Both the position numbers and the translations under genes were made by a program. Source: Candidatus Kapaibacterium sp. (lineage in GTDB: Bacteria; Bacteroidota; Ignavibacteria; Kapaibacteriales; WFXC01). Taken from it: a stretch of DNA of 55,677 nt. How positions within the stretch are numbered: position 1 is the first letter of the stretch; the number at the start of each line of letters is the position of its first letter. The DNA lies in assembly GCA_026996895.1 (NCBI GenBank), contig JALWJX010000002.1:1-55677 (forward strand). Direction: 5' to 3'. This document shows positions 1 through 55,677 of this stretch, one piece after another. The notes below the pieces were generated by a model that saw only the letters and a list, made by a program, of their open reading frames with translations, ran no database searches and was not told the DNA's origin.

Positions 1-2
1 GC

Positions 3-419
3 TATATTCATCCCGGTAATCGATTGGGCGTTGTCGTTGAATTTAACCAGGCTCCTGCCAGCGATGAGGTAGCGCAGGGATATCGGGATATTGCGATGCA
101 AATCGCAGCGATGTCGCCGTTAGCAGTGGGTCGGGAAGATCTGGATCCGGCAGTTGTGGAGAAAGAAAAAGCAGTCTATCGGGAACAGGTACAGCAGCAG
201 GGAAAGCCGGAACATATTGCAGAGCGCATTGTCGAGGGGAAAATGAACAAATTTTATCAGGAAGTAGCGCTTATTGAACAGAGCTTTGTCAAAAATCCCG
301 ACATCACAGTGCAAAAGTATCTGGAAGAGCTTTCAGAAAAACAAGGATCGCCGGTCACTATTCGTCGGTTCTGGCGGTATCAGTTAGGTGAACAGGTAGA
401 ACAACCGGTTGAACAGTAA
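3..419 (+). CDS. tsf: Elongation factor Ts, C-terminal part (5' end outside window)
   Basis: The reading frame is open to the left edge, so the gene starts outside the window. The 138 visible residues begin with YIHPGNRLGVVVEFN, the conserved core of the EF-Ts dimerisation region, followed by the acidic/basic stretch ending in a short Glu/Gln-rich tail. EF-Ts recharges EF-Tu by GDP/GTP exchange in the cytoplasm. A strong terminator follows the stop codon, so the upstream unit (usually rpsB-tsf) ends here and pyrH starts a new one. Identification rests on the C-terminal motif and the pyrH-frr neighbourhood, which is the common bacterial order. Confidence 0.93.
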   Translation, partial: YIHPGNRLGVVVEFNQAPASDEVAQGYRDIAMQIAAMSPLAVGREDLDPAVVEKEKAVYREQVQQQGKPEHIAERIVEGKMNKFYQEVALIEQSFVKNPDITVQKYLEELSEKQGSPVTIRRFWRYQLGEQVEQPVEQ

Positions 420-498
420 CAGAGGCAGAGTGCCTTGGGGAAATGGATAGTGACAGGGCACTGTGGAAAGCAATAGCGGCAGAAGGTGCAGAGAGTAA

Positions 499-532
499 GC
501 CTCAAAAGGAGTTTTCCTTTTGAGGCTTTTTT
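499..532 (+). terminator. Intrinsic terminator after tsf
   Basis: An 11-bp perfect stem (GCCTCAAAAGG with CCTTTTGAGGC) around a 6-nt loop is followed by six T. It separates tsf from pyrH. Seen directly in the sequence. Confidence 0.9.
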
Positions 533-557
533 GTTTGAATAGCAGAAGGAAAGTTCA

Positions 558-1274
558 ATGGCGATGAAATACCGAAGAATTTTGCTCAAGCTGAGCGGGG
601 AAGCATTATTGGGAGATCGAGATTATGGGATTGATCCGCAGATGTTGCGGTATCTGGCAGGGGAGATTAAAACCGTCTATGAACAGGGGGTGCAAATTGG
701 CATCGTGATTGGTGGAGGGAATATTTACCGTGGCATTCACGCTAAGGAGCAGGGCATTGATAAGGTCACGGGTGACTATATGGGAATGCTGGCGACCGTT
801 ATCAATGCGCTGGCGTTGCAGAATGTTCTGGAGAAGCATCAGATACCAACCCGTCTACAGACAGCGATTATGATGCAACAGATTGCAGAGCCGTTTATTC
901 GGCGGCGTGCCATTCGGCATCTGGAGAAAGGACGCATTGTATTATTTGGTGCCGGGACGGGCAGCCCCTATTTTACGACCGATACAGCGGCGTCGCTGCG
1001 CGCTATCGAGATTAATGCGGAAGTCATTATTAAAGCCACCAAAGTCGATGGAGTTTATGACGCTGATCCGCTGAAGGTTGCGACGGCGAAGAAGTTCGCC
1101 ACTATTACGTATGAAGAGGTTTTAAAGCTGGGACTTCGGGTGATGGATCTTACAGCGATAACGCTGGCAAAGGAGAACGGCATTCCTATCGTCGTTTACA
1201 ATCTGCAAAATCCCGGGGATCTTCTGCGAGTAGTGCAGGGTGAATCTGTGGGAACAACAGTCGTAGCAGCATAG
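558..1274 (+). CDS. pyrH: UMP kinase
   Basis: A 238-residue amino-acid-kinase-fold enzyme that phosphorylates UMP to UDP with ATP in pyrimidine nucleotide synthesis. The N-terminal KLSGEAL motif, the GGGNIYRG glycine loop (about residues 51-58) and the C-terminal [11 protein letters not shown] segment are all diagnostic of the bacterial hexameric UMP kinase. Length is normal for the family. The ATG at 558 is preceded by AAGGAAAG at a good distance; a second in-frame ATG lies two codons later and cannot be excluded. It heads a run with frr, grpE and dnaJ. Confidence 0.97.
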
Positions 1275-1308
1275 TCCATTGAAGTAAGATAAAAGCGGAG
1301 ACAGACCA

Positions 1309-1869
1309 ATGCCAGTACAGGAAATTTTTCAGGTTGGCGAAGATCACATGCGCAAGAGCGTCGAGCATTTCCATATGGAATTGCAGAAAATCCGGACGGG
1401 GCGTGCTACTCCAGCGTTGGTGGAAGAGCTCAAAGTGGAATATTACGGAACCCAGGTTCCGTTGCAGCAGATAGCAACCATTACGGCACCGGATCCTCAC
1501 ACGCTGTTGATCCAGCCGTGGGATAAGACTTCCCTTGGAGCGATTGAAAAAGCAATTCTGGAATCAGAATTGGGCTTAAATCCCGCAAATGACGGCACGG
1601 TTATTCGAGTTCCTATTCCACCATTGACGGAGGAGCGACGGCACGAAATTGTCAGGCTGTGTCGGAAGTTAGCAGAAGAAGCACGCATAGCGGTTCGGAA
1701 CATTCGCCGCCATATGTTGGATCAATTGCGGAAGCTGGAAAAAGAGGAACATATGTCGGAAGATGAACGACGGCGGGCAGAGCAGCAGGTGCAAAAGTTG
1801 ACCGATCGGTATATCGAGAAAATCAACGAATATCTTGAGAAGAAAGAAGCGGAAGTAATGGAAGTGTAG
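1309..1869 (+). CDS. frr: Ribosome recycling factor
   Basis: A protein of 186 residues, the usual length, matching ribosome recycling factor throughout: RTGRATPALVEELKVEYYG near residues 31-50, the IQPWD segment, and the C-terminal helix with DELxxLxKDG-like spacing. With EF-G it splits post-termination ribosomes. GGAG lies eight bases before the ATG. It follows pyrH by 34 bp, the typical bacterial order, and is probably cotranscribed with it. Confidence 0.97.
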   Translation: MPVQEIFQVGEDHMRKSVEHFHMELQKIRTGRATPALVEELKVEYYGTQVPLQQIATITAPDPHTLLIQPWDKTSLGAIEKAILESELGLNPANDGTVIRVPIPPLTEERRHEIVRLCRKLAEEARIAVRNIRRHMLDQLRKLEKEEHMSEDERRRAEQQVQKLTDRYIEKINEYLEKKEAEVMEV

Positions 1870-1953
1870 CGGTGGACGATTGACAAAAATAAAGCCATTT
1901 CCTTTCACGTTGTATGCTTTGCAAAGGGCGGTAGAACAAAAGGGAGGCGAACA

Positions 1954-2601
1954 ATGCACCAAACGTCGAAAACAATTTCTGAGGAAACTTTGAAAGAAAC
2001 TTATGGAGTTGAACCGATGGAGTCAGAGCAAACAGAGCAAGCGGGGACATCCATTGATGCTCAATGGATTCAGCAGGCTGACCTCGAGGAATTGCGACAG
2101 GCGGCTTTGAAGTTGTTAGAGGAAAATCAGCGTCTTCGGCAGCAGGTCGAAGAGTTTAAGGAACTGGCAATTCGGCGAGCAGCAGAGCTGGAGAATTTTC
2201 GTCGGCGAGTTGAAAAGGAAAAAGAACAAATTGTGCGATATGCCAACGAGAAGCTGCTATTGGAACTACTTCCGTTCATCGATGATTTGCATCGAGCGGT
2301 AGAAAGTGGCAAACAGCAGCAGAATTTTGAGGCAATGATTCAGGGCATTGAGTTGATTTACTCGAAAGTGATGGGCATTCTGGAACGGTTAGGAGTCCGT
2401 CCAATTGAGACTGTTGGCAAACAATTCGATGTTGAACTTCACGAGGCATTAATGCACGTGCCACACGAAGCTCCGGAAGGACAGATTGTGCAGGAAATTC
2501 AGCGCGGGTATATGTACGGGGATAAAGTACTGCGGCACGCCAAGGTCATTACCTCGGCGGGGAAAAAGTCGAACGATCAGCCAGAGCAACAGGATTCATA
2601 A
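1954..2601 (+). CDS. grpE: Nucleotide exchange factor GrpE
   Basis: A 215-residue co-chaperone that releases ADP from DnaK. An acidic, Gln-rich N-terminal region (about 1-55) leads into the long dimer-forming coiled coil (about 55-110) and the C-terminal beta-domain, recognisable by the FDVELHEALMHVP signature and the final GYMYGDKVLRHAKV stretch. A good GGGAGG ribosome site precedes the ATG. It lies 6 bp ahead of dnaJ, so the two are one unit. No CIRCE or other heat-shock operator is evident upstream. Confidence 0.96.
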   Translation: MHQTSKTISEETLKETYGVEPMESEQTEQAGTSIDAQWIQQADLEELRQAALKLLEENQRLRQQVEEFKELAIRRAAELENFRRRVEKEKEQIVRYANEKLLLELLPFIDDLHRAVESGKQQQNFEAMIQGIELIYSKVMGILERLGVRPIETVGKQFDVELHEALMHVPHEAPEGQIVQEIQRGYMYGDKVLRHAKVITSAGKKSNDQPEQQDS

Positions 2602-2607
2602 GCATCG

Positions 2608-3756
2608 ATGACCGAATACAAGGACTACTACGCTATTCTGGGTGTTTCCCGGACGGCAACCGTGGAAGAAATCAAACGTGCTTATCGCCGTTTGGCGCTC
2701 AAATATCATCCCGATCGGAATCCGGGGGATAAAGCAGCAGAGGAGAAATTTAAAGAGATTACGGAAGCTTACGAGGTGTTGAGTGATCCGGAGAAGCGTG
2801 CCCGCTACGATCGGTTTGGAACCGCTGGAACGCGCTTCGGGCAACGCCAGACAGTGGATGATATCTTTTCTGCCTTTTCTGACATCTTTAGCGGTACGAT
2901 TTTCGAGGATTTCTTCCACGGTACCCATCAGCAACGGCGGCAGACGCGACCTATGGGTGAGCCTGGGGAGGATCTGCGCGTCACGGTGCAGTTGACGCTG
3001 GAAGAAATTGCCCAGGGGACAGAGAAAACAATCGAGTACGAGCGGTGGAAAGTGTGCCCGCAATGCTACGGGAGCGGCGCCCGAAGCGGCGGGTATGCAA
3101 CCTGTCCCACCTGTCACGGTACCGGCGAGGTTCGAACGGAATCCCAATCAATCTTTGGTCGATTTGTGAATATTACGGTTTGCCCGCAGTGTCAGGGAAC
3201 AGGCAGCGTTATTCGGGATCCGTGCAGCCACTGTGAAGGTACCGGTCGAGTTCGGGGCAAAACAACAATTACGGTGAAGATTCCAGCAGGAATTCGATCT
3301 GGGCAATATATCCCTGTGCGCGGGAAGGGGCATGCAGGAAAGCACGGCGGCGAAAGTGGAGATCTTTATGTCGTCATCGAAGAATTACCGCATCCTCTCT
3401 TTCAACGGGATGGCGATGATGTTTTCTATGATCTGGTCATCAGTTTCCCGGAAGCAGCGCTGGGTACTACCCTGGAAATTCCAACCCTCTATGGTACGGT
3501 TGAACTGGATCTCGACCCCGGAACGCAGCCGGGGACTTTGCTGCGGCTGCGCGGCAAAGGGATTCCTCATCTGCAGGGAGGCGGTATTGGGGATATGTAC
3601 ATCCGGGTCAATGTTTATGTGCCAACTCAGTTGAGCGCCCGTGAAAAAGCACTGCTCAAAGAGCTTCAGAAATGTGAGCATATTCGCCCCAATCAACAAA
3701 GCTTTCAGGAAAAAGCACGTGACTTTTTCCGAAAGATCAAAGAGGTTTTTTCTTGA
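2608..3756 (+). CDS. dnaJ: Chaperone DnaJ (type I Hsp40)
   Basis: A full-length 382-residue DnaJ. The J domain occupies residues 1-70 with the HPD motif in YHPDRN. A short Phe-rich linker (FSAFSDIF) replaces a long G/F region. Four CxxCxGxG zinc repeats run from about residue 149 to 213, followed by the C-terminal substrate-binding domains ending in GDMYIRV. It stimulates DnaK ATPase and hands over unfolded substrates. No good ribosome site is visible next to the ATG, so translation may be coupled to grpE, whose stop is 6 bp upstream. The dnaK gene is not in the window. Confidence 0.97.
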
Positions 3757-3848
3757 TCTTTTGAGCATTCTTTGGTAGGTGGTAGCAGCCAATCCATCTC
3801 GTTGCAGAGAATAAACAATAGGTGCTGTATATTGCCTTGATATTCACC

Positions 3849-3867
3849 GGAAGTTTTGTATTTTTAG
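3849..3867 (+). promoter_or_regulatory. Promoter-like motif before the ComEA-like gene
   Basis: GGAAGTTTTGTATTTTTAG lies about 22 bp before the start codon. It resembles similar A/T-rich elements at 10803, 22311, 36543 and, on the minus strand, 42031 and 51569. The match is weak on its own and no -33 box is clear. Confidence 0.25.
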
Positions 3868-3888
3868 AAAACTTTTTGGAGAGCGTTG

Positions 3889-4716
3889 ATGCGCTTTTCT
3901 ATGCTGAATCTGGTACAGCAATGGTTGAAGGTGACGCGCACCGAAGCTATCGCAGCGCTGGTGCTATTGGGAGGAGCACTGGTGGGGTTGGTTCTTCGAG
4001 GCAGTCGATCGGGAGAGCAACCACAGCCGTGGCTTCAGGCGTATTTCGATAGTGTAGCGGCAGTTACTTTAACCCACAGCGTAGGAGTGGATACGGCGGG
4101 GCGAGGAGTTGCTGCTCTGATGGCAGGAGATACGCTGATCCGGGAGGCAAGCTTGTTCCCTACCAGGCGAAAAAAACAGTTGCCAGCAACCAAGATCAAT
4201 TTGAATACTGCTTCTTTTGAAGAGTTGCAGCAGCTTCCGCGAATAGGACCAGCATTGGCACGTCGCATCATTGAGTATCGCTCCCGTCATCCATTCCGCC
4301 GGATTGAAGAAATTATGCGCGTCCGCGGCATCGGGCGGGTGACCTTTGAGCGATTGCGGCCGTACATTACAGTTGGAGAAACAGAGGACGTAAAAGCGTT
4401 CGATGGAAGCAGCAGAAGGAGCCCCAATGCTGCTGGTGGAGTCGGAAGAGAGCGCCAAAGGAAAAGTCGGGGGAGCATTCCAGAACACTCCGCTAAACGG
4501 AGATCCTCGCAAATGCTCACCCAGAAAGTTGATCTGAATACGGCGACCGAAGAAGAGCTGATCCGCCTTCCCGGGATTGGACCGGTGCTGGCACGTCGTA
4601 TCATCGAGTATCGGCAGCGTCATCCGTTTCGGAACATTGAAGAAATTCAGCAGGTCAAAGGTATCGGACCCAAGAAGTTTGCAAAGTTAAAACCGTGGAT
4701 TACTGTGAACAAATAA
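3889..4716 (+). CDS. ComEA-like protein with two helix-hairpin-helix domains
   Basis: A 275-residue protein with a likely N-terminal membrane anchor (about residues 20-38, rich in Ala/Leu/Val/Gly) and two ComEA-type helix-hairpin-helix modules, one near residues 101-165 and one near 208-275. Both carry the LNTA-x-EEL-x-x-LP-x-IGP-x-LARRIIEYR signature. A basic, Ser-rich linker joins them. ComEA proteins bind incoming double-stranded DNA at the membrane during natural transformation. Two tandem modules are more than the usual single one. The ATG at 3889 is preferred over the TTG one codon upstream because GGAGAG lies five bases before it. A DNA-binding role in uptake is inferred from the domains only; no other com gene is adjacent. 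Confidence 0.8.
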   Translation: MRFSMLNLVQQWLKVTRTEAIAALVLLGGALVGLVLRGSRSGEQPQPWLQAYFDSVAAVTLTHSVGVDTAGRGVAALMAGDTLIREASLFPTRRKKQLPATKINLNTASFEELQQLPRIGPALARRIIEYRSRHPFRRIEEIMRVRGIGRVTFERLRPYITVGETEDVKAFDGSSRRSPNAAGGVGRERQRKSRGSIPEHSAKRRSSQMLTQKVDLNTATEEELIRLPGIGPVLARRIIEYRQRHPFRNIEEIQQVKGIGPKKFAKLKPWITVNK

Positions 4717-4731
4717 GAGGCAGAAGTTTCG

Positions 4732-5664
4732 ATGGAGCCGATACTGTCGCTCTTTTTAGGGCATTCTCGAACGTATGTTGCTCTCTTAGAAGATGGAGAT
4801 TCGTATCCTTCGCTGGCGTATGTGAATGCTACCAGTGATAGTGTTTTCATCAATCAGGGACAGCTACAGGGAAAGCAGTGGCTGGAAGAAGTGTTGATGG
4901 AGATTGCGGGAGCGGCTGAACAGGTGGCAATCGCATTGCCGATGGAATACGCTTTCGTTCATCACTTCCCCTATCCGGAAGAAGCTTCCGATGAAGCGCT
5001 GGAAACGCTGGTAGAAGCTGAATTACAGACGAAATTTGCTGAGTATGATCCCCGGGATCTGGAAGTACGGATTTATCCGCTGGCACCACGATCAGATCAA
5101 CGGCGGTTGGTAGCGGTTATTATTCTGGAAAAAGAAGTGATCAAAGTGCTGGAGCAGATTGCGGAAATGGCATTTGGTAAGCTGGTCCGGTATGATATTG
5201 CCCAGAATGCAGCTCATAGCGCTTTGCTGTTTAACTATCCAGAACTCAGGGAAAAAAATGCGGTTGTGGTGCATGTTCAGCAGGAGTATCTGGACATTAC
5301 CGCACTCCGACAGGGAACACCTGTGATTTACAAGTTACAGAAAACGGAGGCAGAAGTAGACCGAACGGTAGAGAGCATTCAGACAGTCCTGGAAGAAATG
5401 CTCTCGATGTATCTGCCCTTTGTAGATGCTGTTGCGGTTTTTGGCGAACAGCTTACTCGAGGTCTGTTGTCGCAGTTGCAGCAACTGGTGCACGATATGG
5501 CACCGGGCGCTCGAGCATTTCGACTCAATGCTTTTCGGCGACTGACGACAACCCTGGGAGATCGGGAGCGGGCTTACTGTGCCCGAACTGCTCATCTCTT
5601 TGTCCCGTGTATTGGCGTTGCGCTGGCGGATCAGGTACAGGAAACTGAAGTTGCAACGGTATGA
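4732..5664 (+). CDS. Hypothetical protein in the position of DUF3822, upstream of rsmD
   Basis: A 310-residue soluble protein without signal peptide or membrane segment. The opening EPILSLFLGHSRTYVALLED recalls the first strand pair of actin/hexokinase-fold proteins, and the C-terminal half contains alternating strands and helices, but I see no complete phosphate-binding motif. Many Bacteroidota carry a DUF3822 gene immediately before rsmD and coaD, and this one has the same position. The assignment is therefore mainly positional. Its stop codon overlaps the rsmD start (ATGA), so the two are translationally coupled. Confidence 0.55.
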   Translation: MEPILSLFLGHSRTYVALLEDGDSYPSLAYVNATSDSVFINQGQLQGKQWLEEVLMEIAGAAEQVAIALPMEYAFVHHFPYPEEASDEALETLVEAELQTKFAEYDPRDLEVRIYPLAPRSDQRRLVAVIILEKEVIKVLEQIAEMAFGKLVRYDIAQNAAHSALLFNYPELREKNAVVVHVQQEYLDITALRQGTPVIYKLQKTEAEVDRTVESIQTVLEEMLSMYLPFVDAVAVFGEQLTRGLLSQLQQLVHDMAPGARAFRLNAFRRLTTTLGDRERAYCARTAHLFVPCIGVALADQVQETEVATV

Positions 5665-6245
5665 GAATTACGGGTGGTATATGGCGGAGTCGGCGACTTC
5701 CGACGGGTAAGCTGCGAAAAGTACGACCGGCAACGGATCAGCAACGGGAAAGTGTGTTTAATATGCTGGGCAATCTTCTGGATTTCGAAGGCGTTTCGGT
5801 TCTGGACCTGTTCGCTGGTTCCGGGAGCTTTGGATTGGAGGCGTTGAGTCGAGGAGCTGCCTTTGCACTGTTTGTGGAACAGGATCGCGGGAACGTTCGA
5901 GTTTTGAAAGAGATCCTGAAACAATTGCAGGCAGCGCAACGCGCTCGGGTCATTGGAATGAACGTCCGCCGGTTTGTGCAGCTTCCCCGACAGCAATTTG
6001 CACCTACCGCGTTTCAGGTGGTGTTTTACGATCCTCCATATCACCAGTCCTATGGCGATGTTTTTCCATTGCTGCTGCGCTCTGGCTATGTGCAGCCGGG
6101 AAGTATTTTCGTTGTGAAACGCAGTGCTCGCTCTTCTCTGGATCCCCCGTCCTATTGCGCTGTCTATCGAAGTCGGAAGTTTGGAGACACACTGATTGAC
6201 TTGTGGCTTGTAGAAGCATCGGAAGTATTCAGCGATGAAGATTAA
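5661..6245 (+). CDS. rsmD: 16S rRNA (guanine(966)-N(2))-methyltransferase RsmD
   Basis: A 194-residue class I SAM methyltransferase. The start MRITGG-x-W-x-x-RRL-P and RPATDQQRESVFNML are typical of RsmD. The SAM-binding motif I is DLFAGSGSFGLEALSRGA (about 49-66) and the catalytic N6/N2-type motif is DPPY at 124-127. It methylates G966 in the 30S subunit. It overlaps its upstream neighbour by 4 bp and coaD by 11 bp; rsmD-coaD is a widely conserved pair. Confidence 0.95.
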   Translation: MRITGGIWRSRRLPTGKLRKVRPATDQQRESVFNMLGNLLDFEGVSVLDLFAGSGSFGLEALSRGAAFALFVEQDRGNVRVLKEILKQLQAAQRARVIGMNVRRFVQLPRQQFAPTAFQVVFYDPPYHQSYGDVFPLLLRSGYVQPGSIFVVKRSARSSLDPPSYCAVYRSRKFGDTLIDLWLVEASEVFSDED

Positions 6246-6735
6246 ACGAGCGGTGTATCCCGGTACTTTCGATCCAATTACCAATGGTCATCTGGATGTG
6301 ATCGAGCGTGCTGCACAAATTTTTGATGAAATTATCGTTTTGATTGCCAAAAATCCGGCGAAATCGCCACTGTTTGCCGAGCAGGAGCGTCTGCAAATGG
6401 TTCAGGAAGCCACGGCGCATTTACCCAATGTTACTGTGGATAGCTTCGACGGGTTATTGGTCGATTATGTACAGCGACAAAACGCCTGCGCGATCATTCG
6501 AGGACTTCGCGCCGTGAGTGATTTCGAATATGAATTCCAGATGGCGTTGATGAACCGGAAGTTAGCGCCGTCAGTCACAACGGTTTTTTTGATGCCAAAT
6601 GAAAAGTACACCTATCTGAATTCGACCATTGTGCGGGAGGTAGCACGGTATGGTGGCGATGTGCAGGAATTTGTTCCGCCTGTGGTGTGGCGTCTGTTGC
6701 AGGCAAAATTCCGAAAGGCTTCCTTTTCGTCGTGA
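6235..6735 (+). CDS. coaD: Pantetheine-phosphate adenylyltransferase
   Basis: A 166-residue nucleotidyltransferase that adds AMP to 4'-phosphopantetheine, the fourth step of coenzyme A synthesis. The HxGH-like motif is TFDPITNGHLD (His19), IIRGLR lies at about 86-91 and the ISST-x-x-R equivalent is LNSTIVREVA near residue 130. Length is normal. The ATG lies inside the end of rsmD with GGAAG ten bases before it. Confidence 0.97.
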   Translation: MKIKRAVYPGTFDPITNGHLDVIERAAQIFDEIIVLIAKNPAKSPLFAEQERLQMVQEATAHLPNVTVDSFDGLLVDYVQRQNACAIIRGLRAVSDFEYEFQMALMNRKLAPSVTTVFLMPNEKYTYLNSTIVREVARYGGDVQEFVPPVVWRLLQAKFRKASFSS

Positions 6736-6785
6736 TCGCATCCATTGATGTTGCTCGATCACCTTATCGAGCGTTCGCTGATATG

Positions 6786-8081
6786 TCACGGAGCGAGCAG
6801 CAGGTACAGAAAGCCAATCAGAAGCATTGGAATGAAACCCATTGAGGTGTAGCGGAACAGCGTCCGCGAACCTCGCAGGAGGGTAATCGCGTATTTGGTA
6901 ATGGAGTTGGTCAGCAAGGCTAAGAACACAGCGTTGCGGGCTTCAGGCAGCGGGAAGGAATGCGGGGAAAGTTTCGCCAAGGAGATAGCAACGGCATCCG
7001 TTTCAGCAAAACCGGAGATTCCCGAAAACAGGTAAACCGCCTCCAGTCCTACTTGCTTTTGCAGGATCGTAACGATGAGAGATACGGTGCCGTAGATGAC
7101 GCCGAAGGTAAGAGCACTCCCTAAGTGGAAAGGATTTTTGAGTTTCATTAAGGGTTGCGGCATAATTTTCTGGGTGCGTAGTCGGGAGGCTAATAAAAAG
7201 TAGCTAATGCCCCCTCCAGCAAGGCATACAACAAGCGTTGGGGGGACTAACTGTTGTGCCAGTGGTGGGGAAACGACAAGGACCAGCAGAAGAATACGGA
7301 TGAACATCACATAGCAGGCTAAAATGATTCCAGCCGCATATTGCACCGTAAGTTCCGGAAGCTCGCGGCTTCGCTGCGCAAATTCCCAACTGGTTGCAGT
7401 GCTGGAAGCAATACCCCCAATGAAGCCTAAAAGTAAAATGTCGCGCTGTGCCTTGCCAAATCGTAGCAGGATATACCCGATAAAGCTCAGGGAAGAGACC
7501 AGAATGACCATATACCAGAGATTACGTAAGCTCAAAGCATCGTAAGGGTCAATAGGTTGCTTGGGGAGCAGTGGGAGAATCAAAACCGTGATGACAATGA
7601 ATTTCAGGGTAGCGTAAATATCTTCCCGGGATAATTTCTGGATCAGGGTTTGAAACTGAAGTTTCAGCGACAGAATCAGAGTGATCAGGACTGCTGCAGC
7701 AATGGCGATCAGCGTGTAGTGGAAGTATACCAGCGCTCCCAGCAGAAAAGCAATGAAAATAGAGATTTCGGTGGTTGCACCAATTTCACCACGCTGCGCA
7801 AGGAGATAGTAAGAGACGGTAACGAAGAGGAGGAACCCAACAAAGCCCAGTGCAAAAATGAGGGGATGCGTATTCGCAGCGACCATTGCGGCTAAATATC
7901 CAAACAGGGTGATCAGCGGATAGGTGCGGACCCCCGCAAAGAGTTCTTCTTCCCGGGCAAAGAGTGCCTGCTCCCGTTCCAGTCCAATGAGCAAACCAAT
8001 AGCAGCCGTAATGATGATGCGTACCAGATCGCTTAATGGCGGCGAAAGTTGTTGCAACAGCTCTTCCATCTGTCCTATCAT
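6786..8081 (-). CDS. MgtC/SapB-family membrane protein with DUF4010 domain
   Basis: A 431-residue polytopic membrane protein with about eleven hydrophobic segments. The first 140 residues are an MgtC/SapB-type module, shown by GLLIGLEREQALF and GVRTYPLITLFGYLAA. The remainder fits DUF4010, with LLPKQPIDPYDALS in the linker and the conserved FAETDAVAISLAKL segment near residue 360. Proteins of this architecture are usually annotated as putative magnesium or metal transport related; the substrate is not known. It is a single gene transcribed away from mreB. Confidence 0.85.
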   Translation of the reverse strand: MIGQMEELLQQLSPPLSDLVRIIITAAIGLLIGLEREQALFAREEELFAGVRTYPLITLFGYLAAMVAANTHPLIFALGFVGFLLFVTVSYYLLAQRGEIGATTEISIFIAFLLGALVYFHYTLIAIAAAVLITLILSLKLQFQTLIQKLSREDIYATLKFIVITVLILPLLPKQPIDPYDALSLRNLWYMVILVSSLSFIGYILLRFGKAQRDILLLGFIGGIASSTATSWEFAQRSRELPELTVQYAAGIILACYVMFIRILLLVLVVSPPLAQQLVPPTLVVCLAGGGISYFLLASRLRTQKIMPQPLMKLKNPFHLGSALTFGVIYGTVSLIVTILQKQVGLEAVYLFSGISGFAETDAVAISLAKLSPHSFPLPEARNAVFLALLTNSITKYAITLLRGSRTLFRYTSMGFIPMLLIGFLYLLLAP

Positions 8082-8259
8082 TATTGAACTGCTTACGCAA
8101 CGGGATCGAATTTCAGATATCTATAGTGTTTTTCGCTACACCGGGCTAAATCAGGTTGCTCACTCACTGTTTTAAGTTATTGTTCGTTAGTTATCTTGTG
8201 GAAAATCGGGGGCGTATTGCCGGCGAAACGAAACGGGCGCAGACAGAAAGAATGAAGCA

Positions 8260-8289
8260 ATGATAAAAACGCTTTTCGGTGTCTTATGA
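8260..8289 (+). other. Possible 9-codon leader ORF coupled to mreB
   Basis: An ATG at 8260 opens a frame encoding MIKTLFGVL. Its TGA stop overlaps the mreB start codon in an ATGA arrangement. mreB itself has no recognisable ribosome site in the 15 bases before its ATG, so coupling from this tiny frame is conceivable. The frame may equally be chance. Confidence 0.25.
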
Positions 8290-9317
8290 AATTCTTGAGA
8301 TTTTTTTCCTTGTCGAATGACATTGCCGTCGACTTAGGAACTTCCAACACGCTGATCTGGCTCAAGGGGAAGGGGATTGTTTTGAATGAGCCCTCCGTTG
8401 TCGCTTATGATCGGACCACCAAAAGGATTGTTGCTATTGGGAATGCAGCCAAGGCGATGATTGGAAAGACGCATCGCGACTTGCGGACGATGCGTCCTAT
8501 GCGAGATGGCGTGATCGCCGACTTTGAGATTGCTGAAGGAATGCTTCGAGCCTTTATTCGCAAAGTCTCGCCAACGTGGCAACCTGCCCGCCGTGTGGTG
8601 ATTTGCGTTCCTTCCGGGATTACGGAAGTGGAAAAACGAGCCGTGCGAGATAGTGCGGAGCACGCTGGAGCGAAAGAAGTGCACTTGATAGCCGAACCGA
8701 TGGCGGCTGCTATTGGTATAGGACTGGATGTGACAGAGTCGGCAGGTAACCTGATTGTGGATATTGGAGGAGGAACGACGGAGATTGCGGTGATCGCTTT
8801 ATCTGGCATTGTTGTAATGGAATCGCTGCGGATTGCAGGCGATGAGATGACCAATGCCATCATTCAGTATTTTAAGAAAAACTTCAATTTGCTGATTGGG
8901 GAGCAGATGGCAGAGGCGATTAAGTGCCGCGTTGGATCGGCAATGCCGCTGGATCCGGAGGTGGAAATTGAGGTCAAAGGACGGGATTTAGTTTCTGGAG
9001 TGCCGAAGATGGTACGGGCAACGTCGACGGATGTGCGGGAAGCGCTTGGGGATTCAATTCGGATGATTATTGAAGCTATTCGGGCGTTGCTGGAAAAGAC
9101 ACCGCCGGAGCTGGCAGCAGATATTTACGATCGCGGTATTATGCTGACAGGAGGTGGAGCTTTGCTGCAGGGACTGGATGAACGGATCCGGCTGGAAACG
9201 GATCTTCCTGTCCACGTGGCGGATGACCCTCTGACGGCGGTGGTTCGGGGAACAGGAAAAGTGCTGGAGAATTTGTATAGCTATTCCAAGGTCTTGCTGA
9301 AAAGCCAGCGATATTGA
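8286..9317 (+). CDS. mreB: Rod-shape-determining protein MreB
   Basis: A 343-residue bacterial actin. The phosphate 1 loop is AVDLGTSNTLIW near residues 13-24, the phosphate 2 loop is VDIGGGTTEIAV near 158-169, and the adenosine motif is LTGGGALLQGLDE near 285-297. It polymerises under the inner membrane and guides the elongasome. The N-terminal MKFLRFFSLS is a short amphipathic/hydrophobic membrane-binding stretch. It begins the mreBCD operon; mreC follows after 10 bp. The start codon lacks a clear Shine-Dalgarno sequence. Confidence 0.97.
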   Translation: MKFLRFFSLSNDIAVDLGTSNTLIWLKGKGIVLNEPSVVAYDRTTKRIVAIGNAAKAMIGKTHRDLRTMRPMRDGVIADFEIAEGMLRAFIRKVSPTWQPARRVVICVPSGITEVEKRAVRDSAEHAGAKEVHLIAEPMAAAIGIGLDVTESAGNLIVDIGGGTTEIAVIALSGIVVMESLRIAGDEMTNAIIQYFKKNFNLLIGEQMAEAIKCRVGSAMPLDPEVEIEVKGRDLVSGVPKMVRATSTDVREALGDSIRMIIEAIRALLEKTPPELAADIYDRGIMLTGGGALLQGLDERIRLETDLPVHVADDPLTAVVRGTGKVLENLYSYSKVLLKSQRY

Positions 9318-9327
9318 GAGTGAATCA

Positions 9328-10161
9328 ATGTGGTTCTTGCTCCAGTGGATCGAGCGTTTCAAGGAGTATGTTGTTCTGATCCTGCTGAGCGTTATTGCTT
9401 TTGCCCTGATGAGTTTAAGTGATGCTGTCCACCTTTCCCACCTTCGCGGTGTCGTCATTGGTGGTGTAGCCGCAGTGCAGCAGGTCGTGGGAAGTTTCCC
9501 AAATCCTGTGGGCTTAGAGAATGAAAATGCTGCTTTGCGCCGTATTAGCCTGCAATTGATGCAGCAGGCGCTGCGAGCGCGGCAGGCAGTAATTGAAAAT
9601 CAGCAGTTTCGGCAATTATTGCAGTTGAAGGATGCGATCCCGTATCCGGTGAAACCGGCAGAAGTTGTCGGGCGGATAGGCGTACCCGGCAATTTGTTGT
9701 TTGTTCTCAACGTCGGACGTCGCGATAGTGTGTTGCCGGATATGTGTGTGCTCTCCCCCGATGGTGTGGTAGGGCATATCATTGAAGTGACGGATCATTT
9801 CGCCGTCGTTCGGTCGTTGCTTCATCGGAAAACCCGGATCGCGGGGATGCTGGAATCCACGCAGTATCAGGGAATTGTGGTCTGGAATAATCGCCAGGAA
9901 CTACACCTTGAAAATGTCAGTCAATCATATCCGGTTGACGTTGGAGATCGAGTTGTGACTTCTCCTGTGAGCACGCGATATCCTCCCTATTTGCCGATCG
10001 GAGTGGTACAGCGTGTGCAGGATACGCCAGATCGACTGGATCATGTGATTCAATTAGCTCCGTTAGCGGCTTTCGACCGGCTACACTGGGTGGGTGTAGT
10101 GCGGTGGAGAATGACAACGGAGTTGCAGGAGATTTTTCAGCAGTATCAGGATCACCCGTAG
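9328..10161 (+). CDS. mreC: Rod-shape-determining protein MreC
   Basis: A 277-residue protein with one N-terminal transmembrane helix (about residues 14-33), a coiled coil (about 65-105, rich in Glu/Gln/Leu) and the beta-barrel periplasmic domain containing VGRIGVPGNLLFVLNVGRRD, GVVGHIIEV and GDRVVTSPVSTRYPPYLPIGVV. It scaffolds the elongasome in the periplasm. It sits between mreB and mreD as usual. Confidence 0.94.
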   Translation: MWFLLQWIERFKEYVVLILLSVIAFALMSLSDAVHLSHLRGVVIGGVAAVQQVVGSFPNPVGLENENAALRRISLQLMQQALRARQAVIENQQFRQLLQLKDAIPYPVKPAEVVGRIGVPGNLLFVLNVGRRDSVLPDMCVLSPDGVVGHIIEVTDHFAVVRSLLHRKTRIAGMLESTQYQGIVVWNNRQELHLENVSQSYPVDVGDRVVTSPVSTRYPPYLPIGVVQRVQDTPDRLDHVIQLAPLAAFDRLHWVGVVRWRMTTELQEIFQQYQDHP

Positions 10162-10166
10162 GGTCT

Positions 10167-10715
10167 ATGCCCATATTTCGCACGACATCGTCCCGCATCG
10201 AATTACTTCCTGCCGCTTCAACTGATCCTCGATTGCGGCATCTTTTCTATGCTATTGGGATGTTACTGCTGGTCTTTGTACAGGTGGCGCTGGTGCCGCT
10301 GATTGCCATCGGTGCAGCTATTCCGAATTTACCGCTCATTCTCTGTGTGATGATAGCACTCCGGGAAGGACAGATGGCGGGATTGCTGTATGGATTTATC
10401 GCTGGATTGCTCTATGATTTTGCAGCTTTGCAGATCCTGGGGGTTGATGCCTTAGCGTGGATGCTGGCAGCATTTGCAGCAGGATATTTTTATTCGGAAA
10501 GCTCCATCGATTTGAATTTGACCCGACCACGGTTCTTTGGTATTGTGTTGCTGGCAGCGCTCATCCAGAACCTGATTGCTGCTCTGTTTGTCCTCCATCC
10601 ATCAAATCTTTTGGCTGCGGGAGACTTCGCAATCGAACTTGGTGGAAATGTGCTATATACTGTTGGAATGGCAGTATTTCCGTGGATGATTGTTGCTCGT
10701 CGATACGATCGATAG
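10167..10715 (+). CDS. mreD: Rod-shape-determining protein MreD
   Basis: A 182-residue membrane protein with about five hydrophobic helices, matching MreD in size, topology and position after mreC. The segment IPNLPLILCVMIALREGQMAGLLYGFIAGLLYDFA is typical in character. An upstream in-frame ATG at 10104 lies inside mreC, so the ATG at 10167, 5 bp after the mreC stop, is the more likely start. The usual next genes (PBP2 mrdA and rodA) are absent; the operon ends here. Confidence 0.85.
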   Translation: MPIFRTTSSRIELLPAASTDPRLRHLFYAIGMLLLVFVQVALVPLIAIGAAIPNLPLILCVMIALREGQMAGLLYGFIAGLLYDFAALQILGVDALAWMLAAFAAGYFYSESSIDLNLTRPRFFGIVLLAALIQNLIAALFVLHPSNLLAAGDFAIELGGNVLYTVGMAVFPWMIVARRYDR

Positions 10716-10791
10716 CTCTGAAAAGACATTTTTCCTGCTCAGGAAAAAGTGTTAAATGCTGACATTTTTGAGAAGCAAAAATGGTTGAGGT

Positions 10792-10822
10792 TTTGTCTTT
10801 TCCGAAACTTTTCGTAATTTTG
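10792..10822 (+). promoter_or_regulatory. Bacteroidota-type promoter for the BNR-repeat protein
   Basis: TTTG at 10792-10795, a 19-bp spacer and TAATTTTG at 10815-10822 match the Bacteroidota housekeeping pattern TTTG-N19/20-TAnnTTTG exactly. The gene starts 75 bp downstream. This is the best promoter in the window. Confidence 0.6.
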
Positions 10823-10897
10823 CTAACCCGAAAGAAGAAGCCGGGGTGAAGCTTTAAACTGATGAGGCTTAAGTTTAACAAAGATGGGAGTCGCGTG

Positions 10898-12859
10898 ATG
10901 AAGCGAGTGGTTCTTGTATTAGCAGCAGTTTTACTGGTCGTGCCAGTGATGGCGCAACAAACGGCGCAGTTGCAGATCGAGCGTCCCAAAATTAAGCCCT
11001 TAGCAACCGTACAGTTGCCGAAATCAATGGTACTGCCGAAAAACATTAAGCCTAAGAAGATCGTAGTGCGACCGATGCGAGATAAAGCACTGATCGGGAC
11101 AGAGCCGGTGTATCGGAGAGGGACGTCTCCAGCTCAGGGTGTGCGGACGTCAGTGTTGCAGGCACCGGGAGATTCCGTTGGATTTACATACTACGATTAT
11201 CAAACGAATCTTTCAATGCCGGACCGAGTTGTTATCTATCCGGATGAAGGCTTAGCCCAGATGGTCTGGATGGCAGCGATTGATACGGCAACGGATACTC
11301 GCGGAAGCTACTATGCCTTGATCGACATCAGCGGAGATGAGCCGGTGCCGGTGGAAACGCAAAATGGCTGGACGCGAATGGAGGCGAACCGAAGAGGATG
11401 GCCCGAAATTGTGCAGTTTGATAATGGCGCGATCGGGACCGTATCACATACGCCGGTGATCTTTACCCGCAACGACGAAGTTGGCGTGGATGTATGGACA
11501 ACCTACCAGGCTGGTCCGCAGGATGCTGAAGGGAATCGTTCCCTCTGGCCCCGCGTTACGATTGACGGGAAGGGGTATTTACATGCCATTTATACCTATA
11601 ACGGTGGTGCAAATGCATGGCGCTTAGGTTATGTTCGCTCCACGGATGGGGGGGAAACCTGGTCGCTGGATAACGAAGTGATTCTCAACGGCGGTGAAAT
11701 GCTACCGTTAATTAATCCTGATGTCTATGTGGTAGAGGCGCAGGGAGATGTGGTACGGGTTGTCTGGATTGATGAAAGTTTTACGTTATGGACGGTCAGC
11801 TCTACCGATAATGGGGAAACCTGGGGAGAGCCGCAGGCGATACTGGGTCCGCAATTTAGCGATCAGGTGACAGTTGTTGATACGGTCAATGGTGACACAG
11901 TTATCTATGTTACTGACACTGTTCCAACGGTTGGCTATGATATTGATATGCTGCTGGATGCTGACGGTAAAGCACATTACGTGGCCCAGATTATCTTGGT
12001 CTTTATGCAAGGACGGGCAGTCTGGCAGAATGGGCAGTTGGTGCCGGTGCCGGGGACGCAAGAGCTCGGTTTGAGCGATTTTGGAGTTTTGAATATCGGA
12101 TGTGGATATTATAAGGAAGGTACTCAAACAATGGTGCTGATGGCGCCGCCGGCAGGAGGACAATGGGACGGTGAAGGTGAGTGGCCATTATTTGTACTTT
12201 CTATGTCACGCTACCCACAGTTAGGTTTCGGAGAGGATGGGACGTTATATTGTGTGTATACATCGGTAAAAAACGGTGACTATAAAGTATCTGTGGATGA
12301 AGAAACGGGTGATACCACTAAATACCTCTATGGTCACCTGTATGCGACCTACTTCGATGCCAGCGCCGGTCAATGGAGTGAGCCAACGCCATTGACGCCG
12401 GATGGTGTGGATGCCCTGTATGGAACTCTGTGCAACACGGTCACGGATCATCTGTACATTGGCTATCAAGCAGATGATGCACCCGGTACCATTTTTGGTG
12501 GCTATCCGACCGATCAACCGACCAAGGTGATGTTTTTGGCATTTCCGACGAGCAATCTCAAAGGTGTAAGCGATGTCCGGGAAACGACGGATCTGAAATT
12601 GCGCGCTTATGCGACACCGAATCCGGCGCAGGGAGCAGTTCGGATTTACTACACCCTGGATGAGACCGTGCCGGTGCAAATCCGGATTTCCGATCTGCTG
12701 GGTCGGACCATTGCCACCTTTGACAAAGGTGTGCAAACGCCGGGGACGCACCTGCTGTGGCTGAAGACGCAGGAATATGAGATGGGCACTGGATCGTACT
12801 ATTGCACGATTACAGCAGGACAGCGGAGTGTGACGTTGCTTCTGAAGGTTGTGCGGTAA
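10898..12859 (+). CDS. Secreted BNR-repeat (sialidase-fold) protein with T9SS sorting domain
   Basis: A 653-residue exported protein. A signal peptide runs from residue 1 to about 20 and ends in PVMAQ. The middle carries Asp-box-like repeats (STDGGETWSLD and STDNGETWGEPQ), typical of six-bladed sialidase/BNR propellers. The last 90 residues form a T9SS type A sorting domain beginning RAYATPNPAQGAVRIYY and ending GTGSYYCTITAGQRSVTLLLKVVR. The ATG at 10898 is chosen over one 36 bp upstream because it starts the signal peptide and follows GGGAG. Asp boxes do not prove sialidase activity, and I see no convincing catalytic arginine triad. Likely surface-exposed or released; substrate unknown. Confidence 0.75.
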   Translation: MKRVVLVLAAVLLVVPVMAQQTAQLQIERPKIKPLATVQLPKSMVLPKNIKPKKIVVRPMRDKALIGTEPVYRRGTSPAQGVRTSVLQAPGDSVGFTYYDYQTNLSMPDRVVIYPDEGLAQMVWMAAIDTATDTRGSYYALIDISGDEPVPVETQNGWTRMEANRRGWPEIVQFDNGAIGTVSHTPVIFTRNDEVGVDVWTTYQAGPQDAEGNRSLWPRVTIDGKGYLHAIYTYNGGANAWRLGYVRSTDGGETWSLDNEVILNGGEMLPLINPDVYVVEAQGDVVRVVWIDESFTLWTVSSTDNGETWGEPQAILGPQFSDQVTVVDTVNGDTVIYVTDTVPTVGYDIDMLLDADGKAHYVAQIILVFMQGRAVWQNGQLVPVPGTQELGLSDFGVLNIGCGYYKEGTQTMVLMAPPAGGQWDGEGEWPLFVLSMSRYPQLGFGEDGTLYCVYTSVKNGDYKVSVDEETGDTTKYLYGHLYATYFDASAGQWSEPTPLTPDGVDALYGTLCNTVTDHLYIGYQADDAPGTIFGGYPTDQPTKVMFLAFPTSNLKGVSDVRETTDLKLRAYATPNPAQGAVRIYYTLDETVPVQIRISDLLGRTIATFDKGVQTPGTHLLWLKTQEYEMGTGSYYCTITAGQRSVTLLLKVVR

Positions 12860-12926
12860 AAGCAGATTGCGTCAGCAGCTTCGGAGGTGCTCGGTGAGGG
12901 CAACCGGAAGTATATAACAGAAGTGC

Positions 12927-12969
12927 AAGGGGAAAGTCAAGGACACATCGTCCTTACCTTCCCCTTTTT
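12927..12969 (+). terminator. Intrinsic terminator after the BNR-repeat gene
   Basis: AAGGGGAAAGTCAAGGAC pairs with GTCCTTACCTTCCCCTT around ACATC with a single mismatch and bulge, and T bases follow. It separates the BNR-repeat gene from the TonB receptor. Confidence 0.85.
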
Positions 12970-13105
12970 GTTGTGATGCTGGTGCGCTGAAAGCGGAAAA
13001 GATAGGGGACGTTTCGCGTGGGTGGTGAGAGGATTTTTTGAGGGAAAGAAAAAGGGTGGAAAGCTCTGTGGTGCGATTGGGGATCCTGAAAAAATTGAAC
13101 ATTTG
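12970..13105. other. Intergenic stretch without recognised content
   Basis: No open frame, RNA gene or clear promoter is seen here. A short G/A-rich tract and a TTTG at 13102 are the only notable points. Confidence 0.4.
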
Positions 13106-13160
13106 ATAACGTGGACTGAAAGTCATAAGAGGAGTTTGTCCATAAATAACGGGGACTGAA
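13106..13160 (+). repeat. Two 15-bp direct repeats in the TonB-receptor leader
   Basis: ATAACGTGGACTGAA at 13106-13120 recurs as ATAACGGGGACTGAA at 13146-13160, 14 of 15 bases identical and exactly 40 bp apart. The second copy ends on the A of the start codon and supplies the likely ribosome site GGGGA. The pair could be an operator or an RNA element. Confidence 0.5.
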
Positions 13161-16100
13161 TGATGAAACGATTGTTTGTAATTCTGGTGGGATTGGGTTT
13201 CTTAATGCCCGCAGCCCTCTGGGCAGGAATCTACGGAACCTTAACAGGCAAAGTGACCGATGAAAATGGCAAACCGTTGCCGGGAGCAACGGTTATGCTG
13301 GAAGGTACCAGCCTGGGGGCAGTGACCCGAGCGGATGGTACGTACCGCATTGTGAAAATTCCCGCAGGAACTTATACGGTTATTGCCCGGATGATTGGGC
13401 GGCAGGAGGTTCGAAAGACCGTGCGAATCTCAGCAGATGCTATTGAAGAGTTGAACTTTGTGCTCCGTGAAAAAGCGCTGCAAACAAAGGAAGTTGTGGT
13501 AACCGCACGGCGACTGGTTGATAATACCCGCGTTGGAGCAATGACCGATTTTTCCAGTGAAGATTTAACTTCAATTCCGCGGGAGACGGTGCAATCGACT
13601 GTCATTTTAACCCCGGGGGTGCTGGCAGCAGGGACAGGATTTTACATTCGTGGGGGGCGCCCAACGCACACAGAGTTCCGGGTCGATGGGTTGGATTTGA
13701 GCGATCAATTTCGTGGTGGTACTGGAAGTATCGGACTCAATGATTTCCCCATCACCAGTACGTTTGGAACCGAAGAAGTACAGGTCATCAAAGGCGGATT
13801 TGCTGCTGAGTATGGTTCTCTGGGAGGCGTCGTCAATGTGGTGACGAAAACAGGGCGAGTTGATCGGTACGAAGGATTTCTCCGCTTTCGGATGGATATC
13901 CCGGCGCTGTTTGGGAAAGCGGACAATGGCATTAAAGCGCAGGGATCTAATAGCCGCCGTATTGATTTTGGTATCGGCGGTCCGTTGCTGTCCAAAGATG
14001 TTTTCGGTCGTCCCGTGACCTTCTATCTGAGTGCCTGGCACGAATATGAGCAGTTCCGGGGCAATGGATTGGGCGTGATTGATCCGTGGGGGAATAACAT
14101 TGGACAATTGCCAAACAACCGCCGATGGGTTGGGAACATTACCGGACGTCTGAAGTTGGGTGTTACCGATAACATTAATCTGATAGTCGGAGGACAGTAT
14201 GGTCGCACGTTGCTGGAAACAATGAGCTGGGGATGGCTCTATGCGACCGATCCCGGACTGGGGTATAAATGGGGCGGAGGTTTTATGCAATTGAATCTGC
14301 CGGAATATGTTGCGAAACGTCCGGTTGCCAATCAATACCTGTCCCAATGGCTGGCACGGATCAATCATACTTTGACACCTTCCAGTTTTTATGAGTTGAC
14401 CGTGTCCTGGAACTACAACCGCTTTGAAGCTTCGAAGCGAAAGATCTATTGGGATATGGAGGCGCAGCAGTGGGTGATTCCGGACGGGGCGCTGGATCCG
14501 AACTTTATCACAGGATTTACGATCTGGGAACCAGTTGATGATGGATTCCTCCTCCCGGATGGTTCGGTATTGTCCGAAAAAGATCGGATTCTGGATCCCT
14601 ATTACCTGTATCAGGCGCCCGTTCCTACGGAAGATGATCTGGTGGTTGCCAGTCGACCTGCCCCCAGCCCCTTAACAGGCTATATTGAAGGGGGAACTGA
14701 TGCTACCAGTACCAGAAACCCGTATTCGCTGCAGAGCTTCTTTGCAGCGCACGGCAACACGCGGACGTTTGATTTCCGCTGGTCCAGCTATTTCCAGGTC
14801 GATGGGTACTACTACAACCTGTTTGAAACCGGGGAATTTAAGCATCAGTTGAAAGCGGGATTTGAGGCACGGTTTTACGAACTACACCGACATTATAATT
14901 CACTGCCGTGGGATGGTAATCCCTTCTTTGATGTCTACACGGATCAGTGGGGTGGCAATCTTTACGCGGACCCAACCGATGTTGCAACCCGGGAGTTGAC
15001 CAGTCGGCCATTCCGCCCACGGGAAGGAGCCGTTTATGTCCAGGATCAGATACAGTATCGCGGCATTATTATCACGCCCGGAGTGCGAGTTGATATTATT
15101 GATCCGAACTCGGTTGCTCGAAATGTGTTGAATCCCTTCATACCGATCCAGTATCAGAAGTTCGATACGGCTGGATGGTTCAAGCAGGCATCGGTGAAAG
15201 TGCAGGTCAGTCCACGGCTGTACATCGCATATCCGCTGACCGATCGATCGAATTTCAATGTGTCGTATGCGATGCTCTTTGACCGTCCGCCGTTCAATGA
15301 CTTCTATGATGCATTCAACACCTATCGATTGCGTGGAAACCAGATTATTGGAGATCCCGACATTCAGCCGCAAACGGTGAAGATGTATGAGGTAGGATAT
15401 AGCAATCAGCTCAGCGATATCTTCGCTCTGGATATCCGGGCATACTACAAGGATATGCTGAACCTGACAGGATTGAGCTATGTGCCTGCTGTTCCCATGC
15501 CGTATTCATTGGTGACAGTCGGTGAGTATGGGAACGCGCGAGGGATCGAAATCGAACTGCGGAAACAACCAACAACGGCTGATCACTTTGGTTTCCGTCT
15601 GGGATATACCCTCTCGCAGGCAAAGGGAACCGCATCCAGTACAGGGTCAAACTACTGGCTGGTCATTGTTGGCGCAACCGATCCCTTCACAGGTGGAATG
15701 CGGGTCTTCCCGCTCCAGGAATATCCGCTCGATTACGATCGTCCGCACCGGATTGATGCGGTGTTTAACTTCATCTGGGGCAATGATGAAGGTCCTTCCA
15801 TCGGCGGCATTTATCTGCTGGAAAACACCTTGATTAACTTTACTGGATTCTACCAGAGCGGATTGCCGTATACCCGACTGGATAAAAATGGCAATCAGAT
15901 TGGGGAATACAACGGAGAACGGCAGCCAGACTACTGGCGAGTTGATATGCGGATCGAGCGTGCCTTCCGTCTGAAGGATTTGTTTGGGGATGTCTTCTCG
16001 GATAACGCCCGGATTAGTTTCTTTGTGGATGTTATCAATCTACTGAATCGCACCGAGCCAGTAGCGGTTTACGCACGTACAGGCAATCCCGATTATGATG

Positions 16101-16372
16101 GGCAGAATCTGAACCTCCGAATCGGAGATTTCCCATTAGTGAATTATTACCGCGATGGGGATCCAAATAACTCTGCTACATACCGATCCGATCAGTATGA
16201 CCGTGCCGGGAAACGGCTGTATAATGCTTCGGTCGATTTTAATAAGGACGGCATCACAACGCAGTTAGAACGGTATCAAGCCTATCAGAAGTTTGTGCAG
16301 GATGCTATTGCTCGCCGTGTGAATTATCAGTTTCCGCGGCAGGTCTTCTTTGGATTTTCTGTGAACTTTTAA
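13160..16372 (+). CDS. TonB-dependent outer-membrane receptor with CarboxypepD_reg-like N-terminus
   Basis: A 1070-residue outer-membrane protein. After a signal peptide (about 1-23) comes a carboxypeptidase-regulatory-like domain (about 25-110: GTLTGKVTDENGKPLPGA), then the plug (about 115-225, with the FYIRGGRPTHTEFRVDGLDL and GGFAAEYGSLGGVVNVVTKTG motifs), then a long beta-barrel ending in FFGFSVNF with the terminal Phe used for barrel assembly. It imports an unknown ligand, or assists surface export, using TonB energy. No SusD gene follows. Instead a large secreted protein and a PorV-family barrel follow on the same strand, suggesting a joint role. Two ATGs are adjacent at 13160 and 13163. 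Confidence 0.92.
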   Translation: MMKRLFVILVGLGFLMPAALWAGIYGTLTGKVTDENGKPLPGATVMLEGTSLGAVTRADGTYRIVKIPAGTYTVIARMIGRQEVRKTVRISADAIEELNFVLREKALQTKEVVVTARRLVDNTRVGAMTDFSSEDLTSIPRETVQSTVILTPGVLAAGTGFYIRGGRPTHTEFRVDGLDLSDQFRGGTGSIGLNDFPITSTFGTEEVQVIKGGFAAEYGSLGGVVNVVTKTGRVDRYEGFLRFRMDIPALFGKADNGIKAQGSNSRRIDFGIGGPLLSKDVFGRPVTFYLSAWHEYEQFRGNGLGVIDPWGNNIGQLPNNRRWVGNITGRLKLGVTDNINLIVGGQYGRTLLETMSWGWLYATDPGLGYKWGGGFMQLNLPEYVAKRPVANQYLSQWLARINHTLTPSSFYELTVSWNYNRFEASKRKIYWDMEAQQWVIPDGALDPNFITGFTIWEPVDDGFLLPDGSVLSEKDRILDPYYLYQAPVPTEDDLVVASRPAPSPLTGYIEGGTDATSTRNPYSLQSFFAAHGNTRTFDFRWSSYFQVDGYYYNLFETGEFKHQLKAGFEARFYELHRHYNSLPWDGNPFFDVYTDQWGGNLYADPTDVATRELTSRPFRPREGAVYVQDQIQYRGIIITPGVRVDIIDPNSVARNVLNPFIPIQYQKFDTAGWFKQASVKVQVSPRLYIAYPLTDRSNFNVSYAMLFDRPPFNDFYDAFNTYRLRGNQIIGDPDIQPQTVKMYEVGYSNQLSDIFALDIRAYYKDMLNLTGLSYVPAVPMPYSLVTVGEYGNARGIEIELRKQPTTADHFGFRLGYTLSQAKGTASSTGSNYWLVIVGATDPFTGGMRVFPLQEYPLDYDRPHRIDAVFNFIWGNDEGPSIGGIYLLENTLINFTGFYQSGLPYTRLDKNGNQIGEYNGERQPDYWRVDMRIERAFRLKDLFGDVFSDNARISFFVDVINLLNRTEPVAVYARTGNPDYDGQNLNLRIGDFPLVNYYRDGDPNNSATYRSDQYDRAGKRLYNASVDFNKDGITTQLERYQAYQKFVQDAIARRVNYQFPRQVFFGFSVNF

Positions 16373-16419
16373 ATCCTTGAGCAAGTCGTATGTGTCACAT
16401 AAAAGTGAGAAGAAGGACG

Positions 16420-19400
16420 ATGAAGAAAGGTGTGTTGGGAATATGGTTTTTAGCAGTAGCCCTTCTTTTGTGGGGAACAGCAGATGTAATGGCAAAGACG
16501 AAGGCGGGGAGTAAGCGGAATCGGATACCGCAGCGAGTGTTACAGGAGCAGATCCCGGTGTTTGAGTTGGGCGAAAATCAGGTGAGCGCGATTCAGTTCA
16601 AGTTAACCAACTATGGAATTTTTGGATTAGATGTAGCAGCGGGAGCTGGCGGAGGATTTTGGCCCCGCGGAAGTAACAAGCAGTATATCTTTGGTGGTGG
16701 CGTGTGGTTTGCTGCGATGAAAAAAGTCCAGGCAGACACTGGTATTGCGTTCAATAAGTTGTGCGTGATTTCTTATAATCCCAACTCTGGCAATTCCTGG
16801 ATGGTGCCCGGCAGTGTTAAGGATGGTCCCAAAGTTCGAGAAGATCTGGCGAAAAAATATCGCCTGTATTTTTCGCCGAAATTTGCACCGGATGGGACAC
16901 CGGCGGATCCAGCAGCTTATGAAAACTGGCCTATTTGGGATACCCACCCAACTTTGAAAGCGGGAGAGTGTGTCGATAATTCCTCTGGCCAGTCAGTATT
17001 CATTCCCTATTACGGCAGTTATGTCGATGATGTCACAAAGCGAAACCTGTCGACTTATCCCAAAGGACCGGTGTACATTTCGCACGAGGATATCTTCTGT
17101 GTTTATAAGGACACCGATCTCAGTGCTTACGAAGGAGGGGCAGAAGAAAAGGCACGGGTTGGTTACCCATTGGGCATTGATATTCAGCAGATGATCCATA
17201 GCTGGGGCTGTGGTGATTATGCCGATTTTATCTTCATTGTCTACCAGGTTATTAACCAGTCTGATGACACCCTCTACAATTGCTGGCTGGCACCGGCAAT
17301 GGATATGGATATCACGCTCCGAGGAGTGGCTGGACATGCGAACGATCGGGTGAGTTTTTATTTCTGGGATACAACGCTCAACTTAGCTTATCAGTGGACC
17401 AATGGAGATCTGGGCGAAGAAGGTAAGGGATTTGGATACATCGGTTTTGACTTTATGGAAAGCCCTATTGTGGATGAGAATGGCTTTATCGTAAGCCGGT
17501 TTGCGAACCGTTTGCCGAAGGAAGGAGAATTGGGGTTGAAAACATTTCGGAATTGGGTGATTGCCAACGATCCATCGACAGATGAGGGACGGTATAAGTT
17601 TGTATCAACAGGGCAGAAGGATGGAGATACAGGACCTGGAGATAAGCGCTTTTTAATGGCAACCGGTCCCTTTCATATGCGGCCAGGCGATACGGCTCGC
17701 GTTGTTGTGGGGTTAATTATGGCGTTGCCAGCGACGGAGCAGGGATTGAAAACGGTGCCGCTGGGAACCCAGGAGGATCTGGCAAATCTGGTGGCAAAGG
17801 ACAAATTTGCACAGGAAGTCTATGATCAGTGCTTCAAGACACCGAAACCGCCAGATCCTTCGTTTGTGACCTGGGAACCGCTGGATAATGGCGTCATTGT
17901 GCACTGGGATAGCACTGCCGAGGTTTCCTACGATGATGTGGAAGCAGGACTGGACTTTATGGGGTACATCCTCTATCGGGCTCGCCGGACGGATCTGGAT
18001 ACTTTCGATGTCGATACACGGCAGCCGACGAAAGAATATCCAAAAGGGCGAGGACCTTTTGGATGGAAGGAAATTGCCCGATGGTCGGTGCCGCCGGCTT
18101 TCTTGAAATCGGCAAAGTATCAGGTTGTGCCCGCTGGCGGATGTGGTGATGTGCCCTTGATGGTAGACTCCATCCAGATTCTTGGAGTTGATCCCGGTGA
18201 TCCATTCCGGATCATCGTGCGACGGTTTAAGAATCCGGAATGGAATTGGGTATGGGATCAAATGTCGCCAGAAGAAGTGGAGTATTATCTGGTTGATACC
18301 ATCATTGTCAATCGAGCAAAGGTCGGGGAAGCACAGTTAGTGAATGATAATCTGGATAGTGTGTACAGCTACATTGCAACACAGCGAATTATTACGTATT
18401 TCCCGGATATTGGGGATCATCCGCTGGCTCGAGCATTTATCCTGAAGTATATGAAGGAGACCACGCAGCGGATGTTTGCAGATATTGGCGATGATAATCG
18501 AGATGGGGTGGTAACTGAAACGCCAGATGTGCGGACAACGGAAAAGCTCATCAACAACATCCCGTACTATTATCGACTGCTGGCTTTTGATGAAGGGGAT
18601 ATTCTCCAGGGCTACTGGGGACTGGTAAATAGCGGAATAATCGGGCAGAACATTGTACGTGCTATTCCGCAGCGTCCGCCCGTGGGATTCGGAGTCAAGC
18701 CGCAGGTGATCATTGAGGATTCTTCTGCGATGGGCGGTTTCTACAATTTCCAGATGAAAGTGCTCAATAGTGAGCGTGCTTACCAGTTGTATGGCGGCAA
18801 AGAGTTTGAGATTGAGTTCCTGCCAGCAGTATCGGGTGCAATTACATTGACAGATCGGTTTGTGACGGATCCTCGCAATGTCGGAACGTATGGGATCTAT
18901 GCCTGCGATGTTGTGATCCGCGATGCAGAAACGGGCCAGGAGTTGGCACGGTATCAAACCAATTTGCCAGCAAATCCAGCAGCGCCGGGATCGGCGGTGA
19001 CGGCTTTTTGTGAGCATGCATACGTCTGGAATTTCTCCGATGAATTTGGAATGGGTGAGTATGACAGCCAGCTCAAACAGGGGCGAGGTGGGACCTTTAC
19101 CACCAATACGCCGCTGTATCGACCGAACCAGACGTTAATGGGGGCACTGGAATTTACGTTTGACTATTATCTGCAGCAGTGGGGCGGTAAGTTGCGTCCC
19201 GGTGATCCCTGGATTGAACCGGCAAATCCAGATGAAGCCCCCAACGTTCGGGTTGAGCCGACGCAGGACCGGAAGATCCAGTTGGTGGCAGGAGAATATC
19301 GAGTGGATGGCAGTATGCTGCGGTTCCAGCGGTATATTCGATTCAATAATGGACCTGCCATCTATGAATTGGAATTTACCGAAGGTGGAATCGATACGCT

Positions 19401-20400
19401 GACCATCGAAACCCGGCAAAAAACGGTTACCTTTACAGTGCCGTACCTCGATGTGAAAGTACGAAATGTCGCGCGGTATAAGCGGCCAACACCCGAAGGC
19501 GATACTGTGCTGGTAGAATATGGGAAAGAGCTTCCACATTATGAGATGAGCTTGCCAGTTCAGGTACCAGACCCAGACAGCGGGTTGGTGTGGATTGATC
19601 TGGGGAGCAGGTCTCAAATTGGTGGACCTTCCGATTGGCCCATTCCCGAAGCAGTACCGATTAGCCAGTGGAATTTGAGCGCTTATGGATGGCTCAATCC
19701 TGGATCGGGTGACAAGTTGAAAGATCGGCGAAATCAGGCGGCAAATAAAGATCGAGGAATACCGGTTGGGAAGCAGGGACGGTACTATCTGACGGCTGTC
19801 AATGGGTCGGATACGGTGAAGTTCACGCACGTCTTTTTAGCTTCGGGTACTCAGTTCCTGCTGGATTTTGCCAATAAGCGCGGACGGAAATCCAATCAGC
19901 GATTGATTCCCAAGCAGGATACGATCCCGACAGTTGACTTTCGGCCAGGTGACAAGGTGTATTTGCCGGTGTACGGTGGTGCACTGGGGTGGCCCAACCC
20001 AGGGTTTAAAGTTCGGATCAAGCTTCAAGCAGATACCGTTGCACTGCAAAATTACACCTCGAACGTTCTGGACAGTGTGACGGTGGTGCCAAATCCGTAT
20101 ATCGTTGCCCATTTAGGACAGGAAACACCGGATCTGCCGAAGCTGTACTTTACCCGGTTGCCAAAGAAATGTACAATCCGCATTTATACCCTGGATGGTG
20201 AGCTAGTGCGGACGATTGAACACGAAGATGATCCTGCACAGCCGGGCATCCAGGCGCTGGCAGTCTGGGATCTGCTCAGTAGCTGGCGGCAGAAAGCGAA
20301 AAGCCAGGCGTTCTTCGCTGTTATTGAAACACCAAACGGTGAGGTCGGCCTGGTGAAGTTTTCCATTATAACCGGTGGATTCCGAAACGTTGCACGGTAA
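16420..20400 (+). CDS. Very large secreted protein, unknown function, T9SS-like C-terminal domain
   Basis: A 1326-residue exported protein that I do not recognise. A signal peptide covers about residues 1-25 (ending DVMA). The N-terminal part has YGIFGLDVAAGAGGGFWPRGS and aromatic-rich strands, the middle contains fibronectin-like beta segments (VTWEPLDNGVIVHWDS near 488), and the last 100 residues resemble a FlgD-Ig/T9SS sorting domain: VVPNPYIV, CTIRIYTLDGELVRTIEH, GEVGLVKFSII. It therefore probably crosses the outer membrane by the T9SS. The ATG at 16420 follows AAGGA and begins the signal peptide. It lies 47 bp after the TonB receptor and is probably cotranscribed with it. Confidence 0.7.
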   Translation: MKKGVLGIWFLAVALLLWGTADVMAKTKAGSKRNRIPQRVLQEQIPVFELGENQVSAIQFKLTNYGIFGLDVAAGAGGGFWPRGSNKQYIFGGGVWFAAMKKVQADTGIAFNKLCVISYNPNSGNSWMVPGSVKDGPKVREDLAKKYRLYFSPKFAPDGTPADPAAYENWPIWDTHPTLKAGECVDNSSGQSVFIPYYGSYVDDVTKRNLSTYPKGPVYISHEDIFCVYKDTDLSAYEGGAEEKARVGYPLGIDIQQMIHSWGCGDYADFIFIVYQVINQSDDTLYNCWLAPAMDMDITLRGVAGHANDRVSFYFWDTTLNLAYQWTNGDLGEEGKGFGYIGFDFMESPIVDENGFIVSRFANRLPKEGELGLKTFRNWVIANDPSTDEGRYKFVSTGQKDGDTGPGDKRFLMATGPFHMRPGDTARVVVGLIMALPATEQGLKTVPLGTQEDLANLVAKDKFAQEVYDQCFKTPKPPDPSFVTWEPLDNGVIVHWDSTAEVSYDDVEAGLDFMGYILYRARRTDLDTFDVDTRQPTKEYPKGRGPFGWKEIARWSVPPAFLKSAKYQVVPAGGCGDVPLMVDSIQILGVDPGDPFRIIVRRFKNPEWNWVWDQMSPEEVEYYLVDTIIVNRAKVGEAQLVNDNLDSVYSYIATQRIITYFPDIGDHPLARAFILKYMKETTQRMFADIGDDNRDGVVTETPDVRTTEKLINNIPYYYRLLAFDEGDILQGYWGLVNSGIIGQNIVRAIPQRPPVGFGVKPQVIIEDSSAMGGFYNFQMKVLNSERAYQLYGGKEFEIEFLPAVSGAITLTDRFVTDPRNVGTYGIYACDVVIRDAETGQELARYQTNLPANPAAPGSAVTAFCEHAYVWNFSDEFGMGEYDSQLKQGRGGTFTTNTPLYRPNQTLMGALEFTFDYYLQQWGGKLRPGDPWIEPANPDEAPNVRVEPTQDRKIQLVAGEYRVDGSMLRFQRYIRFNNGPAIYELEFTEGGIDTLTIETRQKTVTFTVPYLDVKVRNVARYKRPTPEGDTVLVEYGKELPHYEMSLPVQVPDPDSGLVWIDLGSRSQIGGPSDWPIPEAVPISQWNLSAYGWLNPGSGDKLKDRRNQAANKDRGIPVGKQGRYYLTAVNGSDTVKFTHVFLASGTQFLLDFANKRGRKSNQRLIPKQDTIPTVDFRPGDKVYLPVYGGALGWPNPGFKVRIKLQADTVALQNYTSNVLDSVTVVPNPYIVAHLGQETPDLPKLYFTRLPKKCTIRIYTLDGELVRTIEHEDDPAQPGIQALAVWDLLSSWRQKAKSQAFFAVIETPNGEVGLVKFSIITGGFRNVAR

Positions 20401-20412
20401 TGCTGAATATGA

Positions 20413-20444
20413 GAGGAAGGACACGCTGTGTCCTTCCTCCTTTT
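20413..20444 (+). terminator. Intrinsic terminator between cargo and PorV-like gene
   Basis: GAGGAAGGACAC and GTGTCCTTCCTC form a perfect 12-bp stem with a 3-nt loop, then C and four T. The short T run suggests partial readthrough into the PorV-like gene 50 bp further on. Confidence 0.75.
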
Positions 20445-20494
20445 GTGTTTACGATGGAAGTGATAATTGTTGGATAAAAAGTGGAGAAAATTCG

Positions 20495-21538
20495 ATGAAG
20501 CGACTGGTGACCTTGTGGATAAGTGTAGCATTGGTTGTTATCGGTGGGGGACAACTCCACGCTCAGTTGGTGGGATCGACGGCGAAGCCGGGGGAATTTA
20601 AAAAGGTGGGAGGTGCCGGTGCCCAGTTTTTGAAAATTGGCATTGGCGCGCGAGAAGTCGGTATGGGCGGAGCAGCTTCAACGGTGAGTTCGGGGCTGTC
20701 GGCTGTGCACTGGAATCCTGCAGGACTTGCCGATATTGAGGGTATCTCCGGAATGTTTGCAACGACACGATGGATTGGTGATTATACGCATAATTTTATC
20801 GGTGTTGCTTTGCCTGTTGCAGAGGGGTATGCGGCGGAGATCAGCGTGATTCACTTTTCCAGCGGAATGATTCCTGTTACAACGGTTGTTGAGGATAAGG
20901 GAAGTGGCGCTTTTTATGAAGTGAGCGATCTGGCAGTGAATGCGACAGTTGCAGGATATTTGAGCGAAAACTTTTCCTTTGGGATAACGATGAAGTATAT
21001 TTCCCAGGCAATTGGGGGAATGAAGGCGTCCGGCATTGCTTTTGATGTCGGGACACTGTATCAGTTGCACAAATTCAACGATCTCCGCTTTGCCTTTGCT
21101 GTCAGTAATCTGGGTCCGGAATTGCAGTATCAGGGCGGGGAATTATTGATTACAGCGGATCTGGTCCCCGGATTAAAACACCGTCCCGTGGATGCAATGA
21201 TGGTGACCAATCCTTATTCTTTGCCGCTCTATGTGCGAAGTGGCATTTCTCTGGATGCATTGCACGGCGTAGAAGATCATTCCCTCCGGGTAGCCGGGGA
21301 ATTTATCACATTCTCTGACACGCCGGAGCAGTTTCTTGTCGGGGCAGAATATAGCTGGAAGGATCTGGTTTTTCTCCGCGGTGGCTATCGATTCGGGCAC
21401 GATCAATTTGGACTGGCAGCGGGACTGGGAATTAAGTATGATGGTGGTGATATGCAAGGCGCTATTGATTATGCTTTTGCTCAGACGAAATATCTGGGAT
21501 TGGTGCACTGGATATCGGTGCGGGTCAATACTTTCTAA
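20495..21538 (+). CDS. PorV/PorQ-family outer-membrane barrel protein
   Basis: A 347-residue outer-membrane protein. A signal peptide (about 1-24, ending HAQ) precedes GAGAQFLKIGIGAREVGMGGAA and the ALSAVHWNPAGLA-type motif (here LSAVHWNPAGLAD), the signature of the PorV/PorQ (UPF0164) family. PorV is the shuttle that moves T9SS cargo from the translocon to the attachment complex. This copy follows a large cargo-like gene and so may serve it. The ATG at 20495 is preceded by GGAGA; a longer frame from 20375 overlaps the terminator and is rejected. Confidence 0.85.
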   Translation: MKRLVTLWISVALVVIGGGQLHAQLVGSTAKPGEFKKVGGAGAQFLKIGIGAREVGMGGAASTVSSGLSAVHWNPAGLADIEGISGMFATTRWIGDYTHNFIGVALPVAEGYAAEISVIHFSSGMIPVTTVVEDKGSGAFYEVSDLAVNATVAGYLSENFSFGITMKYISQAIGGMKASGIAFDVGTLYQLHKFNDLRFAFAVSNLGPELQYQGGELLITADLVPGLKHRPVDAMMVTNPYSLPLYVRSGISLDALHGVEDHSLRVAGEFITFSDTPEQFLVGAEYSWKDLVFLRGGYRFGHDQFGLAAGLGIKYDGGDMQGAIDYAFAQTKYLGLVHWISVRVNTF

Positions 21539-21561
21539 GCATTAAGCTGTTCGTGAGATAC

Positions 21562-21591
21562 AAAAAGCCCTGCATAATGCAGGGCTTTTTT
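21562..21591 (+). terminator. Intrinsic terminator after the PorV-like gene
   Basis: AAAAAGCCCTGCA and TGCAGGGCTTTTT form a 13-bp stem around TAA, followed by T. It could act in both directions and closes the surface-protein block. Confidence 0.88.
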
Positions 21592-21599
21592 GTTTTGCA

Positions 21600-22292
21600 G
21601 TGGAGCGCCGGCAAAGCGGATTGCAAGGGATGGAGCACAGCGATCCTGAACTGGAGCGATTGGCTCAATGCCTGCAACAGCAGCTTCGGAAACCCCTGCC
21701 CGGCAGGCGTGCCCATCAGTTAATGATGCCCGAAGGGCGGGGACTGGAGCCGCTTCCTGGTACGCCAGCCCGTGAAAGTGCCGTCCTGGTGCCCTTAGGA
21801 CGGGATCCTGAGCAGAGAAAATTATCAGTGTTGTTAACAGTGCGGTCCCCGACCTTAGCACATCATCCCGGGCAACTCAGTTTTCCCGGAGGACGGGTAA
21901 AAGCGGGAGAAAATTATGAAGAAACAGCGTTGCGGGAGTTTCGCGAGGAAGTGGATCCACATTATCCCCTTCAGCAATTGTCTCTCGTAGGGCGATTGTC
22001 AAGGTTGTACATTCCCGTTTCTTTTTATTGGATGCAGCCGGTGGTTGCGGTGTTATGGCAGCCGCCCGAATTTTATCCCAACGATGAAGTTCGACAGATT
22101 CTCTATCTGCCAATCGCCTGGCTACGGAAGAAGCAGAATATTCAGTATGGGGAGCAGCCTTTGAAAAGTGGGAAACGGTTGCGCTATCCGTACTGGAAGT
22201 CTCCTGTAGGAGTGCCTTTGTGGGGTGCCACCGCGATGGTGCTGGCAGAGTTGTTGTGGATATATGAAGAGTGTTTTTTGAAATTGCAGTGA
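21600..22292 (+). CDS. NUDIX hydrolase, CoA pyrophosphatase type
   Basis: A protein of up to 230 residues with a NUDIX box: GGRVKAGENYEETALREFREEV (split as GGRVKAGENYEE plus TALREFREEV). The preceding RSPTLAHHPGQLSFPGG is the hallmark of NudL-type CoA diphosphatases, which cut CoA to 3',5'-ADP and phosphopantetheine. The glycine that normally follows the EE pair is replaced by DP. The start is uncertain: the GTG at 21600 abuts the upstream terminator and has no ribosome site, while the ATG at 21630 has AAGGG directly against it. Specificity is inferred from motif similarity. Confidence 0.8.
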   Translation: MERRQSGLQGMEHSDPELERLAQCLQQQLRKPLPGRRAHQLMMPEGRGLEPLPGTPARESAVLVPLGRDPEQRKLSVLLTVRSPTLAHHPGQLSFPGGRVKAGENYEETALREFREEVDPHYPLQQLSLVGRLSRLYIPVSFYWMQPVVAVLWQPPEFYPNDEVRQILYLPIAWLRKKQNIQYGEQPLKSGKRLRYPYWKSPVGVPLWGATAMVLAELLWIYEECFLKLQ

Positions 22293-22310
22293 TGATTGCT
22301 GGTTATTCAG

Positions 22311-22329
22311 CGAAATTTTTGTAATATAG
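22311..22329 (+). promoter_or_regulatory. Promoter-like motif before the EF-G2-type gene
   Basis: CGAAATTTTTGTAATATAG lies 49 bp before the start codon and resembles the element at 10803-10823 (GAAA, T-run, then GTAAT). No clear -33 box is found at the expected distance. Confidence 0.3.
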
Positions 22330-22377
22330 AAGTTTCGCTAAGGGTAGTTGTTCGATCAAACGGGAAGGACTGGGAAA

Positions 22378-24510
22378 ATGAAAGCCTACGATCCACAGCA
22401 CATTCGAAACATTGCTCTTCTGGGACATTCCGGATCTGGCAAAACCACACTGGCAGAAACGATGCTGTTTGAAGCGGGCGTTATCAATCGCCGCGGGAGT
22501 GTGGAAGATGGGAATACTGCTTCGGATTACCATCCGGTGGAGCAGGATCGAGGATCTTCCGTGTTTACAACCCCGCTGTTTGTAGAATGGCGGGATCACA
22601 AGATTAATATTCTGGATGCTCCGGGTTATGATGATTTTGTCGGAGAGGTCATTGCTGCGCTGCGGGTTGCGGATACAGCCCTGGTGGTACTGAGTGCCCC
22701 GGATGGAGTGCAGGTAGGAACGGAGTTAATCTGGGAATATCTGGAGCGGGAGCAGAAGCCGACCATTTTTGTTGTCAATAAGGTTGATCACGAAAAGTCG
22801 AATTTTGAGCAAACGGTCCAGCAGGCAAAGGAGCGCTTCGGTCGCGCTGTTACGGTGGTTCAGTATCCGGTAAACGAGGGCAAGGATTTTGATGCCATTA
22901 TCGATGTGCTAAAGATGGTAATGTATAAATTCCCACCTGAAGGCGGGAAGCCAGAGAAGCTTCCGATTCCAGACAGTGAGCGGGAACGAGCAGATCGACT
23001 GCATAATGAGCTGGTGGAAGCGGTAGCGGAAAATGACGAAACCCTGATGGAGTTGTATTTTGAGAAAGGGGAGCTGGATGAAGAAGAGATGCGCAAAGGG
23101 CTGAAGCTGGCGCTGCTGCAGCGGCAGATCTTTCCCGTTTTTTGCGTTTCGGCTGTCAAAAATATGGGGAGCGGTCGGATTTTAGGTTTTATCAACAACG
23201 TGGCTCCATCCCCAGCAGATGTTCCGCCCGTAGAAACGGTGGAGGGAGAAAAAGTACCGTACGATCCTGAATTGCCAGCTTCACTGTTTGTGTTTAAAGT
23301 GCTATCCGAACCCCACGTTGGAGATCTGTGCTATTTCAAAGTGCATTCGGGTAAAGTGCTGGTAGGACAAGATCTGATTAATCACCGTTCCCAGAATACC
23401 GAAAGACTCACGCGCATTTACGCCGTCAATGGGAAGCACCGCGTGGAGATGAGCAGTTTACAGGCAGGAGATATTGGGGCAACGGTCAAGTTGAAAGACA
23501 CACACGTCAATGATACGCTCCACGATCCTTCGGTGTCGTATGCTTTCCCGCCATTAGTTTTCCCTGAGCCGAAAGTCCGGGTAGGCGTAGAGCCAGTGGA
23601 TCAGAAGGATGAAGAGAAGATCGCAGCAGCATTGCACCAACTGCACGAAGAGGATCCCACCCTGATCGTGGAATATTCTCCGGAGTTGAAACAGTCCATT
23701 TTGAAGGGACAGGGGGATTTACATCTGAATATTGCCAAGTGGCGACTGGAAAATCGATTTGGCGTAAAAGTGAACTTTGTGCCTGCAAAAATCCCGTATC
23801 GGGAAACGATCCAATCGGTGGTTAAGGGACATTACAAGCACAAAAAGCAGACCGGTGGAGCTGGGCAGTATGGTGAAGTGTATATGATTCTTGAACCCTA
23901 CGAAGAGGGAATGCCGCCGACGCCGAATGTTACGCTGCGCGCTACAGAGGACATCGACCTGCCGTGGGGCGGCAAGTTGATCTTCCAGAATTGTATCGTT
24001 GGTGGGGTGATTGATCAGCGTTTTATGCCGGCAATTTTGAAGGGGATTATGGAGATTATGCAACACGGACCATTGATTGGTGCACCTGTCCGGGATGTGC
24101 GAGTCAGCATTTACGATGGGAGTATGCACCCGGTCGATTCGAATGAAATTTCGTTCAAGATTGCGGCAATGATGGCGTTTAAACAGGCATTTTTGTCGGA
24201 TACACCCCGGATTCTGGAACCGATCTATGAAGTAGAGGTTATTGCCCCCTCAGAATTTGTTGGGGATATTATGGGGGATCTACCAGCACGCCGGGCATTG
24301 ATTCTGGGGGCTGATACTGAAGGGCATTACCAGGTCATCAAGGCGCGGATGCCACTGGCAGAACTGGATAAGTATGCGACGGCGCTCCGCTCGATGACGC
24401 AGGGACGGGCAACCTTCCGCGCCCGCTTTGCCGAGTATGTACCTGTTCCCCACGATCTCCAGGAAAAACTCATTGCAGAGCATCAACAAGAGAAAGAAGC
24501 GGCTGCGTAG
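22378..24510 (+). CDS. Elongation factor G-like GTPase (EF-G2 type)
   Basis: A 710-residue translational GTPase with full EF-G architecture. The P-loop is GHSGSGKTT (about residues 13-21), switch II is DAPGYDDF (about 82-89) and the specificity loop is NKVD (about 132-135). Domains II to V follow, with the domain IV segment GGAGQYGEVYMILEPYE near residue 495. GHSGSGKTT instead of GHIDAGKTT, and DAPGYDDF instead of DTPGHVDF, place it with the second EF-G lineage found in Bacteroidota and Thermus, not the canonical fusA next to rpsG. Whether it translocates or acts in a special condition is unknown. The ATG at 22378 follows a GGAAGGA box; an upstream TTG is less likely. Confidence 0.88.
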   Translation: MKAYDPQHIRNIALLGHSGSGKTTLAETMLFEAGVINRRGSVEDGNTASDYHPVEQDRGSSVFTTPLFVEWRDHKINILDAPGYDDFVGEVIAALRVADTALVVLSAPDGVQVGTELIWEYLEREQKPTIFVVNKVDHEKSNFEQTVQQAKERFGRAVTVVQYPVNEGKDFDAIIDVLKMVMYKFPPEGGKPEKLPIPDSERERADRLHNELVEAVAENDETLMELYFEKGELDEEEMRKGLKLALLQRQIFPVFCVSAVKNMGSGRILGFINNVAPSPADVPPVETVEGEKVPYDPELPASLFVFKVLSEPHVGDLCYFKVHSGKVLVGQDLINHRSQNTERLTRIYAVNGKHRVEMSSLQAGDIGATVKLKDTHVNDTLHDPSVSYAFPPLVFPEPKVRVGVEPVDQKDEEKIAAALHQLHEEDPTLIVEYSPELKQSILKGQGDLHLNIAKWRLENRFGVKVNFVPAKIPYRETIQSVVKGHYKHKKQTGGAGQYGEVYMILEPYEEGMPPTPNVTLRATEDIDLPWGGKLIFQNCIVGGVIDQRFMPAILKGIMEIMQHGPLIGAPVRDVRVSIYDGSMHPVDSNEISFKIAAMMAFKQAFLSDTPRILEPIYEVEVIAPSEFVGDIMGDLPARRALILGADTEGHYQVIKARMPLAELDKYATALRSMTQGRATFRARFAEYVPVPHDLQEKLIAEHQQEKEAAA

Positions 24511-24746
24511 CGACAGACGATCTTCTTTTGGTTACGTATTGTGTTGTCTTGGTAGATAGTGGTGCTTGAGCGAACTTAGCTGGATTTATTGAAGCCGGGG
24601 TGTGGCTTCGCCGAAAAAAGACTGTAGGTACGAACAGACGGTTACAGAGACCAGTCGAAAGCATCGGTTGGTGTATAAGGTGTGGTACGCCCAAGATGGA
24701 TGGGATCGTCCTAATGTAGCGACATTGATGATCCAGGAGAAAAATC

Positions 24747-25334
24747 GTGATACCGTTTCACGTACACCGATTGAAGGGAATTTGGCGATGGGGATGGGCG
24801 TTAGATGTTCACACCATACAAAGTCGACGTTTACCTGATGGAAAACTTGATACTCAGCGCACTCCGCTGGGCGAGCGGCTTTATCGGCTTAAGTATCACA
24901 ACGACATTTCCCAGATATCGCCTATTGCAGAGGTTGTGTCTTATTTTATTCGTATGCAGGTCAAAGTATACGCGTATCTATCAGCCATCATTCCAGTTCC
25001 TCCATCGAATCCCGATCGTCCTTTTCAGCCAGTTCAAGAGTTGGCGCTCGAAGTTGGTCGTAGAGTGGAGATTCCCGTAGCCACTGATTATCTGAAGAAG
25101 ATCAAAAAGACACCACCCCTGAAAGATGTCGATGATACTCAGAGTCGAAAACAACACTTGCGAGGAGCGTTTGTAGTGGCTGATCGTCGCTTTGCTGGAA
25201 AATATGTATTGGTACTGGACGATCTATACCGGTCAGGGGAGACATTGAGTGAAGTAACACGAGTTTTGATGCAGCAGGGAAAGGTGTCCAAGGTCTTTGT
25301 TCTAACGATAACGAAAACGAGGACCAAGCGATGA
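24747..25334 (+). CDS. ComF-like phosphoribosyltransferase of a PRTase-DprA module
   Basis: A 195-residue protein. The C-terminal half is a type I phosphoribosyltransferase: strand VLVLDDLYRSGET (about 154-166) is the PRPP-binding loop with its two acidic residues, and IIPVPPSNPDRPFQP (about 81-95) is the ComF-type flexible loop region. The N-terminal third (WALDVHTIQS, RTPLGERLYRLKYHND) is the helper segment seen in ComF-like enzymes that lack zinc fingers. The GTG start at 24747 is supported by AGGAG eight bases before it. Its stop overlaps the DprA-like start by 4 bp (ATGA). Pairs of a DprA and a phosphoribosyltransferase are known as the DprA-PPRT anti-phage system; the match here is by composition and order. 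Confidence 0.8.
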   Translation: MIPFHVHRLKGIWRWGWALDVHTIQSRRLPDGKLDTQRTPLGERLYRLKYHNDISQISPIAEVVSYFIRMQVKVYAYLSAIIPVPPSNPDRPFQPVQELALEVGRRVEIPVATDYLKKIKKTPPLKDVDDTQSRKQHLRGAFVVADRRFAGKYVLVLDDLYRSGETLSEVTRVLMQQGKVSKVFVLTITKTRTKR

Positions 25335-26494
25335 ACGACGAGGGATTTGCGTGGTTTTTAATAGTGCGTATCCAGGGAATCGGAGAAAAGTTTTTGTATT
25401 TCTTAGCACAGCTCCAGGAACAGGGAAGGTGGAAACCGCCGAAGTTGCAAAGTGAGGAGACTATTCGAGTCTGGATACAGGATTTTTGTGAGGCCTGGCA
25501 AAATTTGCGATCTCACATAGAAAGTGCGTCATATCGACGGGGGTGGCGCAGCGTATGGGAAGTGGTGAAGAATGGAGCAGCTTCAGTCGAACGAATTCAA
25601 GCCTTTTATGATGAATATCGATACCTGTATGATCGTGGAATCGTTTTCGTGTACCCAGGACATCGGTGGTATCCTCGGCAACTGTTTCTTGGAGGCAGTG
25701 CTCCTGTTCTGTGGGCACAAGGATACTTACCATTGCTGCAGGCGCCCAGCGTTGCAATTGTTGGTTCTCGTAGCGCTTCATCCGGAGCCTTACAAATGGC
25801 GTATAACTTTGCAGCGGAATTGGCTGGGCAGGGATGGAACGTTATTTCAGGGTATGCCAGAGGGGTCGATACTCAGGCCCATCTTGGTGCTCTTGAGGCA
25901 GGGGGGACAACAACAATGGTGTTGAGTTTGGGAATGCTCAATTTTACGCGAAAGCGAGCATTGGCAAAATACTGGGATAAAGATCGGACGAATGTCTTAG
26001 TACTCTCACAATTTGCTCCACAAGAACCCTGGAGAGCTCAAAACGCTATGCGGCGAAACGGAGTCGTGAGCTTGTTAGCAAAGGCAATGGTGGTCGTGGA
26101 GTCTGGAGCTCACAAGGACAGCAATGGACGATATAGCGGCACCTTTCAAGCAGCGTCCTTTGCTTTGCAACAACGAATTCCTGTGTTTGTAGTCAGTCCT
26201 TCTTGTTTCACCGGCAAGATTCCGGAAGGAAATCAACAATTGATATCGAAAGGTGCGATCGAGTTTTCGCCTGCGGAGTTTCCGACAATCATTTCCAGCT
26301 TATCATCTCGTTCCGTCGAACGCAGGGAAGTTGCACAACGCCGTATCACGGGCTTAAAGGAAGTTCAGCAAGAAAAACGGTCTGGGAATAGCAATACTCA
26401 GAGCATATTGCCTCCTCAATCGCATCCTGTCCAATCTCTTCAGCCACGCCAGCAGTACGAAGATCCTCCACAGCAGCTTCCAATAGACTTCTGA
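25331..26494 (+). CDS. Divergent DprA/Smf-family protein of a PRTase-DprA module
   Basis: A 387-residue protein. Residues 1-30 look like a helix-hairpin-helix remnant (RIQGIGEK), about 110-130 match the YPxxL approach segment, and 139-312 form the DprA Rossmann/SLOG domain: VAIVGSRSAS (141-150), YARGVDTQAHLGALEAGG (175-192), VVVESGAHKDSNGRYSGT (254-271), GNQQLISKGAIEF (300-312). The usual FPxRNR of DprA reads NAMRRNG here, and SGSLITA reads SGTFQAA. The C-terminal 70 residues are Gln/Ser/Pro-rich and lack the winged helix DML1 domain. These changes and the coupled phosphoribosyltransferase argue against an ordinary competence DprA and for a defence module. Confidence 0.82.
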   Translation: MNDEGFAWFLIVRIQGIGEKFLYFLAQLQEQGRWKPPKLQSEETIRVWIQDFCEAWQNLRSHIESASYRRGWRSVWEVVKNGAASVERIQAFYDEYRYLYDRGIVFVYPGHRWYPRQLFLGGSAPVLWAQGYLPLLQAPSVAIVGSRSASSGALQMAYNFAAELAGQGWNVISGYARGVDTQAHLGALEAGGTTTMVLSLGMLNFTRKRALAKYWDKDRTNVLVLSQFAPQEPWRAQNAMRRNGVVSLLAKAMVVVESGAHKDSNGRYSGTFQAASFALQQRIPVFVVSPSCFTGKIPEGNQQLISKGAIEFSPAEFPTIISSLSSRSVERREVAQRRITGLKEVQQEKRSGNSNTQSILPPQSHPVQSLQPRQQYEDPPQQLPIDF

Positions 26495-26588
26495 AGGCTT
26501 ATTGAGCAGTTAGTCGACGCACTGGCTGCGCACCACAGCACTCCCAATGAACTTCTGAATGTGCTGACAATAGGGTTGCAAGAAAAGG

Positions 26589-27107
26589 TCAATCATCGTG
26601 TTCGTGTTCTTCTTCGTGCTTGTGTTCGTCGGTATGCTCGTGATCGGATGACGATGGGACTGATACTGCGGTTTCACCCCGCAGTGCAGCGTGTCGGATC
26701 ATTCCACCCTGATGGGCGGTGAGTCCGACGGAAATGGTATTAGCTAAGCTGAGGAGGAAGAGCAGAATAAGCCAGGGACGTACTTTATCTTCGGAACGTC
26801 CCTGCCAGAGACCTAATAGAGCGATAATGCCAGAACCGACGAAAAGCCAGAGCGTAATGGTTGCCAGCTCTTCGTGGGCTTCCATATATTCGTGAGCAAT
26901 CTCGTCGTGTTCGGCGGCTTCCTCCGCCGATTCGCCGCTCAGATACTGAGGAATAACCAGTAAGGCTGCCAGGACCAGCAATCCAGCGCCAATGCGGTAC
27001 AGAACCAGTTTGTGTTTGAACAGGGCTGCAATGAAGAATGCCAGTGCGAAAATGGGAAGGACGACCACAAAGTGACTGGAGATCAGGTGCAGCAATACAG
27101 CGTTCAT
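26589..27107 (-). CDS. Four-helix membrane protein with His/Glu-rich C-terminal tail
   Basis: A 172-residue membrane protein with about four hydrophobic segments (near 5-28, 32-50, 80-102, 112-135). The architecture recalls DUF2231-type proteins but I cannot confirm the family. The last 20 residues alternate His with Asp/Glu (DHEHTDEHKHEEEHEHDD), a likely divalent-metal-binding tail, and a second acidic/His patch lies near residue 60 (AEEAAEHDEIAHEYMEAHEE). The ATG at 27107 follows AAAGGAACA; a longer frame from 27152 lacks support. It converges on the DprA-like gene. Confidence 0.65.
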   Translation of the reverse strand: MNAVLLHLISSHFVVVLPIFALAFFIAALFKHKLVLYRIGAGLLVLAALLVIPQYLSGESAEEAAEHDEIAHEYMEAHEELATITLWLFVGSGIIALLGLWQGRSEDKVRPWLILLFLLSLANTISVGLTAHQGGMIRHAALRGETAVSVPSSSDHEHTDEHKHEEEHEHDD

Positions 27108-27164
27108 CGTTGTTCCTTTACTTTGTTTAACTTCTCTCAGCTTTTGGAGCAAAAAGCCGAGCGT

Positions 27165-27605
27165 TCAAACCGAAATCTTGTACGAGAAAACCGAGCCTGA
27201 CTGTTCCGAAGAAACGGATGCTGGTCGATATTCATACCGTACTGCCGGCGTTCGCCGGGGTAAACGAAAACGGATTACCAGGGTAAAACGAGTTGTGACG
27301 TGGATGTGGCGATTGCGTACTCCTTCATAGCGGAGAAGGCGAACAAGGCGCAAGGCTTCTTCGTCGCAGCCATAACCAATGCCCCGTAGAACCCGTGCGC
27401 GGATAACCTTGCCGTCCTCATTGACTTCGTATTCCACCTGAACATTTCCTTCAATGCCATTCCGCAGCGCTTCTTCAGGATATCGGAGGTTTTGCGCGAT
27501 AAATGTCTCCAGTGCCTTCGTTCCCCCCGGATATGTGGGTTTTTTGATGAATTTTCGTTTTTTCGGCTTGGGGTTTGCGTTCTTATGCTGCTGCTTCCGC
27601 TTCAT
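27165..27605 (-). CDS. Free-standing TonB C-terminal domain protein
   Basis: A 146-residue basic protein. Residues 20-115 form a TonB C-terminal domain: KPTYPGGTKALETFIAQNLRYPEEALRNGIEGNVQVEYEVNEDGKV (first half) and the GCDEEALRLVRLLRYEG helix. TonB normally has an N-terminal membrane helix and a Pro-rich spacer that link ExbBD to receptors. This one has neither: it begins with a Lys/Arg-rich segment, MKRKQQHKN. It overlaps the end of the aminotransferase gene by 23 bp, so the two are cotranscribed. Whether it reaches the periplasm is unclear. Confidence 0.75.
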   Translation of the reverse strand: MKRKQQHKNANPKPKKRKFIKKPTYPGGTKALETFIAQNLRYPEEALRNGIEGNVQVEYEVNEDGKVIRARVLRGIGYGCDEEALRLVRLLRYEGVRNRHIHVTTRFTLVIRFRLPRRTPAVRYEYRPASVSSEQSGSVFSYKISV

Positions 27606-28806
27606 CGCCCCCGGAGCTTGTTTGAATACGCTCGAAAAGACGGGCAAGAATGCGAATTCCTGTGGTTAATTCCTCTTCGGAAATGATCAGGGGTGGCAAC
27701 AACCGCAGGACAGTGTGAGCTGTTGCGTTGATGATGAGCCCTTCATAAACAGCAGCCTGTGCGAAAGGAGCGGCTGGCTGGCTGAGGACGATACCACGCA
27801 TTAGTCCCCGTCCACGGAGTTCCCGAATCAAATGCGGGAATTGCTGCTGAAGTTGTTGTAAGTGCTCTTCCAGAATCGTTGCCATTTGCTGGACATGCTC
27901 CAGCAGACCATTTTCCAGTTCTTCCAGCACAACAAGCCCGGCGACACAGGCAAGGGCATTGCCACCGTAAGTAGAACCGTGGTGTCCGAGATCCCAGAGA
28001 TCAGCAACTCTGGGTCCTCCCAACAAAGCGCCTAAAGGGAGTCCTCCACCAATGGCTTTGCCAAGGGTCAGCATATCCGGGCGTAGTGGGGTGTGATCAA
28101 CAGCGAACCACGAGCCGGTGCGACCAAATCCTGTCTGGATTTCATCGACAATCAGCAAAAATCCCAGTTGCCGGTGCAGCTCCGCAAGTGTCTGAAGAAA
28201 ATCGGAAGTTGCTTCAACGATACCCCCGGCGCCCTGGATGATTTCTAAAACGACTGCTGCAGTTTGTTCCGTAATGAATTGTGGCAACGTGGCGGGATCA
28301 TTGAATGGAGCAACAAGGGTATCCGGTAAAAAGGGTCCCATTTGTTCCCGGAATCGCGCTTGATGCATAATGGATAAAGGTCCGTAAGTCCGCCCGTGAA
28401 ATCCGCCGATGAACCCCAGAATTTCACTTTTCCCATTTTGGGCACCCCAGCGGCGGGCTAACTTAAGCGCTGCTTCAATTGCTTCACTGCCGGAATTGGT
28501 AAAAAAGAGCTTTTGCATTCCCGTCCGTTGAAGCAGTCGCTGCGCTAACAGAATTTGCGGTGGCTGGTAGAAGAAGTTGGAAAGATGGAGAAACCGATCC
28601 ATTTGTTCCTTGAGCGCTTCCATCAGCCGGGGGTGAGCATATCCCAGAGCATTGACCCCAATGCCACTGAGGAAATCCAGGTAGGATTTGCCATCAACGT
28701 CATAAAGCATACACCCCTGTGCTCGGTCTATGACGATGGGAAGTCGAGGGTAGACCGGGAAAAATACACGATTACCCAGTTCAATCCATCCTTCAGCCGA
28801 TTGCAT
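27583..28806 (-). CDS. argD: Class III aminotransferase, acetylornithine-aminotransferase type
   Basis: A 407-residue PLP enzyme. The fold-type I class III signature is complete: GSEAIEAALKLAR near 105, GGFHGRTYGPLS near 133, IVDEIQTGFGRTG near 215-227, and the PLP lysine in TLGKAIGGGLPLGA near 246. HGSTYGGNALACVAG fits the ArgD/ornithine branch best. It would transfer an amino group between glutamate and N-acetylglutamate semialdehyde in arginine synthesis; 4-aminobutyrate or ornithine specificity cannot be excluded. The ATG at 28806 is preceded by GGGAG. No other arg gene is near. Confidence 0.75.
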   Translation of the reverse strand: MQSAEGWIELGNRVFFPVYPRLPIVIDRAQGCMLYDVDGKSYLDFLSGIGVNALGYAHPRLMEALKEQMDRFLHLSNFFYQPPQILLAQRLLQRTGMQKLFFTNSGSEAIEAALKLARRWGAQNGKSEILGFIGGFHGRTYGPLSIMHQARFREQMGPFLPDTLVAPFNDPATLPQFITEQTAAVVLEIIQGAGGIVEATSDFLQTLAELHRQLGFLLIVDEIQTGFGRTGSWFAVDHTPLRPDMLTLGKAIGGGLPLGALLGGPRVADLWDLGHHGSTYGGNALACVAGLVVLEELENGLLEHVQQMATILEEHLQQLQQQFPHLIRELRGRGLMRGIVLSQPAAPFAQAAVYEGLIINATAHTVLRLLPPLIISEEELTTGIRILARLFERIQTSSGGDEAEAAA

Positions 28807-28924
28807 ATTGCAAGCTCCCATTGTGCGGATACTGTAAAGATCAATCACAGACGAAAGTCGCACCGAAACGGTGCAGAACCAGACACGATTCTTCACGATT
28901 TTGCGTCATTTCTCCACAGCTTTG

Positions 28925-29015
<91 letters not shown>

Positions 29016-29077
29016 AGAGGGAGCTGTTGTGCAAATTGACGTTGTAATTCCTGTCCGTAACGCTTCACCTTTTGTAC

Positions 29078-29214
29078 CCTTAGAATTGGTTAAGCAAGAC
29101 AGAACACGGCAGTCTGGAATCTTTTCCGTTGACGATGCTGTTCTCCGATCAGGATTTGAACAGGCATAACAACGGCAATCCGGGATCTTTCCCCGTCGTT
29201 TCCTTAGAATTGGT
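29078..29214. repeat. Short repeats downstream of tRNA-Ser
   Basis: The 13-mer CCTTAGAATTGGT occurs at 29078-29090 and 29202-29214, the second copy within the 3' end of the DUF3078 gene. Between them ACGGCAGTCTGGAATC and ACGGCAATCCGGGATC (29106, 29172) begin two related 26-nt segments, each with a small hairpin (GGAA-TCTT-TTCC and GGGA-TCTT-TCCC). The 188-bp gap holds no gene. Confidence 0.4.
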
Positions 29215-30193
29215 AGCTAAAGCCTAAGCTCAGAACTTCTTTGATTTGCGTTCGGGGACCGGTTGCATCGATAGTTCCATCGCCGTCTTCATCGACCGCA
29301 ATGCGGATATCATCGTCGTATACAATGTTGACACTGATGACAGCAGACAGGTATTTGTTGATTTTAAGACTGAGCAAGTTATCCCACAGGACATCAATGT
29401 TTTGCGGATTATGCAGGTAATTGCTGAAGAGATTGAGAACGGTAGAGTATCGAACATTTTCCATAAGATCGATGGCGAAATTGAGTTGCAATGAACCACC
29501 GAATTCCCCACGGAGGTTTTTGCCGTCCCGAATTTTATTCCCACTGCTATCGTAAGCAGCAGGTTCGACTCCATAGGCACCAGCATCTGCTAATTGTTGA
29601 TCCTGAACAATGGTTATTTTTCCGGTGAAAGGAGACAGGAACAGCGCCAGAGGGAAATCCGGTTTAAAGTTCATTCCGATTGCCGCAGTAATGTAGGCAG
29701 GAGACAAGAAATCAGAAATTTTATCGCTGTCATTTGGATAGTTGTAGCCTGGTGCTAACTGTGTCCGGAATCGAAAAAGACCACTATAGAACCAGTGTCG
29801 AAAAGCATCCAGTCCATATTTGGAAATAAATTCGATTTTGTCATCTGTTTTGCGGAAGCCTGTTTCCTCTTGTGTAAGAAATCCGTATCCGATGCGAAGA
29901 TGGTTTTCCCAGATGTGATGTTCGCCGAAATGATGAGCAAAAAGGTAAAGCAGGGTATTGAGTGAAATAGCATCCTGGCCACCGCCAGCCCAGTTAGAAA
30001 AAGCAGCTTGCGAAAAATTGGCACTCACAAGACCCCCGAATTTCCATTGCAGCGTATCGCCTGATGGTTTTTCCACCGTCGTCATTTCTTTTTTTAACTT
30101 TTCCAGCTCCTGCTTATCAACAACGCTGTTTTTTTGCGCATATGATGCAAGGGATAATGCACAGAACACTACCAGAAACACGTGCTTTGTCAT
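29204..30193 (-). CDS. DUF3078-family outer-membrane beta-barrel protein
   Basis: A 329-residue exported protein. A signal peptide (about 1-19, ending SYAQ) is followed by a short Lys/Glu helix and then WKFGGLVSANFSQAAFSNWAGGG, the hallmark N-terminus of DUF3078. Alternating amphipathic strands continue to a C-terminal GFSYQF. The family is confined largely to Bacteroidota and relatives; its function is unknown. The ATG at 30193 follows AGGAG at eight bases. Two copies of a 12-bp direct repeat lie in its leader. Confidence 0.85.
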   Translation of the reverse strand: MTKHVFLVVFCALSLASYAQKNSVVDKQELEKLKKEMTTVEKPSGDTLQWKFGGLVSANFSQAAFSNWAGGGQDAISLNTLLYLFAHHFGEHHIWENHLRIGYGFLTQEETGFRKTDDKIEFISKYGLDAFRHWFYSGLFRFRTQLAPGYNYPNDSDKISDFLSPAYITAAIGMNFKPDFPLALFLSPFTGKITIVQDQQLADAGAYGVEPAAYDSSGNKIRDGKNLRGEFGGSLQLNFAIDLMENVRYSTVLNLFSNYLHNPQNIDVLWDNLLSLKINKYLSAVISVNIVYDDDIRIAVDEDGDGTIDATGPRTQIKEVLSLGFSYQF

Positions 30194-30206
30194 TGGATAA
30201 ACTCCT

Positions 30207-30250
30207 GATTTGTGAAACTGCACTTGAATTGTTCTTAAGATTTGTGAAAC
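30207..30250 (-). repeat. Two 12-bp direct repeats before the DUF3078 gene
   Basis: GATTTGTGAAAC on the plus strand occurs at 30207-30218 and 30239-30250, perfectly conserved and 32 bp apart, about three helical turns. The first copy is 14 bp from the start codon. A regulator binding side by side is possible. Confidence 0.45.
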
Positions 30251-30297
30251 AACAATGCCGCTGGAGGCACGTCAAAACCTTTTGCTTAATCTCGCAT

Positions 30298-30381
30298 GCC
30301 CGGGTGGCGGAACTGGGAGACGCGCTGTATTCAGGGTGCAGTGTCCGTAAGGACGTGCGGGTTCGAATCCCGCCCCGGGCA
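30298..30381 (+). tRNA. tRNA-Leu (anticodon CAG)
   Basis: An 84-nt class II tRNA. The acceptor stem pairs GCCCGGG with CCCGGGC, the anticodon loop TTCAGGG gives CAG (30332-30334), the variable arm is GTCCGTAAGGAC, and the T-arm GCGGGTTCGAATCCCGC is perfect. Discriminator A is followed by CTTTTT, so CCA is not encoded. It reads CUG codons. It lies on the strand opposite to its neighbours. Confidence 0.97.
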
Positions 30382-30385
30382 CTTT

Positions 30386-31807
30386 TTAAGATTCTGCCTT
30401 GCCGAATGCCAGCCGAAACTCGTCGCGGACACTTTCCAGGAAGCTCTCCAGATCTTCCAGAAACAAAATTCCTTCTTCTGCAAGAATGCGCAATCCTGCC
30501 TCTAAGAAGCGGGGCAGCGTCGGATACAGCGGGTATGCTGCACAGAGACGATCGACTTCTTCACGGACTGCTTGATGTGCTTTTGTATCATCAATGTGGG
30601 TGAGAGTATAGTCGATCAGGTCAGCAATTTTTTCCATATCCGTTTCGGTCATACCACGCGTTGTGATCGCTGGCGTTCCCAGGCGAATGCCGCTGGTCAC
30701 AAACGGTGATTGCGTGTCAAAGGGTACCATATTTTTGTTGCACGTGATGCCGACGCTGTCCAGCACCTGTTCGGCTTGCTTGCCCGTAATTCCTTTGTTG
30801 CGGAGATCAATAAGCAGAAGATGGTTGTCAGTTCCACCGCTAACCAATTGATAGCCTTTTGCAGTGAGTGCCGCTGCCAGCGCCTTGGCATTTCGGATGA
30901 CCTGCGCTGCATACTGGTCGAATTCCTCGCTGAGGGCTTCGTGAAAAGCCACAGCTTTGGCGGCGATCACGTGCATCAACGGTCCGCCCTGGAGTCCCGG
31001 CATGACGACGGCGTCGACCACCTCGCTCAGCATTTTGATGCGCCCGGATTTTGGTGCCCGAATCCCGAATGGATTCTCTCGATCCTGTCCCAGCAGGATG
31101 AGGCCGCCGCGGGGTCCCCGAAGGGTTTTGTGCGTTGTGCTGGTCACGATGTCGCAATAAGGGAGCGGATTGTTGAGTTTCCCTTTGGCTATCAGTCCTG
31201 CTGGGTGGGCAATATCTGCCATTAAGAAGGCGCCAACCCGATCGGCGATAAAACGAAATGCTGCGTAGTCGTAATCCCGGGGGTAGGCGGAAGCGCCAAC
31301 GATGATCAGCTTCGGCTTATGTCGTTTTGCTAAGTCTTCCACCTGGTTGTAGTCGATGCGACCTGTGTGCGGATCCACACCGTAAGAGACGGCGTGATAG
31401 AGTTGACCGGAAAAGTTGACCTTTGCACCGTGCGTCAGATGTCCACCGTGTGCTAAGTCCATTCCCAGAATGGTGTCTCCGGGTTTCAAAAAGGTAAAGA
31501 AAGCTGCCATATTGGCGGAGGAGCCACTGTGCGGTTGAACATTTGCATGGGCGGCACCAAACAATTGCTGAGCCCTTTGCTGTGCCAGCTCTTCAGCCTG
31601 ATCGACCCATTCACACCCGCCATAATAGCGGCGTCCGGGATACCCTTCAGCATATTTGTTCGTTAACACAGAACCCATTGCTTCCAGAACAGCGGGTGAG
31701 GCGTAATTCTCGCTGGCGATCATCTCCAGGTGATCCCGCTGCCGCCGGAATTCGCCCATCAGTATACGGAAAATTTCCGGATCTGTCGACCGGACGTGCG
31801 AGTACAT
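30386..31807 (-). CDS. glyA: Serine hydroxymethyltransferase
   Basis: A 473-residue PLP enzyme that converts serine and tetrahydrofolate to glycine and 5,10-methylene-THF. [26 protein letters not shown] is near residue 33, the PLP lysine is in [14 protein letters not shown] near 235, and [16 protein letters not shown] follows. About 45 residues longer than the E. coli enzyme, partly from an insertion around [15 protein letters not shown] (near 258) as in Bacteroidota GlyA, and partly from a C-terminal extension. A good AGGGACGG site precedes the ATG. The 3' end lies 4 bp from tRNA-Leu on the other strand. Confidence 0.97.
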
Positions 31808-31840
31808 TGTCCGTCCCTTTCTTTGTTCCGTAAAAAAATG

Positions 31841-32740
31841 CTATTGTAAAATCACCGGCAACTGGTAGATCTGGTTGGCAGAACGAAGCACCAGATAGTA
31901 CAGTCCACGGGGAAGATGGCGAACCGGTGCTAAGAATTCACCGGGAGTACCGTTAGGTACTGGTGTAAAGTTCAGAATCCGTTCGCCCAGTGCATTGAAT
32001 AGTTGAAAATCGAAGGTTGAAGCAGAAGTGGGAATCGGTGCTTTGATCAGCAAGACATCGTGTGCAGGATTCGGGAAAATGGCAATGGGATTTTGTTCAT
32101 ACGTTTCGGCATCGACTCCGACTGGAATGGCGACACATTGCGTATTGCCGGTCAGCGCATTGACACGACAGAGCAGAGAAGTTGCCAGGTCGCTCCCGAT
32201 CCACTGAAGCGTCCACTGGGTAGACGGGATAGGGACTAACACTTTGCTCAGCCACACAAAGTCTGGGATGGAATCGGGATACGCCTGGTGAAATGCCTGA
32301 TAGACTCCATTCTGGGCAAGGTATTGAACCATTTCGTCAGTGTCCATCCACTCCGGATCTACATCGTTGGAAAACGGGGCAGGAAGCGATGGGATGGGGA
32401 GCGATAACGGAGTAAATCCGACAAAAGGCAACTGGATCATTGGAAAGAAGACCAGAGAATCAGCACCATTGATCGTTCCAGCAACGGCATAAATCCACAC
32501 CAGCGCTTTTCCGGTTTCCAGATCAAAGGCTAAGGAAAACTCAGCATTCTGAAAGTTGAAATTTCCAGAGAACGTCAGTACCCCCTGGAGCGCGGGATTT
32601 TCCATCCCCTGTTGGATCAGGGTCTGGAAGACTTTGTCCAGTGCTCCATTCGCTTTCGGCGTGTAAGGAATCAATCCCGGTTGAGCACAGAGGACGGCAG
32701 GAAAGAGCCACAGGAGGCTGCGCAGGAACCATTGCTTCAT
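31841..32740 (-). CDS. Small secreted protein with T9SS sorting domain
   Basis: A 299-residue exported protein of unknown function. A signal peptide (about 1-19, ending LCAQ) precedes about 190 residues with no recognised domain, including a hydrophobic Pro-rich stretch (LPIPSLPAPF). The last 80 residues are a T9SS type A sorting domain: IAIFPNPAHDVLLIKAP, FDFQLFNALGERILNF, and the final LPRGLYYLVLRSANQIYQLPVI. Its start overlaps the end of the methionine-sulfoxide reductase gene by 4 bp, so the two are cotranscribed. Confidence 0.72.
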   Translation of the reverse strand: MKQWFLRSLLWLFPAVLCAQPGLIPYTPKANGALDKVFQTLIQQGMENPALQGVLTFSGNFNFQNAEFSLAFDLETGKALVWIYAVAGTINGADSLVFFPMIQLPFVGFTPLSLPIPSLPAPFSNDVDPEWMDTDEMVQYLAQNGVYQAFHQAYPDSIPDFVWLSKVLVPIPSTQWTLQWIGSDLATSLLCRVNALTGNTQCVAIPVGVDAETYEQNPIAIFPNPAHDVLLIKAPIPTSASTFDFQLFNALGERILNFTPVPNGTPGEFLAPVRHLPRGLYYLVLRSANQIYQLPVILQ

Positions 32741-33276
32741 CTGTTGGAACTCCCTTTTTGATGTACAGCGTCGATCGATATGCCAAACGGTAAGTCCATC
32801 GTTACTCGATTTACAAATATACGCATCAACTGATGGAGAAGGGATGCAATGGTTTCAAAACGGTGATGCACGGGGCTGTCCAGGTCAAAAACTCCCCAGA
32901 GCACTGAGTCCTGGATCAAAGGGAAGACCGCTTCAGAGCGCGAAGCCGGATCGCATGCGATGTGGCCGGGAAATGCTTCAACGTCCGGTACAACGATGGG
33001 TTTTAGCTGGACCGCGGCAGTACCGCAGACCCCCTGGCCAAAATTGATGAAGGTACAAGCCGGTTTGCCCTGGAAAGGACCCAGCCATAATCCATCTGGA
33101 CGGGCAAGATAGAACCCAGCCCAGTTAAGATCAGAGAAACGGTGGAATATCCATGCGGCAAAGTTGGCAGCATTTGTCAAAAAAGGATCGGTAGGGCAAA
33201 GGAGTTGATGACATTCATCAAACAGCAGTTCCCGCTGGTGTTCAGACATCCCTGGTGGTTGTTTTTGTAAAAGCAT
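32737..33276 (-). CDS. msrC: Free methionine (R)-sulfoxide reductase (GAF fold)
   Basis: A protein of 170-179 residues, a single GAF domain of the fRMsr family. NWAGFYL (51-57), LGPFQGKPACTFI, GVCGTAA, and FPGHIACDPASRSEAVFPL are the family's hallmark segments, and all three redox cysteines are present (C74, C84, C108 from the 33276 start). It reduces free Met-R-sulfoxide. The ATG at 33249 is an alternative start; neither has a well-spaced ribosome site. It overlaps the T9SS cargo gene and diverges from HU. Confidence 0.92.
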   Translation of the reverse strand: MLLQKQPPGMSEHQRELLFDECHQLLCPTDPFLTNAANFAAWIFHRFSDLNWAGFYLARPDGLWLGPFQGKPACTFINFGQGVCGTAAVQLKPIVVPDVEAFPGHIACDPASRSEAVFPLIQDSVLWGVFDLDSPVHHRFETIASLLHQLMRIFVNRVTMDLPFGISIDAVHQKGSSNR

Positions 33277-33370
33277 TCATAAATCAAAGAAGACGCACAG
33301 ATTGAGCAATAGTGTAGCAAACCTGATCGTTTTGTGTGCTGGAGAGTGGTTTCAAGAACGAGCAGCAAGA

Positions 33371-33667
33371 ATGGGAAAGAACGACCTTATCAAGGCAATT
33401 GCTGAGGCAACTGGCATTACACAACTGGAAGTAAAAACGGTTGTAGATGCGTGGTTGGAGCTTATTGCTCGCCATATCGCTCGAGGAGAGCGGGTGACTA
33501 TTAAGGGGTTTGGCTCCTTTTTTCTCCGGCATCGTCCTCCGCGGATCTACATTCATCCAGAAACTGGCAAGCCAGAGGAAGCACCGCCAGCGTATGTACC
33601 TGTATTTCATCCTTCCAGCAGCTTTCGCCAGTATGTCGCTGAACTTCGGAACTCGGAGTCGCAATGA
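33371..33667 (+). CDS. HU/IHF-family DNA-binding protein
   Basis: A 98-residue nucleoid protein. MGKNDLIKAIAEATG starts the helical dimerisation part, and ERVTIKGFGSFFLRHRPPR with the following beta-arm shows the HU/IHF fold. A Pro-rich arm, RIYIHPETGKPEEAPPA, differs from the RNPQTG of canonical HU. The ATG at 33371 aligns with the family start; the upstream GTG extension to 33302 is unlikely. It overlaps the next gene by 4 bp. Confidence 0.92.
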   Translation: MGKNDLIKAIAEATGITQLEVKTVVDAWLELIARHIARGERVTIKGFGSFFLRHRPPRIYIHPETGKPEEAPPAYVPVFHPSSSFRQYVAELRNSESQ

Positions 33668-34251
33668 AAAATACGATATGGTCTAAGCTGGCACTGTCAT
33701 TGGGTTTGATGGTCGGTATTGCAGGATTGAGTTTTGCTCTTTATCGTGCTTCTTTGCCAGAACCGGCTGAGCCGAAAGAAGCGTCCCAGGATACAGTGGC
33801 TATCGACCCCGCATTGCAGGCAAAACTGGAAATTCTGGCTGAGGCAGTTCGAGCCAATCCTTCGGCAGATTCATTGGTGCTGGAATATGCTAATGCCCTC
33901 TTTGATGCAGGAGACTATATCCAGGCTGCCCACTGGTACGCCTATTATCTGGAACATTTTGACTCCCTGAATACTGATGTGCGGACCGATTATGCGTATA
34001 CACTTCTGCAAACAGGAAAGCCAATGGAAGGAGTAGCGCAATTGCGGCGGGTATTGCAAATTGATTCTACCCATAGCATTGCCCTGTATAATTTTGCTGT
34101 TCTCCACGCGCAAATTGGACAGCTGGATTCAGCGAAACAATACCTGAAGCGGGCTATTCGTTACGCTTCTGATTCAACAATTGTTGCTGAAGCGCGGCGG
34201 TTTCTCGGTCAGTTGGAGCAGTTCCTGGCGGGACAAGAACGTACGCAATAA
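33664..34251 (+). CDS. Membrane-anchored TPR protein
   Basis: A 195-residue protein with one N-terminal transmembrane helix (about 9-27) and three tetratricopeptide repeats near residues 75-180 (EYANALFDAGDYIQAAHWYAYYLEHF, DYAYTLLQTGKPMEGVAQLRRVLQID and ALYNFAVLHAQIGQLDSAKQYLKRAI in abbreviated reading). Such proteins are usually scaffolds; no enzymatic domain is present. It overlaps HU by ATGA and probably forms one unit with it and the following 31-residue gene. Confidence 0.75.
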   Translation: MKNTIWSKLALSLGLMVGIAGLSFALYRASLPEPAEPKEASQDTVAIDPALQAKLEILAEAVRANPSADSLVLEYANALFDAGDYIQAAHWYAYYLEHFDSLNTDVRTDYAYTLLQTGKPMEGVAQLRRVLQIDSTHSIALYNFAVLHAQIGQLDSAKQYLKRAIRYASDSTIVAEARRFLGQLEQFLAGQERTQ

Positions 34252-34285
34252 AGAAGCGGTAAGTTGAAAAAACGGGAGTTATCTG

Positions 34286-34381
34286 ATGCCCTGTGGGCGA
34301 AAGCGAAAGCGAAAGAAAATGGCAACCCATAAGCGGAAGAAGCGGCTGAAGAAAATGCGGCATAAAAAGAAAAAGCGGTAG
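34286..34381 (+). CDS. 31-residue mS38/COX24-like basic protein
   Basis: The frame encodes MPCGRKRKRKKMATHKRKKR followed by eleven further basic residues ending KKKKR. This is the very small AURKAIP1/COX24-domain protein (mitochondrial mS38 relative) that is widespread in Bacteroidota and was first missed in most annotations because of its size. By homology it is a component of the small ribosomal subunit. The GGGAG site seven bases upstream of the ATG is excellent, and the whole gene is followed by a hairpin. It could alternatively be named bS22-like; which ribosomal name applies here is not settled. Confidence 0.82.
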   Translation: MPCGRKRKRKKMATHKRKKRLKKMRHKKKKR

Positions 34382-34393
34382 TGTGACTTTCTG

Positions 34394-34427
34394 GGGGTAT
34401 CGATTTTTTAAAAGGGATCGATACCCC
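34394..34427. terminator. Symmetric hairpin between the 31-residue gene and rodZ
   Basis: GGGGTATCGAT and ATCGATACCCC form a perfect 11-bp stem around a T/A-rich 12-nt loop. It lies between convergent genes and overlaps the last codons of rodZ. There is no T run after the stem on either strand, so efficient intrinsic termination is not assured. Confidence 0.45.
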
Positions 34428-35181
34428 GGGGAGTGATTTTAATGTTTTTCAGCACGACGCCTGGTTTCCCTAAGCGTCCAAGAGTATCACCATTTACAAT
34501 GAGTTGCAATCCTCCCGCATTCCCAACGGAGAGGCGAATCCAGTGCTTTGCTCCCCAGACCCGCTTCTTGCGGGGAGGTAAAAGTTCCTGCCATCGGCGA
34601 TTGTTATCAAAAAGGAGGCTGACCCAAACAGAGTCGGTCGTGATTGCTTCAACAATAAGCGTGTCAGTGCGGTGCTTAGTAGTTGGTGGTGGGGTAATCG
34701 TGAGTTCTGAGGATTCTGCGTTGCGAATTGTAGATGAAACATTTTCTCCGGTTGGGGATGCGGGTGGGGGTGTTACTGGAGTGTTGTCCGAATTGTGTCG
34801 CCAGAGAAAGAGAATGCCAAGCGATAAGATCACAGCAATGACAAGCCAGATCCATCTGGTGGAAGGAGCGGAATCGACCAGAGAAGATTCTGGGACGGAG
34901 GGTGCAGAGACGCTTTCCGATGGTAGGTAAGTTTCCAGTACCCGATTTACTTCTTCGGATGGAATTTGAAGAAACCGTGCGATCGTGCGAATAGAAGCCC
35001 GGATATATGGCAGTGGCAAATGGCTGAATTCCCCGGCTTCCAGTGCCTCAATCGTGGCAGGGCGGATCTTTGTGGCTTGCGCTATCGTTTTGATACTGAG
35101 ATGCCGCCTTTCCCGCTCCGCTCGTAGCCAGGTGCCGATATGCTCAGGAGTTAATTGCGATTGTTCAGCTTCCTCAGGCAC
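34408..35181 (-). CDS. rodZ: RodZ-like cell-shape protein
   Basis: A 257-residue protein. An N-terminal helix-turn-helix of the RodZ type (about 12-75: GTWLRAERERRHLSIKTIAQATKI and the LPLPYIRASIRTIARFL segment), a disordered Ser/Pro linker, one transmembrane helix near residues 110-127, and a C-terminal DUF4115-like beta domain with WVSLLFDNNRRW and LSVGNAGGLQLIVNG. RodZ couples MreB to the elongasome, so it serves the mreBCD genes at 8286. The start is a GTG with AAGGGG about 12 bases upstream. Confidence 0.88.
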   Translation of the reverse strand: MPEEAEQSQLTPEHIGTWLRAERERRHLSIKTIAQATKIRPATIEALEAGEFSHLPLPYIRASIRTIARFLQIPSEEVNRVLETYLPSESVSAPSVPESSLVDSAPSTRWIWLVIAVILSLGILFLWRHNSDNTPVTPPPASPTGENVSSTIRNAESSELTITPPPTTKHRTDTLIVEAITTDSVWVSLLFDNNRRWQELLPPRKKRVWGAKHWIRLSVGNAGGLQLIVNGDTLGRLGKPGVVLKNIKITPRGIDPF

Positions 35182-35266
35182 GGTTCATAACCCCTTCGTT
35201 TGACACGTAATTTCAAAATTACAAAAGAAGTGCCGAAAAAGGAAAGAGAAGCGGCAGTAGCGAGAT

Positions 35267-36499
35267 ATGATGAATATTCTCCAGCATATTGCACAGGTGC
35301 ACAGTCGACAGCACCCCGTTGGAGAGTCGCTCGGCAGAGGTAGAAAGCAGCGACTGGTACAGTCTTCGGGTACATCGTTGCTGCGAGGGCGTATTCTACG
35401 GCTTCTAAGTGGCTCATTAGCGGAAGTAGAGCTTCCAATGGGAAAAAAGAAGGCATACATTGGGGGGATGCGTCCTATAACGAATGTTGATTTGTTGTTT
35501 CAGGTGAGACAACGGCAGGAGGGGGCACATCTCTGGCTTCACGTGGCGGGTATTACCAGTGCTGCCCCACTCAGTGCGCGGGAGATGCTGGAAGCACTGG
35601 AATTGCCGGTAGAGCCTCTGTACCAGCGCTTGCTGGATAATCTCCGGCAGATGCAGCCTTTTGTGCTCAAGGAGGATCTGGAGCAACTCTTTCGGTTAGC
35701 AGCGTATGTACAGCAGCAGTTGCCGGCTGGAGAGCAGGTGACACCCAGAGCGCTGGTGGAATTGTACCAGCTTTTAGGATATCTGCGCGTTCGGCCGACG
35801 CCGGAATTGGTGAGTCTGTTGCTTCCACTGCTTCGATTCTCTCTATCGGAATTAACACAGTGGCTGCTGCAGTATCGTACCATACTTCAGTCTATGACTG
35901 GATCCAGGGATGTGAAGGGAGGAAAACACGAGGAAGCTGGAAAATCATCGACATTACTCCAGGCAGCACAGACTATCGTGCCTGTCCTTTCTGAGCAAAC
36001 AGCATCTTCACCATTACACCTCCTTTCCTTGCAAGAGCTTGTTGCCGTAATGGAGGAACAAAGAGTTCCGGACGCGGTCTATGATCGGGTAAAAGCATTG
36101 CTACAGGCGGAAATGGCCTATAACGTACTTGCCTGGACCCGGGGATTGCCGGTACAATGGACCGGGGTGCTGTGGAGCGGAAAATGGCATGTGCCAGTAC
36201 GCTTGACTTTTGAACGACAGCAGGATCAAAGTGATCCTGACAATCCTGTGTCGTTTTCAGTTGAGCTGCATTTGGCCACGCTGGGCAGTGTGGCAGTAGA
36301 GGGAACGGTTGTTCGGCAAGCGATAACGTTGCACTTCTGGACCGTAGATACTAAAACACAGCAGCTCATCGTAGCTCGCAGCGAGCAGCTTCAACAGCGG
36401 CTCCAGCGTATAGGATTTCGCAGGGTAATATTGGAGGTGCGAACGTCGCAAGAGCGGACCCGCCGACGTTCCTACCAGCATCTGAATGTTGTGCTGTAA
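35267..36499 (+). CDS. Protein with FliK-like (Flg_hook) C-terminal domain
   Basis: A 410-residue soluble protein. Most of it is Leu/Gln-rich helix (about 80-290). The C-terminal part (about 320-392) fits the Flg_hook/FliK domain: SVELHLATLGSVAVEGTVV, then the helix QQLIVARSEQLQQRLQRIGF and the strand RRVILEVRTS. FliK controls flagellar hook length, but no flagellar gene lies nearby. Some bacteria (for example YlqG of Bacillus) have non-flagellar FliK relatives. Its N-terminus (RILRLLSGSLAEVELPMGKKKAYI in two parts) resembles the FliK-like proteins' beta start. The choice between ATG 35267 and 35270 is open. Confidence 0.5.
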   Translation: MMNILQHIAQVHSRQHPVGESLGRGRKQRLVQSSGTSLLRGRILRLLSGSLAEVELPMGKKKAYIGGMRPITNVDLLFQVRQRQEGAHLWLHVAGITSAAPLSAREMLEALELPVEPLYQRLLDNLRQMQPFVLKEDLEQLFRLAAYVQQQLPAGEQVTPRALVELYQLLGYLRVRPTPELVSLLLPLLRFSLSELTQWLLQYRTILQSMTGSRDVKGGKHEEAGKSSTLLQAAQTIVPVLSEQTASSPLHLLSLQELVAVMEEQRVPDAVYDRVKALLQAEMAYNVLAWTRGLPVQWTGVLWSGKWHVPVRLTFERQQDQSDPDNPVSFSVELHLATLGSVAVEGTVVRQAITLHFWTVDTKTQQLIVARSEQLQQRLQRIGFRRVILEVRTSQERTRRRSYQHLNVVL

Positions 36500-36529
36500 A
36501 ACTCGCAGCGCTGCTCTCAAAGCAAAGTT

Positions 36530-36560
36530 ATTGGTTGATTCCGGAGAATTTTGTAAATTG
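36530..36560 (+). promoter_or_regulatory. Promoter-like sequence before the barrel protein gene
   Basis: ATTG (36530) and TAAATTG (36554-36560) are separated by 20 bp, a near match to the Bacteroidota pattern. Read as sigma70 it is TTGGTT-N17-TAAATT. The gene starts 41 bp downstream. Confidence 0.4.
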
Positions 36561-36600
36561 AATTTTGTTGAAAATAGGTTGGGTAAAAGGGAAGAGCTCA

Positions 36601-37455
36601 ATGAAACATGGATTGCGGTTTTTCAGTAGCCTGCTGGCAATTGCGCTGGTTGTTGGTGTTGGGGAAAGTTACGCTCAAGGAGGTGCAGCAACCCCACTGG
36701 CACCGGCGGCAGCACCGCCCAGAATCTATGTTGGTCCCATTGGGGGATTTAATCAAGATTTTCATTCGGGAGGCTTCCGATCCTTCAAAGGAGATCCGGT
36801 TTGTCCAGTTTTTGAAGCTGCCAGTGCTACCGGATTTTTTATTGGTGGGTCGTTTGAATATCTCTTAGGGAACCCTTCGGAAGCAACGTCATCGATTCTT
36901 TTGCGGCTGGCTTACGATTCCCGTCCTGTTTCGTTTGCTGTGCGAGAAGAAGGCACTGCGACGTTGCCAGTGATTGATACCAATCGTGTTGAAATTGTCG
37001 ATGTTACTACAGAGCATCGAGCACAAATCGATTACTCTCTGCTGAGCTTTGACGCGTTGTATAAAATTATGATTAGTCGGGACGTTCCTCTGGGTATTGC
37101 GGCTGGTGTGACCGCAAATTTTGTGTTGGTTGGACGGGCAAAGCAGACCTATGAAATTGTTGCTCCGAGTAATGCTCAATTTGATACGACAAAGAGGACG
37201 GATGCTGTTCTTCGCTATGAAGATAATGCACAGGTAATGGTATTTGTGGATGGAGATATTCCCAATCGATCTTCGTTCCGCTTTGGAATTAAAGCAGGGC
37301 TGTTCTTTGAATTGAATTTGCGCAAGTTTTTATTTGCTCCTGCGCTGGTCGTCCCGGGTATCTGGTTTGATGCGGGATTGACAAGGGTAACGACAGCGGA
37401 AAACTGGCGGGTCAACGCTTTTCAGGCAGGTGTTGATATTCGATGGGCGTTGTAA
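36601..37455 (+). CDS. Outer-membrane beta-barrel protein (PorT-like fold)
   Basis: A 284-residue exported protein. A signal peptide (about 1-25, ending SYAQ) and a short Pro/Ala linker precede alternating strands such as IYVGPIGGFNQDF, FFIGGSFEYLLG, IAAGVTANFVLVG and FGIKAGLFFELNL, ending WRVNAFQAGVDIRWAL. It belongs to the broad outer-membrane-barrel (PorT-like) group of Bacteroidota; function is unknown. The ATG at 36601 follows GGGAAGAG. A strong terminator closes the gene, so it is monocistronic or ends a unit. Confidence 0.7.
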   Translation: MKHGLRFFSSLLAIALVVGVGESYAQGGAATPLAPAAAPPRIYVGPIGGFNQDFHSGGFRSFKGDPVCPVFEAASATGFFIGGSFEYLLGNPSEATSSILLRLAYDSRPVSFAVREEGTATLPVIDTNRVEIVDVTTEHRAQIDYSLLSFDALYKIMISRDVPLGIAAGVTANFVLVGRAKQTYEIVAPSNAQFDTTKRTDAVLRYEDNAQVMVFVDGDIPNRSSFRFGIKAGLFFELNLRKFLFAPALVVPGIWFDAGLTRVTTAENWRVNAFQAGVDIRWAL

Positions 37456-37482
37456 CAAGCTAAACTTTTTTGCCGTTTTGTG

Positions 37483-37511
37483 AAAAAAGCCCATTAAGAA
37501 TGGGCTTTTTT
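37483..37511 (+). terminator. Intrinsic terminator after the barrel protein gene
   Basis: AAAAAAGCCCATT pairs with AATGGGCTTTTTT around a 3-nt loop. The T run lies in the stem's 3' arm, with more T bases after it. Confidence 0.85.
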
Positions 37512-37553
37512 CGTTTTTAACCCGGTTTTGCAAAGAGAAGGAGAGTGCGGAGT

Positions 37554-38069
37554 ATGCAGCGATTATGGGCGCCGTGGCGATCGCAATACCTGAAAAGTTT
37601 CGAGGAGCCAACTGCTGATGATGAAAAGGGGTGTTTCCTCTGCGCTGCTGCCCACCATCCGGAACAGGATGCACAACGATATGTGGTGTACCGTGGAGAA
37701 GGAGCTTTTGTCATTCTGAATCTTTACCCGTATAACGGGGGGCACATTATGGTTGCACCGTATGAACACGTTGCAGCGCTGGAGCATTTAAATCTGGACG
37801 CCTACCAGTCGCTGTGTACGCTGTTACGGGATGCTATTGCAGTTTTGAAGGAAGAATTTCATCCAGATGGGTTGAATGTTGGCGCTAATTTAGGGCGTGT
37901 TGCAGGGGCAGGGTTGCCCGATCACGTTCATTTTCACATTGTCCCAAGATGGAGTGGGGATACCAACTTTATGCCCGTCCTGGCAGACACGAAGGTTGTT
38001 TCGCAGTCCTTAGAGGAGATTTATCACCGGCTGCATCAAGCTTTTCAGCGGTATTATCATCGCCAATAA
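37554..38069 (+). CDS. HIT-family dinucleotide/nucleotide hydrolase
   Basis: A 171-residue histidine-triad protein. The catalytic HxHxHxx motif is HVHFHIV, and NLYPYNGGHIMVAPYEHV is the family's second conserved segment. C27 and C30 (CFLC) probably hold a zinc with histidines, as in the Ap4A-phosphorylase/FHIT-like group. It likely cleaves diadenosine polyphosphates or adenylylated nucleotides. The ATG at 37554 is eight bases after AAGGAGAG; a GTG at 37545 is too close to it. It starts an operon with rsmA. Confidence 0.9.
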   Translation: MQRLWAPWRSQYLKSFEEPTADDEKGCFLCAAAHHPEQDAQRYVVYRGEGAFVILNLYPYNGGHIMVAPYEHVAALEHLNLDAYQSLCTLLRDAIAVLKEEFHPDGLNVGANLGRVAGAGLPDHVHFHIVPRWSGDTNFMPVLADTKVVSQSLEEIYHRLHQAFQRYYHRQ

Positions 38070-38080
38070 GGAGCGAAGAG

Positions 38081-38914
38081 GTGGCCATCGGCGAAAGGAA
38101 GGTCAAGCCGAAAAAGCGATGGGGACAGCATTTCTTGCGGGATCTACGCATAGCACGCAGGATCGTTGCATTTGCTGATGTGACTTCAGAAGATATGGTG
38201 CTGGAAATTGGTCCCGGCACCGGCGTGTTGACCCAATTCCTGATGCAGGCTCAGCCACGAGTGTTCGTCGCTGTTGAAATTGATCCGGAAAGTGTGCAGT
38301 TCCTGCGACAACACTTCCACTTCGACACTCCAGATCGGCGGTTGCTTCAGCAGGATATTTTGAGCGTTGAGCTTGCGCAGCTGGGAGCGACAGACACTCA
38401 GTGGAAGCTGGTCGGAAATTTGCCATACTATCTGTCCAGCGAAATTCTGTTCTGGATGTTCCAGCAATCCCGGAGAATTTCTCAGGCGGTCGTTATGGTG
38501 CAGCGGGAAGTTGCTGAGCGCATCGTTGCATCTGTGGGATCAAAGCAGTATGGAGTGTTGAGCATAGCAGCACAGAGTTATGCGAAAGTCAGGATCCTTT
38601 TACACGTTCCTCCTTCTGCTTTTACGCCGCCGCCAAAAGTTTCGTCATCGGTTGTTTTGTTTCGATTTCAACAGCAGGAGCAGCCCTATGAGCGTATTCA
38701 GCCGCTGGTACGTCAGGTGTTCCAGTATCGTCGAAAAAAACTGCTCAATGCACTGGAGTATTACGTACGGCAACACTATGGGCAATCGCTTCGGCAGCGG
38801 ATGGCAGAGTGGCCCCCACAACTTCATCCGTTTCTGGCAAAGCGTCCTGAGCAGCTTTCTCCGGAAGACTACCACCAAATCCTTACCGGCTTACAGCAAC
38901 TTTTCGAGCGTTAA
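38081..38914 (+). CDS. rsmA: 16S rRNA dimethyladenosine transferase
   Basis: A 277-residue SAM methyltransferase (KsgA) that dimethylates A1518 and A1519. KKRWGQHFLRD opens the fold, motif I is LEIGPGTGVLTQFL, and the catalytic NLPYYLSSEIL lies near residues 112-122. The GTG at 38081 is chosen because AAGGAG precedes it by seven bases and the protein then has the standard length; an upstream frame inside the HIT gene is not needed. It follows the HIT gene after 11 bp. Confidence 0.96.
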   Translation: MAIGERKVKPKKRWGQHFLRDLRIARRIVAFADVTSEDMVLEIGPGTGVLTQFLMQAQPRVFVAVEIDPESVQFLRQHFHFDTPDRRLLQQDILSVELAQLGATDTQWKLVGNLPYYLSSEILFWMFQQSRRISQAVVMVQREVAERIVASVGSKQYGVLSIAAQSYAKVRILLHVPPSAFTPPPKVSSSVVLFRFQQQEQPYERIQPLVRQVFQYRRKKLLNALEYYVRQHYGQSLRQRMAEWPPQLHPFLAKRPEQLSPEDYHQILTGLQQLFER

Positions 38915-38954
38915 GGAGCCGTTCGTTGCCTTTAATCTGCGGGAAGCATTGACA

Positions 38955-39851
38955 ATGACAGACCTGTGTACCATTGCCATTCTGGCGGTGTATTCTGTTT
39001 TTGCTTTGTGCTTTTATTTCGATTTGCCGAATGCTGCTCAATTGCTGCTGTTTAATGCAGCGGTCAGCATTGCAATTTTAGCAATTGCGGCAGCAGATTA
39101 TCTGCACGGGGGAAGGATTTTTCGTCTGTTTCACCAGTTCTATGTGGTTACGATTATCTACCTGATTTATCGCCAGGTGCATTATTATGTGCCACTGGTA
39201 AATCCCGGCTTGTACGATGATGTTTTAATCCAGTGGGATTTTGCCCTGTTTGGCGTCCATCCAACGCACTGGCTTGCACAGTTTGCCCATCCTCTGTTGA
39301 CAGAATATTTGCAATGGGCTTATATGTCATTTTTCTTTTTGCCCATTCTTCACGGCATCGAGCTGGCACTCCGAAAACGAGAAGCAACCTTGCAGGAATT
39401 TACCTATACCATTGTGTTTGGATTTTACGTGTCGTATCTGCTGTACTTTTTTATGCCAGCCATTGGTCCGCGCTTTACGCTGCACGATTTCGGATTGCTC
39501 GATCAAGAGCTACCGGGTGTGTGGTTGACCAGCGCATTGCGGGAGTTTGTCAATGCCGGAGGCAATATTCCGGCAGGTACGCCAAATCCAGCAGCGGTTG
39601 TTAATCGAGATTGTATGCCCAGCGGACATACGATGATGACGCTAATGAATATTGTTCTGGCATTCCGCTATCGATCATATCTGCGGTACTTTTTCCTTGT
39701 CGTTGGAAGTAGCTTAATAGTGGCAACCGTCTATTTGCGGTATCATTACGTCGTTGATGTGCTGGCTGGCATAGGGTGTGCTCTGGTAACGCTCTGGATC
39801 GCTCCGCGGCTCCGACGCTGGGTGCGGCAGCACGGGTTTCCCAATGCCTAA
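38955..39851 (+). CDS. PAP2-superfamily membrane enzyme, Aur1/IPC-synthase-like
   Basis: A 298-residue polytopic membrane protein with about six helices. The active-site motifs are RDCMPSGHTMM near residue 221 and TVYLRYHYVVDVLAG near 258-272, in the form typical of PAP2_3 (Aur1/inositolphosphotransferase-like) enzymes rather than classic phosphatases. It likely transfers or removes a lipid-linked phospho-alcohol head group; sphingolipids are common in this phylum but the substrate is not shown. The ATG at 38955 follows GGGAAG. It converges on ftsY with a 4-bp overlap. Confidence 0.72.
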   Translation: MTDLCTIAILAVYSVFALCFYFDLPNAAQLLLFNAAVSIAILAIAAADYLHGGRIFRLFHQFYVVTIIYLIYRQVHYYVPLVNPGLYDDVLIQWDFALFGVHPTHWLAQFAHPLLTEYLQWAYMSFFFLPILHGIELALRKREATLQEFTYTIVFGFYVSYLLYFFMPAIGPRFTLHDFGLLDQELPGVWLTSALREFVNAGGNIPAGTPNPAAVVNRDCMPSGHTMMTLMNIVLAFRYRSYLRYFFLVVGSSLIVATVYLRYHYVVDVLAGIGCALVTLWIAPRLRRWVRQHGFPNA

Positions 39852-40885
39852 GGTGTCGCAGTTGCTGGCGAAGATGAAGCTGGGGATGCTGCGGTTTCCG
39901 CAAAGAGTGCTTCTACAAATGCTTCTGGATCGAAAGGCTGAAGATCTTCCAATCCTTCGCCAACGCCAACATACTCAACCGGAAGTTGCAATTCGTGCGT
40001 AACGGCAACTACGATGCCGCCTTTAGCGGTTCCATCTAATTTGGTCAGTATAACCCCGGTGAGAGGAACAAATTGCTGGAAAGTACGTGCCTGTTGAAGC
40101 GCATTTTGGCCAATGGTAGCGTCCAGCACCAGCAGCACATCATCCGGAGCTGAGGGTTTTAGTTTTTTCAAGACCCGCGAAATTTTGGATAATTCCCGCA
40201 TTAGTCCTTCTTTGTTATGAAGTCGCCCGGCAGTGTCGATGAGGACAACGTCCGCTTGGCGGTGCTGGGCTGCCTGAAGAGTGTCGAAAGCAACAGCAGC
40301 GGGATCTGCCCCTTGCTTTTGCTGAATGATGTCCACCCCTGCCCGACGTGCCCAGATTTCCAGTTGTTCATTGGCAGCCGCCCGGAATGTATCGGCTGCC
40401 CCGATGAGCACTTCCATCCCCATTTGCTTCAGTTGATAGGCGAGCTTGCCAATTGTGGTGGTTTTCCCAACGCCATTGACGCCAACAACCAGGATGACAT
40501 AGGGTTTTTCTCCGGTGGTAATGCGCTGGGTGAGAGGAGTATGATCCTGGAGCACTTGCGTGAAAGTGTGAAGAATTTCCTGATGGAGTAACGAGAGCAG
40601 TTGAGAAGCATCCTCCAGCTTTTGTCGCTTTGCTTCGGCTTCAACCTGCTCTAAGATTTCCATTGTGAGATTGACCCCAATATCGGCAGTGATCAGCGTA
40701 GCCTCTAATTCTTCGAATAGCTCAGGATCGATCCGACGTCCTGGGCGCAGCAGATTTTCCAGTGTGCCGATCAGAGAAGATCGAGTTTTTGCCAATCCCT
40801 GTTTTAAGCGGTCGAATCGGACTGCCTCTTTCACCGTGTCGGTCGCCTGCGTAACCTTTTCTTTGAGCTTCCGAAACCATCCCAT
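39848..40885 (-). CDS. ftsY: Signal recognition particle receptor FtsY
   Basis: A 345-residue SRP-type GTPase. A helical N domain (about 1-110) is followed by the G domain with GVNGVGKTTTIGKLA (G1, about 135-149), AADTFRAAANEQL, IDTAGRLHNK, TKLDGTAKGG and GVGEGLEDLQPFDPEAFV. There is only a short N-terminal extension (GWFRKLKEK) instead of the long acidic A domain of E. coli. The last 15 residues are an Ala/Ser/Thr/Pro tail. It docks ribosome-nascent-chain complexes at the membrane. No Shine-Dalgarno sequence is evident. Confidence 0.97.
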   Translation of the reverse strand: MGWFRKLKEKVTQATDTVKEAVRFDRLKQGLAKTRSSLIGTLENLLRPGRRIDPELFEELEATLITADIGVNLTMEILEQVEAEAKRQKLEDASQLLSLLHQEILHTFTQVLQDHTPLTQRITTGEKPYVILVVGVNGVGKTTTIGKLAYQLKQMGMEVLIGAADTFRAAANEQLEIWARRAGVDIIQQKQGADPAAVAFDTLQAAQHRQADVVLIDTAGRLHNKEGLMRELSKISRVLKKLKPSAPDDVLLVLDATIGQNALQQARTFQQFVPLTGVILTKLDGTAKGGIVVAVTHELQLPVEYVGVGEGLEDLQPFDPEAFVEALFAETAASPASSSPATATP

Positions 40886-40959
40886 TTTGAATATTGCTCT
40901 GGCTCAGTGAGACATTCTTCAGAAAGAGCAGAGACGCATAGGCGGAGGGTCTGGTGCAG

Positions 40960-40992
40960 AAAAAGAAAAGGCGCAGGATTTCCTGCGCCTTT
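40960..40992 (-). terminator. Intrinsic terminator after the lipoprotein gene
   Basis: On the minus strand AAAGGCGCAGGA and TCCTGCGCCTTT form a 12-bp stem with a tiny loop, followed by TCTTTTT. It ends the lipoprotein transcript before ftsY. Confidence 0.82.
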
Positions 40993-41024
40993 GCCCTTGA
41001 TTTTTCTGGGGTCAGACCGAAACT

Positions 41025-41966
41025 TTATGGATTCGGGGATGGGTCATTGAGCTTTTTCGTCCCAGCATAGGGAAGCCCGGGAACTGGCTGGTAGGAAACT
41101 TCACACTCGACGTATCGATTCTCACCACTTCCCTGCACGATGGAGCCGTTCGCGCTCTTGAACAGAATTTTGGCATAATGTTCGACAGTTTGATTTCCTT
41201 TCTTCGAAACAACCTTGACAATAAAGCCGACATTGGAGCTGTATTTGGTCAGCTCCTGGGCTTTCCCGGTGAAAATGGGATTGTTGAGCGCTTTCGTACT
41301 GTATATCTCGTCCACACTGGCCACTCCTGTAATCACATCCTCGGCAAATGATGCAGACCGAAGTTGTTCTCTAAGAGCAGAGTCCTTGGCGTACGGTGGA
41401 TAGGTGGTCGGTGAACGCAGGAAAACTTTGAATGTTGAATCGTCTGTAAAGTCAATAACGATGTCCCAATTCAACTTCCCGTTAGTATCCAGAATGGCAG
41501 GAGTACCCAGTAACTCATTGTAGAACATCAACCCGGGACGCTCCGGCGTAAGGCGGATCGGTTCACCCTCGATGTCTTTGAAAACAAAAGCCGGTGACCA
41601 TCCCAGTTTTACCTTTGGTCCTGTAGTGTCATCGGAAACACTGTAAGTTGTCAGAGTGTAAACTTCTCCAAGCTTCAGGTCGCTTTTGACGTATTCTGTT
41701 TGATTGGGATCGAAGGTTCCAGAATCAATGGTTCGGAATTTGGAGTCCTTGAGAATGTAAGCATAATGCTTAACGACGTTGACATCTTCGGAGACTTCCC
41801 ATTTGAATTTGATCGTGCTCGTGTCTAAAGCTGTTGCGCGGAGATTTTGCGGAGGTCCCGGTAGCAGAATTTGAGTAGGTTCACTGGTTGTAAATCCTTC
41901 GCATCCAAATGTTCCGACAACAACAGCGCTCAGGAGGACAATGAATAGCCCGTGTGCAACTTTCAT
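41025..41966 (-). CDS. Putative lipoprotein with fibronectin type III-like domain
   Basis: A 313-residue exported protein. The hydrophobic start ends in VVVGTFGCEGF, with Cys22 as a plausible though imperfect lipidation site. A fibronectin III-like domain spans about 35-130 (PGPPQNLRATALDTSTIKFKWEVS and GEVYTLTTYSVSDD). The C-terminal half is unrecognised. It probably sits on the cell envelope. A promoter-like sequence lies 65 bp upstream and a strong terminator follows, so it is transcribed alone. Confidence 0.65.
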   Translation of the reverse strand: MKVAHGLFIVLLSAVVVGTFGCEGFTTSEPTQILLPGPPQNLRATALDTSTIKFKWEVSEDVNVVKHYAYILKDSKFRTIDSGTFDPNQTEYVKSDLKLGEVYTLTTYSVSDDTTGPKVKLGWSPAFVFKDIEGEPIRLTPERPGLMFYNELLGTPAILDTNGKLNWDIVIDFTDDSTFKVFLRSPTTYPPYAKDSALREQLRSASFAEDVITGVASVDEIYSTKALNNPIFTGKAQELTKYSSNVGFIVKVVSKKGNQTVEHYAKILFKSANGSIVQGSGENRYVECEVSYQPVPGLPYAGTKKLNDPSPNP

Positions 41967-42030
41967 TGTTCCATACCTCTTTTTTAGTTGAACAAGCCCT
42001 CTTTTGAAAAGCGTCCCACGTTAAAACATT

Positions 42031-42050
42031 GTAAATATAAGAAGTTTCTG
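42031..42050 (-). promoter_or_regulatory. Promoter-like sequence for the lipoprotein gene
   Basis: On the minus strand CAGAAACTTCTTATATTTAC contains TATATTTA, and a TTGG sits 19 bp before it, close to TTTG-N19-TAnnTTTG. It lies 65 bp before the start codon. Confidence 0.4.
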
Positions 42051-42154
42051 CGCAATAGCCAATAAATGCAATCTTTCCACAGGCAAAGTGCCCACTCAAT
42101 GGCGGCAGATGTTTATGCTCAAGCCTCGATGGAACCGATGGTAATAGCGCCAAT

Positions 42155-42865
42155 TTACGGTGCATCAGCTTCGCCAGTCGCTGTTTTGGATGCTCCTTCT
42201 AACACAACAACAACTTCCCCTTTGATAGTCGAGCGTTGCTGAAGGAGCAGATGTAACTCACGCACAGATCCCCGAAGAAATTCTTCGTGGTACTTTGTCA
42301 GTTCTCGGGCGATGCAGGCGCGCCGATTGCCAGCACCCAGGTGTTCCAGTTCTGCAAGGAGTTTGAGGAGACGATGGGGGGATTCATAGCAGACGACTGT
42401 TGCCGGAAAAGAGAGCATGTGCTGGAGAAATTTTTTTCGACGCTTCTTGTGCGGCGGAAATCCAACGAAAACGAAAGGGACAGGAGGAAGTCCACTGGCA
42501 ATTAAGGCTGGCACGAAAGCCGTAGGACCGGGTAAAGGAACAACGGAAATGTTGTGCTCAATGGCTTGGGTAACCAGAACATATCCGGGGTCAGAAAGAA
42601 TCGGAGTTCCAGCATCACTGACTAAGGCAACGTCGAGGTTCTGTAAAAGCTGCTGGATCAGCAGAGGTGCGCGCTGCTTTTCATTGTGCTCGTGGTAGCT
42701 GATGCATTGCCGGGGCGGGATGTTCAAAAGTTTGAGCAGTTGCCGGGTCGTTCGAGTATCTTCACAGGCAATGATATCGACCTGTGCCAAAACCGAAAGC
42801 GCACGTTGCGTAATATCTCCCAGGTTACCAATGGGTACCGGCACAATGTAGAGCGTTCCTGCCAT
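42155..42865 (-). CDS. rsmI: 16S rRNA (cytidine(1402)-2'-O)-methyltransferase
   Basis: A 236-residue SAM-dependent methyltransferase of the tetrapyrrole-methylase fold. MAGTLYIVPVPIGNLGDIT opens the protein, then IACEDTRTTRQLL, SDAGTPILSDPG and VPLPGPTAFVPALIASGLP, all diagnostic of RsmI. It 2'-O-methylates C1402 in the ribosomal decoding site. The ATG at 42865 fits the family start; there is no clear Shine-Dalgarno sequence. Its 3' end is 188 bp from the lipoprotein gene. Confidence 0.96.
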   Translation of the reverse strand: MAGTLYIVPVPIGNLGDITQRALSVLAQVDIIACEDTRTTRQLLKLLNIPPRQCISYHEHNEKQRAPLLIQQLLQNLDVALVSDAGTPILSDPGYVLVTQAIEHNISVVPLPGPTAFVPALIASGLPPVPFVFVGFPPHKKRRKKFLQHMLSFPATVVCYESPHRLLKLLAELEHLGAGNRRACIARELTKYHEEFLRGSVRELHLLLQQRSTIKGEVVVVLEGASKTATGEADAP

Positions 42866-42938
42866 TGGTATTGAAAATTTTATCAGCAATAACTTAACAT
42901 AACGTGCGTCATAGCAGTTAGCTAACCAACCCCATTCT

Positions 42939-43454
42939 TCACCCCGGCGGTTCGAGGTTCTCGCCCTCTTTCCTCGAACCGCTTTTTTTATCCTGTCGAA
43001 TTTTCTGGAAAAAGGACTTCAGAAGGCTGGCAGCTTCGTCCTGGGCAATGCCGCTCACAACCGTGCATCGGTGATTGAGGCGGGGATCATTCAAAAGAGC
43101 GTACAGAGAAGCTACTGCGCCGGCTTTTGGATCGGGGGTGGCGAAAACAACCACGGGAATTCGGGCAAGAACGATCGCTCCAGCGCACATTGGACACGGT
43201 TCTAAGGTGACATAGAGCGTACAATCGGTCAGTCGGCGGGAGCGGAGCACGCGTGCTGCCTGTTGAATTGCCAGAAGCTCGGCGTGAGCGGTTGGGTCCT
43301 GCCGCTGTTCTACTCGATTGTGTTCCCGGGCAATAATAGTGTCATTGTGTACAATAACACATCCTACCGGAATTTCCCCTTCTGCTGCGGCTGAACGGGC
43401 TTCTTCTAAGGCAATAGACATCCAGCGGACGTGTTGGGTCTGGTCGATATTCAT
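42939..43454 (-). CDS. tadA: tRNA-specific adenosine deaminase
   Basis: A 171-residue zinc deaminase that makes inosine at the wobble position of tRNA-Arg. The catalytic motif is TAHAELLAI (His/Glu near residue 56-58) and the zinc cysteines are in LEPCPMCAGAI (near 86-90). The last 18 residues form a charged tail (KKSGSRKEGENLEPPG) encoded by DNA that also makes a terminator-like hairpin on the other strand. It overlaps nothing and lies 15 bp after porD. Confidence 0.95.
   Translation of the reverse strand: MNIDQTQHVRWMSIALEEARSAAAEGEIPVGCVIVHNDTIIAREHNRVEQRQDPTAHAELLAIQQAARVLRSRRLTDCTLYVTLEPCPMCAGAIVLARIPVVVFATPDPKAGAVASLYALLNDPRLNHRCTVVSGIAQDEAASLLKSFFQKIRQDKKSGSRKEGENLEPPG
42947..42989 (+). 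terminator. Terminator-like hairpin antisense to the tadA 3' end
   Basis: GCGGTTCGAGG and CCTCGAACCGC form a perfect 11-bp stem with a 14-nt loop, followed by seven T on the plus strand. No plus-strand gene is upstream. On the minus strand an A run precedes the stem and no T run follows. Confidence 0.6.
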
Positions 43455-43469
43455 ACTTCGAGATGGAGA

Positions 43470-44372
43470 TTAGCGAAGGAGTTGTTGATAATCGAGGCTG
43501 TGTCCGGGATCTAAGTACTGCAGTTTCTGGACAACTTCTCGACGCTTTTCATAGGTGCGAAAGAGATCGATCAGCTCGTTGACTTTGGTATCAAAAAAGA
43601 GCCGGAGCAAAACACTGGGTTTACCAAGGCGATGCTTCCAGCGCACCATTTCTGACAGGATAGCATCCACCACCTGCTGGGCTGTAGCGGGATCGGCCGC
43701 CAGAGTATCAAGTCCATCGGCGTAGTACTGGAAAATCAGGCGGCGAAGATCTTCAAATTCAGCAGAGGTCAACTCGGCAATAATCTGGTATTTGCTGTAT
43801 TCTCCGGGCTCTGTCGAGCGTTCAAATCCCGGATATTGCGCTGCGTTTCCCAGTTCCCAGATGCGATAAGCTGCCCGGTAGGCGGCACTGCCGCCCAGTT
43901 CTGCATAGCTATCTCCATCCATTCCAATGACCAGCAGCATATAGAAGTCGATTAGCGAGCTTAAAGGATCGAAACGATTTGGCTGGTAGGTTAACACCGT
44001 ATTAGGTCGGTAGAAAAAATGCCATTGAGGATCAACGATTCGACAGAGCGGCGATCGGTGTTCCAGACTACCGCCGAGATAACGATCGGCTGCGATGGAT
44101 AAGCGGGCGGTGTACCGACCATCACTACCACTGGTGAAATATACCATAATAGTGACGGGAATCTTTGCTCCTGCCCACTCTTGGTCAGTAAATTGGGAAT
44201 TGTTAATATAGTATTCCAGATCGGATCGAAAGGTTTCTAAGTTAAAAGCTTCTTCGGGTGGTAATAATTCCGTGTTGAGTGTGACTGTCGCTTCAATTTC
44301 TTGAGCGGCTGAATGCCATGACACCAGCACAGCCAGTGTGAGGACCAGTAGGAAAGTTGAACGCTGTCGCAT
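43470..44372 (-). CDS. porD: Type IX secretion system protein PorD (DUF4835)
   Basis: A 300-residue exported protein. A signal peptide (about 1-23, ending HSAAQ) leads into IEATVTLNTELLPPEEAFNLETFRSDLEYYINNSQFTD (shown in part), the start typical of the DUF4835 family now named PorD. The segment LSSLIDFYMLLVIGMDGDSYAELGG and the late RRLIFQYYADGLD stretch also fit. PorD is needed for T9SS in some Bacteroidota; its biochemical role is not fully known. The gene starts only 18 bp from a divergent outer-membrane gene. Its neighbours rsmI and tadA are unrelated in function. Confidence 0.78.
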   Translation of the reverse strand: MRQRSTFLLVLTLAVLVSWHSAAQEIEATVTLNTELLPPEEAFNLETFRSDLEYYINNSQFTDQEWAGAKIPVTIMVYFTSGSDGRYTARLSIAADRYLGGSLEHRSPLCRIVDPQWHFFYRPNTVLTYQPNRFDPLSSLIDFYMLLVIGMDGDSYAELGGSAAYRAAYRIWELGNAAQYPGFERSTEPGEYSKYQIIAELTSAEFEDLRRLIFQYYADGLDTLAADPATAQQVVDAILSEMVRWKHRLGKPSVLLRLFFDTKVNELIDLFRTYEKRREVVQKLQYLDPGHSLDYQQLLR

Positions 44373-44390
44373 AAAGGCATCACTTACTTA

Positions 44391-45248
44391 ATGGCACATA
44401 CCTGCTTGAAAGGCAATGTACGACTTCCCGCTCTGGGGATTGTGTTTTTGATAGCTCTCAGTAGCGGCGTGAAAGGGAGGGCGCAACCTTTTCCGCAACA
44501 GCAATTTCCTCTGGTGTCACCGTATTGTGGGACGTTGTTGTCCTGGTTTCGGGTTATGAATCGTAATCCTGCTGCGCTGGCGCATTTCCGGGATACGATC
44601 GCCGGACAGCGCCGGGCTTTTTTTGCAGTCCAGCCATCCCGGTTTGGATTGTCAGCATTAAATCGGCTAACGGCTGGGATATTGCTGCCTGCTCTGCTGG
44701 AAGGATTGCCGATGAGCATTATTGTTCACGGTACCGGAGGAGCAAAATTCACAGATCTCCAGACAGCACTATCCGTTGGATATGCAGGACTGCCCTCCTT
44801 TTTCATCGGAGGACGGTTAGCAGTTCGGTATCAACGGTTTGGATCGCTTCGCACCTGGCTGGATGGAAGCTGGTCGACTGCTGTTTTGTTTGTTATCGAT
44901 ACCATCTGGTCGCTGGCAGCCACAGTCCAGAATTTTCCACATTTCCACCGTGCTCCCGCTTCTATGGCGATGTATGAGGCAACGACAAGTTTGCGCTGGC
45001 ATCAGCCTGAGGCTTCAATGGAGGTGGGACTCCTGCTTCGGAGCTTTGCAGCACCTTCAGCGTATGGATTGTTTGAAACAGCAGCTATCGGCGTACCGTT
45101 CCGCATCGGATACCAGCTTTTTCCTGCGACAGCAGAATTCAGTATTGCAGTACCAGCGGGTAGCGCGATAGCAGAAATGGTAGTCAGTTATCAACCGATC
45201 TTAGGGATAGTTGTAGAAGTTGCTGTTGAATACGTATGGGCACAGTAA
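44391..45248 (+). CDS. Putative outer-membrane barrel protein
   Basis: A 285-residue exported protein. A signal peptide (about 1-32, ending GRAQ) is followed by many short hydrophobic strands (LTAGILLPALLEGLPMSIIVHG, ASMEVGLLLRSFAAPSAYG, EMVVSYQPILGIVVEVAVEYVWA), suggesting a small beta-barrel. NRNPAALA near residue 57 recalls the NPAGLA motif of PorV/PorQ-like barrels. No defined family is recognised. The next gene starts inside its last 13 bp, so the two are cotranscribed. Confidence 0.55.
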   Translation: MAHTCLKGNVRLPALGIVFLIALSSGVKGRAQPFPQQQFPLVSPYCGTLLSWFRVMNRNPAALAHFRDTIAGQRRAFFAVQPSRFGLSALNRLTAGILLPALLEGLPMSIIVHGTGGAKFTDLQTALSVGYAGLPSFFIGGRLAVRYQRFGSLRTWLDGSWSTAVLFVIDTIWSLAATVQNFPHFHRAPASMAMYEATTSLRWHQPEASMEVGLLLRSFAAPSAYGLFETAAIGVPFRIGYQLFPATAEFSIAVPAGSAIAEMVVSYQPILGIVVEVAVEYVWAQ

Positions 45249-47158
45249 GATTCTGGGTTACACTGGTGTTCCCCATAACGTGTATTGCCCAGTATTTACC
45301 GCTGGTGCAGGATTACGGAATGCTGACAGATCCGGGATTTGCTGAATGGATTGAGGAATTCGTGTCGCGCACCCGCAACCCGATTAATCTTTACGAAGCT
45401 ACGGAAGAGGATTTGTTGTTTTTACCGTGGATTTCCCCGGTGCTTGCCCGGCAGATTGTGCAGGAGGTAGAAGCGGGACATATCAGCAGTATGGATGATC
45501 TCTGCCGGTTCTTTTTGGCTCCCTGGCAGTGCGAACTGTTTCAACAACTCTTTGTGTTGGAGCCACAACCGCCATCCCGGCGTTTTTTCTATCGCCTGCG
45601 GTGGGGCGCCAGTTTTCCTCCGGGATCTCCCATTCATCGTGGCACGTTTCAGGGTGATTACACAACCTTTCTCCATCGAATGACAGGGACTATCAGGGGA
45701 TGGCAGGGATTTCTCCAGTTTGCCAAGGATCCGGGCGAGCCACTGCGGTATGCAACGCTGCAAGGGGCTTTCTGGAAAGTTCGGGAGCAGTGGAAGGTCA
45801 TCGCGGGGGATTTTGGCGTACGGCTTGGCTTGGGAAATTTGCTATGGTACGGTTTGGGAAATTGGAAAAGCGCTGATGTCATTAGCCCTGTCGTACGCTT
45901 TGCTGTTAGCATCTACCCATTTCGTTCTACGTTTGCCGGTATGCGGTTTCGTGGGGTTGCTGCGGAGTATTTCACCCGCCTGGATTCAAGCGTGCAGCTC
46001 CATCTTCTGGGATGGGGATCATATCGAAACCGAAGTGGAAGCGTTGATAGTCTTGGAATGATTACCTCAATCAATGTTGGTGAAACCTTCCGGACGCAGA
46101 GTGAGATCCGGGGACGGCATAGTTTTCAGGAGTACGTTGCAGGCGTAGGGGTGGAATTACGAGATCCTGCCTGGCGTGTTGGCACGGCAATAGGATACTT
46201 TGCCTATGATCGTCCCATCCGTTCCCGGTCCCGGTATAGTCCCCCGTATCAACAGTGGCTGGCAACCACTGTATTTGCGCAGTGGCGGAGTACTACTGCG
46301 ACTATTGGAGGCGAACTGACACTGTTACCACGGGGACAGCAAGGGGTTCGAGTAGGGTATCAACAACGATTCTCAAGCCGCCTGCGTTTAGCAATAGCTG
46401 CCCGCTACTTTTCACCGGGATATCGATCTCCGTGGGGAACAAATTTTGGTCAATGGACGCCACCGGGAAACGAAATAGGAGTGTATACCGGGATCCAGAT
46501 GCGGCTACGAAACGGTCTCTGGTACTTCTATAGTGACTTGTTTCAATCCCTTCAGCCACGAAGGGACCATTTTTATCGGACTGCTGGTGTGGAAGTACGG
46601 ATGGGCTGGCGGCAGCAGCGGAGGCGCTATCCCGTGTGGATCGAGCTGCGGGGACAGCGGAAAGTTACGGATCGACGGCAGTCAACAGCCTTTACAATTG
46701 TTCCGCAGTACAATCTGCAGGCTGTTTTGCAACTCCGGGCAGACCTGGATCGTCGCACAGCACTTTTGTCGCGAATACAATTTATTGCTTCATTCGAGCA
46801 CCAGCTTTCCAATCAGCCGACCGGTTATGGAATAGCACTGGTCAATACGGGACGCTTTATGCTCCATTCCCTTCAGGATATACAGTTCGTTGTTCAGGTC
46901 TGTAGCTATGCTCTTTCTAACGCGGAGCTCTGGATCTGGGAGCCGGGAGTACAGGCGCAGTGGAATCTTGCCCATCTTACGCAGTATGGTATCGACGTGG
47001 TTGGAGTGGCGCGGTGGGCGACACTGGCTCAGCTCGGGATAGAGATCCGATGGAAGTACCGTCTTTCGAAAATGCCACAATGCGGAAACCGCACAAAGCA
47101 ATTCGCGTGCTGGCAGGATACGCAGTGGTTGACAGTACAGGTTACGACTCGTTGGTAA
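45236..47158 (+). CDS. Helix-hairpin-helix domain fused to an outer-membrane barrel
   Basis: A 640-residue exported protein. A signal peptide (about 1-19, ending CIAQ) precedes a ComEA-like helix-hairpin-helix domain at about 35-95 (RNPINLYEATEEDLLFLPWISPVLARQI), followed by about 520 residues of amphipathic strands rich in Arg, Trp and Tyr, which fit a large beta-barrel. Such fusions occur in Bacteroidota with unknown role. A DNA- or peptidoglycan-related function at the outer membrane is possible from the hairpin alone. It overlaps its upstream neighbour by 13 bp and converges on the REC-HisKA gene with a 17-bp overlap. Confidence 0.65.
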   Translation: MGTVRFWVTLVFPITCIAQYLPLVQDYGMLTDPGFAEWIEEFVSRTRNPINLYEATEEDLLFLPWISPVLARQIVQEVEAGHISSMDDLCRFFLAPWQCELFQQLFVLEPQPPSRRFFYRLRWGASFPPGSPIHRGTFQGDYTTFLHRMTGTIRGWQGFLQFAKDPGEPLRYATLQGAFWKVREQWKVIAGDFGVRLGLGNLLWYGLGNWKSADVISPVVRFAVSIYPFRSTFAGMRFRGVAAEYFTRLDSSVQLHLLGWGSYRNRSGSVDSLGMITSINVGETFRTQSEIRGRHSFQEYVAGVGVELRDPAWRVGTAIGYFAYDRPIRSRSRYSPPYQQWLATTVFAQWRSTTATIGGELTLLPRGQQGVRVGYQQRFSSRLRLAIAARYFSPGYRSPWGTNFGQWTPPGNEIGVYTGIQMRLRNGLWYFYSDLFQSLQPRRDHFYRTAGVEVRMGWRQQRRRYPVWIELRGQRKVTDRRQSTAFTIVPQYNLQAVLQLRADLDRRTALLSRIQFIASFEHQLSNQPTGYGIALVNTGRFMLHSLQDIQFVVQVCSYALSNAELWIWEPGVQAQWNLAHLTQYGIDVVGVARWATLAQLGIEIRWKYRLSKMPQCGNRTKQFACWQDTQWLTVQVTTRW

Positions 47159-48302
47159 CGTTGGCAGGAAGCGAGAGTTGAATGATTACATTCTTGCCGG
47201 ATTTTTCAATTTCCAGAGACCCCTGATGGAGTTGAGTAATGAGCCGGGCTAAGCGAAAGCTCATTTCCAGAGGAGACAGAGATCGGGCGTTGTTTTCCTT
47301 CCCTCCCTGAAGTTTTGTAATTGTTGCATCTGAAATGGCAGTATTGTCATTTTCAATGTGCAGCAATACGGTGGAGAAAGAAGATGCTCGAGTGGTGATT
47401 CGCAGCGTGCTTTGAGGGTGGGCATTTTCTACAATTGGAAGTATCAGGCTGTGAAGCATTTGCAATAGCTTTGCGCAATCAGCATAGAGGGAGAGAGAAT
47501 CGAACTTCGTGCTGAGTTGAATATTCTTTTTGCTAATAAGCGGGTCGAGCAAGTTTAATACGTTCTGGAGCAATTGCTCCAGGTCACATTGCTTTTTCAT
47601 CAACTGACCAGCACTAAAGTGCGACATAAAAGTGAGTTCATCGACAATGGGTAGAATGTTAGTGATGGAATTTTCAATGAGCTGGGCAAATTCTCTGACC
47701 GTTTCTGGATTCCCGCTTTCGTCTGTTTGAAGAATTCTGGCTAATCCACGAATTCCGCTCAGCGGGGAGCGAAGATCGTGCGAGAGCAGGCGAAGCATCT
47801 GATTTTTCTCATCATTCAATTCCGCTAAGAAGCGATTTGCGCGTTCTAATTCTTCCTGGGTGCGCCGGAGTTCATCCTGCAAAAATTTCAACTGAGCTAA
47901 ATTCCGAACTTTGTAGGCAAGAATTTCTTCGTCGTACGGCTTGGTGACATAATCAACGGCTCCCAGGGCTAAGCCTTTCTTGATTGCTTCCTCCTGATTC
48001 AGAGCCGAGAGGAAGAGAAAAGGAAGAGTATCCCGGTGAGGAATCTGGCGGGTCTGCCGCAGAACTTCAAACCCATCCATTCGAGGTAAGAGCACGTCGC
48101 AGATAACAACGGAAAAATCCTGAGCGCGAAGTTTTTCCAGTGCCTCAACCCCGTCACTGGCTTCGGTTATCTTTACACCGGGCAGTTGATCCTGTAAGTC
48201 CAGCTTAAGAAGCTCCATATTGTCCGGCAAATCTTCGATGATCAACAGGTGGATATGGGAAAATTCAGAAGATTTTGAGGGCTGCGAAGTATTAGGCAAC
48301 AT
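47142..48302 (-). CDS. Response-regulator/histidine-kinase hybrid with decayed ATPase domain
   Basis: A 386-residue soluble protein. The receiver domain (about 16-135) has the acidic pair ED (23-24), phospho-acceptor Asp69 in VVICDVLLPRMDGFEV and Lys121. A coiled coil (about 136-165) links it to a HisKA domain with His175 in LLSHDLRSPLSG. The C-terminal ATPase-like region (about 270-380) lacks the DxGxG and GxGLGL boxes, so ATP binding is doubtful. It likely receives a phosphate at Asp69 and/or His175. It overlaps the upstream sensor gene by 11 bp, so both are expressed together. No DNA-binding domain is present. Confidence 0.8.
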   Translation of the reverse strand: MLPNTSQPSKSSEFSHIHLLIIEDLPDNMELLKLDLQDQLPGVKITEASDGVEALEKLRAQDFSVVICDVLLPRMDGFEVLRQTRQIPHRDTLPFLFLSALNQEEAIKKGLALGAVDYVTKPYDEEILAYKVRNLAQLKFLQDELRRTQEELERANRFLAELNDEKNQMLRLLSHDLRSPLSGIRGLARILQTDESGNPETVREFAQLIENSITNILPIVDELTFMSHFSAGQLMKKQCDLEQLLQNVLNLLDPLISKKNIQLSTKFDSLSLYADCAKLLQMLHSLILPIVENAHPQSTLRITTRASSFSTVLLHIENDNTAISDATITKLQGGKENNARSLSPLEMSFRLARLITQLHQGSLEIEKSGKNVIIQLSLPANVTNES

Positions 48303-51300
48303 TTTCTACTTTCTCCACTGTTGTTAAAATTTTCTCTTTCCATACAAGCTTTTGTGGCAACAGGAGGCGAAACGTGCTCCCTTTGCCTAATTCCGAAGAG
48401 AGCAGACGAAGGTCCCCGTGCATTTCTGTAGCAAATTGTTTTGCAATGGCTAACCCCAGTCCGATGCCACCGAAGGTGGAGGCGGAATCAGCCGTTTTGC
48501 CCTGATGAAAAGGCTCAAAAATAGAGGGTTGATCATCCTTGGCGATGCCACGTCCGGTATCCTGGACGTCAATTGCCAGATAAGGGAGTCCGTGTTCGGT
48601 AGTGTTCGATACCCGGATCGTAATGGCGCCCTGGTCCGTAAAACGAATTGCATTGCTTAAGAGATTTTTCAGGATTTGATCGATCATTTGAGCATTGCCG
48701 TAAACAGTCAAATCCTGAGTATGAATCTGTAATTGCAGTTGTACTCCTTTGTGGAGGATAGGGCGGAACTCTTCGACTAATCGCGGGAGGAGATTGGACA
48801 AGTCAACTTTGGTAATGAGGCTTTCTGTTTTTTGTGTTTCCATCCGGGCATATTGCAGAATGGAATTGATATGTGCTAATAGGGTTTCTGCATTGCGGTA
48901 GATAGCATCTAATGCTTTCAGGACCTCGGGGGATGTAATTTGATGTTTGCGAAGCAGGCGGCGGGTAAAACCCAGAATAATATTCAGAGGGGTGCGCAGT
49001 TCGTGGGTTACTTTGGCTAAAAAATTCATTTTCGCTTCATTTGCTGCTTCCGCCCGCTGCTTTGCCTGCTCTAATTCCTGAATGACCAGTTCTAACTCCT
49101 GCGTTTTTGCAACTAACGCAGCAGTTCGGCGTGCTACTTCTTTTTCTAACCATTGATTGAGTTGCGCAACCCGGTAGTTGCGATACCACAGAATACCGCT
49201 GGTGAGCAGTGTTAGCAACAGAGCGATGCCAAGATAGAACCAGTGAGTTTGCCACCAGGGAGGTGCAATGGTGAACTCAAACGTTGCGGGATGTTTTGAC
49301 CACTCTCCATACAGATAGCCTGCTCGAACCTTGAAGATGTAGGTACCTGGCGGTAGTTGCGAGTAGAGAACCGAGCGTTTTGCGGTAGGAGCGCTCCAGG
49401 CTGTGTCAAATCCTGCCAGCATATAAGAGTAGCGGATTGCTTTAGGGTTATGCAAACTAATGCCAGCATATTCAAAGAGGAGGTAATTATAGTCGTATGG
49501 AATGGTACTGCCGCTGGAGATCGTGCTGTCCAGCGCCATAATCTTGACACGCTTAATAACAATGTCGGGAACAAAAGTCTTGGATTCTGCTTCGGTGAGA
49601 CGATACGAATACGCTCCGTCTACACTGCCCATCCAGATATTTCCATAACGATCCCGGCTAATAGCACCGGTGTTAATTTCAATTGCTGGAAATCCTTCAT
49701 TTGGACCATACGGATAAAATTGGCGATTAGCGAACGAAAATCGGGCAAAGCCCTGGTTGGTTCCAATCCAGAGATTCTGGCTTCGGGTATCGACAAACAG
49801 GGCAGTGATCACATCAGAAACGAATTGCGCTGAATTTTCCAGACGACGGAGTTGATTCTCGGGGGAAATTTGCAATATGCCCTGACCGTTCGTGCCAATC
49901 CAGATCGTATGGGTGGGATCTACCGCTAATACAGTTGGATAAAGAGTTGTAAGGTCAAACGGGAAACGGTGAAACTGATGATTGTTCAACTGGAGCACTG
50001 CCTTGTCAGTAAGGATTAATACGCCATAATAGGGATCCAGCGAGAGTCCACGAACCGTTCCAGCACTCTCGGGAATAATGTGCCATCGTTGGCGTTGCCC
50101 GGACGGAGAATATACCAGCAGTTTGTTGGTACGGTCTAAGAGCCAGAAATTGCCCTGGGGATCTATGGCTGCCGCTTGCAGTTGTGCAATGGCTGCCTGA
50201 AATCGAAAATGGATCCCAGAGCGCCGCAGCATATAAACTTTTCCACGAGCAGAAATACCCCAGCATTGCTTAGAAGAGTCTTGCAGCAGTGTGGTAATGA
50301 GATCGGCAGTGGTATCCTTCAGGGAGTATACAGTAACATTCAGGGGACGTCCCGGGAGTGATGGATACCGAATCTGGGCTAACCCGTTGTCTGTCGCAAT
50401 CCAGAGGAATCGCTGGTGGTCGTCAATGACTGCTAATACGTTGTTACTGGGCAGGCGGTTTTTGGTAGTGTATCGCGTCATGATAGCAGGTCGAAAAAGT
50501 ACGATGCCACCGCCGAATGTGCCAATCCAGATCTGTCCTTCCCGATCCTGAGTTAGCGCTAAGACATCCGGGTTGGGAATGCCTTCATTTTTGCCATATC
50601 GGTACAGGTATTGCCCACCGCGAAGCTGGGCGACACCGCCACCGTAAGTGCCGATCCAGAGTGTGCCAGAAGGGTCGAACAAAAGGCGAGTAATGAATGA
50701 AGCAATTCGATATCCTTGCTTACGGGAGAAATACTGCCAGGGAGATTTACCACGCAGTTTACGGGCTTCAGAATAGCTGGCAATACCACCATTACGGGTT
50801 CCGATCCAGATCCGTCCCTGATTGTCTTCTGCCAGGCATCGAACCCAGTTGTCTGGCAAACCTTTGGTATGGTCTAAATATTCCCATTGGGTAGAAGTAG
50901 ACAGATCAGATGCTGATGGAATGATGGTCAGTCCATTTTCTGTCCCGATCCAGATTCGTTGCCGGCTATCTTCCAGAACCGCAAATACCGCATTGCCTGG
51001 TAGCCCGTTTTTGTTGGTAAGATGTGAAATTTGTGCTCCCAGATCTCCCAGGATAAAAACGCCGTTTCCAAGGGTACCAATCCATAGTTGGTTGTGACTG
51101 TCTTCATAAAGGGCAACAACGGGAGTATTGGGCGTATTTGGTAGCGGAATGATTTGAAAAGCATCATTCTCCCACAAAGTGAGCTTTCCATTGCTATGTC
51201 CAATCCATACCCGGTTTCGGCTGTCGACTAACAAAGCTGAAATTTCATTGGAAGCCAATCCATCCCGTACAGTAAAGGTCTGAATTTCGTAGCCGTCGTA

Positions 51301-51498
51301 TCGTGCCAGACCCCGAATAGTTCCGATTAAGATTCGTCCATCGTGATCGGTTGTCAGAGCAGTGATATATGCAGAGGGCAGAGCAGTATTTTTCGAAAAC
51401 AGGTGAGGTTCCAGCGTAGTCCCGTACAGCGGACGGGAAAGGAAAGCAAATGCTGCGGCAACGGTGATGATTGCACGCCAGATGTTTTCTCGTGTCAT
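48292..51498 (-). CDS. Propeller-sensor histidine kinase (Reg_prop, Y_Y_Y, HisKA, HATPase)
   Basis: A 1068-residue membrane kinase. After a signal peptide (about 1-26) come fourteen blade motifs of the LWIGTxxG type, enough for two seven-bladed propellers (about 30-640), a Y_Y_Y domain (about 665-745: YLLFEYAGISL, YSQLPPGTYIFKVRAG), a transmembrane helix near 750-770, a coiled coil, HisKA with His832 in THELRTPLN, and an intact HATPase domain (NLLSNAIRF, DTGRGIAKDD, GGIGLGLAIAK). Hybrid two-component systems of this type sense periplasmic ligands, often glycans. Unlike those, it lacks its own receiver and AraC domains; these functions would be split to the following gene. Confidence 0.9.
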   Translation of the reverse strand: MTRENIWRAIITVAAAFAFLSRPLYGTTLEPHLFSKNTALPSAYITALTTDHDGRILIGTIRGLARYDGYEIQTFTVRDGLASNEISALLVDSRNRVWIGHSNGKLTLWENDAFQIIPLPNTPNTPVVALYEDSHNQLWIGTLGNGVFILGDLGAQISHLTNKNGLPGNAVFAVLEDSRQRIWIGTENGLTIIPSASDLSTSTQWEYLDHTKGLPDNWVRCLAEDNQGRIWIGTRNGGIASYSEARKLRGKSPWQYFSRKQGYRIASFITRLLFDPSGTLWIGTYGGGVAQLRGGQYLYRYGKNEGIPNPDVLALTQDREGQIWIGTFGGGIVLFRPAIMTRYTTKNRLPSNNVLAVIDDHQRFLWIATDNGLAQIRYPSLPGRPLNVTVYSLKDTTADLITTLLQDSSKQCWGISARGKVYMLRRSGIHFRFQAAIAQLQAAAIDPQGNFWLLDRTNKLLVYSPSGQRQRWHIIPESAGTVRGLSLDPYYGVLILTDKAVLQLNNHQFHRFPFDLTTLYPTVLAVDPTHTIWIGTNGQGILQISPENQLRRLENSAQFVSDVITALFVDTRSQNLWIGTNQGFARFSFANRQFYPYGPNEGFPAIEINTGAISRDRYGNIWMGSVDGAYSYRLTEAESKTFVPDIVIKRVKIMALDSTISSGSTIPYDYNYLLFEYAGISLHNPKAIRYSYMLAGFDTAWSAPTAKRSVLYSQLPPGTYIFKVRAGYLYGEWSKHPATFEFTIAPPWWQTHWFYLGIALLLTLLTSGILWYRNYRVAQLNQWLEKEVARRTAALVAKTQELELVIQELEQAKQRAEAANEAKMNFLAKVTHELRTPLNIILGFTRRLLRKHQITSPEVLKALDAIYRNAETLLAHINSILQYARMETQKTESLITKVDLSNLLPRLVEEFRPILHKGVQLQLQIHTQDLTVYGNAQMIDQILKNLLSNAIRFTDQGAITIRVSNTTEHGLPYLAIDVQDTGRGIAKDDQPSIFEPFHQGKTADSASTFGGIGLGLAIAKQFATEMHGDLRLLSSELGKGSTFRLLLPQKLVWKEKILTTVEKVENVA

Positions 51499-51573
51499 TT
51501 TTCGCTTCTATCTAAATGTTCCGTTCCGCTCTTTTCCTGCCGCTGTGCTGCCGCCTCCTGTTTGTTGAGCAAA

Positions 51574-51590
51574 TTACGAAAGTTTCGTAA
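51574..51590. promoter_or_regulatory. 17-bp inverted repeat in the divergent kinase/SDR region
   Basis: TTACGAAA, one G and TTTCGTAA form a perfect inverted repeat between the divergent kinase and SDR genes. Both arms overlap promoter-like TTTCGTAA sequences on the two strands, so it may be an operator or simply two back-to-back promoter cores. Confidence 0.5.
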
Positions 51591-51620
51591 ATTCATTGTT
51601 TGTTGAGCAGGAAGGATGAG

Positions 51621-52469
51621 ATGCAGCCTGTTGTGGTGGTAACAGGCGCCAGCTCAGGCATTGGCGCAGCATTGGTCCGGTTGTTAGCAGAAACCAGACG
51701 GTATCAGGTGGTGGCAACGACGCGGCAGGCTTCGTTTCCAAGGATGGTTGAGTTGTTCCGGACGACACCGCAGGTTGCCTGCTATTCTCTGGATGTTGAT
51801 CAATTTGATACGCATACCGAGGTAATAAGAACAATCCATCAGCGCTTTGGACGCATCGATGTGCTGGTCAACAATGCGGCTATTTCGTATCGGGCAGTGG
51901 TGGAAGATATGTCGCCGGAAGAAGAGTATCAGCAGTTTGCGGTAAATTATTTTGGTCCGATGAACTTGATTCGAGCAGTGCTTCCTTTGATGCGATCGCA
52001 GCGATCAGGCAAGATTATCAATGTGTCCTCGGTCGGAGGAATGATGGCGATGCCGACAATGTCTCCTTACAGTGCATCGAAATTTGCACTGGAGGGCGCC
52101 AGCGAGGCTTTGTGGTATGAGGTGCGTCCGTGGAACATTTTTGTCACGCTGGTACAACCTGGCTTTGTACGCTCCGAAGCTTTTCGCAAGGTGCTATTGC
52201 CCCAAAAAGCAAAGCAGAAAGCCCAGCAGCCATACCGATGGGAATATCAGGCAATGCAGCGATTTATCGATCGCCTGATGGAGCGAGCACTAGCAACGCC
52301 GCACTCAGTGGCTCGGGTGATCTATCGCGTTATTCGAGCTCGTAAGCCACCGCTACGGGTGCCGGCGACGCCCGATGCGTGGTTCTTCATCCTGTTCCGC
52401 CGCCTGCTGCCCCGCCGATTATACCACTGGATTTTGTATCATCAATTGCCGCAATGGCATCGACAATGA
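51621..52469 (+). CDS. Short-chain dehydrogenase/reductase
   Basis: A 282-residue classical SDR. The cofactor motif is TGASSGIGAAL (about 8-18), followed by NNAAIS, the catalytic Ser in INVSSVGG and YSASK (Tyr/Lys near 150-154). The substrate is unknown; the adjacent DoxX-like gene and the C-terminal basic patch (LFRRLLPRRLYHW) give no hint. The ATG at 51621 follows AGGAAGGA. Its stop overlaps the next start (ATGA), indicating coupling. Confidence 0.88.
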   Translation: MQPVVVVTGASSGIGAALVRLLAETRRYQVVATTRQASFPRMVELFRTTPQVACYSLDVDQFDTHTEVIRTIHQRFGRIDVLVNNAAISYRAVVEDMSPEEEYQQFAVNYFGPMNLIRAVLPLMRSQRSGKIINVSSVGGMMAMPTMSPYSASKFALEGASEALWYEVRPWNIFVTLVQPGFVRSEAFRKVLLPQKAKQKAQQPYRWEYQAMQRFIDRLMERALATPHSVARVIYRVIRARKPPLRVPATPDAWFFILFRRLLPRRLYHWILYHQLPQWHRQ

Positions 52470-52939
52470 TGGAGCGATTTTCGCAATGGCTGACGCCTGA
52501 TCGGAGCGATTTGCTGTTTCGGTTGTTCTTTAGCCTGATTTTTCTTGGCGTTGGTGCTGAACATCTCTTTGCCGACGACCTGCTCCAGCGCTTAATGCCG
52601 CTATGGGTACCGGCAAAACGTCTGGTTTCCATAGTTTGCGGAATCATTTTGATTTCCGGGGGAGCGATGGTCTTGATTGGATATCAATTACGAAAGGCGG
52701 CCGTTCTCCTGGGCGCTTTCCTGATCGTGGTGACCGCTGCGGTGCATCTGCCGGCACTCCTGGTCACGCCCTCGTTCGTGACCCCGGAGAGTTCCTGGTT
52801 ATGGACTGTACTGCAGCGAAGCAATTTTGCGAAAAATCTCTGCCTCTTGGGCGTGTGTTTTTATCTGTACAACTACACACCGGGGAAGTATAGCTGGACT
52901 TTCTGGCAGCAAAACAGGCAGCGCCAGAGGGAAGATTAA
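52466..52939 (+). CDS. DoxX-like membrane protein
   Basis: A 157-residue protein with four hydrophobic helices (about 20-38, 52-73, 77-97, 115-135 with aromatic residues), fitting the DoxX/DoxD-like family. LFRLFFSLIFLGVGAEHLFADDL resembles the first DoxX helix and loop. Function in this group is unclear, with suggestions of redox or electron transfer. Two ATG codons overlap the SDR stop. It converges on uvrC with a 4-bp overlap of stop codons. Confidence 0.65.
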   Translation: MMERFSQWLTPDRSDLLFRLFFSLIFLGVGAEHLFADDLLQRLMPLWVPAKRLVSIVCGIILISGGAMVLIGYQLRKAAVLLGAFLIVVTAAVHLPALLVTPSFVTPESSWLWTVLQRSNFAKNLCLLGVCFYLYNYTPGKYSWTFWQQNRQRQRED

Positions 52940-54756
52940 GTATCCGGATGAAAGTACCGGTAAATGCGCTCTGCCTGGCGCTTGCCCACCACGCGTTGCA
53001 GCTCGTCCTGTGAAGCGTTCTGAATGTTCGCAATAGAACCAAATGCCTGGAGCAGTTTCTGTGCAGTACGTGGCCCAACGCCAGCAATATCCAGCAGTTC
53101 CGAGGTGAAAATCCGGCGGTTGCGAACGGTTCGGTGAAATTGAACAGCAAACCGATGGGCTTCGTTGCGGATTTGTTGCAGCAGCCGTAAACTGCTGGAG
53201 GTTCGAGGCAGCAGCAGACTTTCTGATTGATTCGGAAGGAAGATTTCTTCCAGTCGCTTTGCCAGTCCAATGGTGGGAATGGTAAGGTGCAATGCTTGCA
53301 GACTGTCCAGCGCTGCGTGCAATTGCCCTTTCCCTCCATCGACCACAATGAGGTCTGGTAACGGCTGGTTTTCCTCCAGCAGACGACGATATCGCCGGTA
53401 CACTACCTCTCGCATCGCCTGATAGTCATCAGCAGGTTGAGCAGTTTGAATGTGATATTTGCGATACTCCGCTTTGCGCGGTTTGCCGTTAACGAAGACA
53501 ATCAGGGCAGAAACAAAGTCGCTGCCCTGCAGATGCGAATTATCGAAGCATTCGATGCGCCGGGGTGGCGTGGGAAGCCGGAGGTCGCGCTGGAGGGAAA
53601 GCAATACGTCAGGAACGCGGTGCAGTTGCTTCAGTTTGTGGAGTTCTATTTCCTGCAACAGATACGCTGCGTTGGTCTGCGCCATCTGGATCAGTGCAAA
53701 TTTGTCACCTCGCTTTGGCACAAAGAGCCGAACTCGTCGAGATGCCCGTTCCTTGAGCCAGGATTCCAGGACTGCAAGGTCAGTGGGTTCAGCCGGCAGG
53801 AAAATTTCGTCCGGGATTTCTTCAGCGTTGAGATAAAACTGTTCAAAAGCTGCCTGAATGAGATCGCCAGCGGAATGGTACTGGCTGTTTTCCAGCAAGA
53901 ATTGATGACGATGGATCAGCCGTCCGTCCCGAATTTTTAAAATGGCCGCCGCTGCTAGGGTGTCGCTCTGGGCAATGCCCCAGACATCCCGGTCGATTGG
54001 TTCGGTGGTCACAATCGTTTGTCGCTCTGCGTATTTCATCAGCAACTGATACCGATCGCGCCAGCGGGCGGCTTCCTCGAAACGTTGTTCGCGTGCTAAC
54101 CGTTCGATAAGTTCTTTCATTTCTTGTGCTACCGTGTCGATGCGTCCTTTAAGAACCTGGATGATCTGCTGAATCATTCCTTGATATTCCTCGGCTGAGA
54201 CCAGTCCTTCGCAGGGACCATCGCAGCGCTGAATCTGGTAGTCCAGGCAGACTCTGTATTTGCCTTGCTGGATAGTCTCTTCTCGCAGCGGCAGTTTGCA
54301 ACTCCGGAATGGGAAAATCATTCGCAACGTTTTTAACAAAGATCGCAGTTGACGGGCATCGGTGTAAGGACCAAAATATCGGCTGCCATCGCGGACAATG
54401 GTGCGGGTTGCAAAGACGCGAGGAAAAGGCTCATTGGTGATGCGGATGTAGGGATATGATTTATCATCGCGCAACTGGATGTTGTACCGGGGACGGTGCT
54501 TTTTGATTAAGGAATTCTCCAGAATCAACGCTTCCATTTCCGAGTTAGTCACGATATACTCGATGTCTGCTACTTTGCGGACCAGCGCTTCCGTTTTGGC
54601 ATCCCGCGGTCGGTGGCTCTGGAAATACGATCGAACCCGCTGGCGGAGGTTGCGAGCCTTGCCGATGTAGAGAATGGAGCCATCATCGGCTTTAAAAAGA
54701 TAAACACCCGGATCAGTCGGTAAAACAGCAATTTTTTGCTTTATTTTCTCATTCAT
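52936..54756 (-). CDS. uvrC: Excinuclease ABC subunit UvrC
   Basis: A 606-residue repair nuclease. The GIY-YIG domain is N-terminal (PGVYLFKADDGSILYIGKARNLRQRV), the Cys-rich segment CLDYQIQRCDGPCEG is near 170-184, a UvrB-binding helix pair follows (EQRFEEAARWRDRYQ), then the RNase H-like endonuclease (IECFDNSHLQGSDFVSALIVF and VVDGGKGQLHAA) and a C-terminal helix-hairpin-helix pair (ELLDIAGVGPRTAQKLLQAFG). It makes both incisions around a UvrA-UvrB-marked lesion. The start has only a weak ribosome site. Confidence 0.97.
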   Translation of the reverse strand: MNEKIKQKIAVLPTDPGVYLFKADDGSILYIGKARNLRQRVRSYFQSHRPRDAKTEALVRKVADIEYIVTNSEMEALILENSLIKKHRPRYNIQLRDDKSYPYIRITNEPFPRVFATRTIVRDGSRYFGPYTDARQLRSLLKTLRMIFPFRSCKLPLREETIQQGKYRVCLDYQIQRCDGPCEGLVSAEEYQGMIQQIIQVLKGRIDTVAQEMKELIERLAREQRFEEAARWRDRYQLLMKYAERQTIVTTEPIDRDVWGIAQSDTLAAAAILKIRDGRLIHRHQFLLENSQYHSAGDLIQAAFEQFYLNAEEIPDEIFLPAEPTDLAVLESWLKERASRRVRLFVPKRGDKFALIQMAQTNAAYLLQEIELHKLKQLHRVPDVLLSLQRDLRLPTPPRRIECFDNSHLQGSDFVSALIVFVNGKPRKAEYRKYHIQTAQPADDYQAMREVVYRRYRRLLEENQPLPDLIVVDGGKGQLHAALDSLQALHLTIPTIGLAKRLEEIFLPNQSESLLLPRTSSSLRLLQQIRNEAHRFAVQFHRTVRNRRIFTSELLDIAGVGPRTAQKLLQAFGSIANIQNASQDELQRVVGKRQAERIYRYFHPDT

Positions 54757-54804
54757 TGCTTGCTTATCATTGTGCTGTGGGTGATGCAGTAAGACGAACG
54801 AACA

Positions 54805-55677
54805 TTAGGACTCCGGGTAGGCAGTAGTCGTTGAGGAGGACTGTGCTCTGGCAGTAAGGAGCCAGTGGTAAACAAAACCTTCAGCCAGGATGCGGAAGGG
54901 AAAGAAAAGAAACAGCAGCGCCAATGTCAGCAGGAGAGCGATCCCCTGATTTGCAATTTCTTCAACCGTTGCAAATTCGAATATTGCGCTGATAAGGATA
55001 GCCAGCGCAATTACGACCACGAAGCTGAGCACTATTCCAATTCCGACAAGAGCGAGATAGAAAAGCAGAAGTCTCCAGCGAATGCCACGGGTAAGAAATC
55101 GGCTGCTACTGAGGGCAGCGATAGGATCCAGCTGGTAGTCGACGACCAGCCATAGAGTCATACAAAACATCAATCCCCAGATAATTCCCGGAATGATGAA
55201 CAGCACCAGTCCGAAGTAGACGATGAGCGTTTGCAACAACCAGGCAATGCCAAATTTTATTATCAGAGAGAGGCGAAAATCCTGGAGAAAAGTTGCTCTG
55301 GACAACGGGAGACCGCGTACGGCGGAAAGCGCAATGCGGTATTGGAGGATCGTTGCCACAAGAAAGCTGCTCAGCAGGAACAGTTCAGTAGCGATGAGCA
55401 TAAGAATGCCAGCAGGATCTTCTGCAATGCCACGGAAAGAAATACGGGGGAAATCCCAGGAATCCCAGGTCATAAAAGTGTCCGGAGCAAAAACAGGATC
55501 GGCGAGGGGAAAGATGAGCTTCAGAAGTTCCAGAAAGAGGAACGCAACAAGGAAGAAAGCACAGAGAACCCCGATAATTGCCCAGCCAGGCGTTCGGAGC
55601 AGATGGGAGAACGCAAAGTGTAGAGCAGCTGCGATCGGGACATCTGGAACATCAGTATTTGTTTCCTTGCGCCAGAA
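54805..55677 (-). CDS. Multi-helix membrane protein, unknown (5' end outside window)
   Basis: The frame is open to the right edge, so the true start is outside. The 290 visible residues contain at least six hydrophobic helices, with the sequence PGIIWGLMFCMTLWLVVDY near the middle resembling the glycerophosphodiesterase-type membrane domains found in many bacteria. An internal ATG at 55473 could be mistaken for the start, but the same frame continues for 68 more codons with two further hydrophobic segments. No enzymatic motif is seen. It is 48 bp upstream of uvrC and may be cotranscribed with it. Confidence 0.6.
   Translation of the reverse strand, partial: FWRKETNTDVPDVPIAAALHFAFSHLLRTPGWAIIGVLCAFFLVAFLFLELLKLIFPLADPVFAPDTFMTWDSWDFPRISFRGIAEDPAGILMLIATELFLLSSFLVATILQYRIALSAVRGLPLSRATFLQDFRLSLIIKFGIAWLLQTLIVYFGLVLFIIPGIIWGLMFCMTLWLVVDYQLDPIAALSSSRFLTRGIRWRLLLFYLALVGIGIVLSFVVVIALAILISAIFEFATVEEIANQGIALLLTLALLFLFFPFRILAEGFVYHWLLTARAQSSSTTTAYPES

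Follow-up and report, generated by a model that had tools for sequence, protein, structure and literature searches.

Known systems close to the locus studied here include ShosTA and PsyrTA/RqlHI. The DprA-phosphoribosyltransferase (PRTase) system of Rousset et al. comes from a P2-phage hotspot (PMC9122126), and not from P4-like satellites as a preliminary description of the present locus had stated. According to the account in PMC12593503, which cites Pu et al. 2025, ShosT has PRTase and pyrophosphatase activity and purine pools are disturbed, ShosTA leads to DNA duplications and filamentation, and ShosA is a DNA-binding antitoxin with T7 Gp0.7 as the trigger; another activator that has been named is phage SSB (PMC10732053). 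Structures of ShosTA are available in the PDB (8zva-8zvd and 9vzo). In RqlHI, toxicity maps to the PRTase and is lost in D663A, and RqlI binds and suppresses the PRTase domain of RqlH (PMC4670107). Iyer et al. 2017 described the PRTases of phages and plasmids as a distinct group with an arginine in common with ComFC (PMC5512222). No functional test of stand-alone phage or plasmid PRTases with SLOG partners was found in the literature searched.

In this study, we analysed a stretch of 55,677 nucleotides from Candidatus Kapaibacterium sp. (contig JALWJX010000002.1; hereafter the window), in which a PRTase gene is followed by a DprA-like gene. The results suggest that this pair is a variant of the DprA-PRTase toxin-antitoxin systems whose PRTase lineage is shared with plasmid and prophage PRTase-SLOG pairs.

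The gene pair and its insertion site

Both genes and their ATGA overlap were found where the preliminary description had placed them. The features of the locus are as follows.

24511..26588, no strand: inserted cassette, beginning just past the EF-G stop codon and ending at the stop codon of the converging gene
24747-25334, + strand: PRTase gene, 195 aa, GTG start, predicted toxin/effector
24765..24860, + strand: family-specific N-terminal beta hairpins, residues 7-38 (model secondary structure)
25206..25244, + strand: PRPP-binding motif VLVLDDLYRSGET, residues 154-166 (family alignments)
25331-26494, + strand: DprA-like gene, 387 aa, predicted antitoxin/sensor
25331..25334, + strand: ATGA overlap of the two genes, read as translational coupling
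25331..25633, + strand: N-terminal helical domain, residues 1-101 (AF2 model)
25634..26266, + strand: Rossmann (SLOG) domain with GSR and SGYARGVD (motifs, AF2 model)
26012..26059, + strand: FxPxxPWxxxxAMxRN signature replacing FPxRNR, common to PsyrA/ShosA-type DprAs
26267..26491, + strand: C-terminal helix and disordered Q/P-rich tail, no winged helix (AF2 model)

An AGGAG sequence lies about 8 nt 5' of the GTG start of the PRTase gene, and the N-terminus of the protein aligns with those of its relatives. The ATGA overlap is likewise present in L188, L200, L201, L202, L237 and other related loci. The pair is flanked by an EF-G gene and a converging gene for a DUF2231-like membrane protein. 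The same site is empty in two congeners, whose flanks are 97-98% (G002) and 84-93% (G001) identical to those of the window; there, the EF-G and membrane protein genes are separated by 153 bp (G002) or 180 bp (G001) of unrelated sequence. These empty sites indicate that the cassette fills the intergenic gap at 24511-26588. Scans of the cassette for mobility signs revealed no inverted repeats or integrase and only a chance-like 19-bp direct repeat, the Rfam scan gave one weak match below the gathering score, and the promoter and terminator scans remained at chance level. The GC content of the cassette (47-49%) differs little from that of the flanks (about 50-52%), so composition argues neither for nor against transfer. 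No defence island was found around the cassette; of the six flanking genes scanned, only that for a NUDIX protein gave a PADLOC match, a weak one.

The genome carries a second, standard DprA on contig C92, which scored 248 bits with Pfam compared with 136 for the cassette DprA, and its own ComF on contig C115, while two same-genus genomes have a single DprA match each. The pair is accessory: the cassette DprA is neither the genome's only DprA nor present genus-wide. It is well supported that the pair does not consist of housekeeping genes. The empty site in two congeners, the separate DprA and ComF, and the placement of the PRTase outside the ComF clade (see below) together indicate that these are not competence genes, in line with the original proposal of a DprA-PRTase defence or toxin-antitoxin pair. 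ComF/ComFC and housekeeping DprA have folds and core motifs in common with the pair, whereas the pair lacks the zinc finger and the winged helix, is accessory, and has a PRTase in a separate clade.

The two proteins compared with ShosTA and PsyrTA/RqlHI

The PRTase is a stand-alone type-I enzyme with a pI of 10. Pfam recognised only a Pribosyltran domain, below threshold, and the score with the NCBIfam comF model was 36.6 bits, far short of its cut-off of 233.6. Residues D158, D159, and G164 of the PRPP-binding motif do not vary among the aligned family members. The N-terminal hairpins occupy the place of the ComF zinc finger, and the protein has no cysteine, compared with seven in the genome's own ComF. 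We modelled the PRTase with AlphaFold2 (pLDDT 92), and the best PDB fold was H. pylori ComF (TM 0.65 on query); further matches were PurF and the PRPP-Mg-bound ShosT (8zvc, TM 0.54). A BFVD search returned generic PRTases only.

The DprA-like protein matched Pfam DNA_processg_A with about 135 bits (E 3e-39) and retains the GSR and SGYARGVD motifs. It has lost FPxRNR (AMRRNG instead), has SGTFQAA at the position of SGSLITA, and lacks the winged helix still present in the DprA on C92. The motifs and the AF2 model thus bear out the earlier view of a divergent DprA changed in these three respects. The FxPxxPWxxxxAMxRN signature provides no independent evidence, because it had itself served to collect the comparison loci. 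The model has a pLDDT under 50 for residues 357-387; its fold matches include S. pneumoniae DprA (TM 0.80 on target) and ShosA 8zva (0.65 on target). The DprA tree was built without the long branches that had been joined in a quick version. The window DprA fell outside the housekeeping clade and was, together with that of locus L107, sister to the PsyrA clade (support 92/72, long branch); the AU test did not reject a grouping of the window DprA with housekeeping DprAs (p 0.215, long branch). In the phylogeny proposed in the preliminary description, the PRTase is thus separate from ComF (see below), and the placement of the DprA is uncertain.

We built the PRTase tree from 68 rows, and a 76-row version agrees with it. 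The window PRTase fell in a clade of 22 rows (support 98/89), which is sister to ComF (both together 98/88; ComF clade 100/100) and lies apart from the RecQ-PRTase clade (99-100/99) and from the PRTases of about 300 aa that accompany other DprAs.

With PADLOC, the PRTase scored 59 bits against PsyrT (PRTase part only, positions 540-687 of 689) and 25 against ShosT, and the DprA-like protein scored 149 (149-157) bits against PsyrA and 108 against ShosA. The PsyrA score is not to be over-read, since the same model gives up to about 135 bits for the phylum's housekeeping DprAs; for RecQ-linked DprAs it gives about 250-457. The phage P2 reference system (P2_4C9 record) gave 973 bits for ShosT and 765 for ShosA. 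On the sequence comparisons, the PRTase tree is a better guide to the family than the PADLOC scores.

The preliminary description had likened the pair to the DprA-PPRT family (ShosTA), and the features tested do not support this family. The window has two adjacent genes for a PRTase and a DprA-fold protein without a helicase, as in ShosTA, and the DprA model matches ShosA. However, PADLOC prefers PsyrT and PsyrA, and the gene order and size differ: P2 ShosTA has the DprA followed by a 424-aa PRTase, whereas the window has a 195-aa PRTase followed by the DprA. The PRTases barely align (BLASTP E 0.02), and the DprAs are 24% identical. PsyrTA/RqlHI shares the order of PRTase then DprA with the window and supplies the best PADLOC models. 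However, its defining feature is the fusion of a RecQ helicase to the PRTase, which the window lacks, and the window PRTase lies in another clade. RecQ coding was absent upstream of the window PRTase in the three forward frames, and the genome's clear RecQ lies elsewhere, on contig C28. Judged by the features tested, the window belongs to neither ShosTA nor PsyrTA/RqlHI.

Two observations on PsyrTA loci were made in passing. PsyrA-like DprAs stand in tandem beside RecQ-PRTases in L047-L049, L060-L062, and L064, with at most four matches per genome (family f46, genus g136; G310, G419, G317, G298, G251, G287, and G215). In Candidatus Altarchaeum (L105:370-5178), a 1603-aa open frame ending in a RecQ-PRTase module is followed by PsyrA, and this locus is a PsyrTA in an archaeal MAG.

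Relatives of the PRTase and their partner genes

The nearest relative of the window PRTase is that of L107, from a Bipolaricaulota MAG (51-53% identity), where a DprA again comes next; over 250 residues this DprA shares 42% identity with that of the window. Further members of the PRTase clade are listed below.

Plasmids: L188-L191 and L229-L233
Prophage or viral contigs: L193-L197
Same phylum: L200 and L201
Same order: L202 and L237
Three-gene loci: L126 (Ignavibacteria) and L087 (Flavobacterium)

In the genomes sampled, the PRTase family was present in 3 of 123 from the order and in 4 of 395 from the phylum. A peptide-pattern search of genome contigs with the window DprA and of viral contigs with the window PRTase returned no relatives; an alignment-based search of the viral contigs gave six PRTase loci. 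R91, after the PVPPS loop, is invariant in the window PRTase family. As this residue aligns near an arginine of the genome's ComF, the window PRTase may belong to the phage and plasmid group of Iyer et al.

In the two three-gene loci (L126:1-3478 and L087:2359-7183), a PsyrT (RecQ-PRTase) is followed by a window-type PRTase and then by PsyrA, and the middle PRTase is extended by a long additional N-terminal domain. In Rickettsiales bacterium Sesoko1 (L118:482-2155), the first half of a single 558-aa frame matches the PRTase and the second half DprA, and this frame may be a natural PRTase-DprA fusion.

Fourteen loci were found through the PRTase alone (L188-L191, L193-L198, L200-L202, and L237). 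The next gene encoded a Rossmann/SLOG-fold protein in all 14, overlapping the PRTase gene by a few nt or lying up to about 15 nt from it. The partners are mini-SLOG proteins of about 175-190 aa, similar SLOG proteins with a longer tail or a fused HTH, or DprAs; the HTH fused to some of them is of the addiction-antidote type (PF21716/TIGR02684). DprA is the partner in the window, L107, L202, and L237. The small partners gave weak DprA/LDcluster4 profile matches and show a visible VFIAGS...GDADGxD pattern; in the profile-profile comparison with the DprA set they reached E 0.002 and 13% probability, with 2 of the 15 input rows mis-framed. Weak profile evidence and the motif pattern thus make a SLOG fold likely, short of proven, for these partners.

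The mini-SLOG partner matched about 98 plasmid records, 55 of the 98 being conjugative plasmids, and the PRTase lay directly upstream in all six records inspected. Four plasmid relatives lie beside defence genes, namely CBASS and VapC; R-M; CD-NTase, HNH, and SIR2; and a restriction nuclease. Among the plasmid matches H85-H124 (e.g., L229, L230, L231, and L239), the PRTase and mini-SLOG occur on enterobacterial and rhizobial plasmids, with the mini-SLOG mostly annotated as hypothetical protein.

The pairs on mobile elements share with the window the PRTase clade (98/89), a directly downstream Rossmann partner, and coupling, but their partner is a mini-SLOG or SLOG with HTH, whereas that of the window is a full DprA. 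The chromosomal pair is thereby linked to a plasmid and prophage PRTase-SLOG family whose PRTase PADLOC recognises weakly and whose mini-SLOG partners it does not recognise. It is about an even call whether these loci form a separate PRTase-based toxin-antitoxin/anti-phage family, in which a constant PRTase lineage is combined with an exchanged Rossmann antitoxin/sensor or is added to PsyrTA, with the window as its DprA branch. The members of such a family would occur in several phyla, both on plasmids and prophages and on chromosomes. The window pair shows that more than one PRTase lineage has given rise to DprA-PRTase modules. Should one PRTase function with a mini-SLOG (about 185 aa) as well as with a full DprA, a comparison of these partners would distinguish toxin neutralisation from phage sensing, a question that also concerns ShosTA and RqlHI.

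Proposed function and alternative explanations

We consider it probable that the pair is a horizontally gained, two-gene toxin-antitoxin/abortive-infection module with a PRTase effector and a DprA antitoxin/sensor. This view is supported by the empty sites in two congeners, the separate housekeeping DprA and ComF, the PRTase clade outside ComF, the SLOG/DprA-fold gene beside the PRTase in all 14 loci, the defence genes near four plasmid relatives, and two relatives with a broken PRTase frame (see below). The cassette was probably inserted recently, and the DprA-like protein would be made from the same coupled transcript as the PRTase. Toxicity, neutralisation, trigger, and substrate are taken by analogy from RqlHI and ShosTA. 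The DprA-like protein would bind the PRTase as well as single-stranded or abnormal DNA, keep the PRTase in check, and release it during phage replication. The PRTase would bind PRPP and, once released, perturb the PRPP/purine nucleotide pool, and this disturbance would lead to DNA stress and growth arrest. Several results count against the module: the PsyrA score of the window DprA is little above that of housekeeping DprAs, the AU test leaves the DprA grouping unrejected, and no island surrounds the cassette. In addition, the isolated RqlH PRTase domain was not toxic in E. coli (PMC4670107), and the window PRTase likewise stands alone.

Three other explanations were weighed against this module. 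Loss of the RecQ helicase from a PsyrTA/RqlHI, with the C-terminal PRTase domain and PsyrA remaining, would account for PsyrT and PsyrA being the best PADLOC models, and genuine RecQ-PRTase and DprA pairs in the same order do exist (G013, G004, G010, and G024). However, the window PRTase groups with stand-alone PRTases, has its own start, Shine-Dalgarno sequence, and N-terminal hairpins, and is preceded by no RecQ remnant in the three forward frames. The PRTase tree largely refutes this explanation; we rejected it on the tree and the upstream frames, and regard it as highly improbable. A helper in DNA uptake or recombination, that is, a second ComF/DprA pair aiding natural transformation, would agree with ComF being the sister clade of the PRTase, with the closest folds being H. 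pylori ComF and S. pneumoniae DprA, and with the room that the AU test leaves for housekeeping kinship of the DprA. This is nevertheless quite improbable, given that the pair is accessory in the genus beside housekeeping copies, that the zinc finger and winged helix are missing, and that relatives are carried by plasmids and prophages, in some cases beside a partner with an antidote-type HTH (TIGR02684).

A pure addiction module that maintains mobile DNA and has no phage-sensing role is suggested by the many conjugative plasmids among the relatives (55/98) and by the addiction-antidote HTH fused to some SLOG partners. The window cassette, however, is chromosomal and without mobility genes, and anti-phage activity is established for known relatives among the DprA-PRTase systems (PMC9122126), so we consider pure addiction unlikely.

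Two relatives from the same order bear on the role proposed for the PRTase in the toxin-antitoxin/abortive-infection module. In G012 (L202, a single-contig genome) and G431 (L237), the pair is present with the ATGA overlap and an intact DprA, and each PRTase contains one in-frame TGA in an otherwise intact frame. The two stops lie at different positions, each after CGT:

L202 (G012), near 1980, minus strand: in-frame TGA
L237 (G431), near 1681: in-frame TGA

In the sequences compared, the two PRTase frames are broken independently, and read-through or sequence errors may explain the stops instead of true breakage. A broken PRTase beside an intact DprA would be expected if the cost of the pair lay with the PRTase.
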